Shown: in pieces, positions 1-64,000 of the stretch
Layout of the letters: every line of letters begins with the position of its first letter
Position numbering within the stretch: the first letter of the stretch is position 1
Origin: Flavobacteriales bacterium
Lineage (GTDB): Bacteria > Bacteroidota > Bacteroidia > Flavobacteriales_F > PHOS-HE28
Assembly (NCBI GenBank): GCA_026129465.1
Contig: JAHCIA010000001.1
Coordinates: 2,245,964 to 2,309,963 of the forward strand
DNA: 64,000 nt
Direction: 5' to 3'
Notes under the pieces: generated by a model
What the model saw: the letters and a program-made list of their open reading frames with translations, nothing else
Databases searched by the model: none
Told to the model about the DNA's origin: nothing
Position numbers and translations under genes: made by a program

Positions 1-521
1 GACTTGATCAGTTCGTCCTTCTCCTTGACCACAAGCTCCTGCTTGTCCGCTTCGGCCTTGGCGATCTTGGCCTTCTCCTGCTTCAGCGTTTCGTTCAGCT
101 TCGCCTGCGCTTCCGCGTTGATCTTGTCTGCGAGCTCATCCTTCTCGCGTTGCGCCTGAGCCAGCAGTGCCTTGGTCTGGTTCAGTTCCCGAACCTGAAC
201 GCTCTTCTGCTCAAGCTCCTTCTGTAAGGCCTTCACGCCTTCCTCGTGCTCGCTGGCGATGGACTTCCGGATGCTCTCTTCCTGTTCCTTCTTCGCCTTC
301 GCCAGTTGCTGCTCGACGGTGGTCTTCACTTGGTCATCCAACTGGCGCATCTGATCCGCCAGCTTCTTCTGCTCCGTGGCGAGCTTCTCGCGCTCCTGCT
401 CCATGGTGCGTTCGTACTGCTGACCGATCTCAGCCTGTACCTTGTCATACAGCACCTTGTTCACGTCCACGGGGGTGCCGCACTTGGGGCAGTTGATCTG
501 GGCTTGGGCTTGTGTTGGCAT
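1..521 (-). CDS. DUF2130 domain-containing protein, C-terminus cut by window edge
   Basis: The first 173 codons are present and the gene runs off the left edge. The N-terminus carries a single CPKCG zinc-ribbon-like motif (residues 11-15). A long Glu/Lys/Gln-rich stretch follows that should form a coiled coil, the usual layout of DUF2130 proteins before their C-terminal conserved domain, which lies outside the window. The role of the family is not well defined. The gene is divergent from the toxin-antitoxin operon starting at 611. The ATG at 521 places the CPKCG motif close to the N-terminus, as expected. Confidence 0.7.
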   Translation of the reverse strand, partial: MPTQAQAQINCPKCGTPVDVNKVLYDKVQAEIGQQYERTMEQEREKLATEQKKLADQMRQLDDQVKTTVEQQLAKAKKEQEESIRKSIASEHEEGVKALQKELEQKSVQVRELNQTKALLAQAQREKDELADKINAEAQAKLNETLKQEKAKIAKAEADKQELVVKEKDELIK

Positions 522-585
522 GGGCAAGGGGGTCGCAGGTGGCGAAGATATGCAACTATAAAGTGGCACAGATAGGATTCTGGCA

Positions 586-593
586 TATATTTG
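586..593 (+). promoter_or_regulatory. -7 box (TATATTTG) of the MqsR-like/Panacea operon
   Basis: TATATTTG matches the Bacteroidota -7 consensus TAnnTTTG and ends 17 nt before the toxin ATG, in the 89-bp divergent intergenic region. No clear -33 TTG element was seen. The assignment rests on the motif and its position only. Confidence 0.45.
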
Positions 594-610
594 CTCCATC
601 TTGAAGTGCG

Positions 611-973
611 ATGCCCACACCGGACGAGGTCGAAGCCTTCCTGCGAGAGTTCCACGCCCGGATGAAGGTCTGGGACGTGGTGTTCCGCGACGACCGGGCG
701 AAGAACGTGGAGGCGCTGGTGGTGCTGGGGATCGTACCGAAGGCACGAGAACGAATGCTGGCAGAACTGTCCGTTTCGGACTTCAGTGAAGGACCCATGA
801 AGGACTCGCTGAATAGTGGACCCGACCTGTGGGTCTTCGGCAAGGAGCTGAAGGAACATGAGGTGTACATCAAAGTGACCCTGGGCATGCAGAAGCAAGG
901 CCCGGTGTTCTGCATCTCCTTCCATCCGAGCGAGCACACTATGACGTTCCCTTTCAAAAGCGCCAACCCATGA
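611..973 (+). CDS. MqsR-like toxin of a type II toxin-antitoxin pair
   Basis: This 120-residue protein resembles MqsR mRNA interferases. A central helix is followed by LSVSDF (residues 54-59), then a conserved W (WVFGKE), then two strands (EVYIKVTL and VFCISFHPSE), in the same order as in E. coli MqsR (LSESDF, W, VYLKITV, LIVSFKEK). MqsR cleaves mRNA, classically at GCU; that activity is assumed from the family. The stop overlaps the start of the next gene by an ATGA, so toxin and antitoxin are probably translationally coupled, and the toxin-first order fits mqsRA. The similarity is motif-level, so a distinct toxin on the same fold remains possible. Confidence 0.6.
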   Translation: MPTPDEVEAFLREFHARMKVWDVVFRDDRAKNVEALVVLGIVPKARERMLAELSVSDFSEGPMKDSLNSGPDLWVFGKELKEHEVYIKVTLGMQKQGPVFCISFHPSEHTMTFPFKSANP

Positions 974-2001
974 AAAGCCCGATGACCGGCAAGGAGTTGA
1001 TCCCGATGCGGGAGCCGCGCAAGCTCACCTTCCGCAAGGAGGAGTTCGAGATCATTTACCACTTCCTGCGGGAGCCTGACGGAAGTGACCAGTACACGAC
1101 CACTGAGCTGGACGAGATCAACATCAGCCAGATCTACAACCAATATCGCGAGAAGTACAAGCTGCCATTCCCGGACGAGATCAAGGCGATCCGCACCAAG
1201 TACGACCTGAGCGCGGCCAAGATGAGCGATGTGCTGGGCTTCGGCGCGAACGTGTGGCGCAACTACGAGGCGGGCGAGGTGCCCAGCGAGAGCAATGCGC
1301 GCCTGATCCAGGTGGCCGATGACGAGGTGGAGTTCGCCAAGCTGGTGAAGCTGAGCGCGCACCTGGACGACAAGGCGAAGGCGAAGATCCTGGACCGCAT
1401 CGAAGTGCTCCGGAAAGCGAACGACGGCTGGCGCACGGTCTTCGGCCGGGAGGATTTCCTGATGGGCAACAAGGCGGGGGCGGACCTGCCGGACAAGTAC
1501 ACCGGCTACCGCAAGCCCAGTTTGGAGCGCACCCTTGAGCTGATCAAGTTCTTCACCGCCCAGCTTGCACCGCACCTGTACAAGACGCGCTTGAACAAGC
1601 TGCTCTTCTATGCGGACTTCAGGCACTTCCAGTTGCACGGCGTGTCCATCACCGGCGGCCGCTACCGTGCGATCCAGATGGGACCGGTGCCGGTGCAGTA
1701 CGCGTCGCTCTACGAGTATGCCCAGCGCGAAGGAAAGATCAAACTGAACGAACAGGAACTGAACGAGGGCGGTATCATGGGTCAATTCCTACCCATGACC
1801 ACTGCGCCGTTCAATGCCGAACTGTTCGAGGAGTCGGAGCTGGCGGTATTGAACGAGGTGTGCGAGCAGTTCAGGAACACCAAGGCCAAGGAGATCGAGC
1901 ACATCAGCCACGAGGAGGAGGCCTGGAAGCAGCACGAGAAGGAACACACGGTGATCGACTATACCCTGGCCTTCGGGTTGAAGGCGTTCGATAAGGACTG
2001 A
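970..2001 (+). CDS. MqsA-like HTH plus Panacea (DUF4065/SocA-like) antitoxin
   Basis: A 343-residue predicted antitoxin. Residues 1-45 look like a degraded MqsA zinc knuckle: SPMTGKE stands where CPxCGKE is expected, so both cysteines are lost. Residues about 70-115 form an HTH of the MqsA/YgiT type (DEIKAIRTKYDLSAAKMSDV, then YEAGEVPS). The C-terminal half (about 180-330) is a Panacea/DUF4065 domain with LNKLLFYADF and GGRYRAIQMGPVP, typical of SocA-like antitoxins. Panacea domains are known to neutralise diverse unrelated toxins. The protein probably binds the toxin and represses its own promoter. It overlaps the toxin gene by 4 bp. Confidence 0.75.
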   Translation: MKSPMTGKELIPMREPRKLTFRKEEFEIIYHFLREPDGSDQYTTTELDEINISQIYNQYREKYKLPFPDEIKAIRTKYDLSAAKMSDVLGFGANVWRNYEAGEVPSESNARLIQVADDEVEFAKLVKLSAHLDDKAKAKILDRIEVLRKANDGWRTVFGREDFLMGNKAGADLPDKYTGYRKPSLERTLELIKFFTAQLAPHLYKTRLNKLLFYADFRHFQLHGVSITGGRYRAIQMGPVPVQYASLYEYAQREGKIKLNEQELNEGGIMGQFLPMTTAPFNAELFEESELAVLNEVCEQFRNTKAKEIEHISHEEEAWKQHEKEHTVIDYTLAFGLKAFDKD

Positions 2002-2003
2002 CC

Positions 2004-2783
2004 ATGTTCAGCCAAGTCATCGATCTGCTCGTGCGGAAGCGACAGCAGCGCACACGTGTCCTGCTGTTGGCTCTTCGTCTTCTGTTCACGCTCGTTCTGA
2101 CCAGTATGCTGGCCACCCGACTGGGCCATGATGTTGAGAGGTGGGTGTGGGCCGACCCTCAACTAGCGATGGCAAGGCTTTTCGACGGCTCCTATGTCAT
2201 GGCCTTCGCCCTGTACATCTTGGTGTGGAAGTTGAGCTTTGGACTAGTCCATTACTTTCTGACGTTGTACGGGATCTTCCTATCCGGAAGTATCTACCGG
2301 CTCCTGGCCAGAGCAATACAGAAGGAGCCTCGACTGGTCGGCAAGGCTTGGTATGAACCGGCGATGGTGGTCATTGCCTGGATGTTCAACATGGTGGATA
2401 TTGTCGTCATCGAACCGAGTGGTGTGCGGCCAGGAAGTCAGTTCTACCGTTTCTGTGACTATCTGAAGGCTGTTGACAGCGGGAAGCGCGGTACGAGCGA
2501 GTATCAGGCAAGCCTGGTGATCTCGCTGACGATACAATTCTTGGTGATCTACAGCTTGGTCGGTATCCAAGTGCTGCTCCCGTGGTATCTCAAGATGGCC
2601 GCAATTTTGGTCCTTGGATCTCTGATCATGTCCAACCTCATCAGCTTCGCGCTCGATACGTTGATCTCCCTGAAGCACCGCCGTTTATTGGAGCTCTTGA
2701 CACGAATGGATTCGAGGGTTACAACACAGAATGGCACGTCGATGCAAGAAGTGGATAAACATCTTCCATTGGGAGAGGGATAA
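2004..2783 (+). CDS. Integral membrane protein, third gene of the toxin-antitoxin operon
   Basis: A 259-residue protein I do not recognise. Hydrophobic stretches near residues 19-40, 62-98, 118-137 and 170-222 suggest five or six membrane passes with a hydrophilic C-terminal tail. It starts 2 bp after the antitoxin stop on the same strand, so it is very likely co-transcribed. There are no obvious catalytic motifs. It could be a passenger, an accessory effector or a membrane target in the TA module; the sequence alone does not decide. Confidence 0.6.
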   Translation: MFSQVIDLLVRKRQQRTRVLLLALRLLFTLVLTSMLATRLGHDVERWVWADPQLAMARLFDGSYVMAFALYILVWKLSFGLVHYFLTLYGIFLSGSIYRLLARAIQKEPRLVGKAWYEPAMVVIAWMFNMVDIVVIEPSGVRPGSQFYRFCDYLKAVDSGKRGTSEYQASLVISLTIQFLVIYSLVGIQVLLPWYLKMAAILVLGSLIMSNLISFALDTLISLKHRRLLELLTRMDSRVTTQNGTSMQEVDKHLPLGEG

Positions 2784-2822
2784 CCGCAGCTACCACGAGT
2801 CTGTTTCTTGTTGCCTCGCCCC

Positions 2823-3224
2823 ATGCCCTTCACCAAACAAGACCTCGCCAACACCCCCATCTCGTTCTGCAGGAAGGATGAGGTGAGCGTGATCGTGGGG
2901 CCCTGCTCCGCCAAGGCCTGGAAGGAGCGCACCATCCCGCTGGATGGCCGCAAGTACCACACGGGCGGTGTGGTCACCTTCAAGAACGGGCTCTCCTTCC
3001 GCGCGAGCTTTTCTGTGGACACCACCACCTTCACCTTCGTCAGCAGCGACAGCATTTACCTAAACATTGGTGAGGATTGGTACCACCTCAACGAGCCCGA
3101 GCTGCTGACCAAGCTCGGCATCACCCGGCAGGACATCTTCCCCATCACCTGGCGCACCGACCGGCCGTTGGACCATTCGGAGCGGCTGCCATACACGCTG
3201 GAGGACGAGGGCCGGACTGCCTGA
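2823..3224 (+). CDS. Hypothetical protein, 133 residues
   Basis: No family recognised. The ATG at 2823 was chosen over an upstream in-frame TTG at 2808. The protein is soluble and mixed alpha/beta, with several short strands (VSVIVGP, VVTFKNGLSF, TTFTFVSSDSIYLNI) and an acidic tail. It lies 39 bp after the membrane-protein gene on the same strand and may be part of the same transcript. Nothing in it suggests a catalytic role. Confidence 0.55.
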   Translation: MPFTKQDLANTPISFCRKDEVSVIVGPCSAKAWKERTIPLDGRKYHTGGVVTFKNGLSFRASFSVDTTTFTFVSSDSIYLNIGEDWYHLNEPELLTKLGITRQDIFPITWRTDRPLDHSERLPYTLEDEGRTA

Positions 3225-3355
3225 GGCGTTTGCCCCACTGCCGGGAGTCATGGGCGAACGGGAATGCCGCGTTCCGCTCAATGCACGAACTGGCGGCTGG
3301 TCCATGGGCTTGGCTGCAGATGTCCCACCCCCAGCGATCATGTTACTTTAGCTCC

Positions 3356-3583
3356 ATGGAACGCAAGATCATCCTGCACATCGAGAAGCTACCCGAGGGC
3401 TACTACCTGGCCACATCGGATTCCTTGCAGGGTCTTGTCGCGCAGGGGCGCACCATTGCCGAGACCTTGGAGATCGCTCGCGACGTGGCCAAGAAACTGC
3501 TGGAGTCGGCCGAACCCAACGCCGGGATCAAGGCCATCGAGTTCGGCGACAGCTTCGACTATCCGTTGGTCGTAGGGTTCTGA
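3356..3583 (+). CDS. hicB: HicB-type antitoxin, short form
   Basis: This 75-residue protein has the HicB N-terminal RNase-H-like fold pattern (IILHIEKLPEGYYLATS, then LQGLVAQGRTIAETLEIARDV). It lacks the C-terminal DNA-binding domain of longer HicB proteins and so resembles the short DUF1902-like antitoxins. The following hicA starts on the last base of its stop codon (TGATG), a strong coupling signal. The antitoxin-first order is the reverse of the canonical hicAB. It should bind and block HicA. Confidence 0.8.
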   Translation: MERKIILHIEKLPEGYYLATSDSLQGLVAQGRTIAETLEIARDVAKKLLESAEPNAGIKAIEFGDSFDYPLVVGF

Positions 3584-3810
3584 TGGGCAGGCTCGGCGGT
3601 TTCCGCTATCGCGAGATCGTTGCGCGACTGAAGCGGTTCGGATTCGAGTTCCACCGGCAAGCCGCCGGGAGCCACGAGATCTGGTTCTGTGCGCGCACCA
3701 ACCGCTACACCACCATCCCCAACCATTCCGGCGACATGCCCGAAGGCACCTTGCGCGCGATCCTCAAGCAGGCGGGTGTGGACGTGGAGGAATTCCTGAA
3801 GGCGGGGTAG
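3583..3810 (+). CDS. hicA: HicA-type mRNA interferase toxin
   Basis: A 75-residue dsRBD-fold toxin with the characteristic order YREIVARLKRFGFEF, then GSHEIW carrying the catalytic histidine, then TTIPNHSGDMPEGTLRAIL and the C-terminal helix. HicA proteins cleave mRNAs independently of translation. The length is normal for the family. It overlaps hicB by one base. An inverted repeat begins 19 bp after the stop. Confidence 0.88.
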   Translation: MGRLGGFRYREIVARLKRFGFEFHRQAAGSHEIWFCARTNRYTTIPNHSGDMPEGTLRAILKQAGVDVEEFLKAG

Positions 3811-3828
3811 CACATCGGCCGGGAATTG

Positions 3829-4251
3829 GAGGTCACAGTTTGTGACCTCATGTTCGGATGGCGCACTAAGCGATGAGTGGAGGTTGCAGAATGCGACACC
3901 CAATTGAATGGTGCATTCACCGGCCATCCTACTGTCCGCCGTACTTGCCCGGTAGCGCTTGTCATCGCAGGCCACCGGCCGTGGGACCTCATGAGGTAGC
4001 GCCTGCCCGTTCATCCACCCTTCGCCGGATGCCCAAGCCCACGAACGTGATACCGGCCACCAGCAGCCCGATGTCCTCGCGCACGCCGAGTTTGAAAGCG
4101 GCCATGGTGCCGATCAGGCTCCACAGCAGGGGGATCAGCAGCAACCACCAGCGCGGCGCGGACGTGGTCCACAGCAAGAGGCCGAGCGTGAAGATGGTGG
4201 TGGGGCACGGCAGGCCGAAGGTGGGCGCCTGTGGATAGGTGTGACCCAGTG
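3829..4251. repeat. Segmental duplication, copy A
   Basis: This roughly 423-bp segment matches 5495-5918 with one net single-base indel. The part from 3989 rightwards (3' end of a DUF6064 gene) is about 95% identical. The 160 bp to its left are more diverged but clearly homologous (for example a shared 17-nt run, acttgcccggtagcgct). The left edge is an inverted repeat with arms GAGGTCACA (3829-3837) and TGTGACCTC (3841-3849). ACCTCATGAGGT (3986-3997) spans the gene-fragment stop codon. Copy B is joined to an intact gene, so copy A is the derived one. Confidence 0.85.
3989..4251 (-). pseudogene. Truncated DUF6064 membrane-protein gene (3' fragment)
   Basis: The last 87 codons are nearly identical to the C-terminus of the DUF6064 gene at 5656-6303 (from LGHTYPQAP to the stop). 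Upstream of 4251 the similarity ends abruptly. The remaining open frame to 4330 is unrelated and has no recognisable start region. It covers the last two or three membrane segments only and is unlikely to be functional. The 178 bp from 4252 to 4429 hold nothing I can identify. Confidence 0.8.
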
Positions 4252-4429
4252 CATTGGGAAGATCGATGCCGCATGACTGCCGCAGATCCGTGACCCATGG
4301 TTTCGTCGCGCGCCCAATTCGGCATCTCATCGACCATCGTCACCACCGCCAAGTGTTCAACTTGATGGGCGCCATTGATCCACGGTCCTTCGCAACTTAT
4401 CCGGAAAGCAGCAACGAGTGGAACACAGG

Positions 4430-5140
4430 TCATTTGAAATGTCGCTGCGCCACCAGCGCACCATCCGCATCGATGAGCCGATAGCCCACGAAGTCCGCGC
4501 TGTCACCAAAAAAGCCTTTCGCCGCAAGCCGTCCGTGAACAAGCATGCCGCCCGGGTACACGGTGCGCATCATCTTGGAGCCATCCTCCAGGATCATGAG
4601 GTGAAGGCCTTCGCCATCCTTGTCATCCAGGCCGAGCCCATTGCGGTATTCACCTCCCTTCAGCAAGCGGTTGGCACCAAGGCCCCCCAATTCGAAGCCT
4701 TCGTGGTCGTTCCAGACCAGGCCGGTGGGCGAACTGATCCGTTTGCCGGTGTTGGGGTCGGGCAGGTCGTCGCCTACAAGTACCCGGTCGTAGCCTTCGG
4801 CATTGAGCACCACCATGCCCACACCATCGTGCCGATAGACCTTATACCACTGCATGTACTGATCGCCTCCGAAACGTCGGGCCCAACGCGTCCGTACTTG
4901 CGCCGTGTCGGTCCGAACCCGGTGGGGCGAGGATGGAAAGGGTGCACCGATCAGGATCCGATCGCGGCCCAGGCTGTCCTCCACGATGATACCGCGTGTG
5001 CGGATCACCGACATGTGTCGAGCGGAGGGAGATAGGACATGCCACCACAACACCACCATCGACAGCATGCACAGCAGTGTGATAGTCTTCCACACGCGCA
5101 ATTGCTGTCGGACGTGTTGTAATTCGGAATGAGTTGCCAT
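4430..5140 (-). CDS. Membrane-anchored hypothetical protein, 236 residues
   Basis: One N-terminal transmembrane helix (about residues 17-36, ITLLCMLSMVVLWWHVL) is followed by a soluble, strand-rich exported domain. The repeated pattern of IIVEDSLGRDRILIG, GMVVLNAEGYDRVLVG and LHLMILEDGSKMMRTVY gives short beta hairpins, each built around an Asp/Gly turn, as in bacterial proteins of unknown function with this signature. No catalytic residues stand out. The gene sits alone between the two duplication copies. Nothing identifiable lies in the 191 bp upstream (5141-5331). Confidence 0.6.
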   Translation of the reverse strand: MATHSELQHVRQQLRVWKTITLLCMLSMVVLWWHVLSPSARHMSVIRTRGIIVEDSLGRDRILIGAPFPSSPHRVRTDTAQVRTRWARRFGGDQYMQWYKVYRHDGVGMVVLNAEGYDRVLVGDDLPDPNTGKRISSPTGLVWNDHEGFELGGLGANRLLKGGEYRNGLGLDDKDGEGLHLMILEDGSKMMRTVYPGGMLVHGRLAAKGFFGDSADFVGYRLIDADGALVAQRHFK

Positions 5141-5331
5141 ACCAAGGGGACGGCAGCAGCGACCGATATGTTACAGCCCTTCAAAACCCATCATCCACGT
5201 TACGCATTCTCCCGCCCAAACCTTAAAAACGGCTATCAGCACCCACGCCCACCCATGCATACGAACTCCCAAAGGAGATGCCTCGCTTCATGAAGTGCAC
5301 ACGATATGGCCATTCGGGAATAGGTGGTATG

Positions 5332-5469
5332 TTATCCGTGCCGTGTGAACGGCACTATTTGTGCACGCTCCCAGGCGTGCTCCCCGTCCAGCATCACCTT
5401 CTGCCCACGGATCACATGTATCCGGCTCATGACGAACTCATCGGAGTATGCCTTCAGCGCCTTGGACAT
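5332..5469 (-). pseudogene. ORF6N-domain gene remnant
   Basis: A 45-codon open frame starting with ATG at 5469 carries the ORF6N core motif (SRIHVIRGQKVMLDGE), which normally opens a roughly 100-residue DNA-binding-like domain continuing with DLAELYG. Here the continuation is lost after about 30 residues and the frame stops at 5332. ORF6N proteins are common on phages and mobile DNA of Bacteroidota. I read it as a decayed accessory gene, although a tiny expressed protein cannot be excluded. Confidence 0.5.
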
Positions 5470-5494
5470 AAAGCGAACCTAACAACCGGAACTT

Positions 5495-5918
5495 GAGGTC
5501 ACAAAATGTGACCTCCAATTGGGAACATAAACCTGTGAGGAATGGAAGTGGCACAATGCGATACCCAATTGAACGGAACATTCACAGCCCGACCTTCTGC
5601 CCGCCGCACTTGCCCGGTAGCGCTTGTGATCGTAAGCCACCTGCCGCGATGGACCTCATGAGGTAGCACCAACCCGCTCATCCACCCTTCGCCGGAAGCC
5701 CAACCCCACGAATGCGATACCGGCCACCAGCAGCCCGATGTCCTCGCGCACGCCCAGTTTGAAGGCGGCCATGGTGCCGATGAGGCTCCATAGCAGGGGG
5801 ATCAGCAGCAACCACCAGCGCGGCGCGGACGTGGTCCACAGCAAGAGGCCGAGCGTGAAGATGGTGGTGGGGCACGGCAGGCCGAAGGTGGGCGCCTGCG
5901 GATAGGTGTGACCCAGTG
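5495..5918. repeat. Segmental duplication, copy B
   Basis: This is the partner of 3829-4251. It contains the 3' end of the intact DUF6064 gene (5656-5918) and the 160-bp downstream element. The inverted repeat with arms GAGGTCACA (5495-5503) and TGTGACCTC (5507-5515) is kept exactly, with a different 3-nt loop. ACCTCATGAGGT (5653-5664) again spans the stop codon. The palindromes are conserved better than the sequence between them. Confidence 0.85.
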
Positions 5919-6303
5919 AATGACCGAGCAATGGATAGACCAGCAGTCCATAGGTCATCAGCAGGCCACCTGCGATCCCGCGCACGCCGTTGGGCCGCGC
6001 GAAGCTGAGCCTGCGCCGCCTGGCCCCATGCACCAGGAACAACAGACCCTGGACCACGAAGAGCGCGCCGAAGCCATAGGCCACTTTGTTGATGCCCGCG
6101 AAGAACGCCCAGTGGTAAGCGATGCCCATCCACAGCCAGAGCGCGGCGAGGATCGTGGCGATCACCGGTCCCGTGCCCCTGCGGAACACCAGCGCGATGG
6201 CCACCAATGCCAGAAGGTTCCACAGGACCTGCGCGGGCCACACGGCCGTGTTGTACCGGGCGAACACATCGAAGAATTGCTCGGGCGTGAAGGGCAGGTC
6301 CAT
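5656..6303 (-). CDS. DUF6064 family integral membrane protein
   Basis: A 215-residue protein opening with MDLPFTPEQFFDVFARYN, the typical DUF6064 start, followed by about six hydrophobic helices. The function of the family is unknown. The ATG at 6303 was chosen over the upstream extension because it gives the family N-terminus. The gene starts 4 bp after the stop of the upstream membrane-protein gene, so the two form an operon. Its 3' end is duplicated at 3989-4251. Confidence 0.75.
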   Translation of the reverse strand: MDLPFTPEQFFDVFARYNTAVWPAQVLWNLLALVAIALVFRRGTGPVIATILAALWLWMGIAYHWAFFAGINKVAYGFGALFVVQGLLFLVHGARRRRLSFARPNGVRGIAGGLLMTYGLLVYPLLGHSLGHTYPQAPTFGLPCPTTIFTLGLLLWTTSAPRWWLLLIPLLWSLIGTMAAFKLGVREDIGLLVAGIAFVGLGFRRRVDERVGATS

Positions 6304-6307
6304 GGCG

Positions 6308-7423
6308 CTACTTGTGCGTTGGGGTGGAAAAGGGCTGTGCTGATCCGGACCGATATACATCCAGTCTTCGCAGCAATTGGAGAACGAACACCACCACCCA
6401 CACCATGAATATGGCGATGTTGATGCGCTCCCAGAGACCGATCGTCGGCGTTGGGCCATCGATCGGGATGTTCGGTGCCTGCGAACTGGTGAGCAGACCG
6501 AAGACCACGTGCGCGACGATGGCTGCGATGGTGACGATGCGGAAACCGCGCCCTAGTGATAGCGCCCCGAGGATCATCAATGTCCACATGAAGAACATGG
6601 TGATCGCCGCCCAGACGATGTGCAGCGTGTCGGTGAGCGAAGGCTCGATCCCGCGCATGTGCATGGGAGGCCAGTAGAAGTTGAATATACCGTAGGCGAT
6701 GGTCAGGATGCCGACGATGCGCAGGCGGCGATCGCCGACGGTCTGGCGGACCAGGCCCCAACCGAGGGCCGACATCAACAGCGGGTAGGGCAGCACCAGC
6801 AGCACCCAAAGCAGGCGCGTGGGTGCGCCGATCGCAGAGAGTTCGCTCGGCGTGACGCTGATGACGCTATAGCCCGGGTAGAACATCGGCACGATGGCGT
6901 TGATCACCACGTACCACAAAGAGGAGATCGCGCCGCAGAGGAGCAGGCCGCGTTGCATGGCCGCCGTGTTGTTGCGCGATGCGATCAAGGGGATGGCCAC
7001 CACCCAGCCCAAGAGCACCGGCAAGCCCCACATGGCATGCAGCCAATGCAACTCGCGAAGGATGATGATCTCCACCACGAACCAGATGCTCAGTCCACCC
7101 AGTCCCAGGACCGCCATGGACCAGTCGTTGCGCCTGCGGCGCAGCACGGCCGTGAAGGAGAAGGCGTTCAGGATCCCGAGCCCAAGGAGGATCGCTCCTG
7201 GGATGAGGAAGTCCCTGAAGGTACCATGCATGATCCCCACCGGCATGTCCATATGCCGGCCATCGGGTGCAACCACCAGGAGGATCCCGCCGACGATGGC
7301 ACCCGCCGCTTCATAACCCAGCACGATCAGGAGCACCAGCCGGGTCCAAACCGGCGGTGGAACGCAGAACTCCATCGCCCCAGGCTCGGATTTCCTTGCG
7401 CTGCTGATCATGGTCGGATCCAT
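6308..7423 (-). CDS. Two-part membrane protein, C-terminal DUF998-like
   Basis: A 371-residue protein with about ten or eleven hydrophobic helices. The first ~145 residues resemble small four-helix membrane proteins seen as separate genes elsewhere. The second part (from about residue 150, LLLCGAISSLWYVVINAIVP, through NFYWPPMHMRG) has the DUF998 pattern. The function is unknown. It is followed 4 bp later by the DUF6064 gene on the same strand, so the pair may work together in the membrane. The ATG at 7423 is the first in frame. Confidence 0.6.
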   Translation of the reverse strand: MDPTMISSARKSEPGAMEFCVPPPVWTRLVLLIVLGYEAAGAIVGGILLVVAPDGRHMDMPVGIMHGTFRDFLIPGAILLGLGILNAFSFTAVLRRRRNDWSMAVLGLGGLSIWFVVEIIILRELHWLHAMWGLPVLLGWVVAIPLIASRNNTAAMQRGLLLCGAISSLWYVVINAIVPMFYPGYSVISVTPSELSAIGAPTRLLWVLLVLPYPLLMSALGWGLVRQTVGDRRLRIVGILTIAYGIFNFYWPPMHMRGIEPSLTDTLHIVWAAITMFFMWTLMILGALSLGRGFRIVTIAAIVAHVVFGLLTSSQAPNIPIDGPTPTIGLWERINIAIFMVWVVVFVLQLLRRLDVYRSGSAQPFSTPTHK

Positions 7424-7580
7424 ATCACACCCATCCTCCTGCGATGGTCCACCCCAAAGGATCGACAGGATCCATCGGAAGAATCAAGTCCCTGTTCCAC
7501 AAAGCTTCCCGCCATGCGATCGCGACGCTATGATGGCGGTCATGGACGCTCGATAGTGAAGCCCGCAAATTCACGTTCCC

Positions 7581-8714
7581 ATGCGCCTGATCCAGCACCA
7601 CCTGCCCCGCCCGCGCCATGTGGAGATCCATCGGATCGCGGTGAACGCGCCACCAGCGGAGGCGTGGGAGGTCGCGCGGCATTTCGACGGCGCGACGATC
7701 CCCTGGGTGCGCTTCCTCTTCGACCTGCGCACGCTGCCGGACCGCCTGCGCGGCGTTGACGTGCCCTTGTCCAAGGACAGTGGCCTCGGCGTGGACGACA
7801 TCGCATCGCACGGACACGGCTTCATGCTGCTGGACGAGCACTCGGGAGAAGAGGTCGTGGTGGGTGCCGTGGGACAATTCTGGCACCTGAACATCCCCTT
7901 CAGGGATGTGCCGCCGCATGAGTTCGCACGTTTTGCTGAACCCGGCTGGGGCAAGGTGGCCTGGTGCATCCGCGTGGAGCCGCGCGGGACGGGCAGCTGG
8001 GTAACGCTCGAGCTCCGCGTGACCGCCACCGACGACACGAGCTGGCGCAAGCAGACCGCCTACTTCCGCTTGATCGGCCCCTTCTCGCACCTGATCCGTT
8101 CATCGGCGATGGCGCACCTGGAAGCACAGCTGGGCAAGGCCATCCAACCAGCGGATGATGACCGGCCGCTGCCCGGTGATGGGATCCTGCCCGATGCGCC
8201 CTACGTGCTCACCCACGGCATCGACATCGAGGCTCCGCCATCAATGGTGTGGCCATGGCTGATGCAACTGGGATGCGACCGTGGCGGCTGGTACAGCATC
8301 GATGCGCTGGACCATGGCGGTGTACCAAGCGTGCAAGAACTGCGTGCGGAATGGACGGAACGCCGCGTGGGCGATACGGTACATGCGACACCGGCACTCA
8401 ATGGCGGCTATACCGTGCTTGATGTGGATCGCGAGAGGTGCCTGGTGCTCGGCGCCGAAACGGACCGCATGGGCGGACACATCCGCACCAGCTGGTCCTT
8501 CGTGCTGGAGCCGATCGGCGGGGATGCCACCCGGCTTATCACCCGTGTGCGCGGCATGGGCACCCCACCCTGGTCGGCCTGGTTGCAAGGCGCGGTGCTG
8601 TTCCCACCCGTGCATGCGCTGATGCAGCGGGCGCAATTGAAGAATCTGAAGGCGCTGGCGGAAGAGGGAGCCCGTGAGCGCGTGATGCAGCATGATGATG
8701 TCGCCCATAGGTGA
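7581..8714 (+). CDS. Tandem SRPBCC (START-like) domain protein
   Basis: This 377-residue protein contains two START/polyketide-cyclase-like domains. The first (about residues 10-180) starts HRIAVNAPPAEAWEVARHF. The second (about 210-370) starts THGIDIEAPPSMVWPWLMQLG and continues through GGWYSIDALDH. Such domains bind hydrophobic ligands; substrate and role cannot be told. It is divergent from the DUF998-like gene across about 157 bp that contain nothing else I recognise. Confidence 0.7.
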   Translation: MRLIQHHLPRPRHVEIHRIAVNAPPAEAWEVARHFDGATIPWVRFLFDLRTLPDRLRGVDVPLSKDSGLGVDDIASHGHGFMLLDEHSGEEVVVGAVGQFWHLNIPFRDVPPHEFARFAEPGWGKVAWCIRVEPRGTGSWVTLELRVTATDDTSWRKQTAYFRLIGPFSHLIRSSAMAHLEAQLGKAIQPADDDRPLPGDGILPDAPYVLTHGIDIEAPPSMVWPWLMQLGCDRGGWYSIDALDHGGVPSVQELRAEWTERRVGDTVHATPALNGGYTVLDVDRERCLVLGAETDRMGGHIRTSWSFVLEPIGGDATRLITRVRGMGTPPWSAWLQGAVLFPPVHALMQRAQLKNLKALAEEGARERVMQHDDVAHR

Positions 8715-8893
8715 TCCGGACCCAGCCTCCATGCACATGAGCACCACACTCCGTCCGCGCTGCGTTCCGCCGCAGTCCCTCAGATCGCACGTCTCCTGCA
8801 TTCCCTTCCTGATGGTTGTTCGCCGCTCGTGGTCGAATGCCATCACACAGGGAGACTCTCTCAGCCTTTTCAAACCTTCAAACCCCCAATACC

Positions 8894-9328
8894 ATGTTCG
8901 ACAACATCCTTAGTTCCCTCACGCAGCAAGCGCTGCCCAAGCTCACGCAAGAGCACGGCCTCAGCCCCGATCAAGCGAAGTCGAGCATCAGCGCCGCGGC
9001 GAGCGGCCTGCAAGGCGTGCTTTCCGGCGACCATGGCTTTGACATGGGCACCATCACCAACCTGTTCAGCAAGGAGACGAATACCCCCGCCGCCAACGGC
9101 CTGATGGAGAAGATCGGACAGTCGGTGCTGAGCAACCTCACCGGCAAGACGGGCCTCAGCGCCGACAAGGCGGGCGCCGTGAAGAACACCCTGATGCCCA
9201 TGATCATGGACCTGGTGACCAAGCAGGTGGGCGGCAACGCCGATTCGCTCAAAGGCCTGCTCGGCGGCCTCTCCGGCGGCGGCGTGGCCGACAAGGCCAA
9301 AGGTCTGCTGGGCAAACTCTTCAAGTAG
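8894..9328 (+). CDS. DUF937-like small helical protein
   Basis: A 144-residue Ala/Gly/Leu/Lys-rich protein with amphipathic helices and a glycine-rich tail (GLLGGLSGGGVADKAKGLLG), resembling DUF937/YidB-like proteins. The ATG at 8894 gives MFDNILSSLTQQ, a typical start for the group. No membrane segment or signal peptide. The function is unknown. The dodecin gene follows after 34 bp and could share a transcript. Confidence 0.55.
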   Translation: MFDNILSSLTQQALPKLTQEHGLSPDQAKSSISAAASGLQGVLSGDHGFDMGTITNLFSKETNTPAANGLMEKIGQSVLSNLTGKTGLSADKAGAVKNTLMPMIMDLVTKQVGGNADSLKGLLGGLSGGGVADKAKGLLGKLFK

Positions 9329-9362
9329 GACCGGATCCCCTCACACCACAAACACCAGTACC

Positions 9363-9566
9363 ATGGCCATCATCAAAGTGATCGAGATCCTCGCCAGCAG
9401 CAAGAACAGCTGGGAGGACGCCGCCGCGAACGCGGTGAAGGAAGCGAGCAAGACCGTGCGGGGCATCCGATCGGTGAACGTGAAGAACCAGAGCGCGATG
9501 GTGGAGAAGGGCAGGATCACGGAGTACAGGGTGAACTGCAAGATCTCCTTCGGCATCGAGAAGTGA
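9363..9566 (+). CDS. Dodecin family flavin-binding protein
   Basis: At 67 residues this is the usual dodecin length. MAIIKVIEILASSKNSWEDA and KNQSAMVEKGRITEYRVNCK match the beta-alpha-beta-beta fold of dodecins, which assemble into hollow 12-mers that store or buffer flavins (riboflavin/FMN) in the cytoplasm. Family knowledge supplies the function; the sequence supports only the fold and size. Confidence 0.85.
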   Translation: MAIIKVIEILASSKNSWEDAAANAVKEASKTVRGIRSVNVKNQSAMVEKGRITEYRVNCKISFGIEK

Positions 9567-9647
9567 ATGCTGGGAGCCGCACGACCGCGCCAGGGTATTC
9601 GCGACGAGCCTTCAGTCGAAGGGCGATCGTGAGCGGCATGACCGTTC

Positions 9648-9986
9648 TCAGGGCTTGGCCATTTCTTCCACGCTTGGCCACAACGCTACCATCGGTGGCC
9701 CTGCAAGCAGTGGCATGGCCGTGCCTTTGAACGCTTCCAGGGGCGGTGTGCTGCCGTGCGGTCCAGGGTGGTGGCCCATGTCCGCCCACTGCTCCACCAG
9801 CAGGATACACTCAGGTTGCTGTGCGCTGCACATCAACTGACTGCCCGGGAAGTGCGGCCCCTGCCACACCTCGGCCAGCAGCGGTTCCAAGGCGGTGTGG
9901 TCAGCGTTGCCTTGGCCGTGTATCGCCATGTGGTCGACCGTGACCACCACTGCCGGCTTGGGAGTGCGGTGCGGCAAGGTCGGCAC
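9648..9986 (-). CDS. Putative antibiotic-biosynthesis-monooxygenase (ABM)-like protein
   Basis: A 112-residue protein with the pattern of dimeric alpha-beta barrel monooxygenase-like proteins: VVVTVDH, then LEPLLAEVW, then ECILLVEQWADM, then LEAFKGTAMPLL. The start is uncertain. A GTG at 9986 keeps the first strand, whereas an ATG at 9929 would remove it, so the GTG is preferred. The substrate is unknown. It is a lone gene, divergent from the DUF1801 gene. Confidence 0.5.
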   Translation of the reverse strand: MPTLPHRTPKPAVVVTVDHMAIHGQGNADHTALEPLLAEVWQGPHFPGSQLMCSAQQPECILLVEQWADMGHHPGPHGSTPPLEAFKGTAMPLLAGPPMVALWPSVEEMAKP

Positions 9987-10195
9987 AACCCATCAGGAGA
10001 CAACTGAGACAAGCCAGCTAACAGGCGGTTCTCATCATCGATCGGGTTGGTCGCTCAAAGAGGGCATACAAGGCATAGGCAGGACCATACGGTTACCAAT
10101 GGACCTGTTCCCGCCAGCTCGGTGTGCTCGGGATCCCGCAACATGGATCCGAGATTCGCGCGATCCATACATTGGCATTTCTCAATGTCGCCACC

Positions 10196-11023
10196 ATGCC
10201 AGGTACAACCACCAGGCACAGGACCAAACTGAGGACCAATTCGGGAGACTGGCGCCACGCGACCCTGGAGCGCATGCGCCAGATCATCCACGCCGCAGCG
10301 CCCGGCATCACCGAGGAGCGCAAATGGAAGAAGCCCACGAACCCGGATGGCGTACTGGCATGGTCGCTCAACGGCTTGATCTGCACCGGCGAGCTTTACA
10401 AGGACAAGGTGAAGCTCACCTTCGCTCATGGTGCCAGCCTGCCCGACCCCAAGGGACTGTTCAGCGCGCCCTTCACGGGCAACACGCGCCGCGCGATCGA
10501 CATCCACGAGGGTGGGACGGTGAACGCCACGGCCTTCAAGGCGCTGGTGAAGGCGGCCGTGTCGCGCAACAACGGATCCACCACGAAGAAGGCTGGATCT
10601 TCGGCCACGAAAGCGACGCCCGTGAAGCTGCTCTCCGGCGGCAACCCGCAGATCGCGAAGGGTGATGGCGATGGTCCGGTGCAAGCCTACATCGCAGCCG
10701 CACCCGGTTGGCAACGCGAAGCCTGCCAGCGGATCGATGCGCTGATCGAGCGCGCCGTGCCCAAGGTGAAGAAGGCCGTGAAGTGGAACACGCCGTTCTA
10801 TGGCGTGGAGGGCCAGGGCTGGTTCGTGGCGTACCACATCTTCACCAAGTACGTCAAGATCACCTTCTTCTACGGCCGCAAGCTGAAGCCCATGCCGCCC
10901 GTGGAGAGCAAGGACCCCCATGCGCGCTACGTGCACCTGCACGAGGATGGTGTGCTGGATGAGGCGCAGTTCACGAGCTGGCTGAAGCAGGCGGCGTCCA
11001 TGCCGGGGTGGAGCGGGCACTGA
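10196..11023 (+). CDS. Tandem DUF1801 (YdhG-like) domain protein
   Basis: A 275-residue protein with two copies of the YdhG-like fold. The first is about residues 15-125 (ERMRQIIHAAAPGITEERKW, then SLNGLICTGELYKDKVKLTF). The second is about 160-270 (QRIDALIERAVPKVKKAVKW, then YHIFTKYVKITFFYG). A Ser/Thr/Lys-rich linker joins them. The function is unknown. The ATG at 10196 was chosen because the 24 residues upstream look non-coding. Confidence 0.65.
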   Translation: MPGTTTRHRTKLRTNSGDWRHATLERMRQIIHAAAPGITEERKWKKPTNPDGVLAWSLNGLICTGELYKDKVKLTFAHGASLPDPKGLFSAPFTGNTRRAIDIHEGGTVNATAFKALVKAAVSRNNGSTTKKAGSSATKATPVKLLSGGNPQIAKGDGDGPVQAYIAAAPGWQREACQRIDALIERAVPKVKKAVKWNTPFYGVEGQGWFVAYHIFTKYVKITFFYGRKLKPMPPVESKDPHARYVHLHEDGVLDEAQFTSWLKQAASMPGWSGH

Positions 11024-11066
11024 ACGTGAACGATCGCCGCGACAACGTAAGCGACCTTCGCCACCC

Positions 11067-11519
11067 ATGCCCCTTTCCAAGGCCTCTCTCATCGCAACGC
11101 TCGCTGACCAGCTCCGCGAGAAACTCAGCACCTGCGAAGCGGCGATCACCTCCACCCGCACCGCCTTCGCCAGCGACACCAAGAGCAGTGCGGGCGACAA
11201 GCACGAGGTGGGCCGCGCCATGGTGCAGCAGGAACTGGACAAGCTGGAGGAGCATCGCGCGAAGCTCATCGCCCTGCAACAGGAACTGGCGCGGGTGCCG
11301 CTGGATCGGGTGTACGAGCAGGTGGGCTTCGGCAGCCTGGTGATCACCGACCAGGGGCGATACTTCATCGCCATCGGGCTGGGTGCGGTGGAAGTGGAAG
11401 GCGAACCGTGCTACGCGATCTCACTGGCCTCACCGATCGGACAGGCGCTGAAGGACAAGCGCGTGGGTGATGCGGTCGACTTCAACGGGAAGCGGATCAC
11501 GGTGCAGGCGATCGTGTGA
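11067..11519 (+). CDS. GreA/GreB-like C-terminal domain protein
   Basis: 150 residues. The N-terminal half is a probable coiled coil (residues 5-75, rich in Glu, Lys and Ala). The C-terminal half (VGFGSLVITDQGRYFIAIGL, then ISLASPIGQALKDKRVGDAV) matches the FKBP-like domain of GreA/GreB elongation factors. The acidic tip residues of true Gre factors are not evident, so it may bind RNA polymerase without stimulating cleavage. Confidence 0.6.
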   Translation: MPLSKASLIATLADQLREKLSTCEAAITSTRTAFASDTKSSAGDKHEVGRAMVQQELDKLEEHRAKLIALQQELARVPLDRVYEQVGFGSLVITDQGRYFIAIGLGAVEVEGEPCYAISLASPIGQALKDKRVGDAVDFNGKRITVQAIV

Positions 11520-11542
11520 GGAGGCGTGGTAGCGCTGTGCGT

Positions 11543-13585
11543 TCAAGCCGGCACCTGCGGCAAGGCGTGCTTCTTCATCAAGGCCGCATAGCGCGGATCG
11601 TCGCGCAGCACATCGTAGCGCACATCGCCCTTCATCCGCTCCACCGTGAAGAAGCCGGGATTGGAGAGGTTGAAGTCCAGTTGCTCGAAGGCTTTGTCAA
11701 AGTCGCCAACGAGCGTGTAGGTCACGGCGAGGTCGTAGATGGGGTTGATGCCAAAGGCCATATCCTTGGAATAGGGCAACAGTTCGGTGGCTTTCAAGGC
11801 CATGGCGATGGCGCGCTCCTTCTGCCCCGCACCGGCCAGGGACATGCCCAGCGCGCTGTGGTACCGGGCGTCCGCAGGATGTTCCTGCACTTCCTTCTCC
11901 AGGACCTTCACCGCTTCCTTGTACTTCTTCCGGGCAAGCTCCGTCCCGCCTTGATGCTGGTGAAGGAAGGCTTCGTACAGGGAGGCGGGCAATACTTCGG
12001 TCTTGATCACGAGCATGCCATCAGGGAAGCCGGCCACCACCCGGAAGGCCTCGTCGATCCGCCCTTCGGCCACTTCAAGGATGTACATGGCCCACTTGTA
12101 CCAACCATACTCCTTGTCCACCGACGCAAAGGCCGTGCGTGCTTCCGGGCAGGGCCCCTTCCAGGTGTAAAAACTGATCCCTCGATAGAGGTAAGGCCAG
12201 TTCTGTTCGGGTGCCAGCGCGATGGCCTTGTCGGCCGCTGCGATGGATTCGGGAAAGCGGTGCGCCCACATGTAACCCCAGGCGAGATCCGAAAAGGCAT
12301 TGACATCCTTGGGGCTGAGCAGTGTTGCCTTCTCCAGCGTCCGGATGTACTCATCCAAATGCCCCTCGATCAGCAGCACACCCGATCGGGCGATGAGGAC
12401 CTCCGCGTTGTTGGGCAAGCCTTTCTCGGCGATGGCCCAATGTTCCATGGCCTTGGTGCGATCACGGAAGGCCCAGTTGAAATGGTCGCCGATCGCCAGG
12501 TGTACCTCCGGGTTCTCCGGCGCGAGCGCGAGCGCACGATCCGCCGCCTGGCTGGCCATTGCTCGACGTGCTTCGCTTTGGTCCATGCGCACATAGTACA
12601 CCCTTGCATGGGCCCGTGCGAGTTCCGCATAGGCCAGCGCGAAGGTGCTGTCCATTGCCACCGCCCGCTCCAATTCAACGATGGCCTTCATGGTGGTCTC
12701 GCCATCCACATGCGCCTGGTGGGTGAGGTGCCTGCCTTTCAGGTAGGCCTGATAGGCCTCCACGTTCTCCGTGGGTACCGAGGCCAGGCTGTTGAAGTCG
12801 TCAGGCGTCAGGGTCTGCTTCAGCATGCCGGCGATGGCCGTGGCGATCTCGCGCTGGATGCTGAACAGGTCGGCTACCGGCCGGTCGTAGCTCTCCGCCC
12901 ACAGGTGCGCATCGGTGGCCACGTCGATCAGCTGCGCGGTGATGCGCAACTGGTCGCCCGCGCGTTGCACGCTGCCCTCGAGGATGGTGCCCACGTTCAG
13001 CTGCGCACCGATGGTCTTGATCGACAGCGTGTCGCCCTTGTACTTCATGCACGAGGTGCGCGAGATCACGTGCAGGTCCTTGATCTTGGCCAGCTGGGTG
13101 ATGATGTCCTCGGTGAGCCCGTCGCTGAAGTACTCCTGCTCGGGGTCGCTGCTCATGTTCACGAAGGGCAGCACCGCCACGGCCAGGGAGCGTGTGTTCT
13201 CCGCCATGGCGGCCATCGGGGCCTGCTCCGCCTTCCAGTGCTTGAAGTAGAAGTACTGGCCCACCAACAGCACGGCCAGTGCACCGATGGTGATGGTGCC
13301 ACCCCAGGAGCGTTTGGGAGCAGGTCTGCTCGCTACTTCTTCATCCGTGACGTCCTCGGTGCGCACCACGCCTTCCGGCCCCCATTCGTAGACCCAGCTG
13401 ATGATGAGCGCGATTGGGAAGCCGACCAACGTGAGGACGATCACCGCAGTGACCAGCCAGGTGGGCAGGCCCAGGTATGGGAACACCGCCACGGCCACCT
13501 GGATGACGATCCATGCCGCCATGGCGTAGACCGTGGCCACGCGCAGGACGTTGCGTCTTTTGAGTTCGGCCCAGAGTTTTTCCAT
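11543..13585 (-). CDS. Membrane-anchored TolB/FlgO-like domain protein with TPRs
   Basis: A 680-residue protein. Residues 1-20 are cytoplasmic (MEKLWAELKRRNVLRVA). Hydrophobic helices follow at about 16-36, 42-65 and 98-115. Next is a TolB/FlgO-like domain (VAVLPFVNMSSDPEQEYFSD, then IKTIGAQLNVGTILEGSV). The rest, from about residue 300, is TPR-like helices with recurring pairs. Similar proteins are often misannotated as adenylate cyclases; no cyclase domain is present. The ATG at 13585 replaces a 54-residue non-coding-looking extension. The role is probably scaffolding or sensing; this is inferred. Confidence 0.65.
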   Translation of the reverse strand: MEKLWAELKRRNVLRVATVYAMAAWIVIQVAVAVFPYLGLPTWLVTAVIVLTLVGFPIALIISWVYEWGPEGVVRTEDVTDEEVASRPAPKRSWGGTITIGALAVLLVGQYFYFKHWKAEQAPMAAMAENTRSLAVAVLPFVNMSSDPEQEYFSDGLTEDIITQLAKIKDLHVISRTSCMKYKGDTLSIKTIGAQLNVGTILEGSVQRAGDQLRITAQLIDVATDAHLWAESYDRPVADLFSIQREIATAIAGMLKQTLTPDDFNSLASVPTENVEAYQAYLKGRHLTHQAHVDGETTMKAIVELERAVAMDSTFALAYAELARAHARVYYVRMDQSEARRAMASQAADRALALAPENPEVHLAIGDHFNWAFRDRTKAMEHWAIAEKGLPNNAEVLIARSGVLLIEGHLDEYIRTLEKATLLSPKDVNAFSDLAWGYMWAHRFPESIAAADKAIALAPEQNWPYLYRGISFYTWKGPCPEARTAFASVDKEYGWYKWAMYILEVAEGRIDEAFRVVAGFPDGMLVIKTEVLPASLYEAFLHQHQGGTELARKKYKEAVKVLEKEVQEHPADARYHSALGMSLAGAGQKERAIAMALKATELLPYSKDMAFGINPIYDLAVTYTLVGDFDKAFEQLDFNLSNPGFFTVERMKGDVRYDVLRDDPRYAALMKKHALPQVPA

Positions 13586-13815
13586 GGTGCTTGTGATACG
13601 GCTATCCCGCGTGACTTCGTAAACGTACGCGTTCGGCCCTGATCCGAGCGGCAGTTTCCTGGAGCGACCGAGCATCTTGGGCGGCAGCAACGGCCAAGGC
13701 GGGACACCCTGCAAGCGGTGCGTCCAACCCCAGGCAGGACGTACCACACGTATTTCTTTTCGGGAGCTGTAATGATCGAAGGGGGCCGTGCGACCAATGG
13801 GGAAAGAACGAACCC

Positions 13816-14079
13816 ATGGAACGGTCCGACACCCCTGCCAAACCCATTCCCGCCAACTGGAACAGGGTCGGGTACATCGTCTTCACCCTCGCCGGCATCC
13901 TGTTCACCTTCTGGGGCAGCGACCCCACCCAGGGGCCGATGTTCATGGCCCTGGCGCTGGTCTTCGACCCCTACGACCAGTCCGTGCCGTGGAAGGAACG
14001 GCCGCGCTGGGTAAGGCTGCTGCTGATCGGTCACCTGGGCCTGGCGGCCGCGCTGCTCGGCTATGTGATGGCAAGCTGA
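13816..14079 (+). CDS. Small two-helix membrane protein
   Basis: An 87-residue protein with hydrophobic helices at about residues 19-34 and 67-85. The N-terminus is hydrophilic and Pro-rich. Not recognised. It lies 19 bp upstream of the ECF sigma gene on the same strand and may be co-transcribed with it. Confidence 0.55.
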   Translation: MERSDTPAKPIPANWNRVGYIVFTLAGILFTFWGSDPTQGPMFMALALVFDPYDQSVPWKERPRWVRLLLIGHLGLAAALLGYVMAS

Positions 14080-14098
14080 GCACGACCTTCGGGGGATC

Positions 14099-14581
14099 AT
14101 GGCCGATGAACAGCGCTTCCTGGACCTGATGCGCACGTACCAACGCATCGTGCTGCGGCTCGCGGGCCTCTACGCCAACGATGCCGAGGAGCGCAAGGAC
14201 CTGGAACAGGAGGTGCTGCTGCAGGCCTGGAAGGGCTTCGACAGCTTCCGCGGCGAGGCCAAGTTCAGCACCTGGCTGCACCGTGTGGCGCTGAACACCA
14301 TCCTCACCCAGAAGCGCCGGCCCCGCGTGGTGGAGCGACGCGACCGGCTGGACCACCTGCCCGACGCCGTCCATGATCCCGGCACGGCAAACGATGACAG
14401 CGAACGGTTGCATCGGGCCATGTTCCAGCTGCCCGAGACAGACCGGGCACTGATCGCCCTTCACCTGGAAGGCTTCGACAATGGCGAGGTGGCCGGTATC
14501 ATGGGTATCACGCCGAACAACGTAGGCGTGAAGCTGCACCGCATCAAACAACGTCTTTCCGAACTACTCACACCCCATTGA
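14099..14581 (+). CDS. ECF-type RNA polymerase sigma factor
   Basis: A 160-residue sigma-70-family factor without region 3. Region 2 is visible as ERKDLEQEVLLQAWKGFDSF, with the -10 recognition helix FSTWLHRVALN. Region 4 has LPETDRALIALHLEGFDNGE and an HTH ending KLHRIKQRLSELL. The next gene starts almost on its stop codon and encodes a membrane protein in the usual place of an anti-sigma factor. Confidence 0.85.
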   Translation: MADEQRFLDLMRTYQRIVLRLAGLYANDAEERKDLEQEVLLQAWKGFDSFRGEAKFSTWLHRVALNTILTQKRRPRVVERRDRLDHLPDAVHDPGTANDDSERLHRAMFQLPETDRALIALHLEGFDNGEVAGIMGITPNNVGVKLHRIKQRLSELLTPH

Positions 14582-14583
14582 CC

Positions 14584-15189
14584 ATGGACCTCCAACACGC
14601 CTTCGCCAACTGGCAGCCCCAGGACCCCGCCTACGACCAGCGCTTGCAGGCCGCCACCCGGCAGCGCACCCATAGCCACCATCCCATGGAGCGGCTACGT
14701 CGTGCCATCCGGATCAATCTCTATTTCGCGGCCATGATCACCGTGGGCTATCTGGCGCTCTTCCCCTTCATGCCCCATCCGATGGTGATGGTCTTCCTGG
14801 GGATCTTGCTCCTGTACAACGTGTGGGCGATGGTGAACGCCTGGCAGCACTACATGCGCATCCCGGCATCCGTATCGGCCATGAACGATGTGCTGGCGGA
14901 AATGAAAGCCCAGGTGGCCTCCACCACCGCATGGATGCACTTGCATGTGCGCACGGGCCTGCTCGTGTACCCCCTGGCCATCACCGGTGGCTTCCTGTTG
15001 GGCGCACTGGTGGGCACGGGCGCCACACCGGCCGAATTGATGTCCAAGGCTCCGCTCTGGTGGATCCTGGGCGTCACCCTGGTGGTGCTGATGCCCATCT
15101 GCCACTACACGGTGAAGTGGATGATGCACCTGGTGTTCGGCGTACACGTGGAGGCGCTGCGCAGGTCCATCGCGGAACTGGAGGATTGA
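14584..15189 (+). CDS. Membrane protein, probable partner of the upstream ECF sigma factor
   Basis: 201 residues. A short cytoplasmic N-terminus (residues 1-38) contains ANWQPQDPAYDQRL, followed by four helices (about 45-63, 66-84, 128-146 and 158-176). Proteins of this shape directly follow ECF sigma genes in other Bacteroidota, so a regulatory role such as membrane tethering of the sigma factor is inferred; no standard anti-sigma domain is visible. The ATG at 14584 was preferred over the TTG at 14578, which would overlap the sigma stop. Confidence 0.55.
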   Translation: MDLQHAFANWQPQDPAYDQRLQAATRQRTHSHHPMERLRRAIRINLYFAAMITVGYLALFPFMPHPMVMVFLGILLLYNVWAMVNAWQHYMRIPASVSAMNDVLAEMKAQVASTTAWMHLHVRTGLLVYPLAITGGFLLGALVGTGATPAELMSKAPLWWILGVTLVVLMPICHYTVKWMMHLVFGVHVEALRRSIAELED

Positions 15190-15190
15190 G

Positions 15191-15601
15191 CTACGGCAGC
15201 TTCGTCCCCACCGCTCCCCACCACGGGTGGATCTCGTACTTCAGCCGCCCGATCTTCACGAAGGGGTCCTGGAGCAGCCAGCCTTCCACTTCCTCCTTCG
15301 TGTCGCAGTCGTAAAGCAGCATGCCGCGCCATCCGGCATCGTTCTTCCCGTAGGGGCCTGCCATGACGATGAGGCCACGCTTGCCCTGCATGTCCTGGTG
15401 GGCCAGGTGTTCCTGTTGAAGCGTCGCGGCCGTGAGGCTGTCCAAGGCGGGACCATCACCGGCCGTGTACAGCACGAACCAGTACTGCTTCATGTGGTAG
15501 GTGCTGTCGGCGATGGTGATGTCGAAGGTGCGCTGGGCCTTCAAGCCGGTCGCGGCCAACAAGAGGCAGGTCGCGAGGATGGTGATGCGACAGGTCTTCA
15601 T
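15191..15601 (-). CDS. Secreted YCII-related domain protein
   Basis: 136 residues with a signal peptide (MKTCRITILATCLLLAATGLKAQ) and then a YCII-like dimeric alpha-beta domain (QYWFVLYTAG, then LIVMAGPYG, then CDTKEEVEGWLLQDPFVK). The domain's function is unknown in general. The ATG at 15601 gives the clean signal peptide. It follows grpB by 14 bp and probably shares its transcript. Confidence 0.65.
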   Translation of the reverse strand: MKTCRITILATCLLLAATGLKAQRTFDITIADSTYHMKQYWFVLYTAGDGPALDSLTAATLQQEHLAHQDMQGKRGLIVMAGPYGKNDAGWRGMLLYDCDTKEEVEGWLLQDPFVKIGRLKYEIHPWWGAVGTKLP

Positions 15602-15615
15602 GGAGTGGTCGCGCG

Positions 15616-16188
15616 TCAACGCCACTTGCCCCGGTGGGCCTTGGCCAGCACGTCGTTCACGTAGACGGCCTTGTGGGTGGTGTAGGCTTCGCGGTCCTTG
15701 GGGAAGCGTTTGGCCAGCTCCTGCTTGAGGGCCTCGTAGCGGGCGGCTTCCTCAGGGAAGGCGCGCAGGTAGTCCCGGAAGACGATACGTTCCATGCTGG
15801 CCTTGCCGGAGCCGACCATGTGCACATGTGCCACGCGCTTTCCATCCGCGTCGCGCAGGATGAACCAGGCGTAGTAAGGCGCGTCATCGCCCATGGAAGG
15901 CCGCCAGACGAACTCGAAGCCCGCCTCCTGCATCAGGGGCGCCACCTCCTCCCGCACACGCTCCACGTCGCCCACCTCCACCTGGACGTCGATGATGGGT
16001 TTGGCGCTCATGCCCGGGATGGCCGTGCTGCCGATGTGCGCGATGCGTTGGATGTGCTGCCGCGGTACGATGCGCTTCACCTCCTTCTCCAGTTCGGCGT
16101 AGCGCTCGGGCCAGCTTTCATCGTAGGGCACCAGGGTGATGGTCTCCTTCGAAAGCGCCTTGATGCGCGCCTGCGTCCGTGCGTCCAT
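15616..16188 (-). CDS. GrpB family nucleotidyltransferase-like protein
   Basis: A 190-residue protein with the GrpB signature: VPYDESWPERYAELEKEV, then IQRIAHIGSTAIPGMSAKPI with the GS motif of the nucleotidyltransferase fold, then IDVQVEV and VAHVHMVG. The substrate is unknown for the family. It starts 9 bp after the fdhD stop on the same strand. Confidence 0.8.
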   Translation of the reverse strand: MDARTQARIKALSKETITLVPYDESWPERYAELEKEVKRIVPRQHIQRIAHIGSTAIPGMSAKPIIDVQVEVGDVERVREEVAPLMQEAGFEFVWRPSMGDDAPYYAWFILRDADGKRVAHVHMVGSGKASMERIVFRDYLRAFPEEAARYEALKQELAKRFPKDREAYTTHKAVYVNDVLAKAHRGKWR

Positions 16189-16197
16189 GGCACGATC

Positions 16198-17034
16198 CTA
16201 AGCATTTCCGGTGGGAGCGTACACATTGGATCGCTCCCCGCGCAGAAATCCCACCAGCGTGAGACCCCTTTGCCGGGCCAGGTCCACCGCCAGGGACGAG
16301 GGTGCTCCCACGGCGGCCATCAAGGGGATGCCGGCCACCACGCATTTCTGCACCAGTTCGAAACCGGCGCGACCGCTTACAAGAAGTTGGCAAGAGGCGA
16401 GGGGTGAGTTGGCAGCTAGTGCCGCGCCGATGAGCTTGTCCACGGCGTTGTGGCGGCCGATGTCCTCGCGCAGCAGCAACAGTTTCCCAGCACGGTCGAA
16501 CAACGCCGCCGCGTGGATGCCCCCGGTGTGGCGGAACACGGTCTGGGCCTCACGCATGCGATCGGGCAGGGCGGTGATCACGGCGGGATCCACCTCGCCC
16601 CAGGGTGTGATGGGCCTGCGGCATTGCGCGCGAACGGCCTCCAAACTGCTCTTGCCGCACACGCCGCAGCTGCTGGTGGTGTAGAAGTTCCGTTGCCAGC
16701 GCGCCGGGTCCACCTCCACATCAGGGTGCAACTCGGCGCGCACCACGTTGCCGCGTTCCTCGGGCTTCACGTCCTCGCAGTACACGGTGCGCAACACTTC
16801 CGCGGGGTCGGTGATCAGGCCCTCGGTGAAGAGGAAGCCCAGGGCGAGTTCCTCATCGTGACCCGGTGTGCGCATGGTGACACTGAGGCGCAACTCCCGG
16901 CGATCGTCCAGTGGCCCATGGCCCAGGCGGACCTCCAGCGGCTCCTCGGTAACGAGGATATCATCGGCCGGGGTGATGCTGCCTGCATCGTAGCGGATGA
17001 TGTGGGTGGAGGTGACGGGGAAGGCCATTTTCAT
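16198..17034 (-). CDS. fdhD: FdhD sulfurtransferase for formate dehydrogenase
   Basis: 278 residues. The cysteine loop SSCGVCGKSS supplies the CxxC that carries sulfur from IscS to the bis-MGD cofactor of formate dehydrogenase. HTGGIHAAALF and LLREDIGRHNAVDKLIG are the conserved cofactor-binding stretches, and LLVSGRAGFELVQK follows. The start overlaps the stop of a 49-codon ORF by ATGA. Moco biosynthesis genes lie 2.7-10 kb away, but no formate dehydrogenase is in the window. Confidence 0.92.
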   Translation of the reverse strand: MKMAFPVTSTHIIRYDAGSITPADDILVTEEPLEVRLGHGPLDDRRELRLSVTMRTPGHDEELALGFLFTEGLITDPAEVLRTVYCEDVKPEERGNVVRAELHPDVEVDPARWQRNFYTTSSCGVCGKSSLEAVRAQCRRPITPWGEVDPAVITALPDRMREAQTVFRHTGGIHAAALFDRAGKLLLLREDIGRHNAVDKLIGAALAANSPLASCQLLVSGRAGFELVQKCVVAGIPLMAAVGAPSSLAVDLARQRGLTLVGFLRGERSNVYAPTGNA

Positions 17035-17180
17035 CGCTTGGTTGACTGGTCATCACTGCGTAGAAAACGCAAGACCCGCTCTTTGTCGGCGATCGCCTTC
17101 CTGTCCACCAAAGCCATTGCACGCGCCAATGCCTTGTCCTCTTGCAAGGTGGACAAGCGTCGAGGTGCTTCCCGTTTCAT
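17031..17180 (-). CDS. Small 49-residue protein coupled to fdhD
   Basis: The ORF encodes a very basic, helical peptide (MKREAPRRLSTLQEDKALAR, then ALVDRKAIADKERVLRFLRS). Two things support it. Its TGA overlaps the fdhD ATG as ATGA (17034-17031). A perfect -7 box TAGCTTTG (17192-17185) lies 4 nt before its ATG. It also fills the whole gap between tag and fdhD. I do not recognise the family. It could be a small partner of FdhD or a leader peptide controlling fdhD translation. Confidence 0.55.
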   Translation of the reverse strand: MKREAPRRLSTLQEDKALARAMALVDRKAIADKERVLRFLRSDDQSTKR

Positions 17181-17184
17181 TATC

Positions 17185-17192
17185 CAAAGCTA
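17185..17192 (-). promoter_or_regulatory. -7 box (TAGCTTTG) for the small ORF-fdhD transcript
   Basis: A perfect match to TAnnTTTG, placed 4 nt before the ATG at 17180. Its first three bases are the TAG stop of the tag gene. The transcript would start at or very near the start codon. Confidence 0.5.
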
Positions 17193-17756
17193 CCCCGTCC
17201 GCCGCCAACACGTCACCAGGTGATCATCCACCATGCCCACCGCCTGCATGAAGGCGTACACGATGGTACTGCCCACGAAGCTGAAACCGGCCTGCTTCAG
17301 GTCCTTGCTCAACGCGTCGGACACCGGTGTGCTTGCAGGCAACTGCTTCATTCCGGTCCAGTGGTTCACGATGGGCTTGTGGCCCACATGCTTCCACAGA
17401 AAGCGATCGAAGGAACCCCTGCCACCTTCCATGATACGCAGGTAGGCTTGTGCGTTCTTGATCGTGCTGGTCACTTTGGCGCGGTTGCGGATGATGCCGG
17501 GATCGATCATCAAGCGTTCGATGTCCTTCGTGCCATAGCGCGCGATCATCTCGGCGTTCCAATCGTCGAAAGCTTTCGCATAACTCTCCGTGCGGATGAG
17601 GATGGTGTACCAGCTCAAGCCGGCCTGCGCACCATCTAGGACGAGCTTCGCGAAGAGGCGCCGATCGTCATGCTCGGGCACGCCCCACACCGTGTCGTGG
17701 TAGTGCTTGTAGATGTCGTCCTTCAGGCACCAGGGGCAGCGGACCAGGTCGGGCAT
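17190..17756 (-). CDS. tag: DNA-3-methyladenine glycosylase I
   Basis: A 188-residue Tag enzyme that excises 3-methyladenine from DNA. The N-terminus RCPWCLKDDIYKHYHDTVWG is the family signature, including the zinc Cys and the conserved HD-WG. GAQAGLSWYTILIR is the helical core, and FVGSTIVYAFMQAVGMVDDH the C-terminal signature with zinc His. A TACCTTTC element lies at 17809-17802, about 45 nt upstream. Confidence 0.9.
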   Translation of the reverse strand: MPDLVRCPWCLKDDIYKHYHDTVWGVPEHDDRRLFAKLVLDGAQAGLSWYTILIRTESYAKAFDDWNAEMIARYGTKDIERLMIDPGIIRNRAKVTSTIKNAQAYLRIMEGGRGSFDRFLWKHVGHKPIVNHWTGMKQLPASTPVSDALSKDLKQAGFSFVGSTIVYAFMQAVGMVDDHLVTCWRRTG

Positions 17757-17882
17757 GAGCGCATGTGGGCGTGAGCGCTGGTGCGCATGGCCGACCTGAA
17801 AGGTAGGCGCTCTACGGATGACGGCTTGATGGACGGCACCACCATCAAGTCGAATCCGCTGGCGATAGTTCGCACGGTCGCG

Positions 17883-19124
17883 CTATCGGCCCATCACCAT
17901 CAGCGTCGACGAAGAAAGGCTCCCGCTCGTCATGATCGCACGCACCGAATAGGTGCCAGGTGCCAAGCCGTCCAATGCCAGGGAGAGGCTCATTGAACCG
18001 GCTACGCGTTCCAGGATCACACATCGGCCGACGGCATCGAAGAGCGCGACCTCATCAAGGAGTTCGGACCCTCCTGCACCTACCGTCACCTGGTCCCTGG
18101 CGGGATTGGGATGCACTGTCAATGCACCTGATGTTCCGTTATCCGGTTGACCGGTGCTACACACGGCCATGAACCAGGGGCAGGCTGTAGGGTCGGTGGA
18201 AAAGAAGTCCAGCAGAAGATCCGCGACCTTCTGCCTCCCCGCAGGTGATGGGTGAAGGCCATCGGGCTGGAAGTCTTCCGGGCATTCCCATGTGAGACCA
18301 TCACTTCTCGGTGTGGTGCCATCGGCCCAGAGGTACACGCCCCAAGCCAACCAAGGCGAGACCGCCTCGGGGCCGGTGTAGGCGAGTTCCGGATCGCCTT
18401 CGATCTGGGCTTCGATCAGATGCTTCATCACCCAGCCCTGCCAATGCGCGTACGGCTCGGGATTGGTGCCCGAGGCATAGCCACCATAGATCCTGCTCGC
18501 CACATAACAGATCCGCACATGGGGAAATCGACCTTTCAGTTCATGCGTGATCCGCTTGGTCTGGGTCAGCAGGCTGTCATAGTACTCCGGTAGCGGCGTG
18601 GTCACGGCCTGGTTGGCCACCTTCAGCCAGATCACCTGCACCTGCGCTGCTGTCACACCAGCGTTGGTCAAACGATCGTCCACCGTGTTCCAATACGAGG
18701 CGTAATTCGGGTTCGTCGGCGTGGATTGGATCACCGCGGTCTGGCCGCCAACGCCGCCATTCACCAAGACCAAGGCTGGGTGCTTGCCGGGATACGCGTT
18801 CGCCGTTTGAATGAAAGCGCCAGACTCCTGCGATGTGTTGGACATGCCGATGGAAAGCCAGACGGCCTTTCCATTCACCGGATCCGGATCGCCAATTGCG
18901 TCCAACGGTTGCACCATGGCGGCCAAGGCCAACCCAGCGTCCAGATGTGCCGCCGGCATCGCATTGGCACCATCGGGGTACAGGCCACCCGCCCAGCCAT
19001 TGTATGTGCCCGCACCAAGGTCCATGATGGGCACGAGGCCCACGGATGCTTGCGAACAATCGGCTTGTCCCAACAGCATGTGCGGGAGGAGCAGGGCAAG
19101 CCATGAAGCGTTTCTGTGGGACAT
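17883..19124 (-). CDS. Secreted SGNH-hydrolase-like protein with T9SS sorting domain
   Basis: A 413-residue protein with a signal peptide (residues 1-19) and an SGNH-like core. GMSN stands for the nucleophile block, NGGVGGQTA for block II, and DGLHPSPAGRQKVADLL for the Asp-x-x-His block. The C-terminal ~80 residues form a T9SS sorting domain (VHPNPARDQVTV, then LAPGTYSVRAI). Probably an exported esterase or acetylxylan-type hydrolase; the substrate is unknown. The ATG at 19124 sits 4 nt after a TACCTTTC box and gives the signal peptide. Confidence 0.65.
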   Translation of the reverse strand: MSHRNASWLALLLPHMLLGQADCSQASVGLVPIMDLGAGTYNGWAGGLYPDGANAMPAAHLDAGLALAAMVQPLDAIGDPDPVNGKAVWLSIGMSNTSQESGAFIQTANAYPGKHPALVLVNGGVGGQTAVIQSTPTNPNYASYWNTVDDRLTNAGVTAAQVQVIWLKVANQAVTTPLPEYYDSLLTQTKRITHELKGRFPHVRICYVASRIYGGYASGTNPEPYAHWQGWVMKHLIEAQIEGDPELAYTGPEAVSPWLAWGVYLWADGTTPRSDGLTWECPEDFQPDGLHPSPAGRQKVADLLLDFFSTDPTACPWFMAVCSTGQPDNGTSGALTVHPNPARDQVTVGAGGSELLDEVALFDAVGRCVILERVAGSMSLSLALDGLAPGTYSVRAIMTSGSLSSSTLMVMGR

Positions 19125-19128
19125 AGGC

Positions 19129-19136
19129 GAAAGGTA
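19129..19136 (-). promoter_or_regulatory. -7-like box (TACCTTTC) of the SGNH-like gene
   Basis: TACCTTTC differs from TAnnTTTG by one base and ends 4 nt before the ATG at 19124. It belongs to the set of boxes lying unusually close to start codons. Confidence 0.4.
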
Positions 19137-19168
19137 GTCGGGTTGGGTTCGGGTCGTCGATGGCCGGA

Positions 19169-19717
19169 TCATCCCGCGAACTCCTCACCTCTCGATGGCG
19201 GTCCGACCGGATCGACTTCCCGCTCCATGAAGACCAATGCGGCAGCGAGTACCGGTTCCGCCGCATGGTAGGCTTGGATCCGCCGAAACCCGAAACGCTC
19301 ATAGAGCCCAAGGGCTTCGGTCATGAAAAACCCGGTATCGAGCCGCATGATCCGAAAACTTCGTTCACGCGCCGCATTGATGAAGGCGGTCACCAGGGCT
19401 TTCCCGATGCCCTTTCCACGCTGGGATCCCGGTACGTAGAGCCGCTTCATTTCGCACGCCTCACCATCCAGCTTGCGCAGACAGACCACCCCGACGGTTT
19501 CCTTGTCTTCCAACGCGAGCAACACACATCCTTGCGGTGGGCCATAGTGCGCATGCAGGTCGGCCAATTCGTGCGCATAGGCGGCCTCATCGAAGTAGCG
19601 TTCCACGATGTGCAGGTGATCGGCATAGCGGCGGCGTTGATGCGGTGGAAAATCACGCAACAAGTCCGATGCAAGGGAAAGCAGCTCCGGCGTGTCGGCT
19701 TCCACGATGCGCAGCAT
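19169..19717 (-). CDS. GNAT family N-acetyltransferase
   Basis: 182 residues. The acetyl-CoA motif is GSQRGKGIGKALVTAFI (Q/RxxGxG type), preceded by CEMKRLYVP and followed by MRLDTGFFMTEALGLYERFG, the typical ending of small-molecule GNATs. The substrate is unknown. The ATG at 19717 was chosen because it opens MLRIVEADTPELL. It is divergent from moaA. Confidence 0.8.
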   Translation of the reverse strand: MLRIVEADTPELLSLASDLLRDFPPHQRRRYADHLHIVERYFDEAAYAHELADLHAHYGPPQGCVLLALEDKETVGVVCLRKLDGEACEMKRLYVPGSQRGKGIGKALVTAFINAARERSFRIMRLDTGFFMTEALGLYERFGFRRIQAYHAAEPVLAAALVFMEREVDPVGPPSRGEEFAG

Positions 19718-19754
19718 AAGGCAAAGGTCGTTCACACGCCGATGTGGACCTGGG

Positions 19755-19762
19755 TAGCTTTG
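19755..19762 (+). promoter_or_regulatory. -7 box (TAGCTTTG) of moaA
   Basis: A perfect TAnnTTTG match separated from the moaA ATG by only CGCC. The transcript would start at, or a few bases before, the start codon. Confidence 0.55.
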
Positions 19763-19766
19763 CGCC

Positions 19767-20756
19767 ATGTCGCTCACCGACCGTCACGGACGTCAGCACC
19801 GCAGCCTGCGCATCAGCATCGTGGACAAGTGCGACCTGCGCTGCACGTACTGCATGCCGGAGGACCAGCACTTCCTGAAGCGGGAGGAACTGATGACCCG
19901 CGAGGAGATCGCCACCATCGCCCGGCTATTCGTGGAGCGATACGGGGTGGACAAGATCCGCATCACCGGCGGTGAGCCGCTCGTAAGGCCCGATGCGGTG
20001 GACATCGTGCGCGACATGGCCGCACTGCCGGTGAAGCTCGGCCTCACCACCAACGCGCTCAGCCTGCACAAGCACCTCGAAGGATTGGCCGATGCCGGCT
20101 TGAAGAGCGTGAACATCAGCCTGGACACCTTCGATGCGGAACGCTTCCGGAAGATCGCACGGCGCGATGGCTTCCAAACCGTGCATGCCAACATCCTGCT
20201 CGCTCTCCAGCGCGGTCTGCGTGTGAAAGTGAACATGGTGGTGATGCGCGGCGTGAACGACGATGAACTGTTGCGCTTCGTGGAACTCACCCGGGATCAT
20301 CCGGTGCATGTACGCTTCATCGAGTTCATGCCTTTCGCTGGCAATCACTGGGGAAGGGAGCGCGTTCACACCTATGCCGAAATGCTCGCACACATCGGCA
20401 GCGTGCATTCGTTCGAGAAGCTCAGGGACGATCCGCACAGCACGGCCAAGGCATTCCGCATACCCGGGTGGCCCGGCACCTTCGCGGTGATCAGCACGGT
20501 CACCGAACCCTTCTGTGGCAACTGCGATCGCCTGCGCATCACGGCAGAAGGGAAGATGCGCAACTGCCTGTTCTCGCGGGAAGAGACGGACCTGCTTTCA
20601 GCGCTGCGGCGGGGGGAGGAGATCGCACCGCTGATCGAAGCGAACGTGCTGGCGAAGCATGCGATGCTCGGTGGGCTGCCACTCTTCAAGCCGGAGAAGC
20701 AGGAGGAGGTATTACACGACCTCAGCGCGCGGCCGATGGTGGCGATCGGGGGGTGA
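19767..20756 (+). CDS. moaA: GTP 3',8-cyclase MoaA (radical SAM)
   Basis: 329 residues. It catalyses the first step of Moco biosynthesis, GTP to 3',8-cyclo-H2GTP. The radical-SAM cluster is CDLRCTYC (Cys22, 26, 29) and ITGGEPLVRPD binds SAM. The C-terminal cluster is CGNCDRLRITAEGKMRNC, and the protein ends in the conserved GG. The length is normal. It is on the strand opposite the rest of the Moco genes, 2.2 kb away, with its own promoter. Confidence 0.95.
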   Translation: MSLTDRHGRQHRSLRISIVDKCDLRCTYCMPEDQHFLKREELMTREEIATIARLFVERYGVDKIRITGGEPLVRPDAVDIVRDMAALPVKLGLTTNALSLHKHLEGLADAGLKSVNISLDTFDAERFRKIARRDGFQTVHANILLALQRGLRVKVNMVVMRGVNDDELLRFVELTRDHPVHVRFIEFMPFAGNHWGRERVHTYAEMLAHIGSVHSFEKLRDDPHSTAKAFRIPGWPGTFAVISTVTEPFCGNCDRLRITAEGKMRNCLFSREETDLLSALRRGEEIAPLIEANVLAKHAMLGGLPLFKPEKQEEVLHDLSARPMVAIGG

Positions 20757-20769
20757 GGTGGGTGGAAGG

Positions 20770-20835
20770 AGACCACAGGGGAACCGGGTTCCACACCGCG
20801 ATGCTTCTTCGCGCTTCTCAACGGCTCTGTGGTCT
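20770..20835. repeat. Inverted-repeat element with AGACCACAG / CTGTGGTCT arms
   Basis: Arms AGACCACAG (20770-20778) and CTGTGGTCT (20827-20835) are perfect complements around 48 bp. The element lies between the convergent moaA and nucleoid-protein genes. A related element with ACCACAGAG / CTCTGTGGT arms is at 54182-54306. Similar CACAGAG-type dispersed repeats are known in environmental bacterial genomes. Confidence 0.55.
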
Positions 20836-21858
20836 TCAGAGTTCCTGCTCGTAGTAGATCTTGTAGTACTTCCGCCCGCGCTCGTCCACCCCGCGCTCGA
20901 TCTTGTCGCGGTCGCCGTGGATGTAGATGTGGAAGTTCTTGTCCAGCTTCAGCACGCTCTTGAACACGCGGGCCTGCTTCTTCACCGCGTCCGCACTGAT
21001 GGCGAAACGCTCCTCCAGGTCCACCGCGCGCTCCTCCTGGAAGCGCTCGCCGAAGCGCTGGAAGGAATCGATCACCTCGGCACTGTCGAAGACCTCCTGT
21101 GCGAAACGGTCGCAGTCGAACTCGGTGTTCTCCTTGAAGTAGCGTACCGAGCGGTTCAGCAGGTCGATCTGGTCGGCTTTGGGGATCTCGTAGTCCTGCG
21201 GCAGTTGCTCGGTGATGAAGTGCCGGGTCATGTCCAGTACGTTGCGGGTGCTGTTCACCTGGTCCTTCCTGGTCTGGAGCCCGATGAAGGCCTGTTGCCA
21301 GAAGCCACTTTCGGGCTTGTCGTCGATCACCAGCAGCGTGCTCGAGCCGGGAGTGAAGAGTACGAGCAGCGCCTGGTCGGGCTTGCGGCCGCCGAGCCCG
21401 CGCTTGAGCTTCATGCCGATGGTCTCGCCTTTCACCGTGCTCTCCAGGAACACCTCCTTGTCGTCGAACTTGAGGATGCCCACGCCATCGTGGTGCGCAC
21501 CGCCCAACTCCACCCCGGAGAAGCGCGCCACGAACAGCTCCCCCGTCCGCACCTCATGACCACCGGCCGCCTTCATCAGGTGCTTGGCGATCGCGCGCGA
21601 CACCGGCATCAATTCCTTGCCTTGCTCCACTTTCCTGCAGAACTCCTGCAGCGGATTCTCCTTCTCCCCTTCAATCCCACTGAACTCATGGGTCACCAAC
21701 ACATTGGAAAAGGGCCGCAGGAACAGCTTGCGCAGGAATTCCTGCTCCTCGGGTCCCTGCAGCACAGCGCTGAAGTCACTGAGGACGCTGGGTGCGCCAT
21801 CCATGCCGATGCGGTGGAGTACGAACTCGTCCACCTGGGCTTCCTTGCCGTTGATCAT
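20836..21858 (-). CDS. Nucleoid-associated protein (NdpA/YejK-like)
   Basis: 340 residues resembling the 37-kDa nucleoid-associated family: FSGVELGGAHHDGVGILKF, then SSTLLVIDDKPESGFWQQAF, with the helical middle and a beta-rich C-terminal end (NFHIYIHGDRDKIERGVDER). Such proteins bind nucleoid DNA; the role here is inferred. The gene ends one base after the inverted repeat at 20770-20835. A TACATTCG element is present about 45 bp upstream. Confidence 0.7.
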   Translation of the reverse strand: MINGKEAQVDEFVLHRIGMDGAPSVLSDFSAVLQGPEEQEFLRKLFLRPFSNVLVTHEFSGIEGEKENPLQEFCRKVEQGKELMPVSRAIAKHLMKAAGGHEVRTGELFVARFSGVELGGAHHDGVGILKFDDKEVFLESTVKGETIGMKLKRGLGGRKPDQALLVLFTPGSSTLLVIDDKPESGFWQQAFIGLQTRKDQVNSTRNVLDMTRHFITEQLPQDYEIPKADQIDLLNRSVRYFKENTEFDCDRFAQEVFDSAEVIDSFQRFGERFQEERAVDLEERFAISADAVKKQARVFKSVLKLDKNFHIYIHGDRDKIERGVDERGRKYYKIYYEQEL

Positions 21859-21942
21859 GGTCTACGTTGTCGCCCCTGCGCGTGCGGTCGCGGCGGGGGA
21901 TCGCGAATGTACCGGATGGGGATCGTCGCCGCCCAGGTGGCC

Positions 21943-22857
21943 TCAGCCCTCCAGCGTGGCCTTGATCCCCTCCCGGTACTCCGTGGGCATCACATCGAAG
22001 GCCTTCTCGATCTTGCTGCTGTCAAAGCGGTAGTCGTGCTCGAACTGGTAGAGCATCTCCAGGCTGGCGCGGATCACCGGAACGAACAGGCCGACCAAGG
22101 CCACCATGGGCCGGGATATCGACTGCAACTTGTAGGGCTGGCCGGCCAGTTCGCACGCGAGGCGCACGAATCCCTCCGAGGTGAGGGGATCCTTGCTGGT
22201 GAGCGCATGCCACACCTGACCGTAGGCCGCCGGTGTATTGCCCAGCAGCGCCACGCTGCGGCCCGCATCGGGCGTGTAGGTGAAGGTGTGCACGGCCTTC
22301 ACGTTGCCCATCCACTGCGGGGTCTTGCCGGCTTTCAGCCGCTCCATCACGGTCACGTGCGTGAAGCTCAGCACCGCACCGGGGCCGTAGAAATCCGCCG
22401 CACGAACGATCTGCGCCTGCAGCTCGCCACGCTTCACCTCGTCCATCAATGTGGTGGCGATCCTGGCGCGCACCTCGCCCTTCCTGCTGCAGGGGTTGTA
22501 GGGCGTGTCCTCGGTCATCACGCCGTCCACCTTCCCGTAGGCATAGACGTTGTCGAAGAACACCAGCCTGCTGCCGTGGCGCTTGCAGGCATCGATGGTG
22601 TTGCGCATGATCCGCGGCCACTGATCGGCCCACACCTTGGCATCGTATTTCAGCCCGGCCAGCAGGTAGGTCACCTCGCTGCCCTTGACGGCATCGCTCA
22701 CGGCCTGGGGGTCGAGCAGGTCGGCGCGGAAGGTCTCGTCCGTGGGATTGACCACCTTGGGGTTGCGGCTCACCTGACGGATCTTGTCCGTATACCGGGT
22801 CAGGAGCTTGGATAGTTCCTTGCCGATGACGCCATTGGCGCCGAGGATGGTCTGCAT
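21943..22857 (-). CDS. NAD(P)-dependent epimerase/dehydratase-like protein
   Basis: 304 residues, extended SDR type. The Rossmann motif is ILGANGVIGKELSKLL at the very N-terminus; ATG at 22857 leaves only three residues before it. FFDNVYAYGKVDG contains the YxxxK-type catalytic pair region, and RAADFYGPGA is typical of NmrA/epimerase relatives. The substrate is unknown. The 104 bp between it and moaCB hold a short palindrome (ACATCT/AGATGT, 22884-22898) and no gene. Confidence 0.75.
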   Translation of the reverse strand: MQTILGANGVIGKELSKLLTRYTDKIRQVSRNPKVVNPTDETFRADLLDPQAVSDAVKGSEVTYLLAGLKYDAKVWADQWPRIMRNTIDACKRHGSRLVFFDNVYAYGKVDGVMTEDTPYNPCSRKGEVRARIATTLMDEVKRGELQAQIVRAADFYGPGAVLSFTHVTVMERLKAGKTPQWMGNVKAVHTFTYTPDAGRSVALLGNTPAAYGQVWHALTSKDPLTSEGFVRLACELAGQPYKLQSISRPMVALVGLFVPVIRASLEMLYQFEHDYRFDSSKIEKAFDVMPTEYREGIKATLEG

Positions 22858-22961
22858 GGTGGTGGTATTCTGGCTGGCTAGCTACATCTCCAAGATGTCC
22901 TCCACGTTACGGTTAGCGGAACGGGGGCCTTGGGTGAAGAACACCTTCGATCGCAAGTCGT

Positions 22962-23879
22962 TCACTGCCCGTGCCTGAACGCGTGCTCCTGCACCTTCAC
23001 CACGTGCAGCACGAAGGGGAAGAGCGCGTCCATCGTTTCCTGCGCACCGCGTGTGGAGCCCGGCAGGGTGATCACCAGCGTGCGGCCGATCATGCCGGCG
23101 ATGCCCCGGCTCATCATGGCCCAGGGCATGCGCTCCTGGCCGTAGCTGCGTGCGGCCTCCATGATGCCGGGCACCTCCCGGTCGAGCAGTGGAGCGATGG
23201 CTTCCGGAGTGCGGTCACGTGGTGAAAGGCCCGTTCCTCCGGTGGTGAGGACAAGATCGATGCCTTCGATCGCCCAGGCCTTCACCTGCTTCACGATCGC
23301 ATCCGGTTCATCGGGAACCACGGTCGTGCCATGGCATTCAACCTCCAACCTCCTCAACCGATCGACCACCTCAACGCCTCCCCGGTCCTCCTTCTTTCCT
23401 GCACTCACCGCATCGCTGATCACCAGCACGGCGGCCTTCACAGGCACCTCGAACCGGTCCTTCCAATCGCTCTTGCCGCCCTTCTTCTCCAGCAGCCGGA
23501 TGCCGCCGATCACCACGCCCTTATCGATGGGCTTGAGCATGTCGTAGATGGTGAGGGCGGCGACGCTGGCGCCGTGCATGGCCTCCACCTCCACGCCGGT
23601 GCGGTAGATGGTGCGCACCCGCATCGTCACGATGATCTCCATCTCACCGATCGCGAAGCTCACCTCGGCATGCTCGATGGGCAGCGGGTGGCAATCGGGG
23701 ATCAGCTCGTGGGTCTTCTTCACCCCGAACAGTGCCGCCACACGGGCGCTCTCCAGTACATCTCCCTTGGGTACGCGCTTCTCCCGCAAGGCGGCGATCG
23801 TGGCCGGGTCGCTCACCGTTACGAGCGCGGTGGCGGTGGCCTCGCGGAGGGTGGTGGGCTTGTGGGTGATGTCGATCAT
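22962..23879 (-). CDS. moaCB: Bifunctional MoaC-MogA/MoaB fusion, Moco biosynthesis
   Basis: A 305-residue fusion. Residues 1-155 are MoaC (cPMP synthase): KKTHELIPDCHPLPIEHAEV and EAMHGASVAALTIYDMLKPI are the signatures. Residues about 158-305 are MogA/MoaB-like (molybdopterin adenylyltransferase): VLVISDAVSAGKKED, then VLTTGGTGLSPRDRTPEAI, then TLVITLPGS. The fusion joins an early and a late pathway step. The ATG at 23879 opens MIDITHKP, the canonical MoaC start. The leader contains a 22-bp perfect hairpin (23892-23960). Confidence 0.92.
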   Translation of the reverse strand: MIDITHKPTTLREATATALVTVSDPATIAALREKRVPKGDVLESARVAALFGVKKTHELIPDCHPLPIEHAEVSFAIGEMEIIVTMRVRTIYRTGVEVEAMHGASVAALTIYDMLKPIDKGVVIGGIRLLEKKGGKSDWKDRFEVPVKAAVLVISDAVSAGKKEDRGGVEVVDRLRRLEVECHGTTVVPDEPDAIVKQVKAWAIEGIDLVLTTGGTGLSPRDRTPEAIAPLLDREVPGIMEAARSYGQERMPWAMMSRGIAGMIGRTLVITLPGSTRGAQETMDALFPFVLHVVKVQEHAFRHGQ

Positions 23880-23891
23880 ATGTTCGGCGAA

Positions 23892-23960
23892 AGGTGAATG
23901 GACATGGGTGAATTGTATCCGCGCCGGGCCCATGCGCTATTCACCCATGTCCATTCACCT
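23892..23960 (-). promoter_or_regulatory. Perfect 22-bp inverted repeat between moaE and moaCB
   Basis: The arms at 23892-23913 and 23939-23960 are exact reverse complements around a 25-nt GC-rich loop that itself holds gcgc/gcgc arms. In the minus-strand mRNA the 5' arm begins on the last base of the moaE stop. The 3' arm ends 12 nt before the moaCB ATG. There is no T-run, so it is not a standard terminator. It could be an mRNA stability or translation-control hairpin, or an inserted palindromic repeat. Confidence 0.75.
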
Positions 23961-24442
23961 CAGAAGTTGGCCTTCCAAACATAGCCACCACCCTCCATGA
24001 TCTCCTTCCCGAAGATCGGCAGTTCGGACTTGATGCGGTCCACGGTCCAGGCCACGGCCTGGCGTGCGGCCTGGCGGTGCGGCGCGCTGGCGAAGACCAT
24101 GAAGCAGAGTTCGCCGGCTTTGATCACACCCAGGCTGTGGTGCACATGCAGGCAGGTCATCTCCGGCCATTTCGCGAAGGCCTCCTCGCGGATGGCGGTC
24201 ATACGTTCGAGGGCCATGTCGCGGTAGGCGGTGTATTCGATCGCTGCAACAGGCGCAGGCAGACCGTTGTCGGTTGTCAGTTGTCCGTCGCGCAAGTCCG
24301 CGCGCACCTGGCCCAGGAAGATCTCGTGTGCACCGATGTCCGGGCGCGTGGCGTGCTTGGCGATGCTGGCGGCGATGAAGGCCGGATCGATCGGCCCCTC
24401 CAAGAAGATGTCCTTCACCTTATGCGGCTTCACTTCACTCAT
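23960..24442 (-). CDS. moaE: Molybdopterin synthase catalytic subunit MoaE
   Basis: 160 residues. MoaE transfers sulfur from MoaD thiocarboxylate to cPMP. Visible signatures are EIFLGQVRAD, AIEYTAYRDMA, LHVHHSLGVIKAGE and the C-terminal FGKEIMEGGGYVWKAN with the two catalytic-region lysines. The start overlaps the moaD stop as ATGA. Confidence 0.93.
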   Translation of the reverse strand: MSEVKPHKVKDIFLEGPIDPAFIAASIAKHATRPDIGAHEIFLGQVRADLRDGQLTTDNGLPAPVAAIEYTAYRDMALERMTAIREEAFAKWPEMTCLHVHHSLGVIKAGELCFMVFASAPHRQAARQAVAWTVDRIKSELPIFGKEIMEGGGYVWKANF

Positions 24443-24663
24443 CCGCCTGCGAATGGAGGCAAAACGGCGATCTCCTCTCTGCCGGTGAGGGGCATGTCGC
24501 CCGGTACGATGCGATGGTCGACGGCGATGGCGTACGTGCCGAGATCGATGCCAGCGATGCTTTCCGCCAAGCGCTCACGCAGTTGCGAAACCGATGCGGC
24601 CTCCACATCGATGCGCGCCGCACCGGCCTTCTCCGCGATCGATCCGAACAACAAGACCTCCAT
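24439..24663 (-). CDS. moaD: Molybdopterin synthase sulfur carrier MoaD
   Basis: A 74-residue ubiquitin-fold carrier: MEVLLFGSIAEKAGAARI opens the fold, EEIAVLPPFAGG closes it, and the terminal GG is the site of thiocarboxylation. It overlaps moaE by 4 bp and starts 3 bp after mobA. The adenylating enzyme MoeB is not encoded in the window. Confidence 0.92.
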   Translation of the reverse strand: MEVLLFGSIAEKAGAARIDVEAASVSQLRERLAESIAGIDLGTYAIAVDHRIVPGDMPLTGREEIAVLPPFAGG

Positions 24664-24666
24664 GGC

Positions 24667-25233
24667 TCAAAGATCGCCAGGTGAATTGATGTTGCGGAAG
24701 AGGTCCGCAGGCCAGCCACCGCGACCCGGCGACACCTCCACGAAACTGGTGCGCACCTGGCTGAGCGCGTCGCTCATCTTCAGCACATCCAGTTCCACAC
24801 AGCGCCGAAAAACAGGCTGTGCGTTGCGGTGGTAAACGGCGGCGAGCGGTTCGATCAGCCCTTCGTGCCGCGGCACCACGGCCTCCGTGCTATGCCCAAG
24901 CTGCGCTTTCAGCAGGTCGAAAAGCCGGTCGTTGAGGCCCGGCAGGTCGCAGGCGATCACCAGCAGGCGGTCGTTGCTGGCATAGCGCATGGCGGTGGCC
25001 AACCCGCCCAATGGCCCCTTGCCCGGCCATTCATCGGCCACGACGAAGGGACCCACATGGCCGTACTTTTCCGGCTCGCCGATCACGAGCAACTCGGCCA
25101 CGTGCGGGTCCAACTTGTCCAACGCACGATCGAGCAACGAACGGCCGTCCACCTCGATCAAGGCCTTGTCGCGGCCCATGCGCGAACTTCTGCCGCCCGC
25201 GAGCACCACACCGGTCCACCCCACCTTGCTCAT
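24667..25233 (-). CDS. mobA: Molybdenum cofactor guanylyltransferase MobA
   Basis: 188 residues. It attaches GMP to Mo-molybdopterin to make the MGD cofactor. The nucleotide-binding signature is VVLAGGRSSRMGRDKALIEV, followed by GPLGGLATAMRY and VIACDLPGLND with the metal-binding Asp. It overlaps the moeA stop by ATGA. Its presence with FdhD suggests use of bis-MGD enzymes. Confidence 0.93.
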   Translation of the reverse strand: MSKVGWTGVVLAGGRSSRMGRDKALIEVDGRSLLDRALDKLDPHVAELLVIGEPEKYGHVGPFVVADEWPGKGPLGGLATAMRYASNDRLLVIACDLPGLNDRLFDLLKAQLGHSTEAVVPRHEGLIEPLAAVYHRNAQPVFRRCVELDVLKMSDALSQVRTSFVEVSPGRGGWPADLFRNINSPGDL

Positions 25234-26432
25234 CGGCGCGGAAGGTGATGCACCAGGATGTCGTTTCCTGGCGCGCGTTCTCCCAGATCCTTCGGCAGCT
25301 CCACCAGCACTTCCGCCATGGTCATGCTGTTGAGCATGTGCGACCCTTCATCGGACAGAAGATGGACCTGCCCATCGCGCAGGAAGCCTGCACGGAACTC
25401 CGTCCGCCCACCCTTCCACCGCAGCGCCTGCGCGATGGGAAGCCTTTCCGATCGCGGCCATGGATCCGAAGCGCCCTCCATGGCACGCAGGAAGGGCAGC
25501 ACATACAGGTACCAACCCACCAGCACCGCGCGGGGATTGCCCGGCAGGGCGAACACGGGCTTGCCGCGCAGCGTGGCGAAGAGCATGGGCTTGCCCGGCT
25601 TCTGCGATACGCCATGGAAATGGATCGCGGCGCCCATGCCTTCCAGCACAGGGCGAACGAGGTCATGGTCGCCCACCGACACGCCGCCCGTGGTGATCAG
25701 CACATCGCCTTCATCCAAAGCCACGGTCAAGGCGTCGCGCAGTTCGAGGCGATCGTCACCGGCGATCAAGGGACCGCTGTCGTTGGCGAAGCCTCCGTCG
25801 CGCAAGGCGGCGATGAGCATCACATCGTTGCTGGAATGGATGCGCCCCGCCGGCTCGGCGCCTTCCTCGATGAACTCCTCGCCCGTGCGCACGATGCTCA
25901 CGGTGGGCACCATGGACACCATGGCATGCGCGAGGCCGGCGGAGGCGAGCAGCCCCACCGATGCCGGATCCAGTCTGGCCCCCTTCGTCAGCAGCATGTC
26001 ATCCATCCGGAAGGCTTCGGCACGTCGCCTGATGTTCGCCCCTTCAGGGATCACGGTCATGTCCACCGTCAGCAGTTCATCGCGCCACGTGCAGCGCTCC
26101 TGCATTACCACCGCATGACAACCCGCGGGCACCTGGGCGCCGGTGAATATCCTTGCGCATTCACCGGCCAGGAGCGGTGAGGACATCACCTGCCCGGCGG
26201 CGATGGTGTCCACCTGCTTCCATGGACCCATGGGACCCCCCAGCGCGTAACCATCCACCGCGCTCATGTCGAACTGCGGATGATCGGCGGCGGCCTGCGC
26301 ATCGGCGGCGAGCACACAGCCCACGGCGTCCTCCAGCTTGCGGAACTCGGCGGGCATCAAGGGCACATGGGCCATCACCATGGTCCGGGCCTCGTCCACC
26401 GTGATGAGGTCCCGTGCCTGCTCAGCGGCCAT
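25230..26432 (-). CDS. moeA: Molybdopterin molybdenumtransferase MoeA
   Basis: 400 residues. It inserts molybdate into adenylylated molybdopterin. Signatures are SAVDGYAL, RIFTGAQVPAGCHAVVMQE, IRRRAEAF, VLITTGGVSVGDHDLVRPVL and GKPVFALPGNP. The ATG at 26432 (MAAEQARDLITVDEA) matches the usual MoeA N-terminus. A TTG at 26468 would extend it by 12 residues and overlap the lipoprotein stop. Confidence 0.92.
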   Translation of the reverse strand: MAAEQARDLITVDEARTMVMAHVPLMPAEFRKLEDAVGCVLAADAQAAADHPQFDMSAVDGYALGGPMGPWKQVDTIAAGQVMSSPLLAGECARIFTGAQVPAGCHAVVMQERCTWRDELLTVDMTVIPEGANIRRRAEAFRMDDMLLTKGARLDPASVGLLASAGLAHAMVSMVPTVSIVRTGEEFIEEGAEPAGRIHSSNDVMLIAALRDGGFANDSGPLIAGDDRLELRDALTVALDEGDVLITTGGVSVGDHDLVRPVLEGMGAAIHFHGVSQKPGKPMLFATLRGKPVFALPGNPRAVLVGWYLYVLPFLRAMEGASDPWPRSERLPIAQALRWKGGRTEFRAGFLRDGQVHLLSDEGSHMLNSMTMAEVLVELPKDLGERAPGNDILVHHLPRR

Positions 26433-26464
26433 GACGGGTCGGTTCGTCAACTGATGCGTGCGGT

Positions 26465-26962
26465 TCAATCCACGTAGAATACGTCGAATGAACCGATGAT
26501 GGTCTTCGGTGGGCCGCCAAAGGCGCCCTGCAGACTGGCGCTGAAGGTGCCTTTGATCCTTTTCAGCACCAGGTCATGCGACTCGATGGTGAGTGTGCCC
26601 GGCAGGGCGTCCATGGCCGTGTAGGACATGGCCAGGGTGGTGGTGTGCAGCATGGCGTTGGTGTTCTCCGTGATGGCATGCGTGCCCACGGACATAGAAT
26701 CGATCTCCAAGGTGAGCGTGGAGCCTTGCGTGCTCATGCCACTTATCGTGATCGTACCGGCCGCATCACTGGCGAAGAGGCTCACGTTGGCGCAGAACGC
26801 GGCACCATCGAAGGTGGCCTGCAGACGCGCCCCATCGATACCGCAGCTCGCGGGCGCGGGCCCTGGTGCGATGGGCGGCGTGGGCTCGTCCTTCTGGCAG
26901 CCGGCCAAGGCCAGTCCGAAACCGACGACCATGGTGGCCAGCAGCTTGTTCGATGCGGTCAT
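26465..26962 (-). CDS. Putative lipoprotein, first gene of the Moco operon
   Basis: 165 residues. A lipoprotein signal peptide with lipobox LALAGC (Cys22) is followed by QKDEP, a Pro-rich linker and a strand-rich domain of about 120 residues ending GGPPKTIIGSFDVFYVD. Similar small beta-rich lipoproteins are frequent in Bacteroidota; the function is unknown. It is upstream of moeA on the same strand with a gap of 32 bp or less, so it is probably co-transcribed. A molybdate-related role is speculative. Confidence 0.6.
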   Translation of the reverse strand: MTASNKLLATMVVGFGLALAGCQKDEPTPPIAPGPAPASCGIDGARLQATFDGAAFCANVSLFASDAAGTITISGMSTQGSTLTLEIDSMSVGTHAITENTNAMLHTTTLAMSYTAMDALPGTLTIESHDLVLKRIKGTFSASLQGAFGGPPKTIIGSFDVFYVD

Positions 26963-27054
26963 GGGCGGCAAGCTCGGAATACGGCGGAAGATAGACACAG
27001 CTCCTCCTCGGGATCTTCGGATCCCCTCTCGAAGTATCACTATCGACGGAAGGC

Positions 27055-29886
27055 TCAGTGAAGCATAACGCGATGCACGCTCGAACCGACGCCGTCGCGC
27101 ACACGCAGCAGATACTCGCCGTGCGACAGGCCGCCCACCCCAAGGGTGAGGATGCCCTGCTCCAGCGCCGCACCATCCTGCTCGCGTACCACCACCAGGC
27201 GGCCCGTGATGTCCATCAACTCGAGCACGACGCGCCCGGAGACCTGACCGAAGCCGATGTTGAGGATGTCCGAGGCCGGATTGGGCCACACGTGGACCAT
27301 GCCACTGCCTGCCGCATCGGCGATGCCCACGTTGCCCACCCACACGATCGCTTCAGTGCGCTGGCTTTCGCACGCCAGGCCCGTGGCCTCCACCTCCCAA
27401 TCGTAGAAGAAGTAGTAGAAGGCCGTGGCGTTGGCGCCGGCCACACTGCTGCTGGTGACGGCACCGAGGGTGCCCAGCGGGTAGGGATAATTCTGTGTGC
27501 TGCCAAGGCCATCGCGCCACAGTTGCGGGTTGCCACCGATGGTGCGGAGGCCGTAGTCGCCAGCGGCGGGCACCTGGAAATTCAGAGTGATGCGGCTTTC
27601 GCCATCGGGGATGTTGATCACCTGCGAGACCACGATGCTGCCGTCCGTGCGGTCGATCAACGCCACGTTGCGGTTGCCGGCGCCGTTGGCGTAGACCTTC
27701 ACGCTCACGATGGTGAAGGGTTCGTAGGCGGTGAAGAACTGGTAGTTGTCGGAGTTCGTGTGATACTGGCCCTGGTTGGCCCAATTGGTCTTGGAGCCAT
27801 AGGCATGCTCGCCCTCATGTTCGATGCTGGCCGTGGCCCAGAAGGAGGTGGTGTTGGCGATGAAGGGGGTCTGGAAGCTGTTGCCTGATCCGATCGCGTT
27901 TCCACCAGTGGGCACATCGTACCAGAGGATGTTGTCGCCGACCGCCTGCAGCGTGGCCATGCCCGGCACGGGGATCACCACATCGTCGGCGATGGGCGCG
28001 TCAGGCGCATCGAGCACGTCCACCACAACGGCCGCACTGGTGAACTGCCCGCATACGCCATCGATGGTCACGGTGTAGCTGCCGCTCTGTGTCACCACCA
28101 GGGATTGACCATTGCCGCCGCCGGTCCAGCTATAGCCCGCGGCCGGGGTGGAGGTCAACTCCAGTGAGCCGCCTTCGCAGAAGCGTGTTTCGCCCGTGTA
28201 GCTCACCGTGGGGGTCTCATCGGGGCTCTGCACCACGAAGATGCTGGCGGTGCCGGTGCAGCCCTGTCCATCGTTGATGGTCACCGTGTAGCTGCCGGGC
28301 TGGCTCACGGTGATGCTCTGCGTCTGGGCGCCGGTGTTCCACAGGTAATTGAAGCCGGGGTTGGCGGTGAGTGTCACCGTGCTGCCGTTGCCACAAACGA
28401 TCGGGGCGGTGGGCGTGGTGATCTCCGCCTGCGGGCTGATGCACAGGCCTTCGATGATGGTGATCGTCTGGTTCGCCTCGATGTTGTTGAAGGTCTCCAC
28501 CAGACCGCTGGGCCAGGTGACGGTCACGGTGGGCACCTCCTCCTGCTGTCCCAGGCCGAAGTGGCAGGCGAAGGTGCATACGATGCCGTAGCTCTCCCCG
28601 GCGCGCACCTCGCGGATCTGCGTGCCCCAAGGACCAGTGATGGTGACACGCGCACCGATGGCGTCGCGGTTGCTCTCGGTTCCCTGCAAACGCACCACCA
28701 GCCAGTTGTTGTCGTTGCCGTCGTTCAGCCAGATGCGGTCGGGGTTGTTGTTGTCCGGCGTCACATAGCCGCTGCCGTAGTTGGCGAAGACGTCCTGGAA
28801 ACCGTCGTTGTTCAGGTCGCCTATGGCGAAGCTGTGCATGGCCTTGTTCGCCGGGAACATGTTGGGCACGTTGGTGAAGGTCTTGTTCCCGTTGTTGCGG
28901 AACAGGCGCTGGAGTCCACCGGCGATGAGCAGGTCGATGTATCCGTCGTTGTCGAAATCGACGAACTTGCTCTGCAGGAAGAAGCCGGTGATCTCCAGAC
29001 CACTGCCCGCGGTGATCTCCGTGAAGTGGCCCGTACCGTCGTTCTCGAAGAGCTGGATGGTGGCGTCGTGGTTGGTGAGCATCATGTCCAGGTCGCCGTC
29101 GTTGTCGATATCGCCGAAATCGGCCGTCCAGGACTGGTTCTTGATCTGCAGGCCGTGGCTCTCCGCCATGTCGGTGAAGTTGCCGTTGCCGTCATTCACG
29201 AAGAGGCGGTTCCAGCGGCGCGGATCATTGGGGTTGTTCACGCCCTGGCGGCACTTGGCGATGTAGAGGTCCAGGTCGCCGTCGTTGTCGAAGTCGGTCC
29301 ACACACTGCCGTAGTTCCCGCTCATGTCCGTGGCGGGGTTGGTGGTGTAGTCGATGATGTTGGCGTAGGTCAGGTTGCCGCTCCCGTTGTTGAGCCACTG
29401 CCGCGGAGCAGCGTCATCGTGACAGGCCCAGAAATCGTTGTGCCCATCGTTGTTGATGTCCACCGCGTTGTTGCACTGCATGAACATGTTGCCATTGTTC
29501 AGGTTCGCCAGGGTGGACTGTCCCACGGTGGGGATCCTCATGTAGTGCACGCCGTCGTAGCTGCCGCCACAGACCAGGTCCTTGTGCCCGGTGTTCTGCA
29601 TGTCCGCGATGGTCATGCCCCATTGCGCGTCGTTGGACACGCTTCCGTAGTCCACCAGGGTGAAGGAGCCGTCGGCGTTCTGGTAGTCCACCATGAAGAT
29701 CCGGCTGTTGTGCAGGATGCACAGGTCGTCGAGACCGTCGCCATTGATGTCCACCACGCCCATGCATCCACCGCTGTTGGTGGTGTTGCTCTTCAGGGCG
29801 GTGGCGTTGGTGAAGGTGAACTGCGCTTGGGCGGCAAGCAGGGGCAGGGATGCGGCGAAGAGGGCGAGGGTACGCGTCACGGACAT
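27055..29886 (-). CDS. Secreted FG-GAP/VCBS and ASPIC domain protein with T9SS sorting domain
   Basis: A 943-residue exported protein with a signal peptide (1-21). Residues about 30-400 are FG-GAP/VCBS repeats with many DxDxDGDxD calcium-type loops (DINGDGLDD, DFDNDGDLDLY, DIDNDGDLDMM). About 400-480 is an ASPIC/UnbV domain. Ig-like stretches follow, including a CHU_C-type domain (ILWYDVPTGG). Then comes a roughly 150-residue module also found in the protease at 37913, and a T9SS sorting domain (VWPNPASDILNIGF) at the end. A TACCTTTC element lies upstream. Likely a cell-surface adhesin or binding protein. Confidence 0.8.
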   Translation of the reverse strand: MSVTRTLALFAASLPLLAAQAQFTFTNATALKSNTTNSGGCMGVVDINGDGLDDLCILHNSRIFMVDYQNADGSFTLVDYGSVSNDAQWGMTIADMQNTGHKDLVCGGSYDGVHYMRIPTVGQSTLANLNNGNMFMQCNNAVDINNDGHNDFWACHDDAAPRQWLNNGSGNLTYANIIDYTTNPATDMSGNYGSVWTDFDNDGDLDLYIAKCRQGVNNPNDPRRWNRLFVNDGNGNFTDMAESHGLQIKNQSWTADFGDIDNDGDLDMMLTNHDATIQLFENDGTGHFTEITAGSGLEITGFFLQSKFVDFDNDGYIDLLIAGGLQRLFRNNGNKTFTNVPNMFPANKAMHSFAIGDLNNDGFQDVFANYGSGYVTPDNNNPDRIWLNDGNDNNWLVVRLQGTESNRDAIGARVTITGPWGTQIREVRAGESYGIVCTFACHFGLGQQEEVPTVTVTWPSGLVETFNNIEANQTITIIEGLCISPQAEITTPTAPIVCGNGSTVTLTANPGFNYLWNTGAQTQSITVSQPGSYTVTINDGQGCTGTASIFVVQSPDETPTVSYTGETRFCEGGSLELTSTPAAGYSWTGGGNGQSLVVTQSGSYTVTIDGVCGQFTSAAVVVDVLDAPDAPIADDVVIPVPGMATLQAVGDNILWYDVPTGGNAIGSGNSFQTPFIANTTSFWATASIEHEGEHAYGSKTNWANQGQYHTNSDNYQFFTAYEPFTIVSVKVYANGAGNRNVALIDRTDGSIVVSQVINIPDGESRITLNFQVPAAGDYGLRTIGGNPQLWRDGLGSTQNYPYPLGTLGAVTSSSVAGANATAFYYFFYDWEVEATGLACESQRTEAIVWVGNVGIADAAGSGMVHVWPNPASDILNIGFGQVSGRVVLELMDITGRLVVVREQDGAALEQGILTLGVGGLSHGEYLLRVRDGVGSSVHRVMLH

Positions 29887-29952
29887 GGGGTGTGGATTAT
29901 GGTTCCAGGCAGGTTTCCGAATGCAGGTGCCGAAAGGTACCGGGATCGGCCT

Positions 29953-31104
29953 TCACCCTGTACGGTGATCCCCGTTCAAGGTTGGAAGGCTTGCTGGGTG
30001 AATGGGAGCCCCTTCCAATTGGGCGGCCGTCTGACGGCGTATGCTCTCGCGGTGCACCGCGTCCATGAATTCACGGACAAAGCCCTCGCTCAGGCCCAGG
30101 TGGCGGGCCAGCCGCAACTGGCGCAGCATGATAGCCTCCCAGCGCTCGGGTTGCAGGATGGCGACCCTGTGCTCGTGCTTGTACTCCCCGATGCGGGCGG
30201 CGATATCCATGCGAGTGCCCAGCTTTTGGGCGATCTCCTCGTCCAGGCCGTCGATCACATCGCGCAGCTCCTGCAACCTGTCTCGCAGCACTTCGGGAGG
30301 CGCCGCACGGCGGAAGCGCAGTCCACCGATCAGGTGGGCATGGTCTTCCGGGGCGATCTGCTGGCGGGCATCGCTAAGGGCATTGGCCGGATCGGCATGC
30401 ACCTCCACCATCAGGCCGCTCATGCCCAGGTCGAGCGCCTCCTGGGCCACCTGGGCCAGTCGGGCGGGCTCCCCGGCGATGTGGCTTGGATCGCACAGCA
30501 CCTCCAGACCCGGGTGGGCCGCCATCAGGCGAATGGGGAATTCCCACATGGGGCTGTTCCGGTAGGGGGTGTCGTGGAACCAGCTGAAGCCCCGGTGCAC
30601 GGCCGCATAGCGCCTAAGTCCGGCGCGCTCCAAGCGCTCGAAGGCCCCGATCCATAACTGCAGGTCGGGGTTGATCGGGTTCTTCACGAAGACCGGGATG
30701 TCCACCCCGCGCAAGGCATCGGCGATGGCCTGCACACTGAAGGGGTTGGGCGTGGTGCGCGCCCCGATCCACAGCATGTCGATACCGGCTTCCAGGCAGG
30801 CTTCCACGTGCTCCGCCGTGGCCACCTCAGTCATCACCAGCAGGCCGGTGCGGGACCTCACCTCCTTCAACCAATCCAGCGCCTTATGCCCGGCACCCTC
30901 GAAGCCCCCGGGACGGGTGCGCGGTTTCCACACACCGGCGCGGAACACCTTTGCTTGTCCGGCCGACGCGATGGCTCCGGCAGTGGCCATCACCTGCTCG
31001 CGGCTTTCCGCGCTGCATGGACCCGCCACCAACAAGGGCCGGTCCAACTCCAGGCCCCAATCGTGGAAAGCCCTGGGGGACAATGCTGTTGTACCGGGGT
31101 CCAT
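29953..31104 (-). CDS. Bifunctional DAHP synthase / chorismate mutase (type II)
   Basis: 383 residues. The N-terminal ~270 residues are a class I DAHP synthase that condenses PEP and erythrose-4-phosphate (LLVAGPCSAES, FRAGVWKPRTRPGGFEG, VFVKNPINPD, CDPSHIAG). The C-terminal ~90 residues are an AroQ-type chorismate mutase (LRDVIDGLDEEIAQKLG, then IGEYKH). The ATG at 31104 lies 6 nt after a perfect -7 box. Fusing the entry step to chorismate mutase usually allows feedback control by prephenate or chorismate; that is family knowledge. Confidence 0.92.
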   Translation of the reverse strand: MDPGTTALSPRAFHDWGLELDRPLLVAGPCSAESREQVMATAGAIASAGQAKVFRAGVWKPRTRPGGFEGAGHKALDWLKEVRSRTGLLVMTEVATAEHVEACLEAGIDMLWIGARTTPNPFSVQAIADALRGVDIPVFVKNPINPDLQLWIGAFERLERAGLRRYAAVHRGFSWFHDTPYRNSPMWEFPIRLMAAHPGLEVLCDPSHIAGEPARLAQVAQEALDLGMSGLMVEVHADPANALSDARQQIAPEDHAHLIGGLRFRRAAPPEVLRDRLQELRDVIDGLDEEIAQKLGTRMDIAARIGEYKHEHRVAILQPERWEAIMLRQLRLARHLGLSEGFVREFMDAVHRESIRRQTAAQLEGAPIHPASLPTLNGDHRTG

Positions 31105-31110
31105 TGACGC

Positions 31111-31118
31111 CAAAGGTA
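31111..31118 (-). promoter_or_regulatory. -7 box (TACCTTTG) of the DAHP synthase gene
   Basis: A perfect TAnnTTTG match 6 nt before the ATG at 31104. It rejects the longer 60-residue N-terminal extension. The rest of the 252-bp gap (31105-31356) holds nothing else I can identify. Confidence 0.55.
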
Positions 31119-31356
31119 GACCCTTGGTGAACGCCGGTGCCGGTGGGCCGGTTCGCATCAACACTGGTGTACAAGCCTGGCCGGTCGGCTCCAGTCCCGG
31201 GCCTTGCCGCTTCAAGCCGGTCAGGCTAGGGCCGGCGCATGGGCGATCAGGTGCAATAGGTCCATGAATTGGTTGCCCACGCACCCTGCTTCAGCATCTC
31301 CTTGATGGCCAGGATGTTACATAAAGCTGCTCATGATCCAGGTGGATGGGACCCTT

Positions 31357-31938
31357 TCACGGTCCCTCCAGCGCCGCTTCGAAGTCCACCACACACTGGC
31401 GCGTGTTGTCCAGATCGTCCACCGCGCCGATGCATTGGAAGAGCGGTTCGAACTGACGGTGAGCCTGCCTGAATCGCGCGGCCGCGCCACGGGCATCCCC
31501 TTCCGGGAAAATGGCCGGCACCAGTTCCCCTTCGAGGTGCCGGCTGATGTAGGAGCGGTGCCCCAGATCGAAGGTCTCCAGTTCGGTGCCGTCGCGCTGC
31601 ATGCGCAGATGAGCGAGGCCATTCTCGTAGTAGCACAGCGCGCCATGCGCCATCAGGCGCACAGGCAGATGGCCCTGGGGCTCTATGCGGAACAGGATGC
31701 CTTTGTAAGAGAAGCCCCACAGGTCGCGGCACGGGATCCGGCGCCGGCTTCCCTCTTGTTCCACCAGCAACACCGGACGGCCCAGGTGGGGTATCACGTC
31801 AAGCAGGTCGCCCACCTGCTCACCGCGCTTGGCATGCATCTCCGCCGGCGAACGATATACGGTGACGGCATGCTGCGCTCCGGTATCGGCCCATGCGAAG
31901 AGCGCACACATCCAGATCACCGACCGGCCCATGGGCAT
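31357..31938 (-). CDS. Secreted hypothetical protein
   Basis: 193 residues with a signal peptide (MPMGRSVIWMCALFAWADTG). The mature part has short strands (RPVLLVEQEG, GHLPVRLMAHG) and an acidic C-terminus rich in Asp and Glu. Not recognised. A GTG at 31986 overlapping the rsmI stop would add 16 residues before the signal peptide; the ATG is preferred. Probably the last gene of the operon from 34614. Confidence 0.5.
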   Translation of the reverse strand: MPMGRSVIWMCALFAWADTGAQHAVTVYRSPAEMHAKRGEQVGDLLDVIPHLGRPVLLVEQEGSRRRIPCRDLWGFSYKGILFRIEPQGHLPVRLMAHGALCYYENGLAHLRMQRDGTELETFDLGHRSYISRHLEGELVPAIFPEGDARGAAARFRQAHRQFEPLFQCIGAVDDLDNTRQCVVDFEAALEGP

Positions 31939-31982
31939 GGACGCAAGGTATCGGGCACCCCGGGGCACGCTCGGGGCGTCGG

Positions 31983-32687
31983 TCACGACTTATCAACGGC
32001 GCCGCCCACCACGATCACGAATTCCCCACGCGGCGCATGCTTGGTGAAGTGCGCATACAGCATGGCCAGGTCACCACGCACGGTCTCCTCGAAGAGCTTG
32101 CTCAATTCCCGGCTCACGCTCGCCGGGCGGTCGTTGCCAAAGGCTTCGGCCATGTCGCCGAGGGTACGCCCGATCCGATGTGGACTTTCATAGAAGACCA
32201 TGGTGCGCCGCTCGCGTGAGAGTTCCGTCAAGCGCGTGCGTCGTCCCTTTTTCACAGGCAGGAATCCCTCGAACGTGAAACGGTCGCAGGGCAGACCGCT
32301 CACCACCAAGGCGGGCACGAAAGCCGCGGCACCGGGCAGACATTCCACCTCGATACCGGCCAGCAAAGCCGCCCGCACCAGCAGAAAACCGGGGTCGCTG
32401 ATGCCCGGTGTGCCCGCATCGCTCACCAGCGCAAGACGCTCGCCCTTCAGCAGGCGCTCCACCAGCTGGCCCACCCCGCGATGCTCGTTGTGCGCATGGA
32501 AGCTCACCAGCGGTTTGCGCAGGCCCAGATGCTTGAGCAGCTCACCGGCCACGCGCGTATCCTCGGCCACCACGGCATCCACCTCCCCGAGCACTTTCAC
32601 CGCACGCATGGTGATGTCGTCCAGGTTGCCGATGGGCGTGGGCACCAGTGTCAATGGGGCCTTGGAAGCGGTGCGCGGCGCGTCCAT
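31983..32687 (-). CDS. rsmI: 16S rRNA (cytidine1402-2'-O)-methyltransferase RsmI
   Basis: 234 residues. It methylates C1402 in the decoding centre using SAM. The signatures are VPTPIGNLDDITMRAVKVL, AEDTRVAGELL, LVSDAGTPGISDPGF, LPGAAAFVPALVVSGLP and VFYESPHR. The length is at the short end because C-terminal residues are few. It starts 5 bp after the M28 peptidase gene. Confidence 0.93.
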   Translation of the reverse strand: MDAPRTASKAPLTLVPTPIGNLDDITMRAVKVLGEVDAVVAEDTRVAGELLKHLGLRKPLVSFHAHNEHRGVGQLVERLLKGERLALVSDAGTPGISDPGFLLVRAALLAGIEVECLPGAAAFVPALVVSGLPCDRFTFEGFLPVKKGRRTRLTELSRERRTMVFYESPHRIGRTLGDMAEAFGNDRPASVSRELSKLFEETVRGDLAMLYAHFTKHAPRGEFVIVVGGAVDKS

Positions 32688-32692
32688 GGATC

Positions 32693-33961
32693 TCAGCGCT
32701 GCGTGGCGATGAACTCCCCGAGCAGCGTGTAGAGCTCGTGGAAGCGTGTGAGCGGCAAGGTCTCCGCGCGATCATGCACGTCGTGGTAGTGGGCCACGCC
32801 ACCCAGCGTGTAGATGAAAATGGCGGGAACGCCGCGCTTCACGAATGGGCAATGGTCGCTGTTGCAGGCCGGTCCGCGTGACCTTACCTGCGGCAAAAGC
32901 GACGCACGCGCATTGATGCCGGACAGCCGGTCGTAGGCGGCCTGCTCGGCGGTGGCGTTCACCACGGTGATCCCATCATCGCCGGTGCCGAGGATGTCGA
33001 GGTTCACCATCATGCGGATCCGGCCCAGTGGGATGGGCTTGTCCTGCACGAACCATTCACTGCCCAGCAGGCCCGCCTCCTCACCGGCGAAGGCCACGAA
33101 GAGCAGGTTGTGCTTCGGGGGGCGCTTGGCGAAGCGTTCGGCCAGCGCGAGCAGCATGGCCACACCGCTCGCATTGTCGTTGGCGCCAGGGAACAGGGCC
33201 GAGGGCCCCATGCGCCCCAGGTGGTCGTAGTGCGCGCCGATCACCACCCAGTCCTTGCTCCTGCCCTTCACCATGCCCAGCACGTTGCGCGCCTGGTGAA
33301 GCGAGACCAGATTGTTGCGCACTTGCACGGCGAGGGTCCCCGCACTGTCCGTGACAAGCTCATCGCGTACCTCGATCAAGGGGTGGGGAAGTGCTTCGCG
33401 CGCCACGCCCCAGGTGAGTTTGCCCTTCACCGGCCTCACCACCGGCACATGCAGCATCAGTTCACGCTCCATGGCGGCATACATCGCCAGGGTGTCGGCA
33501 TCCTTGGTCGCCGGGGTCCGGAATACAGCGGCATTCCCCGTCACCACACCCATGGTCATGGCGCGCCGCTCCGGGGTTAGCAGATCGGCCGGCGAAAGAT
33601 GGACCAGCCGGTGGACGCCCTGGGCGGTGCCGCTGTGCGGTGCCACGAGATAGTCGGTACCAGGCACCAGCACCGCATCATCGATCACCACGCCGATGCT
33701 GTCCGGAAAGCTGTTCACCTTGAAGTGGAAGCGCTGGAAATGGTCCTCCTTCAAGGGCCTGAGACCGATGCGCTTGAACTCGCGCGCGATCCATTCGGCG
33801 GCGATGGAATCCCCGCCGGAGAAATAACCACGACCGTGCATGGCGGGATCGGTGAGCGCGGCCACATCGCGACGCGCCTTGGAGAGAACGGCATCGCGGT
33901 CCTGCGCGCTGACCGCGGGAAGAGCGGCCAACAACAGACCGATGATGAAGGGACGCCTCAT
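32693..33961 (-). CDS. Secreted M28 family zinc aminopeptidase
   Basis: 422 residues with a signal peptide (1-19). The M28 metal ligands can be seen: AHYDHLG (His), GANDNASGVAMLL (bridging Asp), FAGEEAGLLGS (catalytic Glu-Glu), NLDILGTGDDG (Asp) and GVAHYHDVHD (His). The ~110 residues between the signal peptide and the HYDHLG block resemble an insert or PA-type domain. Probably periplasmic and acting on oligopeptides. Its start overlaps the stop of the upstream gene as ATGA. Confidence 0.85.
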   Translation of the reverse strand: MRRPFIIGLLLAALPAVSAQDRDAVLSKARRDVAALTDPAMHGRGYFSGGDSIAAEWIAREFKRIGLRPLKEDHFQRFHFKVNSFPDSIGVVIDDAVLVPGTDYLVAPHSGTAQGVHRLVHLSPADLLTPERRAMTMGVVTGNAAVFRTPATKDADTLAMYAAMERELMLHVPVVRPVKGKLTWGVAREALPHPLIEVRDELVTDSAGTLAVQVRNNLVSLHQARNVLGMVKGRSKDWVVIGAHYDHLGRMGPSALFPGANDNASGVAMLLALAERFAKRPPKHNLLFVAFAGEEAGLLGSEWFVQDKPIPLGRIRMMVNLDILGTGDDGITVVNATAEQAAYDRLSGINARASLLPQVRSRGPACNSDHCPFVKRGVPAIFIYTLGGVAHYHDVHDRAETLPLTRFHELYTLLGEFIATQR

Positions 33962-34614
33962 CCGAAACGGCGTTCCACCAGGTCGAGGAAGGTGGCGATG
34001 GCCTCCGGGTCGGGTTCCTTGGCGAGTTTGGAGAGCACCTCGTTCTGGAGGAATCCCAGTGCGCTCTCCTTGTCGGTCATGGCATTGATGGTGGTGATTG
34101 AACGCTCGAATCCGGCGCGGTCGCCGTTGAAGAGCTCGGCAACGAACCAGAATTTGTGCTGCAGGGTGATGGCCTTGCCCAGATCACCGATGGCCGCCCG
34201 CTCCAACTTTTCCGCCAATGTGGCGGGGGCTTGTGGCTTGTCCTTGGCGGCTGCGGGAGCCTTCTTGCGCGGGGTATGCCGCTCCTCCTGCGCGGGCGGT
34301 GCTTCGGTCGCTTCGATGGCTTCTATCAACGAGGTCTGGCGCGGCGATGCGCCCGGTGGCCGGGTGTCCAGCCGGATGGGTTCGGCCTCCGGACCTTCCT
34401 TCTCGGGTGCGGACGCGGTCTCCGTGCGCCGTGCTTCGCGCGCCTTATGGCGCAACACCACCAGGCGTTCGTAAAGCTCACGCGCATCCGCAGTGGCGGC
34501 TTCCAGGTCTTCCAGGCCCAGGGTGCCCGCCGCGAGGCCCACCTCGGCGGCCTGCAATGCGGCCACCAGGTCGCCCATTCTCCGGTATCCTTTCGCTTCG
34601 GCCATGTATGCCAT
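33958..34614 (-). CDS. Hypothetical helical protein with Ala/Pro-rich middle
   Basis: A 218-residue protein. Residues 1-65 are helical (DLVAALQAAEVGLAAG). Residues 66-138 are a low-complexity Pro/Ala/Glu/Lys linker. Residues 139-218 are a conserved-looking C-terminal domain (AITLQHKFWFVAELFNGDRA, then ESALGFLQNEVL) of the kind found at the end of Bacteroidota hypothetical proteins. The function is unknown. Alternative ATG at 34605. It overlaps the peptidase gene by 4 bp. The gene faces away from tdk. Confidence 0.6.
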   Translation of the reverse strand: MAYMAEAKGYRRMGDLVAALQAAEVGLAAGTLGLEDLEAATADARELYERLVVLRHKAREARRTETASAPEKEGPEAEPIRLDTRPPGASPRQTSLIEAIEATEAPPAQEERHTPRKKAPAAAKDKPQAPATLAEKLERAAIGDLGKAITLQHKFWFVAELFNGDRAGFERSITTINAMTDKESALGFLQNEVLSKLAKEPDPEAIATFLDLVERRFG

Positions 34615-34704
34615 GCGGGGCCCTGAAGGCCCCCCGCGAAGATCCCTATTTTCGCCGCACCCTGCAAACCGCGCCAACCCTGTCGTCGCGGACAAGGTCC
34701 CCTG

Positions 34705-35319
34705 ATGTTCCTGGAGCACACCGGCAACCGATCGCCCCGCAAGGGTTGGATCGAGGTGATCTGCGGCAGCATGTTCTCCGGCAAGACCGAGGAGTTGATC
34801 CGCCGCCTGCGCCGCGCCGAGTTCGCCAGGCAAAGCGTGGAGATCTTCAAGCCCAGCGTGGACACGCGCTATGCCGTGACCGAAGTGGTGAGCCACGACG
34901 CCAACACCATCCGCAGCACGCCCGTACCCAACAGCAGCAACCTGCCCTTGTTGGCCGCGGGCATCGAAGTGGTGGGGATCGACGAGGCGCAGTTCTTCGA
35001 CGCGGGACTGCCTGAGGTGTGCGCCGAATTGGCCCGAAGCGGCACGCGCGTGATCGTGGCCGGGCTGGACATGGATTTCCAGGGCCGGCCCTTCGGCCCC
35101 ATGCCGGCGCTGATGTCGATCGCGGAGTATGTCACCAAGGTCCATGCGATCTGCATGCGCTGCGGCGACCTGGCCAATTTCAGCCATCGCACCACCAAGG
35201 GCGACGCGCTGATCATGCTGGGCGAGACCGACCGTTACCAGCCGCTGTGCCGCCGCTGTTTCGAGAACGCACGCGCGCAGCATGCCGGTGCCGAACAGGG
35301 CGGAGAAAGCGACCGATGA
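34705..35319 (+). CDS. tdk: Thymidine kinase
   Basis: A 204-residue type II thymidine kinase. The P-loop is [31 protein letters not shown] is the Walker B-like region, with [14 protein letters not shown] next. CMRCGD and CRRCFEN supply the four zinc cysteines. It salvages thymidine to dTMP. Its stop overlaps the start of murF-alr as ATGA. A -7-like TATTTTCG is present at 34647-34654. Confidence 0.95.
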
Positions 35320-37811
35320 TGGCGCAGCAGGGACACCCATTGCACGTGCTGGCCGGGGTGGTGGGTGCAACGCTCCACGGTGGCGACGGTGCCGCCCGCA
35401 TCACCCACCTGGCCATCGATTCGCGCAAGCCGATGCCCGTGGAAGGCACGCTGTTCATCTGCCTGCGTGGTGAGCGGCACGACGGCCACCGCTACATCCC
35501 GGAATTGATCGCGCGCGGCGTGCGCCATTTTCTGGTGCAGAACGACAGCCCTCTGCCCGCACCAGAGATCCCTTGGAGCGGTCCCTCGGCGGAATTCGTG
35601 ACCGTGGCGGATACACGCGACGCCCTGCAACGCCTCGCCGCCTGGCACCGGGCGCACTTCCAATTTCCCGTGGTGGGCATCACCGGCAGCAACGGCAAGA
35701 CGGTGGTGAAGGAATGGCTCTTCCAACTGTTGCGCGGCAGCGAGCACATCGTGCGCAGCCCGGGCAGCTGGAATTCGCAGGTGGGCGTGCCGTTGAGCGT
35801 GTGGGAGATGCACGAGGGACACACGCTGGGGCTGATCGAGGCGGGGATCAGTGAACCGGGCGAGATGGAACGCCTGCGCGCGGTGGTCAAACCTTCCATC
35901 GGGCTGTTCACCAACATCGGCCCGGCACATGGTGAGAACTTCCACAGTGACCTGGACAAGGCCCTGGAGAAGGTCAAATTGTTCCGCGACGCGGGAACGT
36001 TGGTCTACTGCGCGGACCACGGCACCGTGCATGAAGCGGTGACGAAAGCCGGCCTGGGACAACGCGCCACGCTGCGCACCTGGAGCCGCGAGCGCAACGG
36101 CTGGCTCCATGTACCGCATGAACGAAGGACCGCGAACGGCACGGCGATCCACGTGATCAACGATGAGGCCGACTTCACTTTCGAGATCCCCTTCACCGAT
36201 CCGGCCTCCGTGGAGAACGCGATGCATTGTGTGACACTGCTGTTGCATCTGGGCCATCGGCCAGCATGGATCGCGGAGCGCACACCTTTGCTCGCGCCCG
36301 TGGCCATGCGCATGGAGGTGCTCGATGGCATGCACGGCATCACGTTGATCAACGACACGTACAGCAACGACGCGGCCTCGCTCGCCATCGCCTTGGAACA
36401 CCTGGAGGCGATCGCGGCGGGCCGCCCCAAGGCGGTGGTGCTGAGCGACATCCTCGAAAGCGGCGATGCGGCCGAAGTGCTGTATGCCCGTGTGGCCGCG
36501 CTGCTGCAACGGGCCGGCGTGGAGAAACTCCTGACGGTGGGGCCTCGCATCGCGGCGGAGAAGCACCGCTTCACCTGTTCCGTGGAAGACCACCCGGACA
36601 CCGACCATCTCCTCACCTCCACCGATCCCGCCACATTGGCCGGATATGCGGTACTGGTGAAGGGCGCTCGGGCGTTCGCGCTGGAACGCGTGACCCAACG
36701 CTGGCAGCGCCAAGTGCATGGCACCGTGCTGGAGATCGATCTGGAGGCCGTGCGCCACAACCTGAACCACTACCGCGCCCTCTTGGGACCACAGGTGCGC
36801 ATCATGGCCATGGTGAAGGCCTTCGGCTATGGCGGTGGCGCGGTCGAACTCGCCCGCTTGCTGGCGCACGAGCGCGTGCACTACCTCGGCGTGGCCTATG
36901 CCGACGAAGGCATCGATCTGCGACAGCATGGCATCGGCACGCCCATCCTGGTGATGAACCCCGAGCCGGTGCCCTTCGAGGTGATGCGCCGATTCCAGCT
37001 CGAAGCGGAGGTCTACGACCTGCACGGCCTGCGAGAAGCCGATCAGCATGCTGGCAGCGACCCTGCCATGCCGCCTATCCATCTCAAGCTTGACACGGGC
37101 ATGCGGCGTTTGGGCTTCGCGCCGGAGGATCTGCCGGCCCTGCTGGAAGCCCTGCGCGATGCCCGGCACCTGCGCGTGGCGTCGATCCTCTCCCACTTTT
37201 CCGCGGCCGACGACCCGGCCCAGGACGATCACACCCGCCAGCAGCTGTCCACTTTCCTGCGCATGGCCGACGCGATCGCCGAAACGCTCGGCTACCGGCC
37301 GCTGCGGCATATCGCCCACAGCGCCGGCACCACACGCTTCCCAGCTGCGCGGCTGGACATGGTGCGCCTCGGCATCGGCCTGCACGGCATCGGTTTCGAC
37401 GTGAACGAACAAGACCTTTTGCGGCCCGTGGCCACCTTGCGCACCCCCGTGGCCCAGATCAAACACCTGCGCGCCGGCGACACGGTGGGCTATGGCCGAA
37501 GTTGGCGTGCCGAAGGAGCCCGCGTGATCGCCACCCTGCCCATCGGCTATGCGGATGGCATTTCAAGACGGCTCAGCAATGGGGTGGGACGCGTTTGGAT
37601 CCATGGGAAGGCGGCACCCATCGTGGGCCGGGTATGCATGGACATGTGCATGGTGGACGTGACCGGTATCCCCTGCGATGTGGGCGATGAGGCGATCGTG
37701 TTCGGGCCGGAGCACCCTGTGGGCGAGTTGGCCGCGGCATTGGGCACCATTCCCTATGAGGTGCTCACCTCCATTCCGCCCCGTGTGAAGCGCGTGTACC
37801 TGCGGGGCTGA
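35316..37811 (+). CDS. murF-alr: MurF-Alr fusion (UDP-MurNAc-pentapeptide synthetase / alanine racemase)
   Basis: An 831-residue bifunctional enzyme of the Bacteroidota type. Residues about 1-455 are Mur[15 protein letters not shown] is the ATP site, and [20 protein letters not shown] and [14 protein letters not shown] follow. Residues about 460-831 are alanine racemase: [18 protein letters not shown] carries the PLP lysine, [12 protein letters not shown] follows, and [13 protein letters not shown] is C-terminal. It makes and attaches D-Ala-D-Ala to the peptidoglycan precursor. The ATG at 35316 overlaps the tdk stop. Confidence 0.95.
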
Positions 37812-37878
37812 GGTCAGCCTTCCAAGCGGCGCCGGGCATCCGCACGGTGCGCACCCCGAACGCCCGGGCGGGTTTCCC

Positions 37879-37886
37879 TAAGTTTG
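37879..37886 (+). promoter_or_regulatory. -7 box (TAAGTTTG) of the first S8 protease gene
   Basis: A perfect TAnnTTTG match 26 nt before the ATG at 37913, in the gap after murF-alr. It supports an independent transcript and the chosen start. Confidence 0.5.
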
Positions 37887-37912
37887 GGCAAACCTGCGAA
37901 GAGACCCTGACC

Positions 37913-40693
37913 ATGAGATATCCAATGTTTGCGGTGGTGCTCGGCACCGCCCTTATGCTGCCGTTCCAGGCGGCCTCACAAGACCCAGGCATCATCCCCG
38001 GTGACATTCTGGTGATGATCACCCCCGACGGTGACCCGCACACCATCGCCAACGATCTGCGCCATGTGGACAACTTGTTCACCAACATGCGGGTGGACCA
38101 CCTGGCCAGCGAACCCATGCGCATCTGGCTGCTGAAGTTCGATCCCGGCACGGTGCCCCAGGAGCGCATGCTCGAAGAAGTGAAACGCCACCCGGACGTG
38201 ATGATCGCCCAGAACGACCACCCGGTGAGCTTCCGCATCGTGCCCAACGACCCGCAATACAACCAGCAGTGGCACCACCCGAACATCCAGTCGCCCCAAG
38301 CCTGGGACTACACCACCGGCGGTCTCACCGCCACGGGCGATACGATCGTGCTGTGCGTGATCGAAGGTGCCAACCTGCTGCACACGGACCTGGTGGGCAA
38401 TCGCTGGCTCAACTACGGTGAGATCCCCAACAACGGGATCGACGATGATGGCAATGGCTACGTGGACGACCACCGCGGCTGGAACCCCGGCGGCAACAAC
38501 GACAATGTATACAGCGGCGCTCACGGCACGCAGGTGGCCGGCATGCTCGGCGCCAAAGGCAACAACGGTGTGGGTGTCTCTGGCGCCAATTGGGACGTGA
38601 AGATCATGGTGGTGACCGTGGGCAACCTGTCGCAGGCGAACGTGATCGCCAGCTACACCTACCCGCTGGTGATGCGCCGCCGTTACAACAACAGCAACGG
38701 TGCGCAAGGCTCCTTCGTGGTGGCCACCAACGCCAGCTGGGGCATCGATGGCGGCAACCCCAACAACTACCCGCTCTGGTGTGCCGTGTATGACACCCTG
38801 GGCACCGCGGGCATCCTCAGCTGCGGGGCCACGGCCAACAACAACGTGAACGTGGACGTGGTGGGCGATATGCCCACGGCCTGCCCCAGCCCATTCATGG
38901 TGAGCGTGACAGCCACCAACAACCAGAACAACCGCACCTTCAGCGCTTATGGTCTCACCACCATCGATGTGGGCGCGCCGGGCAACAACGTGTACACCAC
39001 CAGCGGCAGCAACACGTATGGCAGTACGAGTGGAACCTCCTTCGCCAGTCCGCTTACCGCAGGGGTGATCGGTCTGTTGTACAGTGCGCCCTGTCCTTCA
39101 CTGATGTCGCTCGTGCATGGCGACCCACAAGCCGGAGCCATGTACATACGGCAAATGCTCTTCGATGGCGTGGACGTGGTGGGCAACCTGCCCGGCACCA
39201 TCGTCACCGGAGGAAGGATCAACGCCTTCAAGAGCATGCAGCTGATCATGAACGCCTGCTCGGCCTGCGCGCCCGCCACCAGCCCGGCAGTTACAGCGCC
39301 CACGCCCGGCACGGCCAACTTCACGTGGAACGCCCCCGGTGGCGGTCCCTTCACCGTGCGCTACCGCGTGGTGGGTGCTCCCAACTGGATCGTGGTGAAC
39401 GGTGTGGATGGCAACATCTATCAGGCCACCGGTCTGGCCCCTTGCAGCCCCTATGAGTTCCAAGTGGATGTGGATTGCGGAGGTGGTGAAAGCAGTGGCT
39501 TCACCAACAGCGTGGTGCTCCAACCGCCTGCGGAAGCCGCTCCGCAGATCGGCCAGAGCGGACCCCTCATTTTCTGCCTGGGCGGCAGTGTCACGCTCAC
39601 CTCCTCCGTGGCCCAAGGCATCCAGTGGAGCACGGGCGCGAACACGCCCTCCATCGTGGTGCAGCAGAGCGGCACATACACCGCCACGCTGAATGGTGTT
39701 TGTGGCACCTACGTTTCCGCACCCGTGACGGTGACCGTAGTGGGCGACCAGCCGCCAGAGGCACCGAGCGTCACCATACCAGGACCCGGCGTGGCCTCGC
39801 TCAATGCCAGCGGCGACAGCGTGGTGTGGTACGCCACTTCCTCAGGCGGTGCGCCCATCGGCTACGGCAGTCCGTGGAACACACCCTTCGTGAATGAACC
39901 CACCAGCTTCTGGGTGGGCAACGTGGTCACCTTCCAACCGGCGCCTGACTTTGGCGGGCGGACCAACTTCTCGCAGCCTGGCATCTACCACACCAACGCC
40001 AACAACTGGCTGACCTTCACGGCGAACGAGTCGTTCACGATCAAGAGCGTGAAGGTCTATGCCAACGGCGCGGGCAACCGGCCCATCGGCCTGGTGAACA
40101 TGCCATCGGGCACGGTGGTGCAACAGGCCACGTTCAATGTTCCCAACGGTGAAAGCCGCGTGGACCTGAACTTCAACGTACCGGGACCCGGCACTTACGG
40201 CCTGCGTGTGATGAGCGGCAATCCACAATTGTGGCGTGATGGGATCGGAAGCGGCACATCCTTCCCCTATCCGCTGGGCGGCCTGGGCGCGGTGACCGGT
40301 AGCACGGTGACCGGTGCCGATGCGGGAGCCTATTACTACTTCTTCTACGACTGGGAGGTGCAGCGTGCGGCGGTCACCTGCAACACCGGGCTGACCCAGG
40401 TGAACGTGGACTTCAGCGTAGGTCTGGAAGAAACGTTGACGACCACCGGTGTGAGCATGTTCCCCAACCCGGCGGACCGGGACATCTTCTTCGACGTCAC
40501 CGGTGCGCTGGCCAACGAAAGGCTGCAGATCATCCTGCTGGACAACACCGGCCGTGAGGTGGCACGCAAGAGCACCGACAATGGCCGGGCCACCATCACC
40601 ACGGCATTCCTCGCCAATGGCCTGTACCATTACCGAGTGTTGCACGGTACGGAGGAAGTGGCCTACGGCAAATTCGTGGTGAACCACCTGTGA
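37913..40693 (+). CDS. Secreted subtilisin-like (S8) protease, T9SS cargo, Glu at catalytic Asp
   Basis: 926 residues: signal peptide (1-22), I9-like propeptide (about 25-105), S8 catalytic domain (about 125-430), fn3-like domain, Ig-like domains including a CHU_C type, a ~150-residue module shared with the FG-GAP protein at 27055, and a C-terminal T9SS domain (MFPNPADRDIFFDV). Catalytic positions are His204 (AHGTQVAG), Asn273 and Ser376 (GTSFASPLTAG). The usual DTG Asp is replaced by Glu151 (CVIEGANLLHTDL). A UUCG hairpin terminator follows. Confidence 0.85.
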   Translation: MRYPMFAVVLGTALMLPFQAASQDPGIIPGDILVMITPDGDPHTIANDLRHVDNLFTNMRVDHLASEPMRIWLLKFDPGTVPQERMLEEVKRHPDVMIAQNDHPVSFRIVPNDPQYNQQWHHPNIQSPQAWDYTTGGLTATGDTIVLCVIEGANLLHTDLVGNRWLNYGEIPNNGIDDDGNGYVDDHRGWNPGGNNDNVYSGAHGTQVAGMLGAKGNNGVGVSGANWDVKIMVVTVGNLSQANVIASYTYPLVMRRRYNNSNGAQGSFVVATNASWGIDGGNPNNYPLWCAVYDTLGTAGILSCGATANNNVNVDVVGDMPTACPSPFMVSVTATNNQNNRTFSAYGLTTIDVGAPGNNVYTTSGSNTYGSTSGTSFASPLTAGVIGLLYSAPCPSLMSLVHGDPQAGAMYIRQMLFDGVDVVGNLPGTIVTGGRINAFKSMQLIMNACSACAPATSPAVTAPTPGTANFTWNAPGGGPFTVRYRVVGAPNWIVVNGVDGNIYQATGLAPCSPYEFQVDVDCGGGESSGFTNSVVLQPPAEAAPQIGQSGPLIFCLGGSVTLTSSVAQGIQWSTGANTPSIVVQQSGTYTATLNGVCGTYVSAPVTVTVVGDQPPEAPSVTIPGPGVASLNASGDSVVWYATSSGGAPIGYGSPWNTPFVNEPTSFWVGNVVTFQPAPDFGGRTNFSQPGIYHTNANNWLTFTANESFTIKSVKVYANGAGNRPIGLVNMPSGTVVQQATFNVPNGESRVDLNFNVPGPGTYGLRVMSGNPQLWRDGIGSGTSFPYPLGGLGAVTGSTVTGADAGAYYYFFYDWEVQRAAVTCNTGLTQVNVDFSVGLEETLTTTGVSMFPNPADRDIFFDVTGALANERLQIILLDNTGREVARKSTDNGRATITTAFLANGLYHYRVLHGTEEVAYGKFVVNHL

Positions 40694-40715
40694 CCCACCG
40701 TCACGCCCGAAACGC

Positions 40716-40746
40716 GAACAGGGGGCTTCGGCCCCCTGTTCCTTTT
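40716..40746 (+). terminator. Intrinsic terminator after the first S8 protease
   Basis: A perfect 11-bp stem (40716-40726 with 40731-40741, GAACAGGGGGC arm) is closed by a TTCG tetraloop and followed by CTTTT. It separates the two protease genes into different transcripts. Confidence 0.85.
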
Positions 40747-40768
40747 GCCGCCTGCCACATGGCGGGAA

Positions 40769-40776
40769 TAACTTTG
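40769..40776 (+). promoter_or_regulatory. -7 box (TAACTTTG) of the second S8 protease gene
   Basis: A perfect TAnnTTTG match abutting an ATG at 40777. Since transcription should start a few bases later, the next in-frame ATG at 40792 is the likely start. Confidence 0.5.
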
Positions 40777-40791
40777 ATGTTCCCCGCCCGC

Positions 40792-43413
40792 ATGTTCCGC
40801 ACCAGCCCATTTCTCGTCCTGGCTTTCCTGATGAACGCCTTGCCCGCCTCCGCCCAGGAAGCGGCCCATATACCCGGACAGTTGCTGGTGATGATGGCCC
40901 AGGGCCGCACGCCGGAGCATGTGGTGCGCGATCTGGCCACTGTTGAGGGCGCCCCGACAGGGCTGCATGTGGTGGAGGCATTGAGCGCACCGATGCGTTG
41001 TTGGCTGCTTCGGTTCGATCACGCTTCGGTCCCACAGCCGGTGATGTTGCGCGCCATACTGTCGCATCCCGATGTGCTGCTGGCGCAGAACGACCACCTG
41101 ATCGAGGACCGCAGCGTACCGGACGATCCGCAGTACCCGGACCAATGGCACCATGAGAAGGTCGCCAGCGAAGGCGCCTGGGCTTTCAGCACGGGCGGCC
41201 TCACCGCCACGGGCGACACCATCGTGGTGTGCATCATCGAACGCGTGGACCTGCCCCATCCGGACCTTGCCGGCAACGCCTGGATGAACCATGCGGAGAT
41301 CCCCGGCAATGGGATCGACGATGATGGGAACGGCTATGTGGACGACCACCGCGGCTGGAACCCCGGCGCGAACAACGACGACGTGTATGGTGGATCGCAC
41401 GGTACGCAGGTGGCCGGCATGGCGGGTGCGAAAGGCGACAACGGGATCGGGGTAACGGGGGCCAACTGGAATGTGAAGCTGATGGTGGTGAACCACGGCG
41501 GCGTGAGCGAGTCGCAGGTGGTGGCGGCCTACACCTATCCGCTGGTGATGCGGCGCAGGTACAACGCGTCGGGTGGCACGGAGGGCGGGTTCGTGGTGGC
41601 CACCAACGCCAGCTGGGGCATCAACGGCGGGCAGCCGTCCAACTCACCCATCTGGTGCGCCATGTACGACACGCTCGGCACCGCGGGCATCCTCAACTGC
41701 GGCGCCACGGCCAACAGCAATGTGGACGTGGACGTGGTGGGCGATCTGCCCACGGCCTGCCCCAGCGACTACATGGTGGGCGTGACGGCCACCAACAGCA
41801 ACGACATGCGCACCAACAGTGCATACGGCCTGAACAGCATCGATGTGGCGGCACCGGGCAACAGCGTGCTCACCACCAGCATCGGCGGCGGCTATGGCCT
41901 GGCCAATGGCACCTCCTTCGCCAGCCCGCTCACCGCAGGGGTCATCGGCTTGTTGTACGGTGCGCCCTGCCCTGCGCTCATGGAACTGGTGCATGCCGAC
42001 CCACAAGCCGGCGCGCTCTACATCCGGCAGATGTTGTTCGACGGCGTGGATCCGGTGGGCAACCTGCCGGGCACGATCGCCACCGGGGGCCGCATCAACG
42101 CGGCCAACAGCATGCAGCTGATCATGGCCGCCTGCGGCAGTTGCGTACCGCCCTTCAATCTGCAGGCGTACAACACGGCCATCGGCACCGCCATCCTCGC
42201 CTGGAACGCCATTCCCGCCGATACCTACACCTTGCGCTACCGGCCAGTGGGTTCAGGAACATGGACCGAGGTGGAAGCGATCACCAGCACCAGCCAAACG
42301 GTCACCGACCTGCTGGCCTGCACGGTCCACGAATTCCAAGTGGCCTCCATCTGCGGCGGTGAGGAAAGCGCGCCGAGCAGCACCTACGTATGGACCTCCG
42401 AGGGCTGCTGCCACCACCCCGGCGCGCCACAACTGCTGGCCCACGATGAGGGCAGTCTGGAGGTGGCCTGGGGCGATGTTCTCGCGGCCACCGCATTCGA
42501 TCTGCGCTGGCGTGCAAGTGGAACGGAGGATTGGAATGAAGTGTCCGGGATCATGAGCGGCTCCCACACACTCTATGGCCTCGCTGCCTGCACAGGCCAT
42601 GAGCTTCAGGCGCGCAGCATATGCGGCGGCGAAGTGTCCCCCTGGTCGCCCACGGCCCTGTTCTTCACCACCGACTGTGGCGCTTGCGTGGACCTGATTT
42701 ATTGCCCTTCAGCATCGGCCAACTCCTTCACCGAGTGGATCGACCGCGTTCGCATCGGCACCATCGACCACACCTCGGGCAATGATGGCGGCTATGGCGA
42801 TCATACCGGCCTCTCCACCGAGCTCCCCATCGGGGCGCCCATTCCCTTCATACTAACGCCTGGCTATGCCTTCTTCCCCTTCGCACAATGGTTCCGCATC
42901 TGGATGGACCTGGACCGTGACGGATCGTTCACCGGTGCTGACGAATTGGTCTTCGATGCGAGCGGAACCGTCAACACGGACCTCGCTGCCGACCTCACCG
43001 TTCCCATCGGCACTGAACCCGGACCGGTACGCATCCGCATCGCCATGAAGTACCAGAGCGCGGTGCCCACGGGCTGCACCAACGGTTACGACTTCGGGGA
43101 GACCGAGGACTATTGCGCGAACCTATCCCCCTTCGACGCCATCGGCGAACAAGGTGGCGTGACGGGTGGCGGCGCATGGGTGTTTGTGGACCAGGCCGGG
43201 CAACTGGCGCACTTCCATTCCCGCCATGCCCATCCCGGAGCCGTGGCGGAAGTGCTCGTCATGGACCATGGCGGGCGCTTGTTGCTGCGTGGGATGATGC
43301 GCGATGGCCGGGCCGTGATCCCCGTGCATGACCTTGCCGCCGGTGCCTATGTGTTCCGCATCCGGTCCGCACCAGGGCAATTGGCGCACGGACGTTTCGT
43401 CCTCACCCGCTGA
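40792..43413 (+). CDS. Second subtilisin-like (S8) protease with fn3, GEVED and T9SS domains
   Basis: 873 residues: signal peptide (1-20), propeptide, S8 domain, two fn3-like domains (about 460-630), a GEVED-type domain (NGYDFGETEDYCAN) and a T9SS sorting domain at the end. The catalytic domain is closely similar to that of the upstream protease, so this is a tandem paralogue with a different C-terminus. His203 and Ser375 are present. The catalytic Asp position is again Glu (Glu150, CIIERVDLPHPDL). The start was chosen from the -7 box at 40769-40776. Confidence 0.82.
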   Translation: MFRTSPFLVLAFLMNALPASAQEAAHIPGQLLVMMAQGRTPEHVVRDLATVEGAPTGLHVVEALSAPMRCWLLRFDHASVPQPVMLRAILSHPDVLLAQNDHLIEDRSVPDDPQYPDQWHHEKVASEGAWAFSTGGLTATGDTIVVCIIERVDLPHPDLAGNAWMNHAEIPGNGIDDDGNGYVDDHRGWNPGANNDDVYGGSHGTQVAGMAGAKGDNGIGVTGANWNVKLMVVNHGGVSESQVVAAYTYPLVMRRRYNASGGTEGGFVVATNASWGINGGQPSNSPIWCAMYDTLGTAGILNCGATANSNVDVDVVGDLPTACPSDYMVGVTATNSNDMRTNSAYGLNSIDVAAPGNSVLTTSIGGGYGLANGTSFASPLTAGVIGLLYGAPCPALMELVHADPQAGALYIRQMLFDGVDPVGNLPGTIATGGRINAANSMQLIMAACGSCVPPFNLQAYNTAIGTAILAWNAIPADTYTLRYRPVGSGTWTEVEAITSTSQTVTDLLACTVHEFQVASICGGEESAPSSTYVWTSEGCCHHPGAPQLLAHDEGSLEVAWGDVLAATAFDLRWRASGTEDWNEVSGIMSGSHTLYGLAACTGHELQARSICGGEVSPWSPTALFFTTDCGACVDLIYCPSASANSFTEWIDRVRIGTIDHTSGNDGGYGDHTGLSTELPIGAPIPFILTPGYAFFPFAQWFRIWMDLDRDGSFTGADELVFDASGTVNTDLAADLTVPIGTEPGPVRIRIAMKYQSAVPTGCTNGYDFGETEDYCANLSPFDAIGEQGGVTGGGAWVFVDQAGQLAHFHSRHAHPGAVAEVLVMDHGGRLLLRGMMRDGRAVIPVHDLAAGAYVFRIRSAPGQLAHGRFVLTR

Positions 43414-43431
43414 CCCCGCCCGCGACCCGGA

Positions 43432-43439
43432 TATCTTTG
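43432..43439 (+). promoter_or_regulatory. -7 box (TATCTTTG) of the glycosyltransferase gene at 43447
   Basis: A perfect TAnnTTTG match 7 nt before the ATG. It gives a leader of at most a few bases. Confidence 0.5.
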
Positions 43440-43446
43440 GCCGCGC

Positions 43447-44205
43447 ATGGCAGGTATCTCGGCGGTCATCATCACGCGCGATGAAGCGCATGACATCGGC
43501 CGCTGCATCGCATCGGTGCAAGGCGTGGCCGATGAAGTGGTGGTGGTGGATTCCGGCAGCACGGACGACACCTGTGCGATCGCCAGGGCCGCCGGTGCCC
43601 GCGTGGTGGAGCATGCTTGGGAAGGTTATGCGGCGCAGAAGAATTTCGCCAATGGCCTCGCGGTGCACGATCACATCCTTTCCCTGGACGCCGATGAAGC
43701 CCTTTCACCGGAACTGGCAAGGGTGATCCTGGAAGTGAAGCGTACCGGCCCGCATGGCGCCTATCGCTTCGCACGGCTCACCAACTATTGCGGCACCTGG
43801 GTGCGTCATGGCGGCTGGTATCCCGATGTGAAGCTCCGGCTCTTCCCCAAGGGTGCCGCGCGCTGGGAGGGCGAACATGTGCATGAGGAACTCCGTCTGG
43901 ATGCCGGGACCGAAGTACACGATCTGAAAGGCGACCTGTTGCATTGGTCCTACCGCAGCGTCAAGGAGCATCTGGAGCGCATCGAGCGATACAGTGATCT
44001 GCACGCCCTGAAAATGAACGCCGAGGGCAGGCGCGCCACTTGGACCAAACGCCTCTTCGCGCCACCGTTCAAGTTCTTCCAGGGCTATGTGTTGCTGCTC
44101 GGCTTCCTCGACGGCCTCGCCGGACTTCGCATCGCCTGGTACTCCGCATACGCCGTGGCGATGAAATACACCAAACTCCAGCGGTTGGGCCTTGCGCGAA
44201 CCTGA
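43447..44205 (+). CDS. Family 2 glycosyltransferase (WaaE/KdtX-like)
   Basis: 252 residues. The GT-A fold starts with ISAVIITRDEAHDIGRCI, DEVVVVDSGSTDDT follows, and SLDADEALS is the metal-binding DxD-like motif. The middle (GTWVRHGGWYPDVKLRLFPK, then HVHEEL) and the C-terminal hydrophobic end resemble lipopolysaccharide-core glycosyltransferases such as WaaE. It probably transfers a sugar onto lipid A core or a cell-surface polysaccharide; the acceptor is unknown. It overlaps the next gene by 14 bp. Confidence 0.85.
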   Translation: MAGISAVIITRDEAHDIGRCIASVQGVADEVVVVDSGSTDDTCAIARAAGARVVEHAWEGYAAQKNFANGLAVHDHILSLDADEALSPELARVILEVKRTGPHGAYRFARLTNYCGTWVRHGGWYPDVKLRLFPKGAARWEGEHVHEELRLDAGTEVHDLKGDLLHWSYRSVKEHLERIERYSDLHALKMNAEGRRATWTKRLFAPPFKFFQGYVLLLGFLDGLAGLRIAWYSAYAVAMKYTKLQRLGLART

Positions 44206-45223
44206 ACACATCATCCTGTCACGCCCGGACGGCATCGGCGACGTGATGCTCACCCTGCCGATGGCCGGCGTGCTGCGCGCACGGTGGCCGCAGGTCCGCA
44301 TCACCTTCCTGGGCCGCATCTACACGGCGCCCGTGCTGCGGCATTGCGCGCATCTGGAACAGGTCGTGACGCTGGAGGAATTGCGGGACGCCGATCCCGT
44401 GGCCACTTTCGAACATCTGGGCGCGGACGCGATCGTCCATGTGTTCCCGCAACGGGAGGTGGCGCGTTGGGCGTCGCGCGCGCGGATCCCCATGCGCATC
44501 GGCACCTCGCATCGCTGGTGGCATTGGACCACCTGCACGCACCGGGTGGACTTCAGCCGCCGACGCAGCGAGCTGCACGAAGCACGCCTGAACTTGGAAC
44601 TGTTGCGTCCGCTCGGCTTCACCGATCCGCCCGATGTGGGCGCGTTGTCCGCGCTCAGCGGATTCATGCCCCCGGCGCCTGGCGCCGCGGTGAGGGCCAT
44701 GCTCAAGCCAGGGCGCTCCACCCTGGTACTCCATCCACGATCGAAGGGCAGCGCGGTGGAATGGGGCCTGGACCGTTTCTCGGAACTGATCCATCGCCTT
44801 GACCCGGAGACGTGGCACGTGGTGGTCACCGGCACCAAGGCCGAATCGGAGAGCTATCGCGAAGCCCTTCCACTGCATCTGTCGCATGTGACCGACGCGG
44901 GTGGCCGTCTTGACCTGGACCAACTCATCGGCCTGATCGCCGCCAGCGATGCCTTGGTGGCGGCCAGCACGGGTCCGTTGCACATCGCAGCGGCCTGTGG
45001 CATCCGCGCCATCGGGCTCTACGCGCCGCAGCATCCCATACACCCCGGCAGATGGGCGCCATTGGGGAAGCATGCGCGTGCATTGGTCGCTGAGGAAGCG
45101 CCGAACGGCGACGACCCAGCGGCTTGGATACGCGCGATCGGTGTGGATCAGGTCCTGTCCGCGCTGGAAACGCCATCATCCGAAGCCGGATCACGGACCG
45201 GGGAAAAGACCAGCAGCGCATAG
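44192..45223 (+). CDS. Family 9 glycosyltransferase (heptosyltransferase-like)
   Basis: 343 residues with a TTG start (44192) that overlaps the previous gene. The GT-B N-terminal signature is LSRPDGIGDVMLTLPMAGVL. The donor-binding half contains VLHPRSKGSAVEWGLDRFSE and AASTGPLHIAAACGIRAIGL, as in WaaC/WaaF enzymes. It acts together with the upstream GT2 on surface glycan. Its last 76 bp overlap the O-antigen-ligase-like gene tail to tail. Confidence 0.85.
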   Translation: MREPEHIILSRPDGIGDVMLTLPMAGVLRARWPQVRITFLGRIYTAPVLRHCAHLEQVVTLEELRDADPVATFEHLGADAIVHVFPQREVARWASRARIPMRIGTSHRWWHWTTCTHRVDFSRRRSELHEARLNLELLRPLGFTDPPDVGALSALSGFMPPAPGAAVRAMLKPGRSTLVLHPRSKGSAVEWGLDRFSELIHRLDPETWHVVVTGTKAESESYREALPLHLSHVTDAGGRLDLDQLIGLIAASDALVAASTGPLHIAAACGIRAIGLYAPQHPIHPGRWAPLGKHARALVAEEAPNGDDPAAWIRAIGVDQVLSALETPSSEAGSRTGEKTSSA

Positions 45224-46731
45224 TAAAGCGCGAAGAAGGTGGCGCCCGCTTGCGTCTCGATGGTGTCATCCGTGAGGCAGCCCACGGCGAAGATGATGGC
45301 CCAGGCGATGAAGCGCGGATCGCGCCAGGCGCCCAGACAACGGGCCGGCCACCACCAGCTGTACAATGACCAGAGCAGGCCGAAGATGCCGAAGCTGATG
45401 GCCAGTGTGAGGTACTGGTTGTGCGCACGGTGCCGCCACTGCGGTGCCAGGGAAGTGCCCATGCGCGCGTACTGTTCATCAAAGGCCCTTTGCGTGTCGC
45501 CGGTGCCAACGCCCATGGCCCAGTGCCGCTTCACGATGGCGATCCCGGCGCGCCAGTACTCCAGGCGCATGCTGAGTGAATGCCCGTCGGCACGGCCATA
45601 GGCGGCATACTCGCCCATTTCGAGCAGCACGGCATCCATGCGTCGTCGCATGCCACGGGATCCCTGCGCATGCGCGTTGGTCACACCGCGCTCGATGGCC
45701 CGTACATCCGCTTCGCTCAAGGCCATCACCCCCAAGCTGTCCTTGCGCAGTCCCAGGGAGGTCATGTATCGCACCAGGGTTCCGCGCATGGGGTCGCCCC
45801 TGTCACTCGATCCTTCCAGGGACCTGTCACTGCGCAACGGCCAGGTGCGCTCCACCTCGCCCCAGGCGATCCAGGCCCAGACATGCTCGCCGTTCTCGCG
45901 CTGTGGATTGGTGGCGTCGAAGGTGTACGCCTCGCCTCCCGCGGTGAACGCGTTGAGACCACTCTGCTCGGGGACCGGTGTGGCGCGCAACCCGGGCATC
46001 CGTGCCGCCACCCAGGCGATGGCCATGGCCGGCACCAGCACCATCAGCGATCGCGCCACAAGCCTTGCCGCACGGGGCCACCCGGCCATGTTGCGCCACA
46101 GGAACACCATGGTGATGAGCACGAGCAGGAAGATCCCCTGCACACTCTGCAAACGATCCAGCGCATACACCGCGAAGAGTGTCGCAAGCACATGCGCGAG
46201 TCGCTGCCACCAGGTGCGCCCCAGGTAGCGCATGAAGATCACCACGGCGAAGCACAACAGCAGCGCGAGCCGGATGTGGCTGATGAACATGGACAGGTCC
46301 CGATGATCGGCGGCGGTCGGTGCACGCAGGCCGAAGGACACCGCCACACTGACCACCGCGCTCCAGGCGCCGAGCAGCAGAATGGTGCGCAACTCGCCCT
46401 CGCGCGAACCCGGAGAGGAGGACAACACGACAGTGAAGACCAGCACCGGCAGCAGGATGCGGCAAAGGGCCAGGCCCCAAGCCAGGTCGGAGGTCCACAG
46501 CAGGCCCAGGGCATGCAGCCCGAAGAAGGAGACGGCCACCAACGCGGGAGGCCAGGTGAAGCCCTTGCGGAAGCGATGCTTGAGATCACCCGCAACCACG
46601 CCCCAGGCGATCCAATTGGCCACGAGCACCATCTGCGCGATGCTCAGGTAGGCCGTGCTCCACGGCAGGAAGATGGCACACGCCGCCAAGGCGCCCAGAT
46701 GCACCCGGCGCATGTGGTCCTGTGCGGTCAT
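45148..46731 (-). CDS. O-antigen ligase/polymerase-like membrane protein
   Basis: 527 residues with about 11-12 transmembrane helices and a large exported loop (about residues 270-400) containing MGVGTGDTQRAFDEQY and HNQYLTLAISFGIFGLLWSL, the Wzy_C/WaaL signature. It probably joins or polymerises glycan chains in the periplasm. The preceding ~100 residues (DATNPQRENGEHVWAWI) form a hydrophilic insert. Convergent with the GT9 gene with a 76-bp overlap. The S41 gene lies 21 bp upstream on the same strand. Confidence 0.75.
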   Translation of the reverse strand: MTAQDHMRRVHLGALAACAIFLPWSTAYLSIAQMVLVANWIAWGVVAGDLKHRFRKGFTWPPALVAVSFFGLHALGLLWTSDLAWGLALCRILLPVLVFTVVLSSSPGSREGELRTILLLGAWSAVVSVAVSFGLRAPTAADHRDLSMFISHIRLALLLCFAVVIFMRYLGRTWWQRLAHVLATLFAVYALDRLQSVQGIFLLVLITMVFLWRNMAGWPRAARLVARSLMVLVPAMAIAWVAARMPGLRATPVPEQSGLNAFTAGGEAYTFDATNPQRENGEHVWAWIAWGEVERTWPLRSDRSLEGSSDRGDPMRGTLVRYMTSLGLRKDSLGVMALSEADVRAIERGVTNAHAQGSRGMRRRMDAVLLEMGEYAAYGRADGHSLSMRLEYWRAGIAIVKRHWAMGVGTGDTQRAFDEQYARMGTSLAPQWRHRAHNQYLTLAISFGIFGLLWSLYSWWWPARCLGAWRDPRFIAWAIIFAVGCLTDDTIETQAGATFFALYYALLVFSPVRDPASDDGVSSADRT

Positions 46732-46752
46732 GCCCCTTGCGGCGCGTGTGGT

Positions 46753-48438
46753 CTACTTCCCGGTCCTGCCCGTGCCGGCCAGCACTTCCTGGTAGGCCGG
46801 GCCGTTGAGCACTTCCACGGCCTTGCGTACATAGGGGTCGTTCGCCATGGCGGCGATGGCCCTGCCGGTCTGGAAGTGGTAGCGGGATACGATCTCGTTC
46901 AACAGCACCTCCTCGATGTCCTTGCGGAAACGCAGGATATCCTCGCCACGGTCGGGCGCCAATTCCTTGCGCAGCGCCTCCACGCGGTCCTTCACATGCT
47001 CGTAGTAGCGTTCCTTCCTCGCTTTCTCCACCAGCTCCTCAAGCGCCTCCATGCTCTCGGTCTCGTAATCGAACTCGCGTCCGTTCACGAAATCCAGGAA
47101 CTCCTGGAAGATGCGGTCGTCCACACGGAAGGATCCGGCCGGACCGATGTCCGCATGCTTCATTCGGTAGCGCGTGGCGAAGTCGAAGAAGACGTCCTCC
47201 ACGTGGAGGCCACCCACCACCTTGGCCATCTCGTGCTCCTCCACCGGCACGTCGGGCAACACACCGCGGCCATCGAACACCGGCCGGCCATTGCGTGTGC
47301 GGAACTCGGCGATGGTCTCCTCCTTCACCTCGCTGGCCTTGCCCGTGCTGTCGCGTTGCGCGTAGTCCAGTTTCTGGATGCAGCGCCCGCTGGGGATGTA
47401 GTATTTGGCCACGGTCACCTTCAGCTTGCTGTTGTAATACAGATCGCGCGTCTGCTGCACCAGTCCCTTGCCGAAGGTGCGTTCACCTACGACCACTGCG
47501 CGGTCCAGGTCCTGCAGGGCCCCGCTCACGATCTCGCTGGCACTGGCGCTCTGGGCATCCACCAGCACCACCAGGGGTATGGAGGCGTCCAGCGGCTCGC
47601 TGAGGGTCTTGTAGCTCTTGTCCCATTCGGCGATGCGCCCCTTGGTCTCCACCACCAACTGGTTCTTCGGCACGAAGAGGTTGACGATGTTCACCGCTTC
47701 GCGCAACAGGCCGCCGCCGTTGCCACGCAGGTCGAGCACGAGTTTGGTGGCGCCCTTCTCCTTCAACTCCTTGACGGCGTTGCGCACCTCCTGCCCGGCG
47801 GTCTGCGTGAAGCTGTTGAGCTTGATGTAGCCCACGCCGCCCGGTTCATCGATGATGTCCTTGTAGGGCACGTCGGGGATCTTGATCTCCTCACGGTTCA
47901 GCACATGGGTCGTTGTTTCCCCGCCGTCGCGCCGCGTGAGCACCCGCACGCTGGATCCCGCCTGGCCCTTGAGCAGCTTGCTCACCTCATCGGTGTTCAT
48001 GCCCGCCACCTTGCGGCCATCCACTTCCACGATCTCGTCACCGGCCCATATGCCGGCCTTCTGCGCAGGATACCCCTCGTACGGCTCGCTCACGATCACC
48101 TTCTCGTCCCGCCTGCGGATGAGCGCGCCGATACCGCCATACTGGCCGGTGGTCATGAAGCGGTAGTCCTCCATGTCGCTCTCCGGGATGTACTGCGTGT
48201 AGGGGTCGAGCGAGGAGAGCATCGCGTCGATGCCGGTCTTCATCAGCTTGCCCGGCTCGGTATCATCCACGTAGTAGATGTTGAGCTCCTTGTAGAGCTC
48301 GTTGAAGATCTCCAGGTTCTTGCTGATCTCGAAGTAGCTGTCGCCCGCCGCGATGGTGATGGCTCCAACGGCGGCGATGGCCGCTGCTACGATCCATTTC
48401 CTCCAGGACGGGCGGCGGCCTTGGTCACGATTCTCCAT
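46753..48438 (-). CDS. S41 C-terminal processing peptidase
   Basis: 561 residues: N-terminal membrane anchor (about 16-33), an upstream helical region ([20 protein letters not shown]), a PDZ domain (about 90-170, [18 protein letters not shown]) and the S41 protease domain. Catalytic Ser lies in [14 protein letters not shown] and Lys in [12 protein letters not shown]. The long C-terminal part is helical. It cleaves periplasmic protein tails. The ATG at 48438 overlaps the end of yidD; an upstream ATG at 48474 would overlap further. Confidence 0.9.
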
Positions 48439-48673
48439 GACGATGGGGGTGTTCGGGGACGGGGTCATGGCCATGACCGCCCCATGGGTGGCAAGATAGG
48501 AAGCGCTTCAGGGTGAGCCAGCCGCCGTGGAAGGCCCCATGTCTTCGCAAGGCGATGACACCATACTCCGAACAGGATGGGGCATAGCGGCAGGCGCCCG
48601 GCAGCAATGGCGAGATGGTGTACTGGTACAGCCGCACCAGCGCGATGAGGGGGTATGCCAGCAGCTTAGCCAT
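48425..48673 (-). CDS. yidD: Membrane protein insertion efficiency factor YidD
   Basis: 82 residues. The core [20 protein letters not shown] and the Cys-rich [17 protein letters not shown] are the YidD signatures. It helps YidC in membrane insertion. Its start overlaps rnpA, as is common. Confidence 0.93.
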
Positions 48674-49088
48674 GCCTCTCCAACCAACGGTCCATGGCCC
48701 GGGATATTTTCATCCGCACCTCGGCCAGCGTGAGCTTCACCGCACCCTGGCACACGATCAAACAAGCCACCTGGACACCGCGTTCGCGCAATGGGACATA
48801 CCACCGTTCCTTGTCCAGCCGCCAGGCTTCGCGCATCAGGCGTTTCACCCTGTTCCTGTGTACGGCCAGTTTGAGGTGTCGGCGTGGCACGGCGAAGGCC
48901 ACCTGCATGGGGGCGACGGTGGGCAGTGACATGGCCTTGCCGATCAGCTTGAAGGGGGGTTCATGCACGGAGCGTCCGGTGGTGACCAGTTCCTGGATGC
49001 GCACACGGCCCCGGAGCCGTTCGTGCTTGCGGAAGGTAGGTCGTGCCACGGCCAGGTTGCGCTGTTGGCCGCCACCGGCCGTTGCCAT
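48666..49088 (-). CDS. rnpA: Ribonuclease P protein component
   Basis: 140 residues. The RNA-binding signature [15 protein letters not shown] and the upstream [13 protein letters not shown] mark it. It has ~18 residues more at the N-terminus than E. coli RnpA. It assists the RNase P RNA in 5' tRNA processing. No rpmH lies upstream; hemD is there instead, as in other Bacteroidota. Confidence 0.92.
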
Positions 49089-49103
49089 GGTGACGGTCCG
49101 TGA

Positions 49104-49856
49104 CTATTTCTTCTTCGCCAGGCGCTTGATGAAAAGCTCGATGGCGCCGGTCATCGAAGGGGCCTCGGGCAGGGGGGCCTGCAGGTCCAGCCGGTAGCCG
49201 TTCTCTTCCACGGCCTTGGCGGTGGCAGGGCCGAAAGCGGCGATGAAGGTGCCGTCCTGCTTGAAATCCGGGAAGTTCTTGCGCAGACTCTCGATGCCGC
49301 CGGGGCTGAAGAACACGAGCATGTCGTACTTCTTCAGGTCCTTCACATCGCTCATGTCATTGGCCACCGTGCGGTAGAAAACTGCACTGGAGAACTTCAC
49401 CCCTGCCTTCTGCAGCTTGTCCGGGATGTCGCCCGTCTGGATGTCCGAGCTCGGCACCAGGTACACCTCGTCCTTGTGCTTCTTGATCACGTCCATCAGG
49501 TCCCCGATGGTCTGCTTGCCGATGAAGACCTTGCGCTTGCGGTAGACGATGTACTTCTGGACGTAATAGGCCACGTTCTCCGTGATGCAGAAATACTTCA
49601 TCGATTCCGGCACGGTGAGGCGCAATTCCTTGCACATCCGGAAGAAGTGGTCCACCGCGTTCTTGCTGGTGAGCACGATGGCGGTGTGGTCCAGGATGTT
49701 GATGCGTTCCTGGCGGAATTCCTGCCCATCCACGGCTTTCACCTGGATGAACGGCTTGAAATCGATCTTCAAACTGTACTTCCGGGCGAGGTCGAAGTAA
49801 GGCGACTTCTCGTCCGTCGGTGGGGGCTGCGAAACGAGGATGGTCTTGATCTTCAA
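49104..49856 (-). CDS. hemD: Uroporphyrinogen-III synthase
   Basis: 250 residues. It closes and inverts ring D of hydroxymethylbilane. MKIKTILVSQP, EFRQERINILDHTAIVLTSK and the second-half FFSPGGIESLRKNFPDF, FIAAFGPATAKAVEENGYRL are the Bacteroidota HemD signatures. Its start lies 11 bp after the DUF4271 stop. Confidence 0.9.
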   Translation of the reverse strand: MKIKTILVSQPPPTDEKSPYFDLARKYSLKIDFKPFIQVKAVDGQEFRQERINILDHTAIVLTSKNAVDHFFRMCKELRLTVPESMKYFCITENVAYYVQKYIVYRKRKVFIGKQTIGDLMDVIKKHKDEVYLVPSSDIQTGDIPDKLQKAGVKFSSAVFYRTVANDMSDVKDLKKYDMLVFFSPGGIESLRKNFPDFKQDGTFIAAFGPATAKAVEENGYRLDLQAPLPEAPSMTGAIELFIKRLAKKK

Positions 49857-49867
49857 GGCCGCGCGGC

Positions 49868-50539
49868 TTAAGGGTGATCGATCGGTGCCCTAAAGCCGTG
49901 GATCAAGAGCAGCAGGGGCACCGCTTCGGCGGCGCAAAGGTAGAGAATTATGTACCCCGGGGAGACCCCCTCGCCACGCCCGATCCAGACGCCACGCACC
50001 CAGCGGTACAGGAGCAACGCGGCCGCCAGCGCCGAGCCGGCCAACAGGGCCCAGGTGCGCAGGTCGGGACGGAAGGCGATGAACACGGCCAGCGGCAACA
50101 GCGCCATGCCCAGCAGGATCAACAGGAGAAGTCCTGTGGTGAGGTACTCGTCCAGGCCGCCATCGCCTTGGAACAGCCAAGCGACCAGCCGCACCTGCAC
50201 CACCTGCACCACGAGGACCAGTGCCACCAGGCCCAGCAGCAGCGGATAGGAAGGCGGGGGTGCGGGCATGCGCAAGGCCCAGGTCTGCCAGCCGAACAAG
50301 GTGAGCACCGCGACCGAGGTGCCCAGCAGGGCGATGAAGGTGCGGTCCTGAAGGTCCACTTCTTCACGCAGGGCCTGCCGCCCCAGCCGCATGCGAAACA
50401 CGGCCTGGGCCAGCAGCCGCCATTGCTTGGGGGCGCTGATGTTGACCCAGGCCAGCACGGCGACCGCGGCCAGCAGCAACAAGGTCACCCACTCGGCACC
50501 CAGCGGATCCACCACGCGCAGGCCTTGCTCGTCAACCAT
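49868..50539 (-). CDS. DUF4271 membrane protein
   Basis: 223 residues with about six to seven hydrophobic helices and a short N-terminal part. DUF4271 genes typically stand next to hemD in Bacteroidota; the role is unknown. The ATG at 50539 lies 12 nt after a perfect -7 box (TACCTTTG, 50559-50552), which rejects the 87-residue upstream extension. Confidence 0.8.
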   Translation of the reverse strand: MVDEQGLRVVDPLGAEWVTLLLLAAVAVLAWVNISAPKQWRLLAQAVFRMRLGRQALREEVDLQDRTFIALLGTSVAVLTLFGWQTWALRMPAPPPSYPLLLGLVALVLVVQVVQVRLVAWLFQGDGGLDEYLTTGLLLLILLGMALLPLAVFIAFRPDLRTWALLAGSALAAALLLYRWVRGVWIGRGEGVSPGYIILYLCAAEAVPLLLLIHGFRAPIDHP

Positions 50540-50551
50540 CTGATACTTGGC

Positions 50552-50559
50552 CAAAGGTA
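50552..50559 (-). promoter_or_regulatory. -7 box (TACCTTTG) for DUF4271-hemD
   Basis: A perfect TAnnTTTG match in the 78-bp divergent gap. A plus-strand TAACTTCG (50579-50586) is the counterpart for the acyl-CoA dehydrogenase gene. Confidence 0.5.
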
Positions 50560-50617
50560 GCCGGGGCCGGGGCTGCGCTAACTTCGCGGCCCCGCCGAAC
50601 GATCCAGCGAAACCCAC

Positions 50618-51832
50618 ATGGACAGCACCACCTCCGCACGCCCGCGCACCTCCACGGACCTCTTTCAAAGCCATGACCATTACCTGGTGGATGAACTCCT
50701 TACCGAGGAGCACAAGCTGATCCGCGACACGGCGCGCAAGCACGTGAGCAGGCACCTGAAGCCGATCATCGAGGACGCCTTCGAACGGGCCGAATTCCAC
50801 CCGGAGATCATTCCCGGCCTGGCGGAGATCGGCGCCTTCGGGCCCATGGTGCCGCAGGAATATGGTGGCATGGGGCTGGACCAGATCGCCTACGGCCTCA
50901 TCATGCAGGAGATCGAGCGCTGCGACAGCGGCCTGCGCAGCCTTTGCAGTGTGCAGGGTTCATTGGTGATGTATCCGATCTGGAAGTACGGCAGCGAAGA
51001 GCAGAAGAAGAAGTGGCTGCCTCTGCTGGCCCAGGGTAAGAACATCGGCTGCTTCGGCCTCACCGAACCGGACCATGGCAGCAACCCCAGCGGCATGGTC
51101 ACCGTGTTCCAGGACAAAGGCGACCATTACGTGCTGAATGGCGCCAAGATGTGGATCAGCAACAGTCCCATCGCGGACATCGCCGTGGTGTGGGCCAAGG
51201 CGGAGAACACGGAGGGGCGGATCCATGGACTGATCGTGGAACGCGGCATGGAGGGCTTCTCCACACCCACCACGCATGGCAAGCTCTCCTTGCGCGCCAG
51301 CCCCACAGGGGAGTTGGTGTTCGACAATGTGAAGGTGCCCAAGGCGAACCTGCTGCCCAACAAGAGCGGGCTGGGCGCCCCACTGGGCTGCCTGGACAGC
51401 GCGCGCTATGGCATCGCCTGGGGCACATTGGGTGTGGCCATGGAGTGCTACGACACCGCCCTGCGCTATGCCAGGCAACGCATCCAGTTCGGCAAGCCGA
51501 TCGGCGCTTTCCAGCTGACGCAGAAGAAGCTCGCCGAAATGATCACCGAGATCACCAAGGCGCAGCTGCTCACCTGGCGGCTGGGTGTGCTGCGCAACGA
51601 GGGCCGCGCCACCACCGCGCAGATCAGCATGGCCAAGCGCAACAACGTGCATCTCGCACTGACCGTGGCCCGGGAGGCACGCCAGATCCTGGGTGGCATG
51701 GGCATCACCAATGAGTACCCCATCATGCGGCACATGATGAACCTGGAAAGCGTGGTGACCTACGAAGGCACGCACGACATCCATCTGCTGATCACCGGCG
51801 CGGAAGTGACGGGGATCCCCGCGTTCAAGTAG
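50618..51832 (+). CDS. gcdH: Acyl-CoA dehydrogenase, glutaryl-CoA dehydrogenase-like
   Basis: 404 residues. The fold signatures are GCFGLTEPDHGSNPSGMVT (FAD-binding), NGAKMWISN, RYGIAWGTLGVAMECYDTAL and GGMGITNEYPIMRHMMNL. The catalytic Glu lies in VVTYEGTHDIH, the place used by GcdH-type enzymes. Length and pattern best match glutaryl-CoA dehydrogenase, which oxidises and decarboxylates glutaryl-CoA in lysine/tryptophan breakdown; another short-chain acyl-CoA substrate is possible. Confidence 0.85.
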   Translation: MDSTTSARPRTSTDLFQSHDHYLVDELLTEEHKLIRDTARKHVSRHLKPIIEDAFERAEFHPEIIPGLAEIGAFGPMVPQEYGGMGLDQIAYGLIMQEIERCDSGLRSLCSVQGSLVMYPIWKYGSEEQKKKWLPLLAQGKNIGCFGLTEPDHGSNPSGMVTVFQDKGDHYVLNGAKMWISNSPIADIAVVWAKAENTEGRIHGLIVERGMEGFSTPTTHGKLSLRASPTGELVFDNVKVPKANLLPNKSGLGAPLGCLDSARYGIAWGTLGVAMECYDTALRYARQRIQFGKPIGAFQLTQKKLAEMITEITKAQLLTWRLGVLRNEGRATTAQISMAKRNNVHLALTVAREARQILGGMGITNEYPIMRHMMNLESVVTYEGTHDIHLLITGAEVTGIPAFK

Positions 51833-51873
51833 GCCTGGTCCGTTGTGCCCGGGGAATTACCGGGTGCCGGCGC

Positions 51874-52806
51874 TCAGCGCAGCAGGTAGGTCCTCGTTTC
51901 ACGCGAAACGATGCCCCGCGCCCGGCTTTCACGCGTGAATTCAAGCTGCCGTGTCCAGGCACCCTGCAGGTCCATCTCGATGTCCATGGTCTCGTCCACG
52001 CGGACACCCTCAATATCGCGTCGCAGCTTTTCGCGCACTTCACCTGCAAGGCCGACGCCGCCGCAGCTGGCGATCAGGTTCTCGATATCCTCGTCCACGG
52101 CCTTCGGGTCGATGGACTGCCGCATGCGCATGTGCGCGGTCCTCTTCTCCTTGTCAAATCTGTCCATCACGAAAACCTGCCGCGTGCGGAAAGGGATGCC
52201 TCCGAGCGGGTTGGGCACTTCGGCCTCCACGTGTTCCTCCCGCCCGTTGATGTACGCCACGCCGAAGGGGAACAGCAGGTTGCCGATGTCCTCCAAGGCG
52301 TCCTGCGCCAGGTTGGCCGCACCGATCACCGGTTCCAGTGCGGCCTCCATGCGCAGGCGCTCGCCGTGGTCCAACGCCATGTCCAGGATCCCGTGCATCA
52401 CCTGCCGCGCATGTTCATCCACCTCCTGCGGACGCGCCAGCGCAAGTGGAATGCCCGTTTCGTCGGTGGTGACGGTGAAGCGCAGACCGTCCAACGCATA
52501 CAGCAGTTTGCGGAACACGGCCTGGTCCCGCGGGTCCTCGGGCAGGGCGGCTTCCACGCGCAGCTCGCTGTAGTGGCATTCCAGCAGGTAGGTGCTGTCG
52601 GTGGCGTCCACCACCTTCAACGCGATGCGGTAGGACGACCGCGCTGGCTTGGGCCCCTCCACCGAGCGCGTCACATCGTACACGCGGTGGTCGCCGGGTT
52701 CCCAATAGGCGATCACCGAGGCGGTGCTGTCGTTCACCACGTTCTGCGCCGTGGCGAATGAGGCCGCTTGGGCAAGTGCGAACAGCGACAACGCGATGGA
52801 CCGCAT
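51874..52806 (-). CDS. Secreted hypothetical protein, 310 residues
   Basis: A signal peptide (residues 1-20, MRSIALSLFALAQAASFATA) and a mature domain of mixed strands and helices with no family I recognise. It contains ATDSTYLLECHYSELRVEA, two Cys only and a Glu/Arg-rich C-terminal third. It lies 13 bp downstream of accC on the same strand and could be the last gene of the acc operon. Confidence 0.55.
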   Translation of the reverse strand: MRSIALSLFALAQAASFATAQNVVNDSTASVIAYWEPGDHRVYDVTRSVEGPKPARSSYRIALKVVDATDSTYLLECHYSELRVEAALPEDPRDQAVFRKLLYALDGLRFTVTTDETGIPLALARPQEVDEHARQVMHGILDMALDHGERLRMEAALEPVIGAANLAQDALEDIGNLLFPFGVAYINGREEHVEAEVPNPLGGIPFRTRQVFVMDRFDKEKRTAHMRMRQSIDPKAVDEDIENLIASCGGVGLAGEVREKLRRDIEGVRVDETMDIEMDLQGAWTRQLEFTRESRARGIVSRETRTYLLR

Positions 52807-52819
52807 CTTGAGCGCCGGC

Positions 52820-54163
<1,344 letters not shown>

Positions 54164-54181
54164 GGGAGGCTTCTGTTCTGG

Positions 54182-54306
54182 TTCACCACAGAGGCACGGC
54201 GGACGCGGAGAAGGACGCGGATCCTACCACTGAGCCATTCGAGTCGAAGAAGCCGCCCGCGTGCCTTTCGGGCTTTCCTCTGTGCTCTCTGTGTCTCTGT
54301 GGTGAA
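54182..54306. repeat. Inverted-repeat element between accB and accC
   Basis: Arms at 54182-54197 (TTCACCACAGAGGCAC) and 54291-54306 pair with one mismatch. The middle contains further CTCTGTGC-like pieces. It resembles the element at 20770-20835 and the dispersed CACAGAG repeats of many environmental genomes. Its position inside an operon could affect AccB:AccC ratio. Confidence 0.65.
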
Positions 54307-54311
54307 TGAGC

Positions 54312-54800
54312 TTATGCGGGATCGACCAGGAACAGCGGCTGGTCGTACTCCACCGGCTTGGCGTCGTCCACCAGCACCTTCACGATCTTGCCGCTCACCT
54401 CGCTCTCGATCTCGTTGAAGAGTTTCATGGCTTCGATGATGCACAGGGTCTTGCCCGGCTTGATCTCGTCACCGACGTTCGCGAACACCGGCTTGCCGGG
54501 TCCAGAGGAGCGGTAGAAAGTGCCGATCATGGGCGCCTTGATGGTGATGTACTTGCTGTCCTCGGACACCGGGGCGGAGGCTGGTGCCGCGGCGGGTGCG
54601 GCAGGTGCCGGCGCGGCGGCCACGGGAGCCGGTGCGGGTGGCGGTGCATAGGACGGCGCTGGTGCCGCGATCATCTGCACTTCCTTCTCCTTGCGGGCCG
54701 TCTTGATGGTGATCTTGAAATCCTTCTGCTCGATCTCCACCTCGCTCACGCCGCTCTTGGCCACGAACTTGATCAGGTCCTGGATCTGGTTGATGTTCAT
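54312..54800 (-). CDS. accB: Acetyl-CoA carboxylase biotin carboxyl carrier protein
   Basis: 162 residues: N-terminal helical domain (MNINQIQDLIKFVAKSGVSE), a Pro/Ala-rich linker (residues about 50-80) and the biotinyl domain with IIEAMKLFNEIE (biotinylated Lys). The C-terminal end is LFLVDPA. It carries CO2 between AccC and the carboxyltransferase. TACCTTTC appears at the upstream side (minus-strand TAC of 54842). The 135-bp gap to fabH holds no gene. Confidence 0.93.
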   Translation of the reverse strand: MNINQIQDLIKFVAKSGVSEVEIEQKDFKITIKTARKEKEVQMIAAPAPSYAPPPAPAPVAAAPAPAAPAAAPASAPVSEDSKYITIKAPMIGTFYRSSGPGKPVFANVGDEIKPGKTLCIIEAMKLFNEIESEVSGKIVKVLVDDAKPVEYDQPLFLVDPA

Positions 54801-54935
54801 CGTTCAGGGTTGTCGTTTGCCGGTGGTACCGGGTGAAAGGTAGTCGCTGTCAGGTTGCGGATCGGAGATGGAAGGTGGATGTAGGTTGGTGTGTCTTCCT
54901 TGTGTTTCGATGCTCGGCCAGGTGCTTTCCAGCCT

Positions 54936-55928
54936 TCAACTTCCATAGGCCCACTTCACCCACACGGCGCCCCAGGTGAAGCCGCCCCCGAAGGCCGAGA
55001 GGATGACGTTGTCGCCCTTCTTCAATCTGTTCTCCCACTCCCACAGGCACAGGGGTATGGTGCCGCTGGTGGTGTTGCCGTACTTCTCGATGTTCACCAT
55101 CACCTTGCTGTCGTCCAGCCCCATGCGCTGGGCGGTGGCGTCGATGATGCGTTTGTTGGCCTGGTGGGGAACGAGCCAGGCGACATCATCCGCTCCGAGA
55201 CCATTTCTCTCCATGATCTCCGCACTCACATCCGCCATGTTGGTCACGGCGAATTTGAACACGGCCTTGCCTTCCTGGTACACGTAGTGATCCCGCCGCT
55301 CCACGGTGCGTTCGGAGGGTGGGCGCATGCTGCCCCCGGCCTTCTGGTGCAGGTACTGGCATCCGCTGCCGTCACTGCGCAGGATGCTGTCCAGGATGCC
55401 CACACCCTCGGTGTTCGGCTCCAACAGCACGGCCCCGCATCCATCGCCGAAGATGATGCAGGTGGCGCGGTCCTCATAGTCCACGATGGCGCTCATTTTG
55501 TCGCCACCCACCACCACCACTTTCCTGTGCTTGCCACTCTCGATGAATTGCGCGCCGGTGACAAGCCCGAAGAGGAACCCGCTGCATGCGGCGCCCAGAT
55601 CGAAGCCCCAGGCGTTCTTGGCGCCGATGGCGTCGCAAACGATGTTGGCGGTCGCAGGGAACACGCGGTCGGGCGTCACCGAACAGACGATCATGAGGTC
55701 GATCTCCTCCGGACCGATGCCGCGTTTCTTCAGCAGCCCGTTCACGGCCTCGATGGCCATCACGCTCAGGCCCTGGTCCTTGCCCTTCAGGATGCGCCGC
55801 TCCTTGATGCCGGTGCGCTCGGTGATCCAGGCGTCACTGGTCTCCACCATGGTCTCCAGCACCGTATTGCTGAGCACCATGTCCGGCACATGTCCGTGCA
55901 CGGCGGTGATGGCTGCGGTGGTCCTCAT
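54936..55928 (-). CDS. fabH: Beta-ketoacyl-ACP synthase III
   Basis: 330 residues. It starts fatty acid synthesis by condensing acetyl- or branched acyl-CoA with malonyl-ACP. The triad can be seen: Cys in [11 protein letters not shown], His in [17 protein letters not shown] and Asn in [11 protein letters not shown]; the GGG of FGGGFTWG is near the end. Its ATG overlaps the last base of the plsX stop codon. Confidence 0.95.
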
Positions 55929-56866
55929 CAGGTGAGCGCTTCGCGGATGCGTTCGTTCAGTTTGCTGTCCACCACCTGCCGGGTGAACAGCAGCATGTTC
56001 TTGATGGTGATGTCATTGCTGATGCCGTGGCCGATGATCACGTTGCCATTGACACCCAGTACCGGCAGGCCGCCATAACTCTCATAGTTGAAGCGGTCGA
56101 AAAAGGGCTCGTGCACACCGCGCTGCTCCAGCAGGTCGTGGAAAGCTTCCACGGCCTTGAGCACCACGTTGCCGGTGAACCCATCGGTGACGTACACGTC
56201 GGCCTTGTCGTTGAATAGATCCCGACCCTCCACGTTGCCCACGAAGCGGTACTGCTGCTGATCGCGCATGAGCTCATAGGTGGCCTGGCGCAACAGGTCG
56301 CCTTTCTTCTCCTCCTCCCCGATGTTGAGCAACCCCACCTTGGGCTCGGCGATCTGGTAGACGTGCTTGGCCAGCATGGCGCCCAGCAGACCGAACTGCA
56401 CCAGCACATCGGCCTTGCAGTCGGCATTGGCCCCCACGTCCACCAGTATGCCATAGTGCCCGTTCTCCTTGGGCACCACGCTGGGGATGCAGGGCCGGAT
56501 CACGCCCGGGATGGGCTTGACGCTGAAGATGCTGCCCACCAGCATGGCGCCGGTGTTGCCCGTGCTGGCGAAGGCATCGATGGCGCCGGTCTTGAGCATG
56601 CCGAAACCCTTGGCGATGCTGCTTTCGGGCTTGGTGGTGAGCGCCTTGGTGGGATTGTCGCGCATGGAGATATCGTCCCGGCTGGGTACGACATCGAAGC
56701 CGGCGGGATCCGCCCCTTCGGCGGTGAGCGCCTCGAGAATGGCGGCCTCGTCACCGATGAGCACCAGACGCACGTCCGGCGGCAACTCGCGACCGGCCAT
56801 CACCGCGGCCCTGGTGGGCACGGCGGGGCCATGGTCACTTCCCATGATGTCCAGTCCGATCCTCAT
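55928..56866 (-). CDS. plsX: Phosphate acyltransferase PlsX
   Basis: 312 residues. It converts acyl-ACP to acyl-phosphate for phospholipid synthesis. Signatures are [65 protein letters not shown] and [11 protein letters not shown]. Operon with fabH. Confidence 0.95.
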
Positions 56867-56907
56867 GCGGTGAGGTGGCGGTGCGGCTGGGATGAGCGGC
56901 GATGTGC

Positions 56908-57102
56908 TTACTCGGCGGAATCGTTGGCGGAAACCACCAGACGTCCGTTGTAGAACAGGTCGTCACCCACTTGATAGGCACGGTGGCGCAGGTGGGTCTC
57001 GCCGGAGTTACGGTCCACGGTGAGGGCCGGCACGGCGGCCTTCTGGTGGGTACGGCGCTTGGCGGTGCGGGTCTTGGAATGACGGCGCTTCGGATTTGGC
57101 AT
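56908..57102 (-). CDS. rpmF: 50S ribosomal protein L32
   Basis: 64 residues. MPNPKRRHSKTRTAKRRTH is the L32 N-terminus, followed by the usual C-terminal domain, which here lacks zinc cysteines. The gene lies between DUF177 and plsX as in most bacteria. Confidence 0.95.
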   Translation of the reverse strand: MPNPKRRHSKTRTAKRRTHQKAAVPALTVDRNSGETHLRHRAYQVGDDLFYNGRLVVSANDSAE

Positions 57103-57120
57103 GGTCGCGGGGATTACGGC

Positions 57121-57636
57121 TCAGGGCCGCTGGTTCTTCAATTCTTGGAGGGCGGCCCAACGGGGGTCGGGCACAGGTTCTTTTTCCACGGCCAGCCGGT
57201 TCAAGGCGGCCTCCGCCTCGGGGTCGCATTGGCCAGGGGCGTGCACATGCCGGGCGGGAAGGGCCAGGCGCACGCATTCATAGATGTAATGGCCGAGATC
57301 GATCGTGTGCGCCTGCGGGGGCAACGCCACCAGTTCATCATCATCCAGGTCCTCGGTGGCGTTGAGCTGGAAGATCTGCCGCTGGTTACCGGAGAGCCTG
57401 CACTCCATGGCCCCGTCGCAACGATCGCAATGCACGGTCACCGGGCCTTCCACATGGATCTCCGCCACGATCATCGTGGTGCTCTTGTCCAAGGTGACAT
57501 CCACGGTCACCTGCCCATCGGTGATCTCGTCTTCCCCAACGCTCATGAGGAATTCCCGGCCGATCTCAAAGCGATAGGCATGGGTGCCGTCCTTGAGACC
57601 GGTGAAGGGGATGCTATGTTCCGGATGATGAGCCAC
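57121..57636 (-). CDS. DUF177 (YceD) family protein
   Basis: 171 residues with a GTG start at 57636 (MAHHPEHSIPFTGL). CDRCDGAMECRLSG is the conserved Cys-containing core of YceD proteins and IDLGHYIYECVRLALP follows. YceD is linked to ribosomal RNA/large-subunit biogenesis by its constant place before rpmF. The promoter box TACATTTG lies 25 nt upstream. Confidence 0.85.
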   Translation of the reverse strand: MAHHPEHSIPFTGLKDGTHAYRFEIGREFLMSVGEDEITDGQVTVDVTLDKSTTMIVAEIHVEGPVTVHCDRCDGAMECRLSGNQRQIFQLNATEDLDDDELVALPPQAHTIDLGHYIYECVRLALPARHVHAPGQCDPEAEAALNRLAVEKEPVPDPRWAALQELKNQRP

Positions 57637-57661
57637 GGGTGCCCTGCGAAAAAGCGGACGG

Positions 57662-57669
57662 CAAATGTA
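57662..57669 (-). promoter_or_regulatory. -7 box (TACATTTG) of the DUF177-rpmF-plsX-fabH operon
   Basis: A perfect TAnnTTTG match 25 nt before the GTG at 57636. It supports the GTG start and rejects the 72-residue extension. Confidence 0.5.
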
Positions 57670-57709
57670 GGGTTTCGCCCGTTCCTGCCGGTGTTCGCGG
57701 GGCGGGCGG

Positions 57710-59044
57710 TCAGCGGCTGGCACTGATGGCCAGATTGGGTCCCAGGCGCAGGTCCCAAGACCGCGCCCTGCCATCGGGCTGGCGACCCACCTGTAGACCG
57801 GCCCCTTCACCCCGCACAGCGCGCAGCCCTTTGTCCACGGCGGCCACGGCATCCTGGGTGTCCAGCGGGCGCTGGTCCGCCTCCTCTTCCTTCAGCACAC
57901 GCTTTCTGAGCTTCCCAGCCAGGAAGCCTCCCAGGGAGATCCCCTCGGTCCCCGCGTCCGCCAGGCCCTCTTCAGGTTGGTCTTCCCAAGGGCTGATGAC
58001 CACTTCAGGCACCTCCGCCGAACGCGGCCCAACACGGCCAGGCTCATTGCTGCGGATCAGTGGCTCAACCCGGGCCAGAAGTCCCCCCTCCTCACGCTCG
58101 ACCGGCGGCTGGCGGAACTTTGAAGAAGGGTCCTTGTCGCCGGAAGCTCGTGGCGCATCCTGTGCGGCCCCCGGAGCTTGGTCCACTTGGACCTGGGTGG
58201 CCGCAGCATTCCCATTCTGTTGAGGGTCAGGCGTATTCGCGGTGCCCTTGGGGTCCTTTTCAACCACTTCGGCCACTTGGGATGTTTGTTCGGGTCCGCG
58301 GTCAAGCAACCAAAGCCCCAAACCGAGCAACACGGCCACCACCGCAGCGGCACGCAGGCGCGGTGCCCAAACGGACCAGGGGGAGGCGCCTCCTCCGGAC
58401 CCTATGGCGATGACCTTCCCGCTCTTCTTGAGGTCGTACTTGCTCGGGAATGTGACCGCTTCGGCAGCGATACGGGTGTGGCCCATAAGCGCCCAATGCC
58501 GGGCTGCTGAAGGCTCCAAGGCCAGATAGGTGAAAAGGGCTTCCTCCTGCTCCGCCGTGAGGTCACCCTCCAAGCGGGCCACCAGAAAGTCATCCAAGGT
58601 GTATCGGTCCGGAAGACCTGGAGGTGGCAGCTGCCTTTCCAGACCATGTTTGGCCGTGTAGGCCAGGGCCTCGGGCACCAGCTTGGTGAGCGCATAGAGC
58701 CTTTCGGCACGTCGGTGCTCGGGGTGGTCGATCAAAAAGATCCGCAGTGCTTCTGCTTGATCCGGTGAAAGGTCGCCTTCCAAGCGGGCGATGAGAAAGT
58801 CATCGATGGCCGTTTCGCCGGGCATGCCCATCGGCGGGAGGCTGCGCTTCAGGGCATCCTTCTCCACCTGGGGCAGCCGGGCCTCCAAGTCGCCCAAGGT
58901 GGGCAGTTCATCCAAGCCAAGGTCCAATTCCGGATGGGCCAGTAAAAAGGCATCCAGTTCGCGTTCCCGCTCGGGGTCCAAGTTGCCCTCCAGCCGGTCC
59001 AGCAGCCAGGCTTCGTAGTTGCTATGGTCGATGCGGCTCTTCAT
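57710..59044 (-). CDS. Probable anti-sigma factor with three 70-residue repeats
   Basis: 444 residues. The cytoplasmic part holds three repeats at an exact 70-residue period: RLEG at 17-20, 87-90 and 157-160, each preceded by an (E/D)xxL-type helix and, in repeats 2 and 3, DDFL(I/V)ARLEGDL. LPPxGxP linkers stand at 69-75 and 139-145. A membrane helix (about 231-248) and an acidic, Pro-rich exported region follow, with a ~35-residue C-terminal domain. The start overlaps the ECF sigma stop as ATGA. Confidence 0.7.
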   Translation of the reverse strand: MKSRIDHSNYEAWLLDRLEGNLDPERERELDAFLLAHPELDLGLDELPTLGDLEARLPQVEKDALKRSLPPMGMPGETAIDDFLIARLEGDLSPDQAEALRIFLIDHPEHRRAERLYALTKLVPEALAYTAKHGLERQLPPPGLPDRYTLDDFLVARLEGDLTAEQEEALFTYLALEPSAARHWALMGHTRIAAEAVTFPSKYDLKKSGKVIAIGSGGGASPWSVWAPRLRAAAVVAVLLGLGLWLLDRGPEQTSQVAEVVEKDPKGTANTPDPQQNGNAAATQVQVDQAPGAAQDAPRASGDKDPSSKFRQPPVEREEGGLLARVEPLIRSNEPGRVGPRSAEVPEVVISPWEDQPEEGLADAGTEGISLGGFLAGKLRKRVLKEEEADQRPLDTQDAVAAVDKGLRAVRGEGAGLQVGRQPDGRARSWDLRLGPNLAISASR

Positions 59045-59526
59045 ACCAGCACATCCAATTGGCCGATGTACTCCTTCAATGCGGTGCGCCCGCGGTAGAT
59101 GTACACTTTCACCTGGGGCAGGTTCAGCCCGGTGAGTTCGGCGATCTCCTCGTAGGTATATCCCTCCAGATCGCGCAGGAGCACCACACTGCGCTGGATC
59201 GGTGGCAGGGTGGCCAAGGCGGCATCCAGCACTTCCTTCAGATCGGGTTGCGACTGGCTCACGGTGCGCAGGTTGTCGTGGTGTTCCTCCATCCTTGTAC
59301 TCCGGCCATCCTTGCGCACCTCGTCCACCATCACATGGTGGGCCGTGGTGAACAGGTAGCTTTTCACCTTGGCGGCCTCCACCTGGTCCACCTTCACCCA
59401 AAGGCGGGCGAAGCTCTCCTGCACCACATCCTTCGCCCGGTCCTCGTCGCGCAAGTGTTTCAGCGCGAAGCGATAGATCCCGTCCGCGTGGGCATCCACC
59501 GCATGGTTGTATTCCGCGAGGGTCAT
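59041..59526 (-). CDS. ECF-type RNA polymerase sigma factor
   Basis: 161 residues. Region 2 is DEDRAKDVVQESFARLWVKV with KVKSYLFTTAHHVMVDEVR. Region 4 is LPPIQRSVVLLRDLEGYTYE and an HTH with LPQVKVYIYRGRTALKEYI. It is coupled to the downstream anti-sigma gene. A TAACTTTC element stands about 45 nt upstream. Confidence 0.88.
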   Translation of the reverse strand: MTLAEYNHAVDAHADGIYRFALKHLRDEDRAKDVVQESFARLWVKVDQVEAAKVKSYLFTTAHHVMVDEVRKDGRSTRMEEHHDNLRTVSQSQPDLKEVLDAALATLPPIQRSVVLLRDLEGYTYEEIAELTGLNLPQVKVYIYRGRTALKEYIGQLDVLV

Positions 59527-59660
59527 CGGGTGAGGGGGAGGCCGGTGTCCGAAGATGGGACGGCGCGCCGAAGGGAAAGTTACATCCGCTTTCCCGCTGT
59601 TGATAGATCGCCGTGGGGCCGGTGCGGCCCCACCTCGCGATGCAGCGAAATTCGCCCCGC

Positions 59661-60509
59661 ATGGCGGATGGTCCGATCAGCGGTGGGCGGCGCGCACATG
59701 GGCATGTGGCACAGGGGGGGGCGGACCGGCCGCTGGTGAGCATCGTCACGGTGGTGTTCAACGGCGCCGCCACCTTGGAGCGGACCATCCAAAGCGTGCT
59801 GGAGCAGACGTACCCGCATATCGAGTACATCGTGGTGGATGGCGGCAGCACCGATGGCACCCTGGACCTGTTGCGGAAGTATGAGGGCCGCATCGACCTG
59901 TGGACCAGTGCGCGCGACAAGGGCATCTACGACGCCATGAACAAGGGCGTGGCATTGTGCACGGGCGAATGGGTGGCACTGATCAATGCCGACGACTGGT
60001 ATGAGCCCGACGCGGTGGAACGTGCCATGATGGCCGTTAAGGACCGTCCGGACATCAACATCGCGCATGGCGACATATGGATCCACTACCCCAACGGCCA
60101 CCGCAAGGTCAAGCAGGCAAGGCGGAGCGGCTTTCTGCTGAAATACTGGGAGATGGTGTTGAACCACCCCTCCTTCTTCGTGCGGCGCAGCTATTACCAA
60201 GGACGCCCCTTCGACCCGGAGCTGCGCGTGAGTGGCGACCACAAGTGGACGCTCGCGGCCTGGCTGGAGAACCCGGCCCAATTCCACTATCTGCCGGTAG
60301 TGCTGGCCAATTTCACGGCCGGAGGCGCCAGCATGAGCATTCCGCTGAAGCGCGTGCTGCAGGAAGGCCGACGGGTGAGCCAGGACCTGGGACTTGGGCC
60401 GGTGGGCATCTGCATCGGGCAGGCCACCCGCACCGTGCTCTACGTGCCACAATACCTCAAACTGCTGTTCAACCAATACATGTCACCTTTGACCGGCAGG
60501 CGAAGCTGA
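59661..60509 (+). CDS. Family 2 glycosyltransferase
   Basis: 282 residues. GT-A signatures: VSIVTVVFNGAATLERTIQS, YIVVDGGSTDGTLDLLRKY, IYDAMNKGVALCTGEW and INADDWYEPDAV, where the DD is the metal/donor site. Such enzymes often transfer sugars in polysaccharide synthesis. The start is uncertain: upstream in-frame starts at 59640 and 59613 exist and the first ~20 residues are low in information. Confidence 0.8.
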   Translation: MADGPISGGRRAHGHVAQGGADRPLVSIVTVVFNGAATLERTIQSVLEQTYPHIEYIVVDGGSTDGTLDLLRKYEGRIDLWTSARDKGIYDAMNKGVALCTGEWVALINADDWYEPDAVERAMMAVKDRPDINIAHGDIWIHYPNGHRKVKQARRSGFLLKYWEMVLNHPSFFVRRSYYQGRPFDPELRVSGDHKWTLAAWLENPAQFHYLPVVLANFTAGGASMSIPLKRVLQEGRRVSQDLGLGPVGICIGQATRTVLYVPQYLKLLFNQYMSPLTGRRS

Positions 60510-61012
60510 TGGTTAGCGCAGCGAACATATTCCAGGACTGGCGGGCCAACCGCGGCAACCCGAAGGGGCGGCTGGTGATGGTGCACTTCCGCCTGGCGCA
60601 CCTGCTGCGGCGCAACATCATCACAGCCATCCTCTTCTTCTGGTACTTCATTCTCTATCGCGTGGGCGTGGAATGGGTCCTGGGGATCGAACTGCCTTGG
60701 AAGACGCGCATCGGGCCCGGCTTCCGGGTGGACCATGGGCAGGCGCTGGTGGTGAACGATGGCACCGTTTTCGGGGCCGGTTGCATCGTGCGCAACGGCT
60801 GCGTCATCGGCAACAAGCGGTTGAAGGACGGCACCTACAGCAAGGCGCCCATTTTCGGTGACCGGGTGGACATCGGCGCCAATGCGGTGGTCATCGGACC
60901 CATCAGTATCGGCAGCGATGTGGTCATCGGCGCGGGTGCCGTGGTGGTGAAGAACGTGCCACCGAACAGTGTGGTGGTGGGGAACCCCGGCCGGGTGATC
61001 ACCGGGCATTGA
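60509..61012 (+). CDS. Left-handed beta-helix acyltransferase (serine acetyltransferase-like)
   Basis: 167 residues. The N-terminus is helical and hydrophobic at about 34-56. Hexapeptide repeats of a left-handed beta helix follow (IGPGFRVDHGQALVVNDGT, then IGANAVVIGPISIGSDVVIG and GAGAVVVKNVPPNSVVVGNP). Such enzymes O-acetylate sugars or serine. Placement immediately after the glycosyltransferase (TGATG overlap) suggests modification of the same glycan. Confidence 0.82.
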   Translation: MVSAANIFQDWRANRGNPKGRLVMVHFRLAHLLRRNIITAILFFWYFILYRVGVEWVLGIELPWKTRIGPGFRVDHGQALVVNDGTVFGAGCIVRNGCVIGNKRLKDGTYSKAPIFGDRVDIGANAVVIGPISIGSDVVIGAGAVVVKNVPPNSVVVGNPGRVITGH

Positions 61013-61024
61013 GCGTTGCGCTCA
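61010..61024. terminator. Palindrome spanning both stop codons of convergent genes
   Basis: TGAGCGTTGCGCTCA is a perfect 6-bp arm, 3-nt loop palindrome. Its first three bases are the stop of the acetyltransferase gene, and its last three are the (minus-strand) stop of the histidine kinase gene. It may be a small two-way terminator, but there is no T-run. Confidence 0.3.
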
Positions 61025-62785
61025 GCCACATGGGAAGTGCAACCTGAATGTGGTGCCGGCGCCCTCCTCACTTTCCACAGTGAGCCGCACATCATGCGCG
61101 TTGAGGATCGTGCGCGCTGTGGTGAGTCCAAGACCCAGGCCACCACGCCGGGCGGAGAAGAAGGGTTCGAAGAGCCGTTCGCGCACCTCGGCCGTCATGC
61201 CCCGGCCATTGTCCAGGACCTCCAGCAGTACCTGCCCATCGGCATGGCCTGTCCTGAGCACGAGTTCGCCACGCTTCGGCTCCATGGCCTCCACCGCGTT
61301 CACCAGCAGGTTGGTCACCGCCAGCACCAGCAGATCGGCATCACCATTCACCACACACGGAGCACCATTGGCCTCCAGGTGTCCTTTCATCTCCAAGAGC
61401 GCGAGCCGGTCCTCCACCTTTTCCATGGCCTTGCGCATCACCTCCGTCAGATCGCAGGGGCGCAGGTCCACTTCGCGCTTGCGGGTGGATTCGAGCATGT
61501 CCTTCACCAGGGTGCCGATGCGCTTCAGGTTGCGGTCGATCACCTCGGTCAGCTCCGCGTGCTGCCCGGCCGCCTCGCCCATATCCTCCTGAAGCTGTTC
61601 CAAGGCGAGCTGGATGTTGGTGAGCGGATTCCGCACCTCATGTGCCACCGTGCGTGTGATCTGGCCGATCAACTGGAAACGTTCGCTCTCGAACCGGACG
61701 AACTCCGCCTGCTTCTGGTCGCTGATGTCGGCGAACACCACCAGGAAGCCATCATCGAGCTTCACGCTGTGGTTGGAGAACCAATGGTCGAGGCCTTCGC
61801 CGCGGTAGTGGAAGACCCGGCGCGCATCCCGGCCCGACTCGACCACCTCCACATAAGTGTCGAAGAGGCCATGTTCGCGATTCTCGGGCATCTCCTCCAG
61901 CAGTCTTTTCCCCAACAGGTCCGACCGGCCCACCATGTTGTTGGCGGCCTGATTGGATGAGGTCCAGGTGAAATCCACGATCCGGCCTTGGGCGCCCCGC
62001 ACGGAGGAGAAGGTCATGATGCCTGCCGGCGAGGTATCGAGCACCTGCTGGAGCAGCTCCTGCACGCTGCGCCGATCGCGCACCTCGCGGTCCAGGGCCT
62101 CCACCTTCTCGCGCAACTGGTCCTTGACCTTTTCGGTGTGGAGCAGGGCGCGCGTGAGGCGCCAGAAAAGCAGCGAGGTGGCGAGGATGGCCAGCACCGA
62201 GTAACCACCCACCAGCAATGGCGAACCGACACCATCCTCCTGGATCCCATCGAGCATGCGCCTGCGTTCCCGTCTCACCCTGTCGGCGAGTCTTTCATGC
62301 AGCACGCGCGTGTGGTCCATGGTGCTCTTGCCCAGCAGCAGGCGTTCGGTATCCGCAGGGCGCATGGCGCGGTTGCGGCGGCCGTTGACCACCAGCAGCT
62401 TGTGCATGTCGGTGGCGCGTGCCACCTGGCGCAACAGCGAATCCACCTCCGCTTGGAACGCTGTCCCTTCGGCGTGCTTGCGCAGGGAGTCCTCCAGGGC
62501 CGGGCGACGCACCAACGCGGCATGGTAGGGTTCCAGAAAGGTGGAGTCCCCCGAAAGCAGGAATCCCCGAGCGCCGGTCTCCTGGTCACCCAAGGTCACC
62601 ATCACCGCTTCGATCTCGATGAGCAGCAAATTGGTGAAGCGCACTTCCTTGGTGGTGCGCACATAGCGCTCCATGTTGGAGTACGTGATGTAGGTGAGCA
62701 TCAGCATCAGCATCATCGTGCCCACATAGAGCAGCTTGATGAGCCTGCGCTCCTCGAACTCCTGGGTGCGTATCCTGTGCGGCAT
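61022..62785 (-). CDS. Sensor histidine kinase with CHASE3-like and PAS domains
   Basis: 587 residues. Helices at about 18-36 and 188-210 flank a periplasmic CHASE3-like four-helix domain (VMVTLGDQETGARGFLLSGD). A coiled segment (215-250) leads to a PAS domain (about 250-355). The dimerisation/phosphoacceptor helix has His382 (TVAHEVRNPLTN). The ATP domain shows NLLVNAVEAM (N box), VLDNGRGMT and GGLGLGLTTA. It is in line with the sigma-54 activator gene 33 bp upstream. Confidence 0.9.
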   Translation of the reverse strand: MPHRIRTQEFEERRLIKLLYVGTMMLMLMLTYITYSNMERYVRTTKEVRFTNLLLIEIEAVMVTLGDQETGARGFLLSGDSTFLEPYHAALVRRPALEDSLRKHAEGTAFQAEVDSLLRQVARATDMHKLLVVNGRRNRAMRPADTERLLLGKSTMDHTRVLHERLADRVRRERRRMLDGIQEDGVGSPLLVGGYSVLAILATSLLFWRLTRALLHTEKVKDQLREKVEALDREVRDRRSVQELLQQVLDTSPAGIMTFSSVRGAQGRIVDFTWTSSNQAANNMVGRSDLLGKRLLEEMPENREHGLFDTYVEVVESGRDARRVFHYRGEGLDHWFSNHSVKLDDGFLVVFADISDQKQAEFVRFESERFQLIGQITRTVAHEVRNPLTNIQLALEQLQEDMGEAAGQHAELTEVIDRNLKRIGTLVKDMLESTRKREVDLRPCDLTEVMRKAMEKVEDRLALLEMKGHLEANGAPCVVNGDADLLVLAVTNLLVNAVEAMEPKRGELVLRTGHADGQVLLEVLDNGRGMTAEVRERLFEPFFSARRGGLGLGLTTARTILNAHDVRLTVESEEGAGTTFRLHFPCG

Positions 62786-62818
62786 GGGGCGACGGGGTGC
62801 GGCGGGGCCGCCTGGCCA

Positions 62819-64000
62819 TCAGGCTTCGATTCCGAAGCTCTTCAGCTTGTTGTAGAGCGTCTTGCGGTCGATGTTGAGTTGCTCGGCCGTGCGCGACTTG
62901 TTGTAGCCGTTGCGCTCCAGCGCGGTCAGGATCGCTTCACGCTCGGCCTGCTGGGCCACGCCGCGCAAGCCATCATCGGTGGCAACGGCGGCATGGCCAT
63001 GCGAGGCGGGAGGGCCGCCGGCCAGCACCACGGCGGGCAGGCAGTCAGATGTGACCGTGTCGCCCGTGCTAAGCAGCACCGCCCGCTTCACCACGTTGCC
63101 CAACTCGCGCAGGTTGCCCGTCCAGGCATGGCGCTTCAGGGCCTCACGGGCGGCCTCATCGAAGTGTTCCACGTTGCGGCCCAACCGCGCATTGGCGAGC
63201 ACCACGAAGTGCATGGCGAAGCGCTCGATGTCCTCTCGCCGTTCGCGCAGCGGTGGCAGGTGGATGGTGAACTCGTTGATGCGGTGGAGCAGGTCCTCAC
63301 GGAAACGGCCCTCTGACACGGCCTTGTGCAGGTCCTCGTTGGTGGCGGCCAGGATGCGCACGTCCACGGCGATGTCCTTGGTGCCGCCGATGCGGCGTAT
63401 GGTGCGCTCCTGCAGCACGCGCAACAACTTCACCTGGTTCTCGTAGCTGAGGTTGCCGATCTCGTCCAGGAAGAGCGTGCCGCCATGGGCCATTTCAAAG
63501 CTGCCCGCGCGATCGGCGACGGCCCCGGTGAAGGCGCCCTTGGTATGGCCGAAGAGTTCGCTGCCGGCGATCTCCTTGGGCAATGCGCCACAGTCCACGG
63601 CCACGAAGGGGGCCTTGGCGCGATCGCTGCCGCGATGCAGACGCCGCGCGACGAATTCCTTGCCAGTGCCGGTCTCGCCGGTGATCAGTACGGTCATGTC
63701 CGTGGGCGCCACCAAGGCGATGTGCTTGGCTATGAGCGCGGCCCCGGGGCCACTGCCCTCCACGTAGCCGTCGTCGTTCATGTCCGCCGCGCCACGCGTC
63801 TTTTCCGGCCGCTTCGCACCGGCACCGTTGGCGGGCGCATCCCCGGCCGCCAGCACATCCTGCACGCGCATCAACAACTCATCGGGCACCAGCGGCTTGG
63901 TGATGTAGTCCAGTGCGCCGCGCCGCATCAGTTCCACGGCGAGCCGCACTTCGGAGAAGCCTGTGATGATGATCACGCGGGTATCCGGCGCCTGTGCGCG
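62819..64000 (-). CDS. Sigma-54-dependent response regulator, N-terminus cut by window edge
   Basis: 394 codons are inside the window; the start lies beyond the right edge. The visible receiver part contains [10 protein letters not shown] and [10 protein letters not shown] (conserved Lys). The AAA+ domain has [15 protein letters not shown] (Walker A), [15 protein letters not shown] (sigma-54 contact loop) and [11 protein letters not shown] (Walker B). The Fis-type HTH is the last ~35 residues ([20 protein letters not shown]). With the kinase gene it forms an NtrBC/AtoSC-like system. Confidence 0.92.

Follow-up and report, generated by a model that had tools for sequence, protein, structure and literature searches.

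Can a protease of the subtilisin family (S8) work with a glutamate in place of the triad aspartate? Textbooks treat the Asp of the subtilisin triad as invariant, and the question is raised by two neighbouring genes of the window (the whole 64,000-nucleotide stretch of Flavobacteriales DNA that was analysed), both of which have a Glu codon in its place (Table 1). A preliminary description of this DNA had left two readings side by side: a working variant triad, or a weakly active or binding protein. The invariance of the remaining active-site residues (63/63 Glu-type domains) and the low dN/dS described below clearly favour the first of these over the second. It is likely, in our view, that both genes encode secreted S8-fold proteases with a working Glu-His-Ser triad.

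Both proteins match the Peptidase_S8 profile (PF00082) well above its cut-off of 21.8 bits, gene 1 with 79.4 bits and gene 2 with 77.0 bits. Gene 1 runs from an N-terminal signal/pro-region through the S8 catalytic domain and fn3-like and Ig-like (CHU_C) segments to a T9SS type A sorting tail, with matches to PF18962 (31.7 bits) and to the T9SS type A C-terminal sorting domain TIGR04183 (39.3 bits, cut-off 23). Its pro-region, which had no match in Pfam, would act as a propeptide. The order in gene 2 is S8 catalytic domain, fn3 (28.8 bits), GEVED (PF20009, 57.0 bits) and a tail-like C-terminus; the C-terminus had no match in the profile library, and by eye its last 80 residues look alike to those of gene 1. 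Judging from sequence, the T9SS most likely exports at least the gene 1 product. Directly upstream of the pair, a long open frame (35019-37811) resembles a MurF-alanine racemase fusion.

Table 1. Positions in the window of the two protease genes, their domains and their active-site residues.
Feature	Coordinates	Strand	Basis
Gene 1 (P0001), 926 aa	37913..40693	+	Translation
Pro-region, gene 1	37979..38230	+	Predicted separate folded alpha/beta unit (AlphaFold2 secondary structure, residues 9-79)
S8 catalytic domain, gene 1	38231..39259	+	PF00082; model matches 3vv3
Glu151 in triad Asp place, gene 1	38363..38365	+	GAA codon; alignments; model residue 129
His204, triad base (AHGTQVAG), gene 1	38522..38524	+	Invariant in 63/63 Glu types, 122/122 Asp types
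Asn309, oxyanion-hole Asn (GATANNN), gene 1	38837..38839	+	Aligned with AAAGND of 3vv3; invariant in 63/63 Glu types, 122/122 Asp types
Ser376, nucleophile (GTSFASP), gene 1	39038..39040	+	Invariant in 63/63 Glu types, 122/122 Asp types
Gene 2 (P0002), 878 aa	40777..43413	+	Translation; alternative start 40792
Glu in triad Asp place, gene 2	41239..41241	+	GAA codon; alignment of both proteins
Triad His, gene 2	41398..41400	+	Sequence and alignment
Oxyanion Asn (GATANSN), gene 2	41713..41715	+	Sequence and alignment
Nucleophile Ser (GTSFASP), gene 2	41914..41916	+	Sequence and alignment

The register of the Glu is secure on its N-terminal side: in alignments to solved S8 enzymes and to relatives, (G/S)D(T/S)IVVC(I/V)(I/V)E (TIVVCIIE) lies without gaps against TIVVAVID. 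Depending on the start codon, the gene 2 residue is Glu150 (from ATG 40792) or Glu155 (from 40777). Together with the GAA codons, the gap-free alignment confirms the original observation that Glu replaces the triad Asp in both tandem proteases. Of the 45 genomes searched in the window's genus, 42 had a match to the gene, and in the copies whose motif was read (41 of the 42 matching genomes) the acid place is always Glu, never Ala, Gln or Asn. Neither these copies nor genes 1 and 2 have the Asp of the classical D-H-S definition; the other S8 paralogues read in the window genome do. With Glu fixed across the genus, sequencing error and random decay are ruled out as its source, and the earlier argument that conservation speaks against decay now extends to 41 genomes.

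Most genomes of the genus have one copy of the protease. The tandem pair (37913-43413 in the window) also occurs in two other genus genomes (G010:C53:85687-89560 and G043:C9:49652-53534), and gene-1-like copies with VIEGAN or a similar motif are also found in G024, G036 and G007. Far apart in the window genome lie two frames of 892 and 903 aa (L002 and L003; G000:C1:1909290 and 3352319) with identical S8 catalytic domains, by all appearances a recent duplication.

A sample widened to the class, the phylum and public genome contigs gave 190 distinct catalytic domains. The acid place is Glu in 63 of these (the Glu types) and Asp in 122 (the Asp types); in the rest it is Gly (2), Ser (1) or cut off (2). 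Nearly all Glu types belong to a single clade, made up of Flavobacteriales and further Bacteroidota, and no row from outside the Bacteroidota has Glu, in a sample chosen by similarity to the query rather than as a census of S8. In two related S8 proteins of Bacteroidota (L124:4001-5050 and L111:4001-5032) the acid place is taken by Gly or Ser and the next residue is Glu (MIGEG, LISEG), whilst His, Asn and Ser are retained; this Glu is possibly a shifted acid. Used as search queries, L111 and L132 (the latter a Glu type) brought up, among the motifs listed, no additional members with Glu or a shifted acid. An S8 relative from Phycisphaerae (L150:4001-4912), perhaps a degenerate copy, has Gly for the acid, and its His motif reads HET rather than HGT.

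The rest of the active site is intact: His in HGT, Ser in GTSxA(S/T)P and the oxyanion Asn are each present in 63/63 Glu types, and neither nucleophile nor base has been lost. The earlier statement that the His, Asn and Ser motifs are intact held for His and Ser, but its choice of NASWG for the Asn did not, as the oxyanion Asn is Asn309. NASWG belongs to the substrate-binding strand, where it is the counterpart of the subtilisin Asn123-Ser125 segment (PMC11593635), and its Asn is variable, being Ser in 7/63 Glu types. Among 26 non-redundant Glu types (mean identity 54%), 50 of 342 columns are invariant, Glu, His, Asn and Ser included; W276 of the substrate-binding strand is found in 100% of Glu types, and dN/dS is about 0.05-0.33 in those pairs where it was computable.

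These data bear directly on whether the proteins are pseudoproteases, inactive and retained for binding. One triad residue is altered, and subtilase surveys often treat such a change as inactivating (PMC5371821). Against this, the base, the nucleophile and the oxyanion Asn are invariant in all Glu types, and the acid place of the genus copies has not gone over to a non-acidic residue. The pseudo-subtilases that are known have lost residues of this sort. We consider the pseudoprotease reading quite improbable, and favour a working triad because of this invariance and the low dN/dS.

Glu and Asp types also differ in the turn that follows the acid. Six residues separate the acid from the H(PDL) motif in 121/122 Asp types, whilst in the 63 Glu types the spacing is five in 51, seven in 8 and six in 4; both window proteins are one residue shorter after the Glu than the standard Asp type. 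Likewise, Gly stands two places after the acid in 116/122 Asp types vs 13/63 Glu types. The contrast in loop length comes mostly from one clade, with 4-5 independent pairs on the tree, too few for a sign test to reach significance. For this reason coupling between the Glu substitution and loop length is suggestive rather than proven.

An AlphaFold2 model of gene 1 residues 23-458 (mean pLDDT 94) places Glu151 (model residue 129) directly after strand 122-128, whilst His204 (182) starts helix 181-191 and Ser376 (354) starts helix 353-368. As modelled, the triad placement is the usual subtilisin layout. The nearest solved fold is that of deseasin MCP-01 (3vv3; Z 47.6, rmsd 1.5 over 311 residues); thermitase (Z 39.1) and BPN' (Z about 35) also match, and the predicted fold is that of the subtilisins.

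A different acidic residue could in principle have taken over the role of the acid, leaving Glu151 a bystander. Besides Glu151, the strictly conserved acidic residues of the Glu types show much the same degree of conservation in Asp types, with the exception of D197, seven residues before the His, which is Asp in 100% of Glu types vs 37% of Asp types. D197 is one candidate for such a takeover. Many relatives of the Asp type have it too, however, so it is not tied to Glu, and it is Glu151 that sits exactly in the Asp place and is fixed in the genus; among the residues specific to Glu types, no other new acidic residue able to serve as the acid stands out. We find such a takeover hardly credible. 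Glu and Asp types also differ near the site at F377 (after the Ser), M211 (in the His helix), C148 (before the acid), H122 and S127.

With residue roles transferred from subtilisin, a working triad would operate as follows. Glu151 would hold and polarise His204, taking the usual role of Asp; His204 would activate Ser376; and Asn309 would form the oxyanion hole together with backbone amides. The turn after the acid may have been resized, usually by the loss of one residue and of the Gly, to fit the longer acidic side chain. In the literature on Glu-His-Ser or on D32E in subtilisin, we found no activity measurement for any Glu-type member.

PCSK9 is an S8 protein that cleaves only itself, and offers a precedent for a weaker enzyme. 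On such a reading the Glu triad would be a weak or single-turnover protease that cuts only its own pro-region, after which the product, with its fn3/GEVED domains, would play a binding or structural part at the surface. One would expect Glu to fit the site less well than Asp, and binding-type domains do come after the catalytic domain; the conservation could reflect autoprocessing alone. Yet W276, the catalytic residues and their surroundings are conserved at a mean identity of 54%, beyond the obvious needs of self-cleavage, and we regard restriction to self-cleavage as unlikely.

A tree was built without the acid columns. In the free quick version of it, 22 of the 26 non-redundant Glu rows fall in one clade, which also encloses two Asp rows of family f9; the Glu rows outside it are L101, L118 and L132/L220. 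Constraining the main Glu clade to a single group is not rejected (p-AU 0.788) and improves on the score of the free quick tree. If all Glu rows are given one origin, the fit is 67.8 log-likelihood units worse, though this is not formally rejected (p-AU 0.074). Repeated origin of Glu in these proteases is possible. We offer as a tentative and rather doubtful extension that S8 proteases of Bacteroidota acquired the Asp-to-Glu change repeatedly and that, in the main clade, it is coupled to a resized loop that re-seats the longer side chain; the result would be a stable alternative triad, distinct in its pH or substrate profile.

Glu types may be discarded as inactive by annotation pipelines or surveys. 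A lineage with fixed Glu, beside Asp relatives at 57-61% identity, amounts to a natural experiment: it bears on the task of the triad acid and on how a backbone accommodates a side chain longer by one methylene group. The relatives in question are Asp-type Bacteroidota S8 proteases (L070-L075, with VDDG or IVDDG), whose catalytic domains have that identity to gene 1 and which form the nearest Asp-bearing group in the tree; they differ in the Asp and in a standard-length loop with the Gly.

The closest solved sequence to gene 1, as well as the closest fold, is that of deseasin MCP-01 (MEROPS S08.130, PDB 3vv3; E 1.9e-32), an active collagenolytic S8 enzyme. It has the NGIDDDGNGY-type loop and the His, Asn and Ser motifs in common with the window proteases, but a classical Asp (VIDTGVDYSHPDL) in place of the Glu. 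Deseasin MCP-01 comes from a gammaproteobacterium and is not known to be T9SS cargo.

The preliminary description had drawn a parallel with the sedolisins (S53), which are of the same fold superfamily and have an active-site Glu. That comparison is misleading, because the Glu of S53 is the base that replaces His, with the acid on the base helix and Asp as the oxyanion residue (PMC11593635). Here His204 and Asn309 are retained and it is the acid that has become Glu; on residue roles, a sedolisin-like mechanism is rejected and the window proteases do not belong to S53. Glu does stand for the triad Asp in working Ser hydrolases, namely acetylcholinesterase, Geotrichum lipase and the PepR prolyl peptidases (PMC2827410), but these have the alpha/beta-hydrolase fold and are unrelated to S8.

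Closer precedents lie within the subtilases themselves. The abstract of a survey from 2007 reportedly names a Glu-His-Ser subset or family of prokaryotic subtilases. That survey (Siezen, Renckens and Boekhorst 2007, Proteins 67:681-694) is the source that PMC2827410 gives for Asp-to-Glu changes in prokaryotic subtilases. A Glu-His-Ser subtilase has Glu for Asp with His and Ser retained, and the window proteases share all three features. We therefore count the window proteases among the Glu-His-Ser subtilases, a kind already reported in 2007, in which they represent a new member group that is both large and well conserved; the fixation of Glu in this lineage, the change in the loop and the possible repeated origin may be new.
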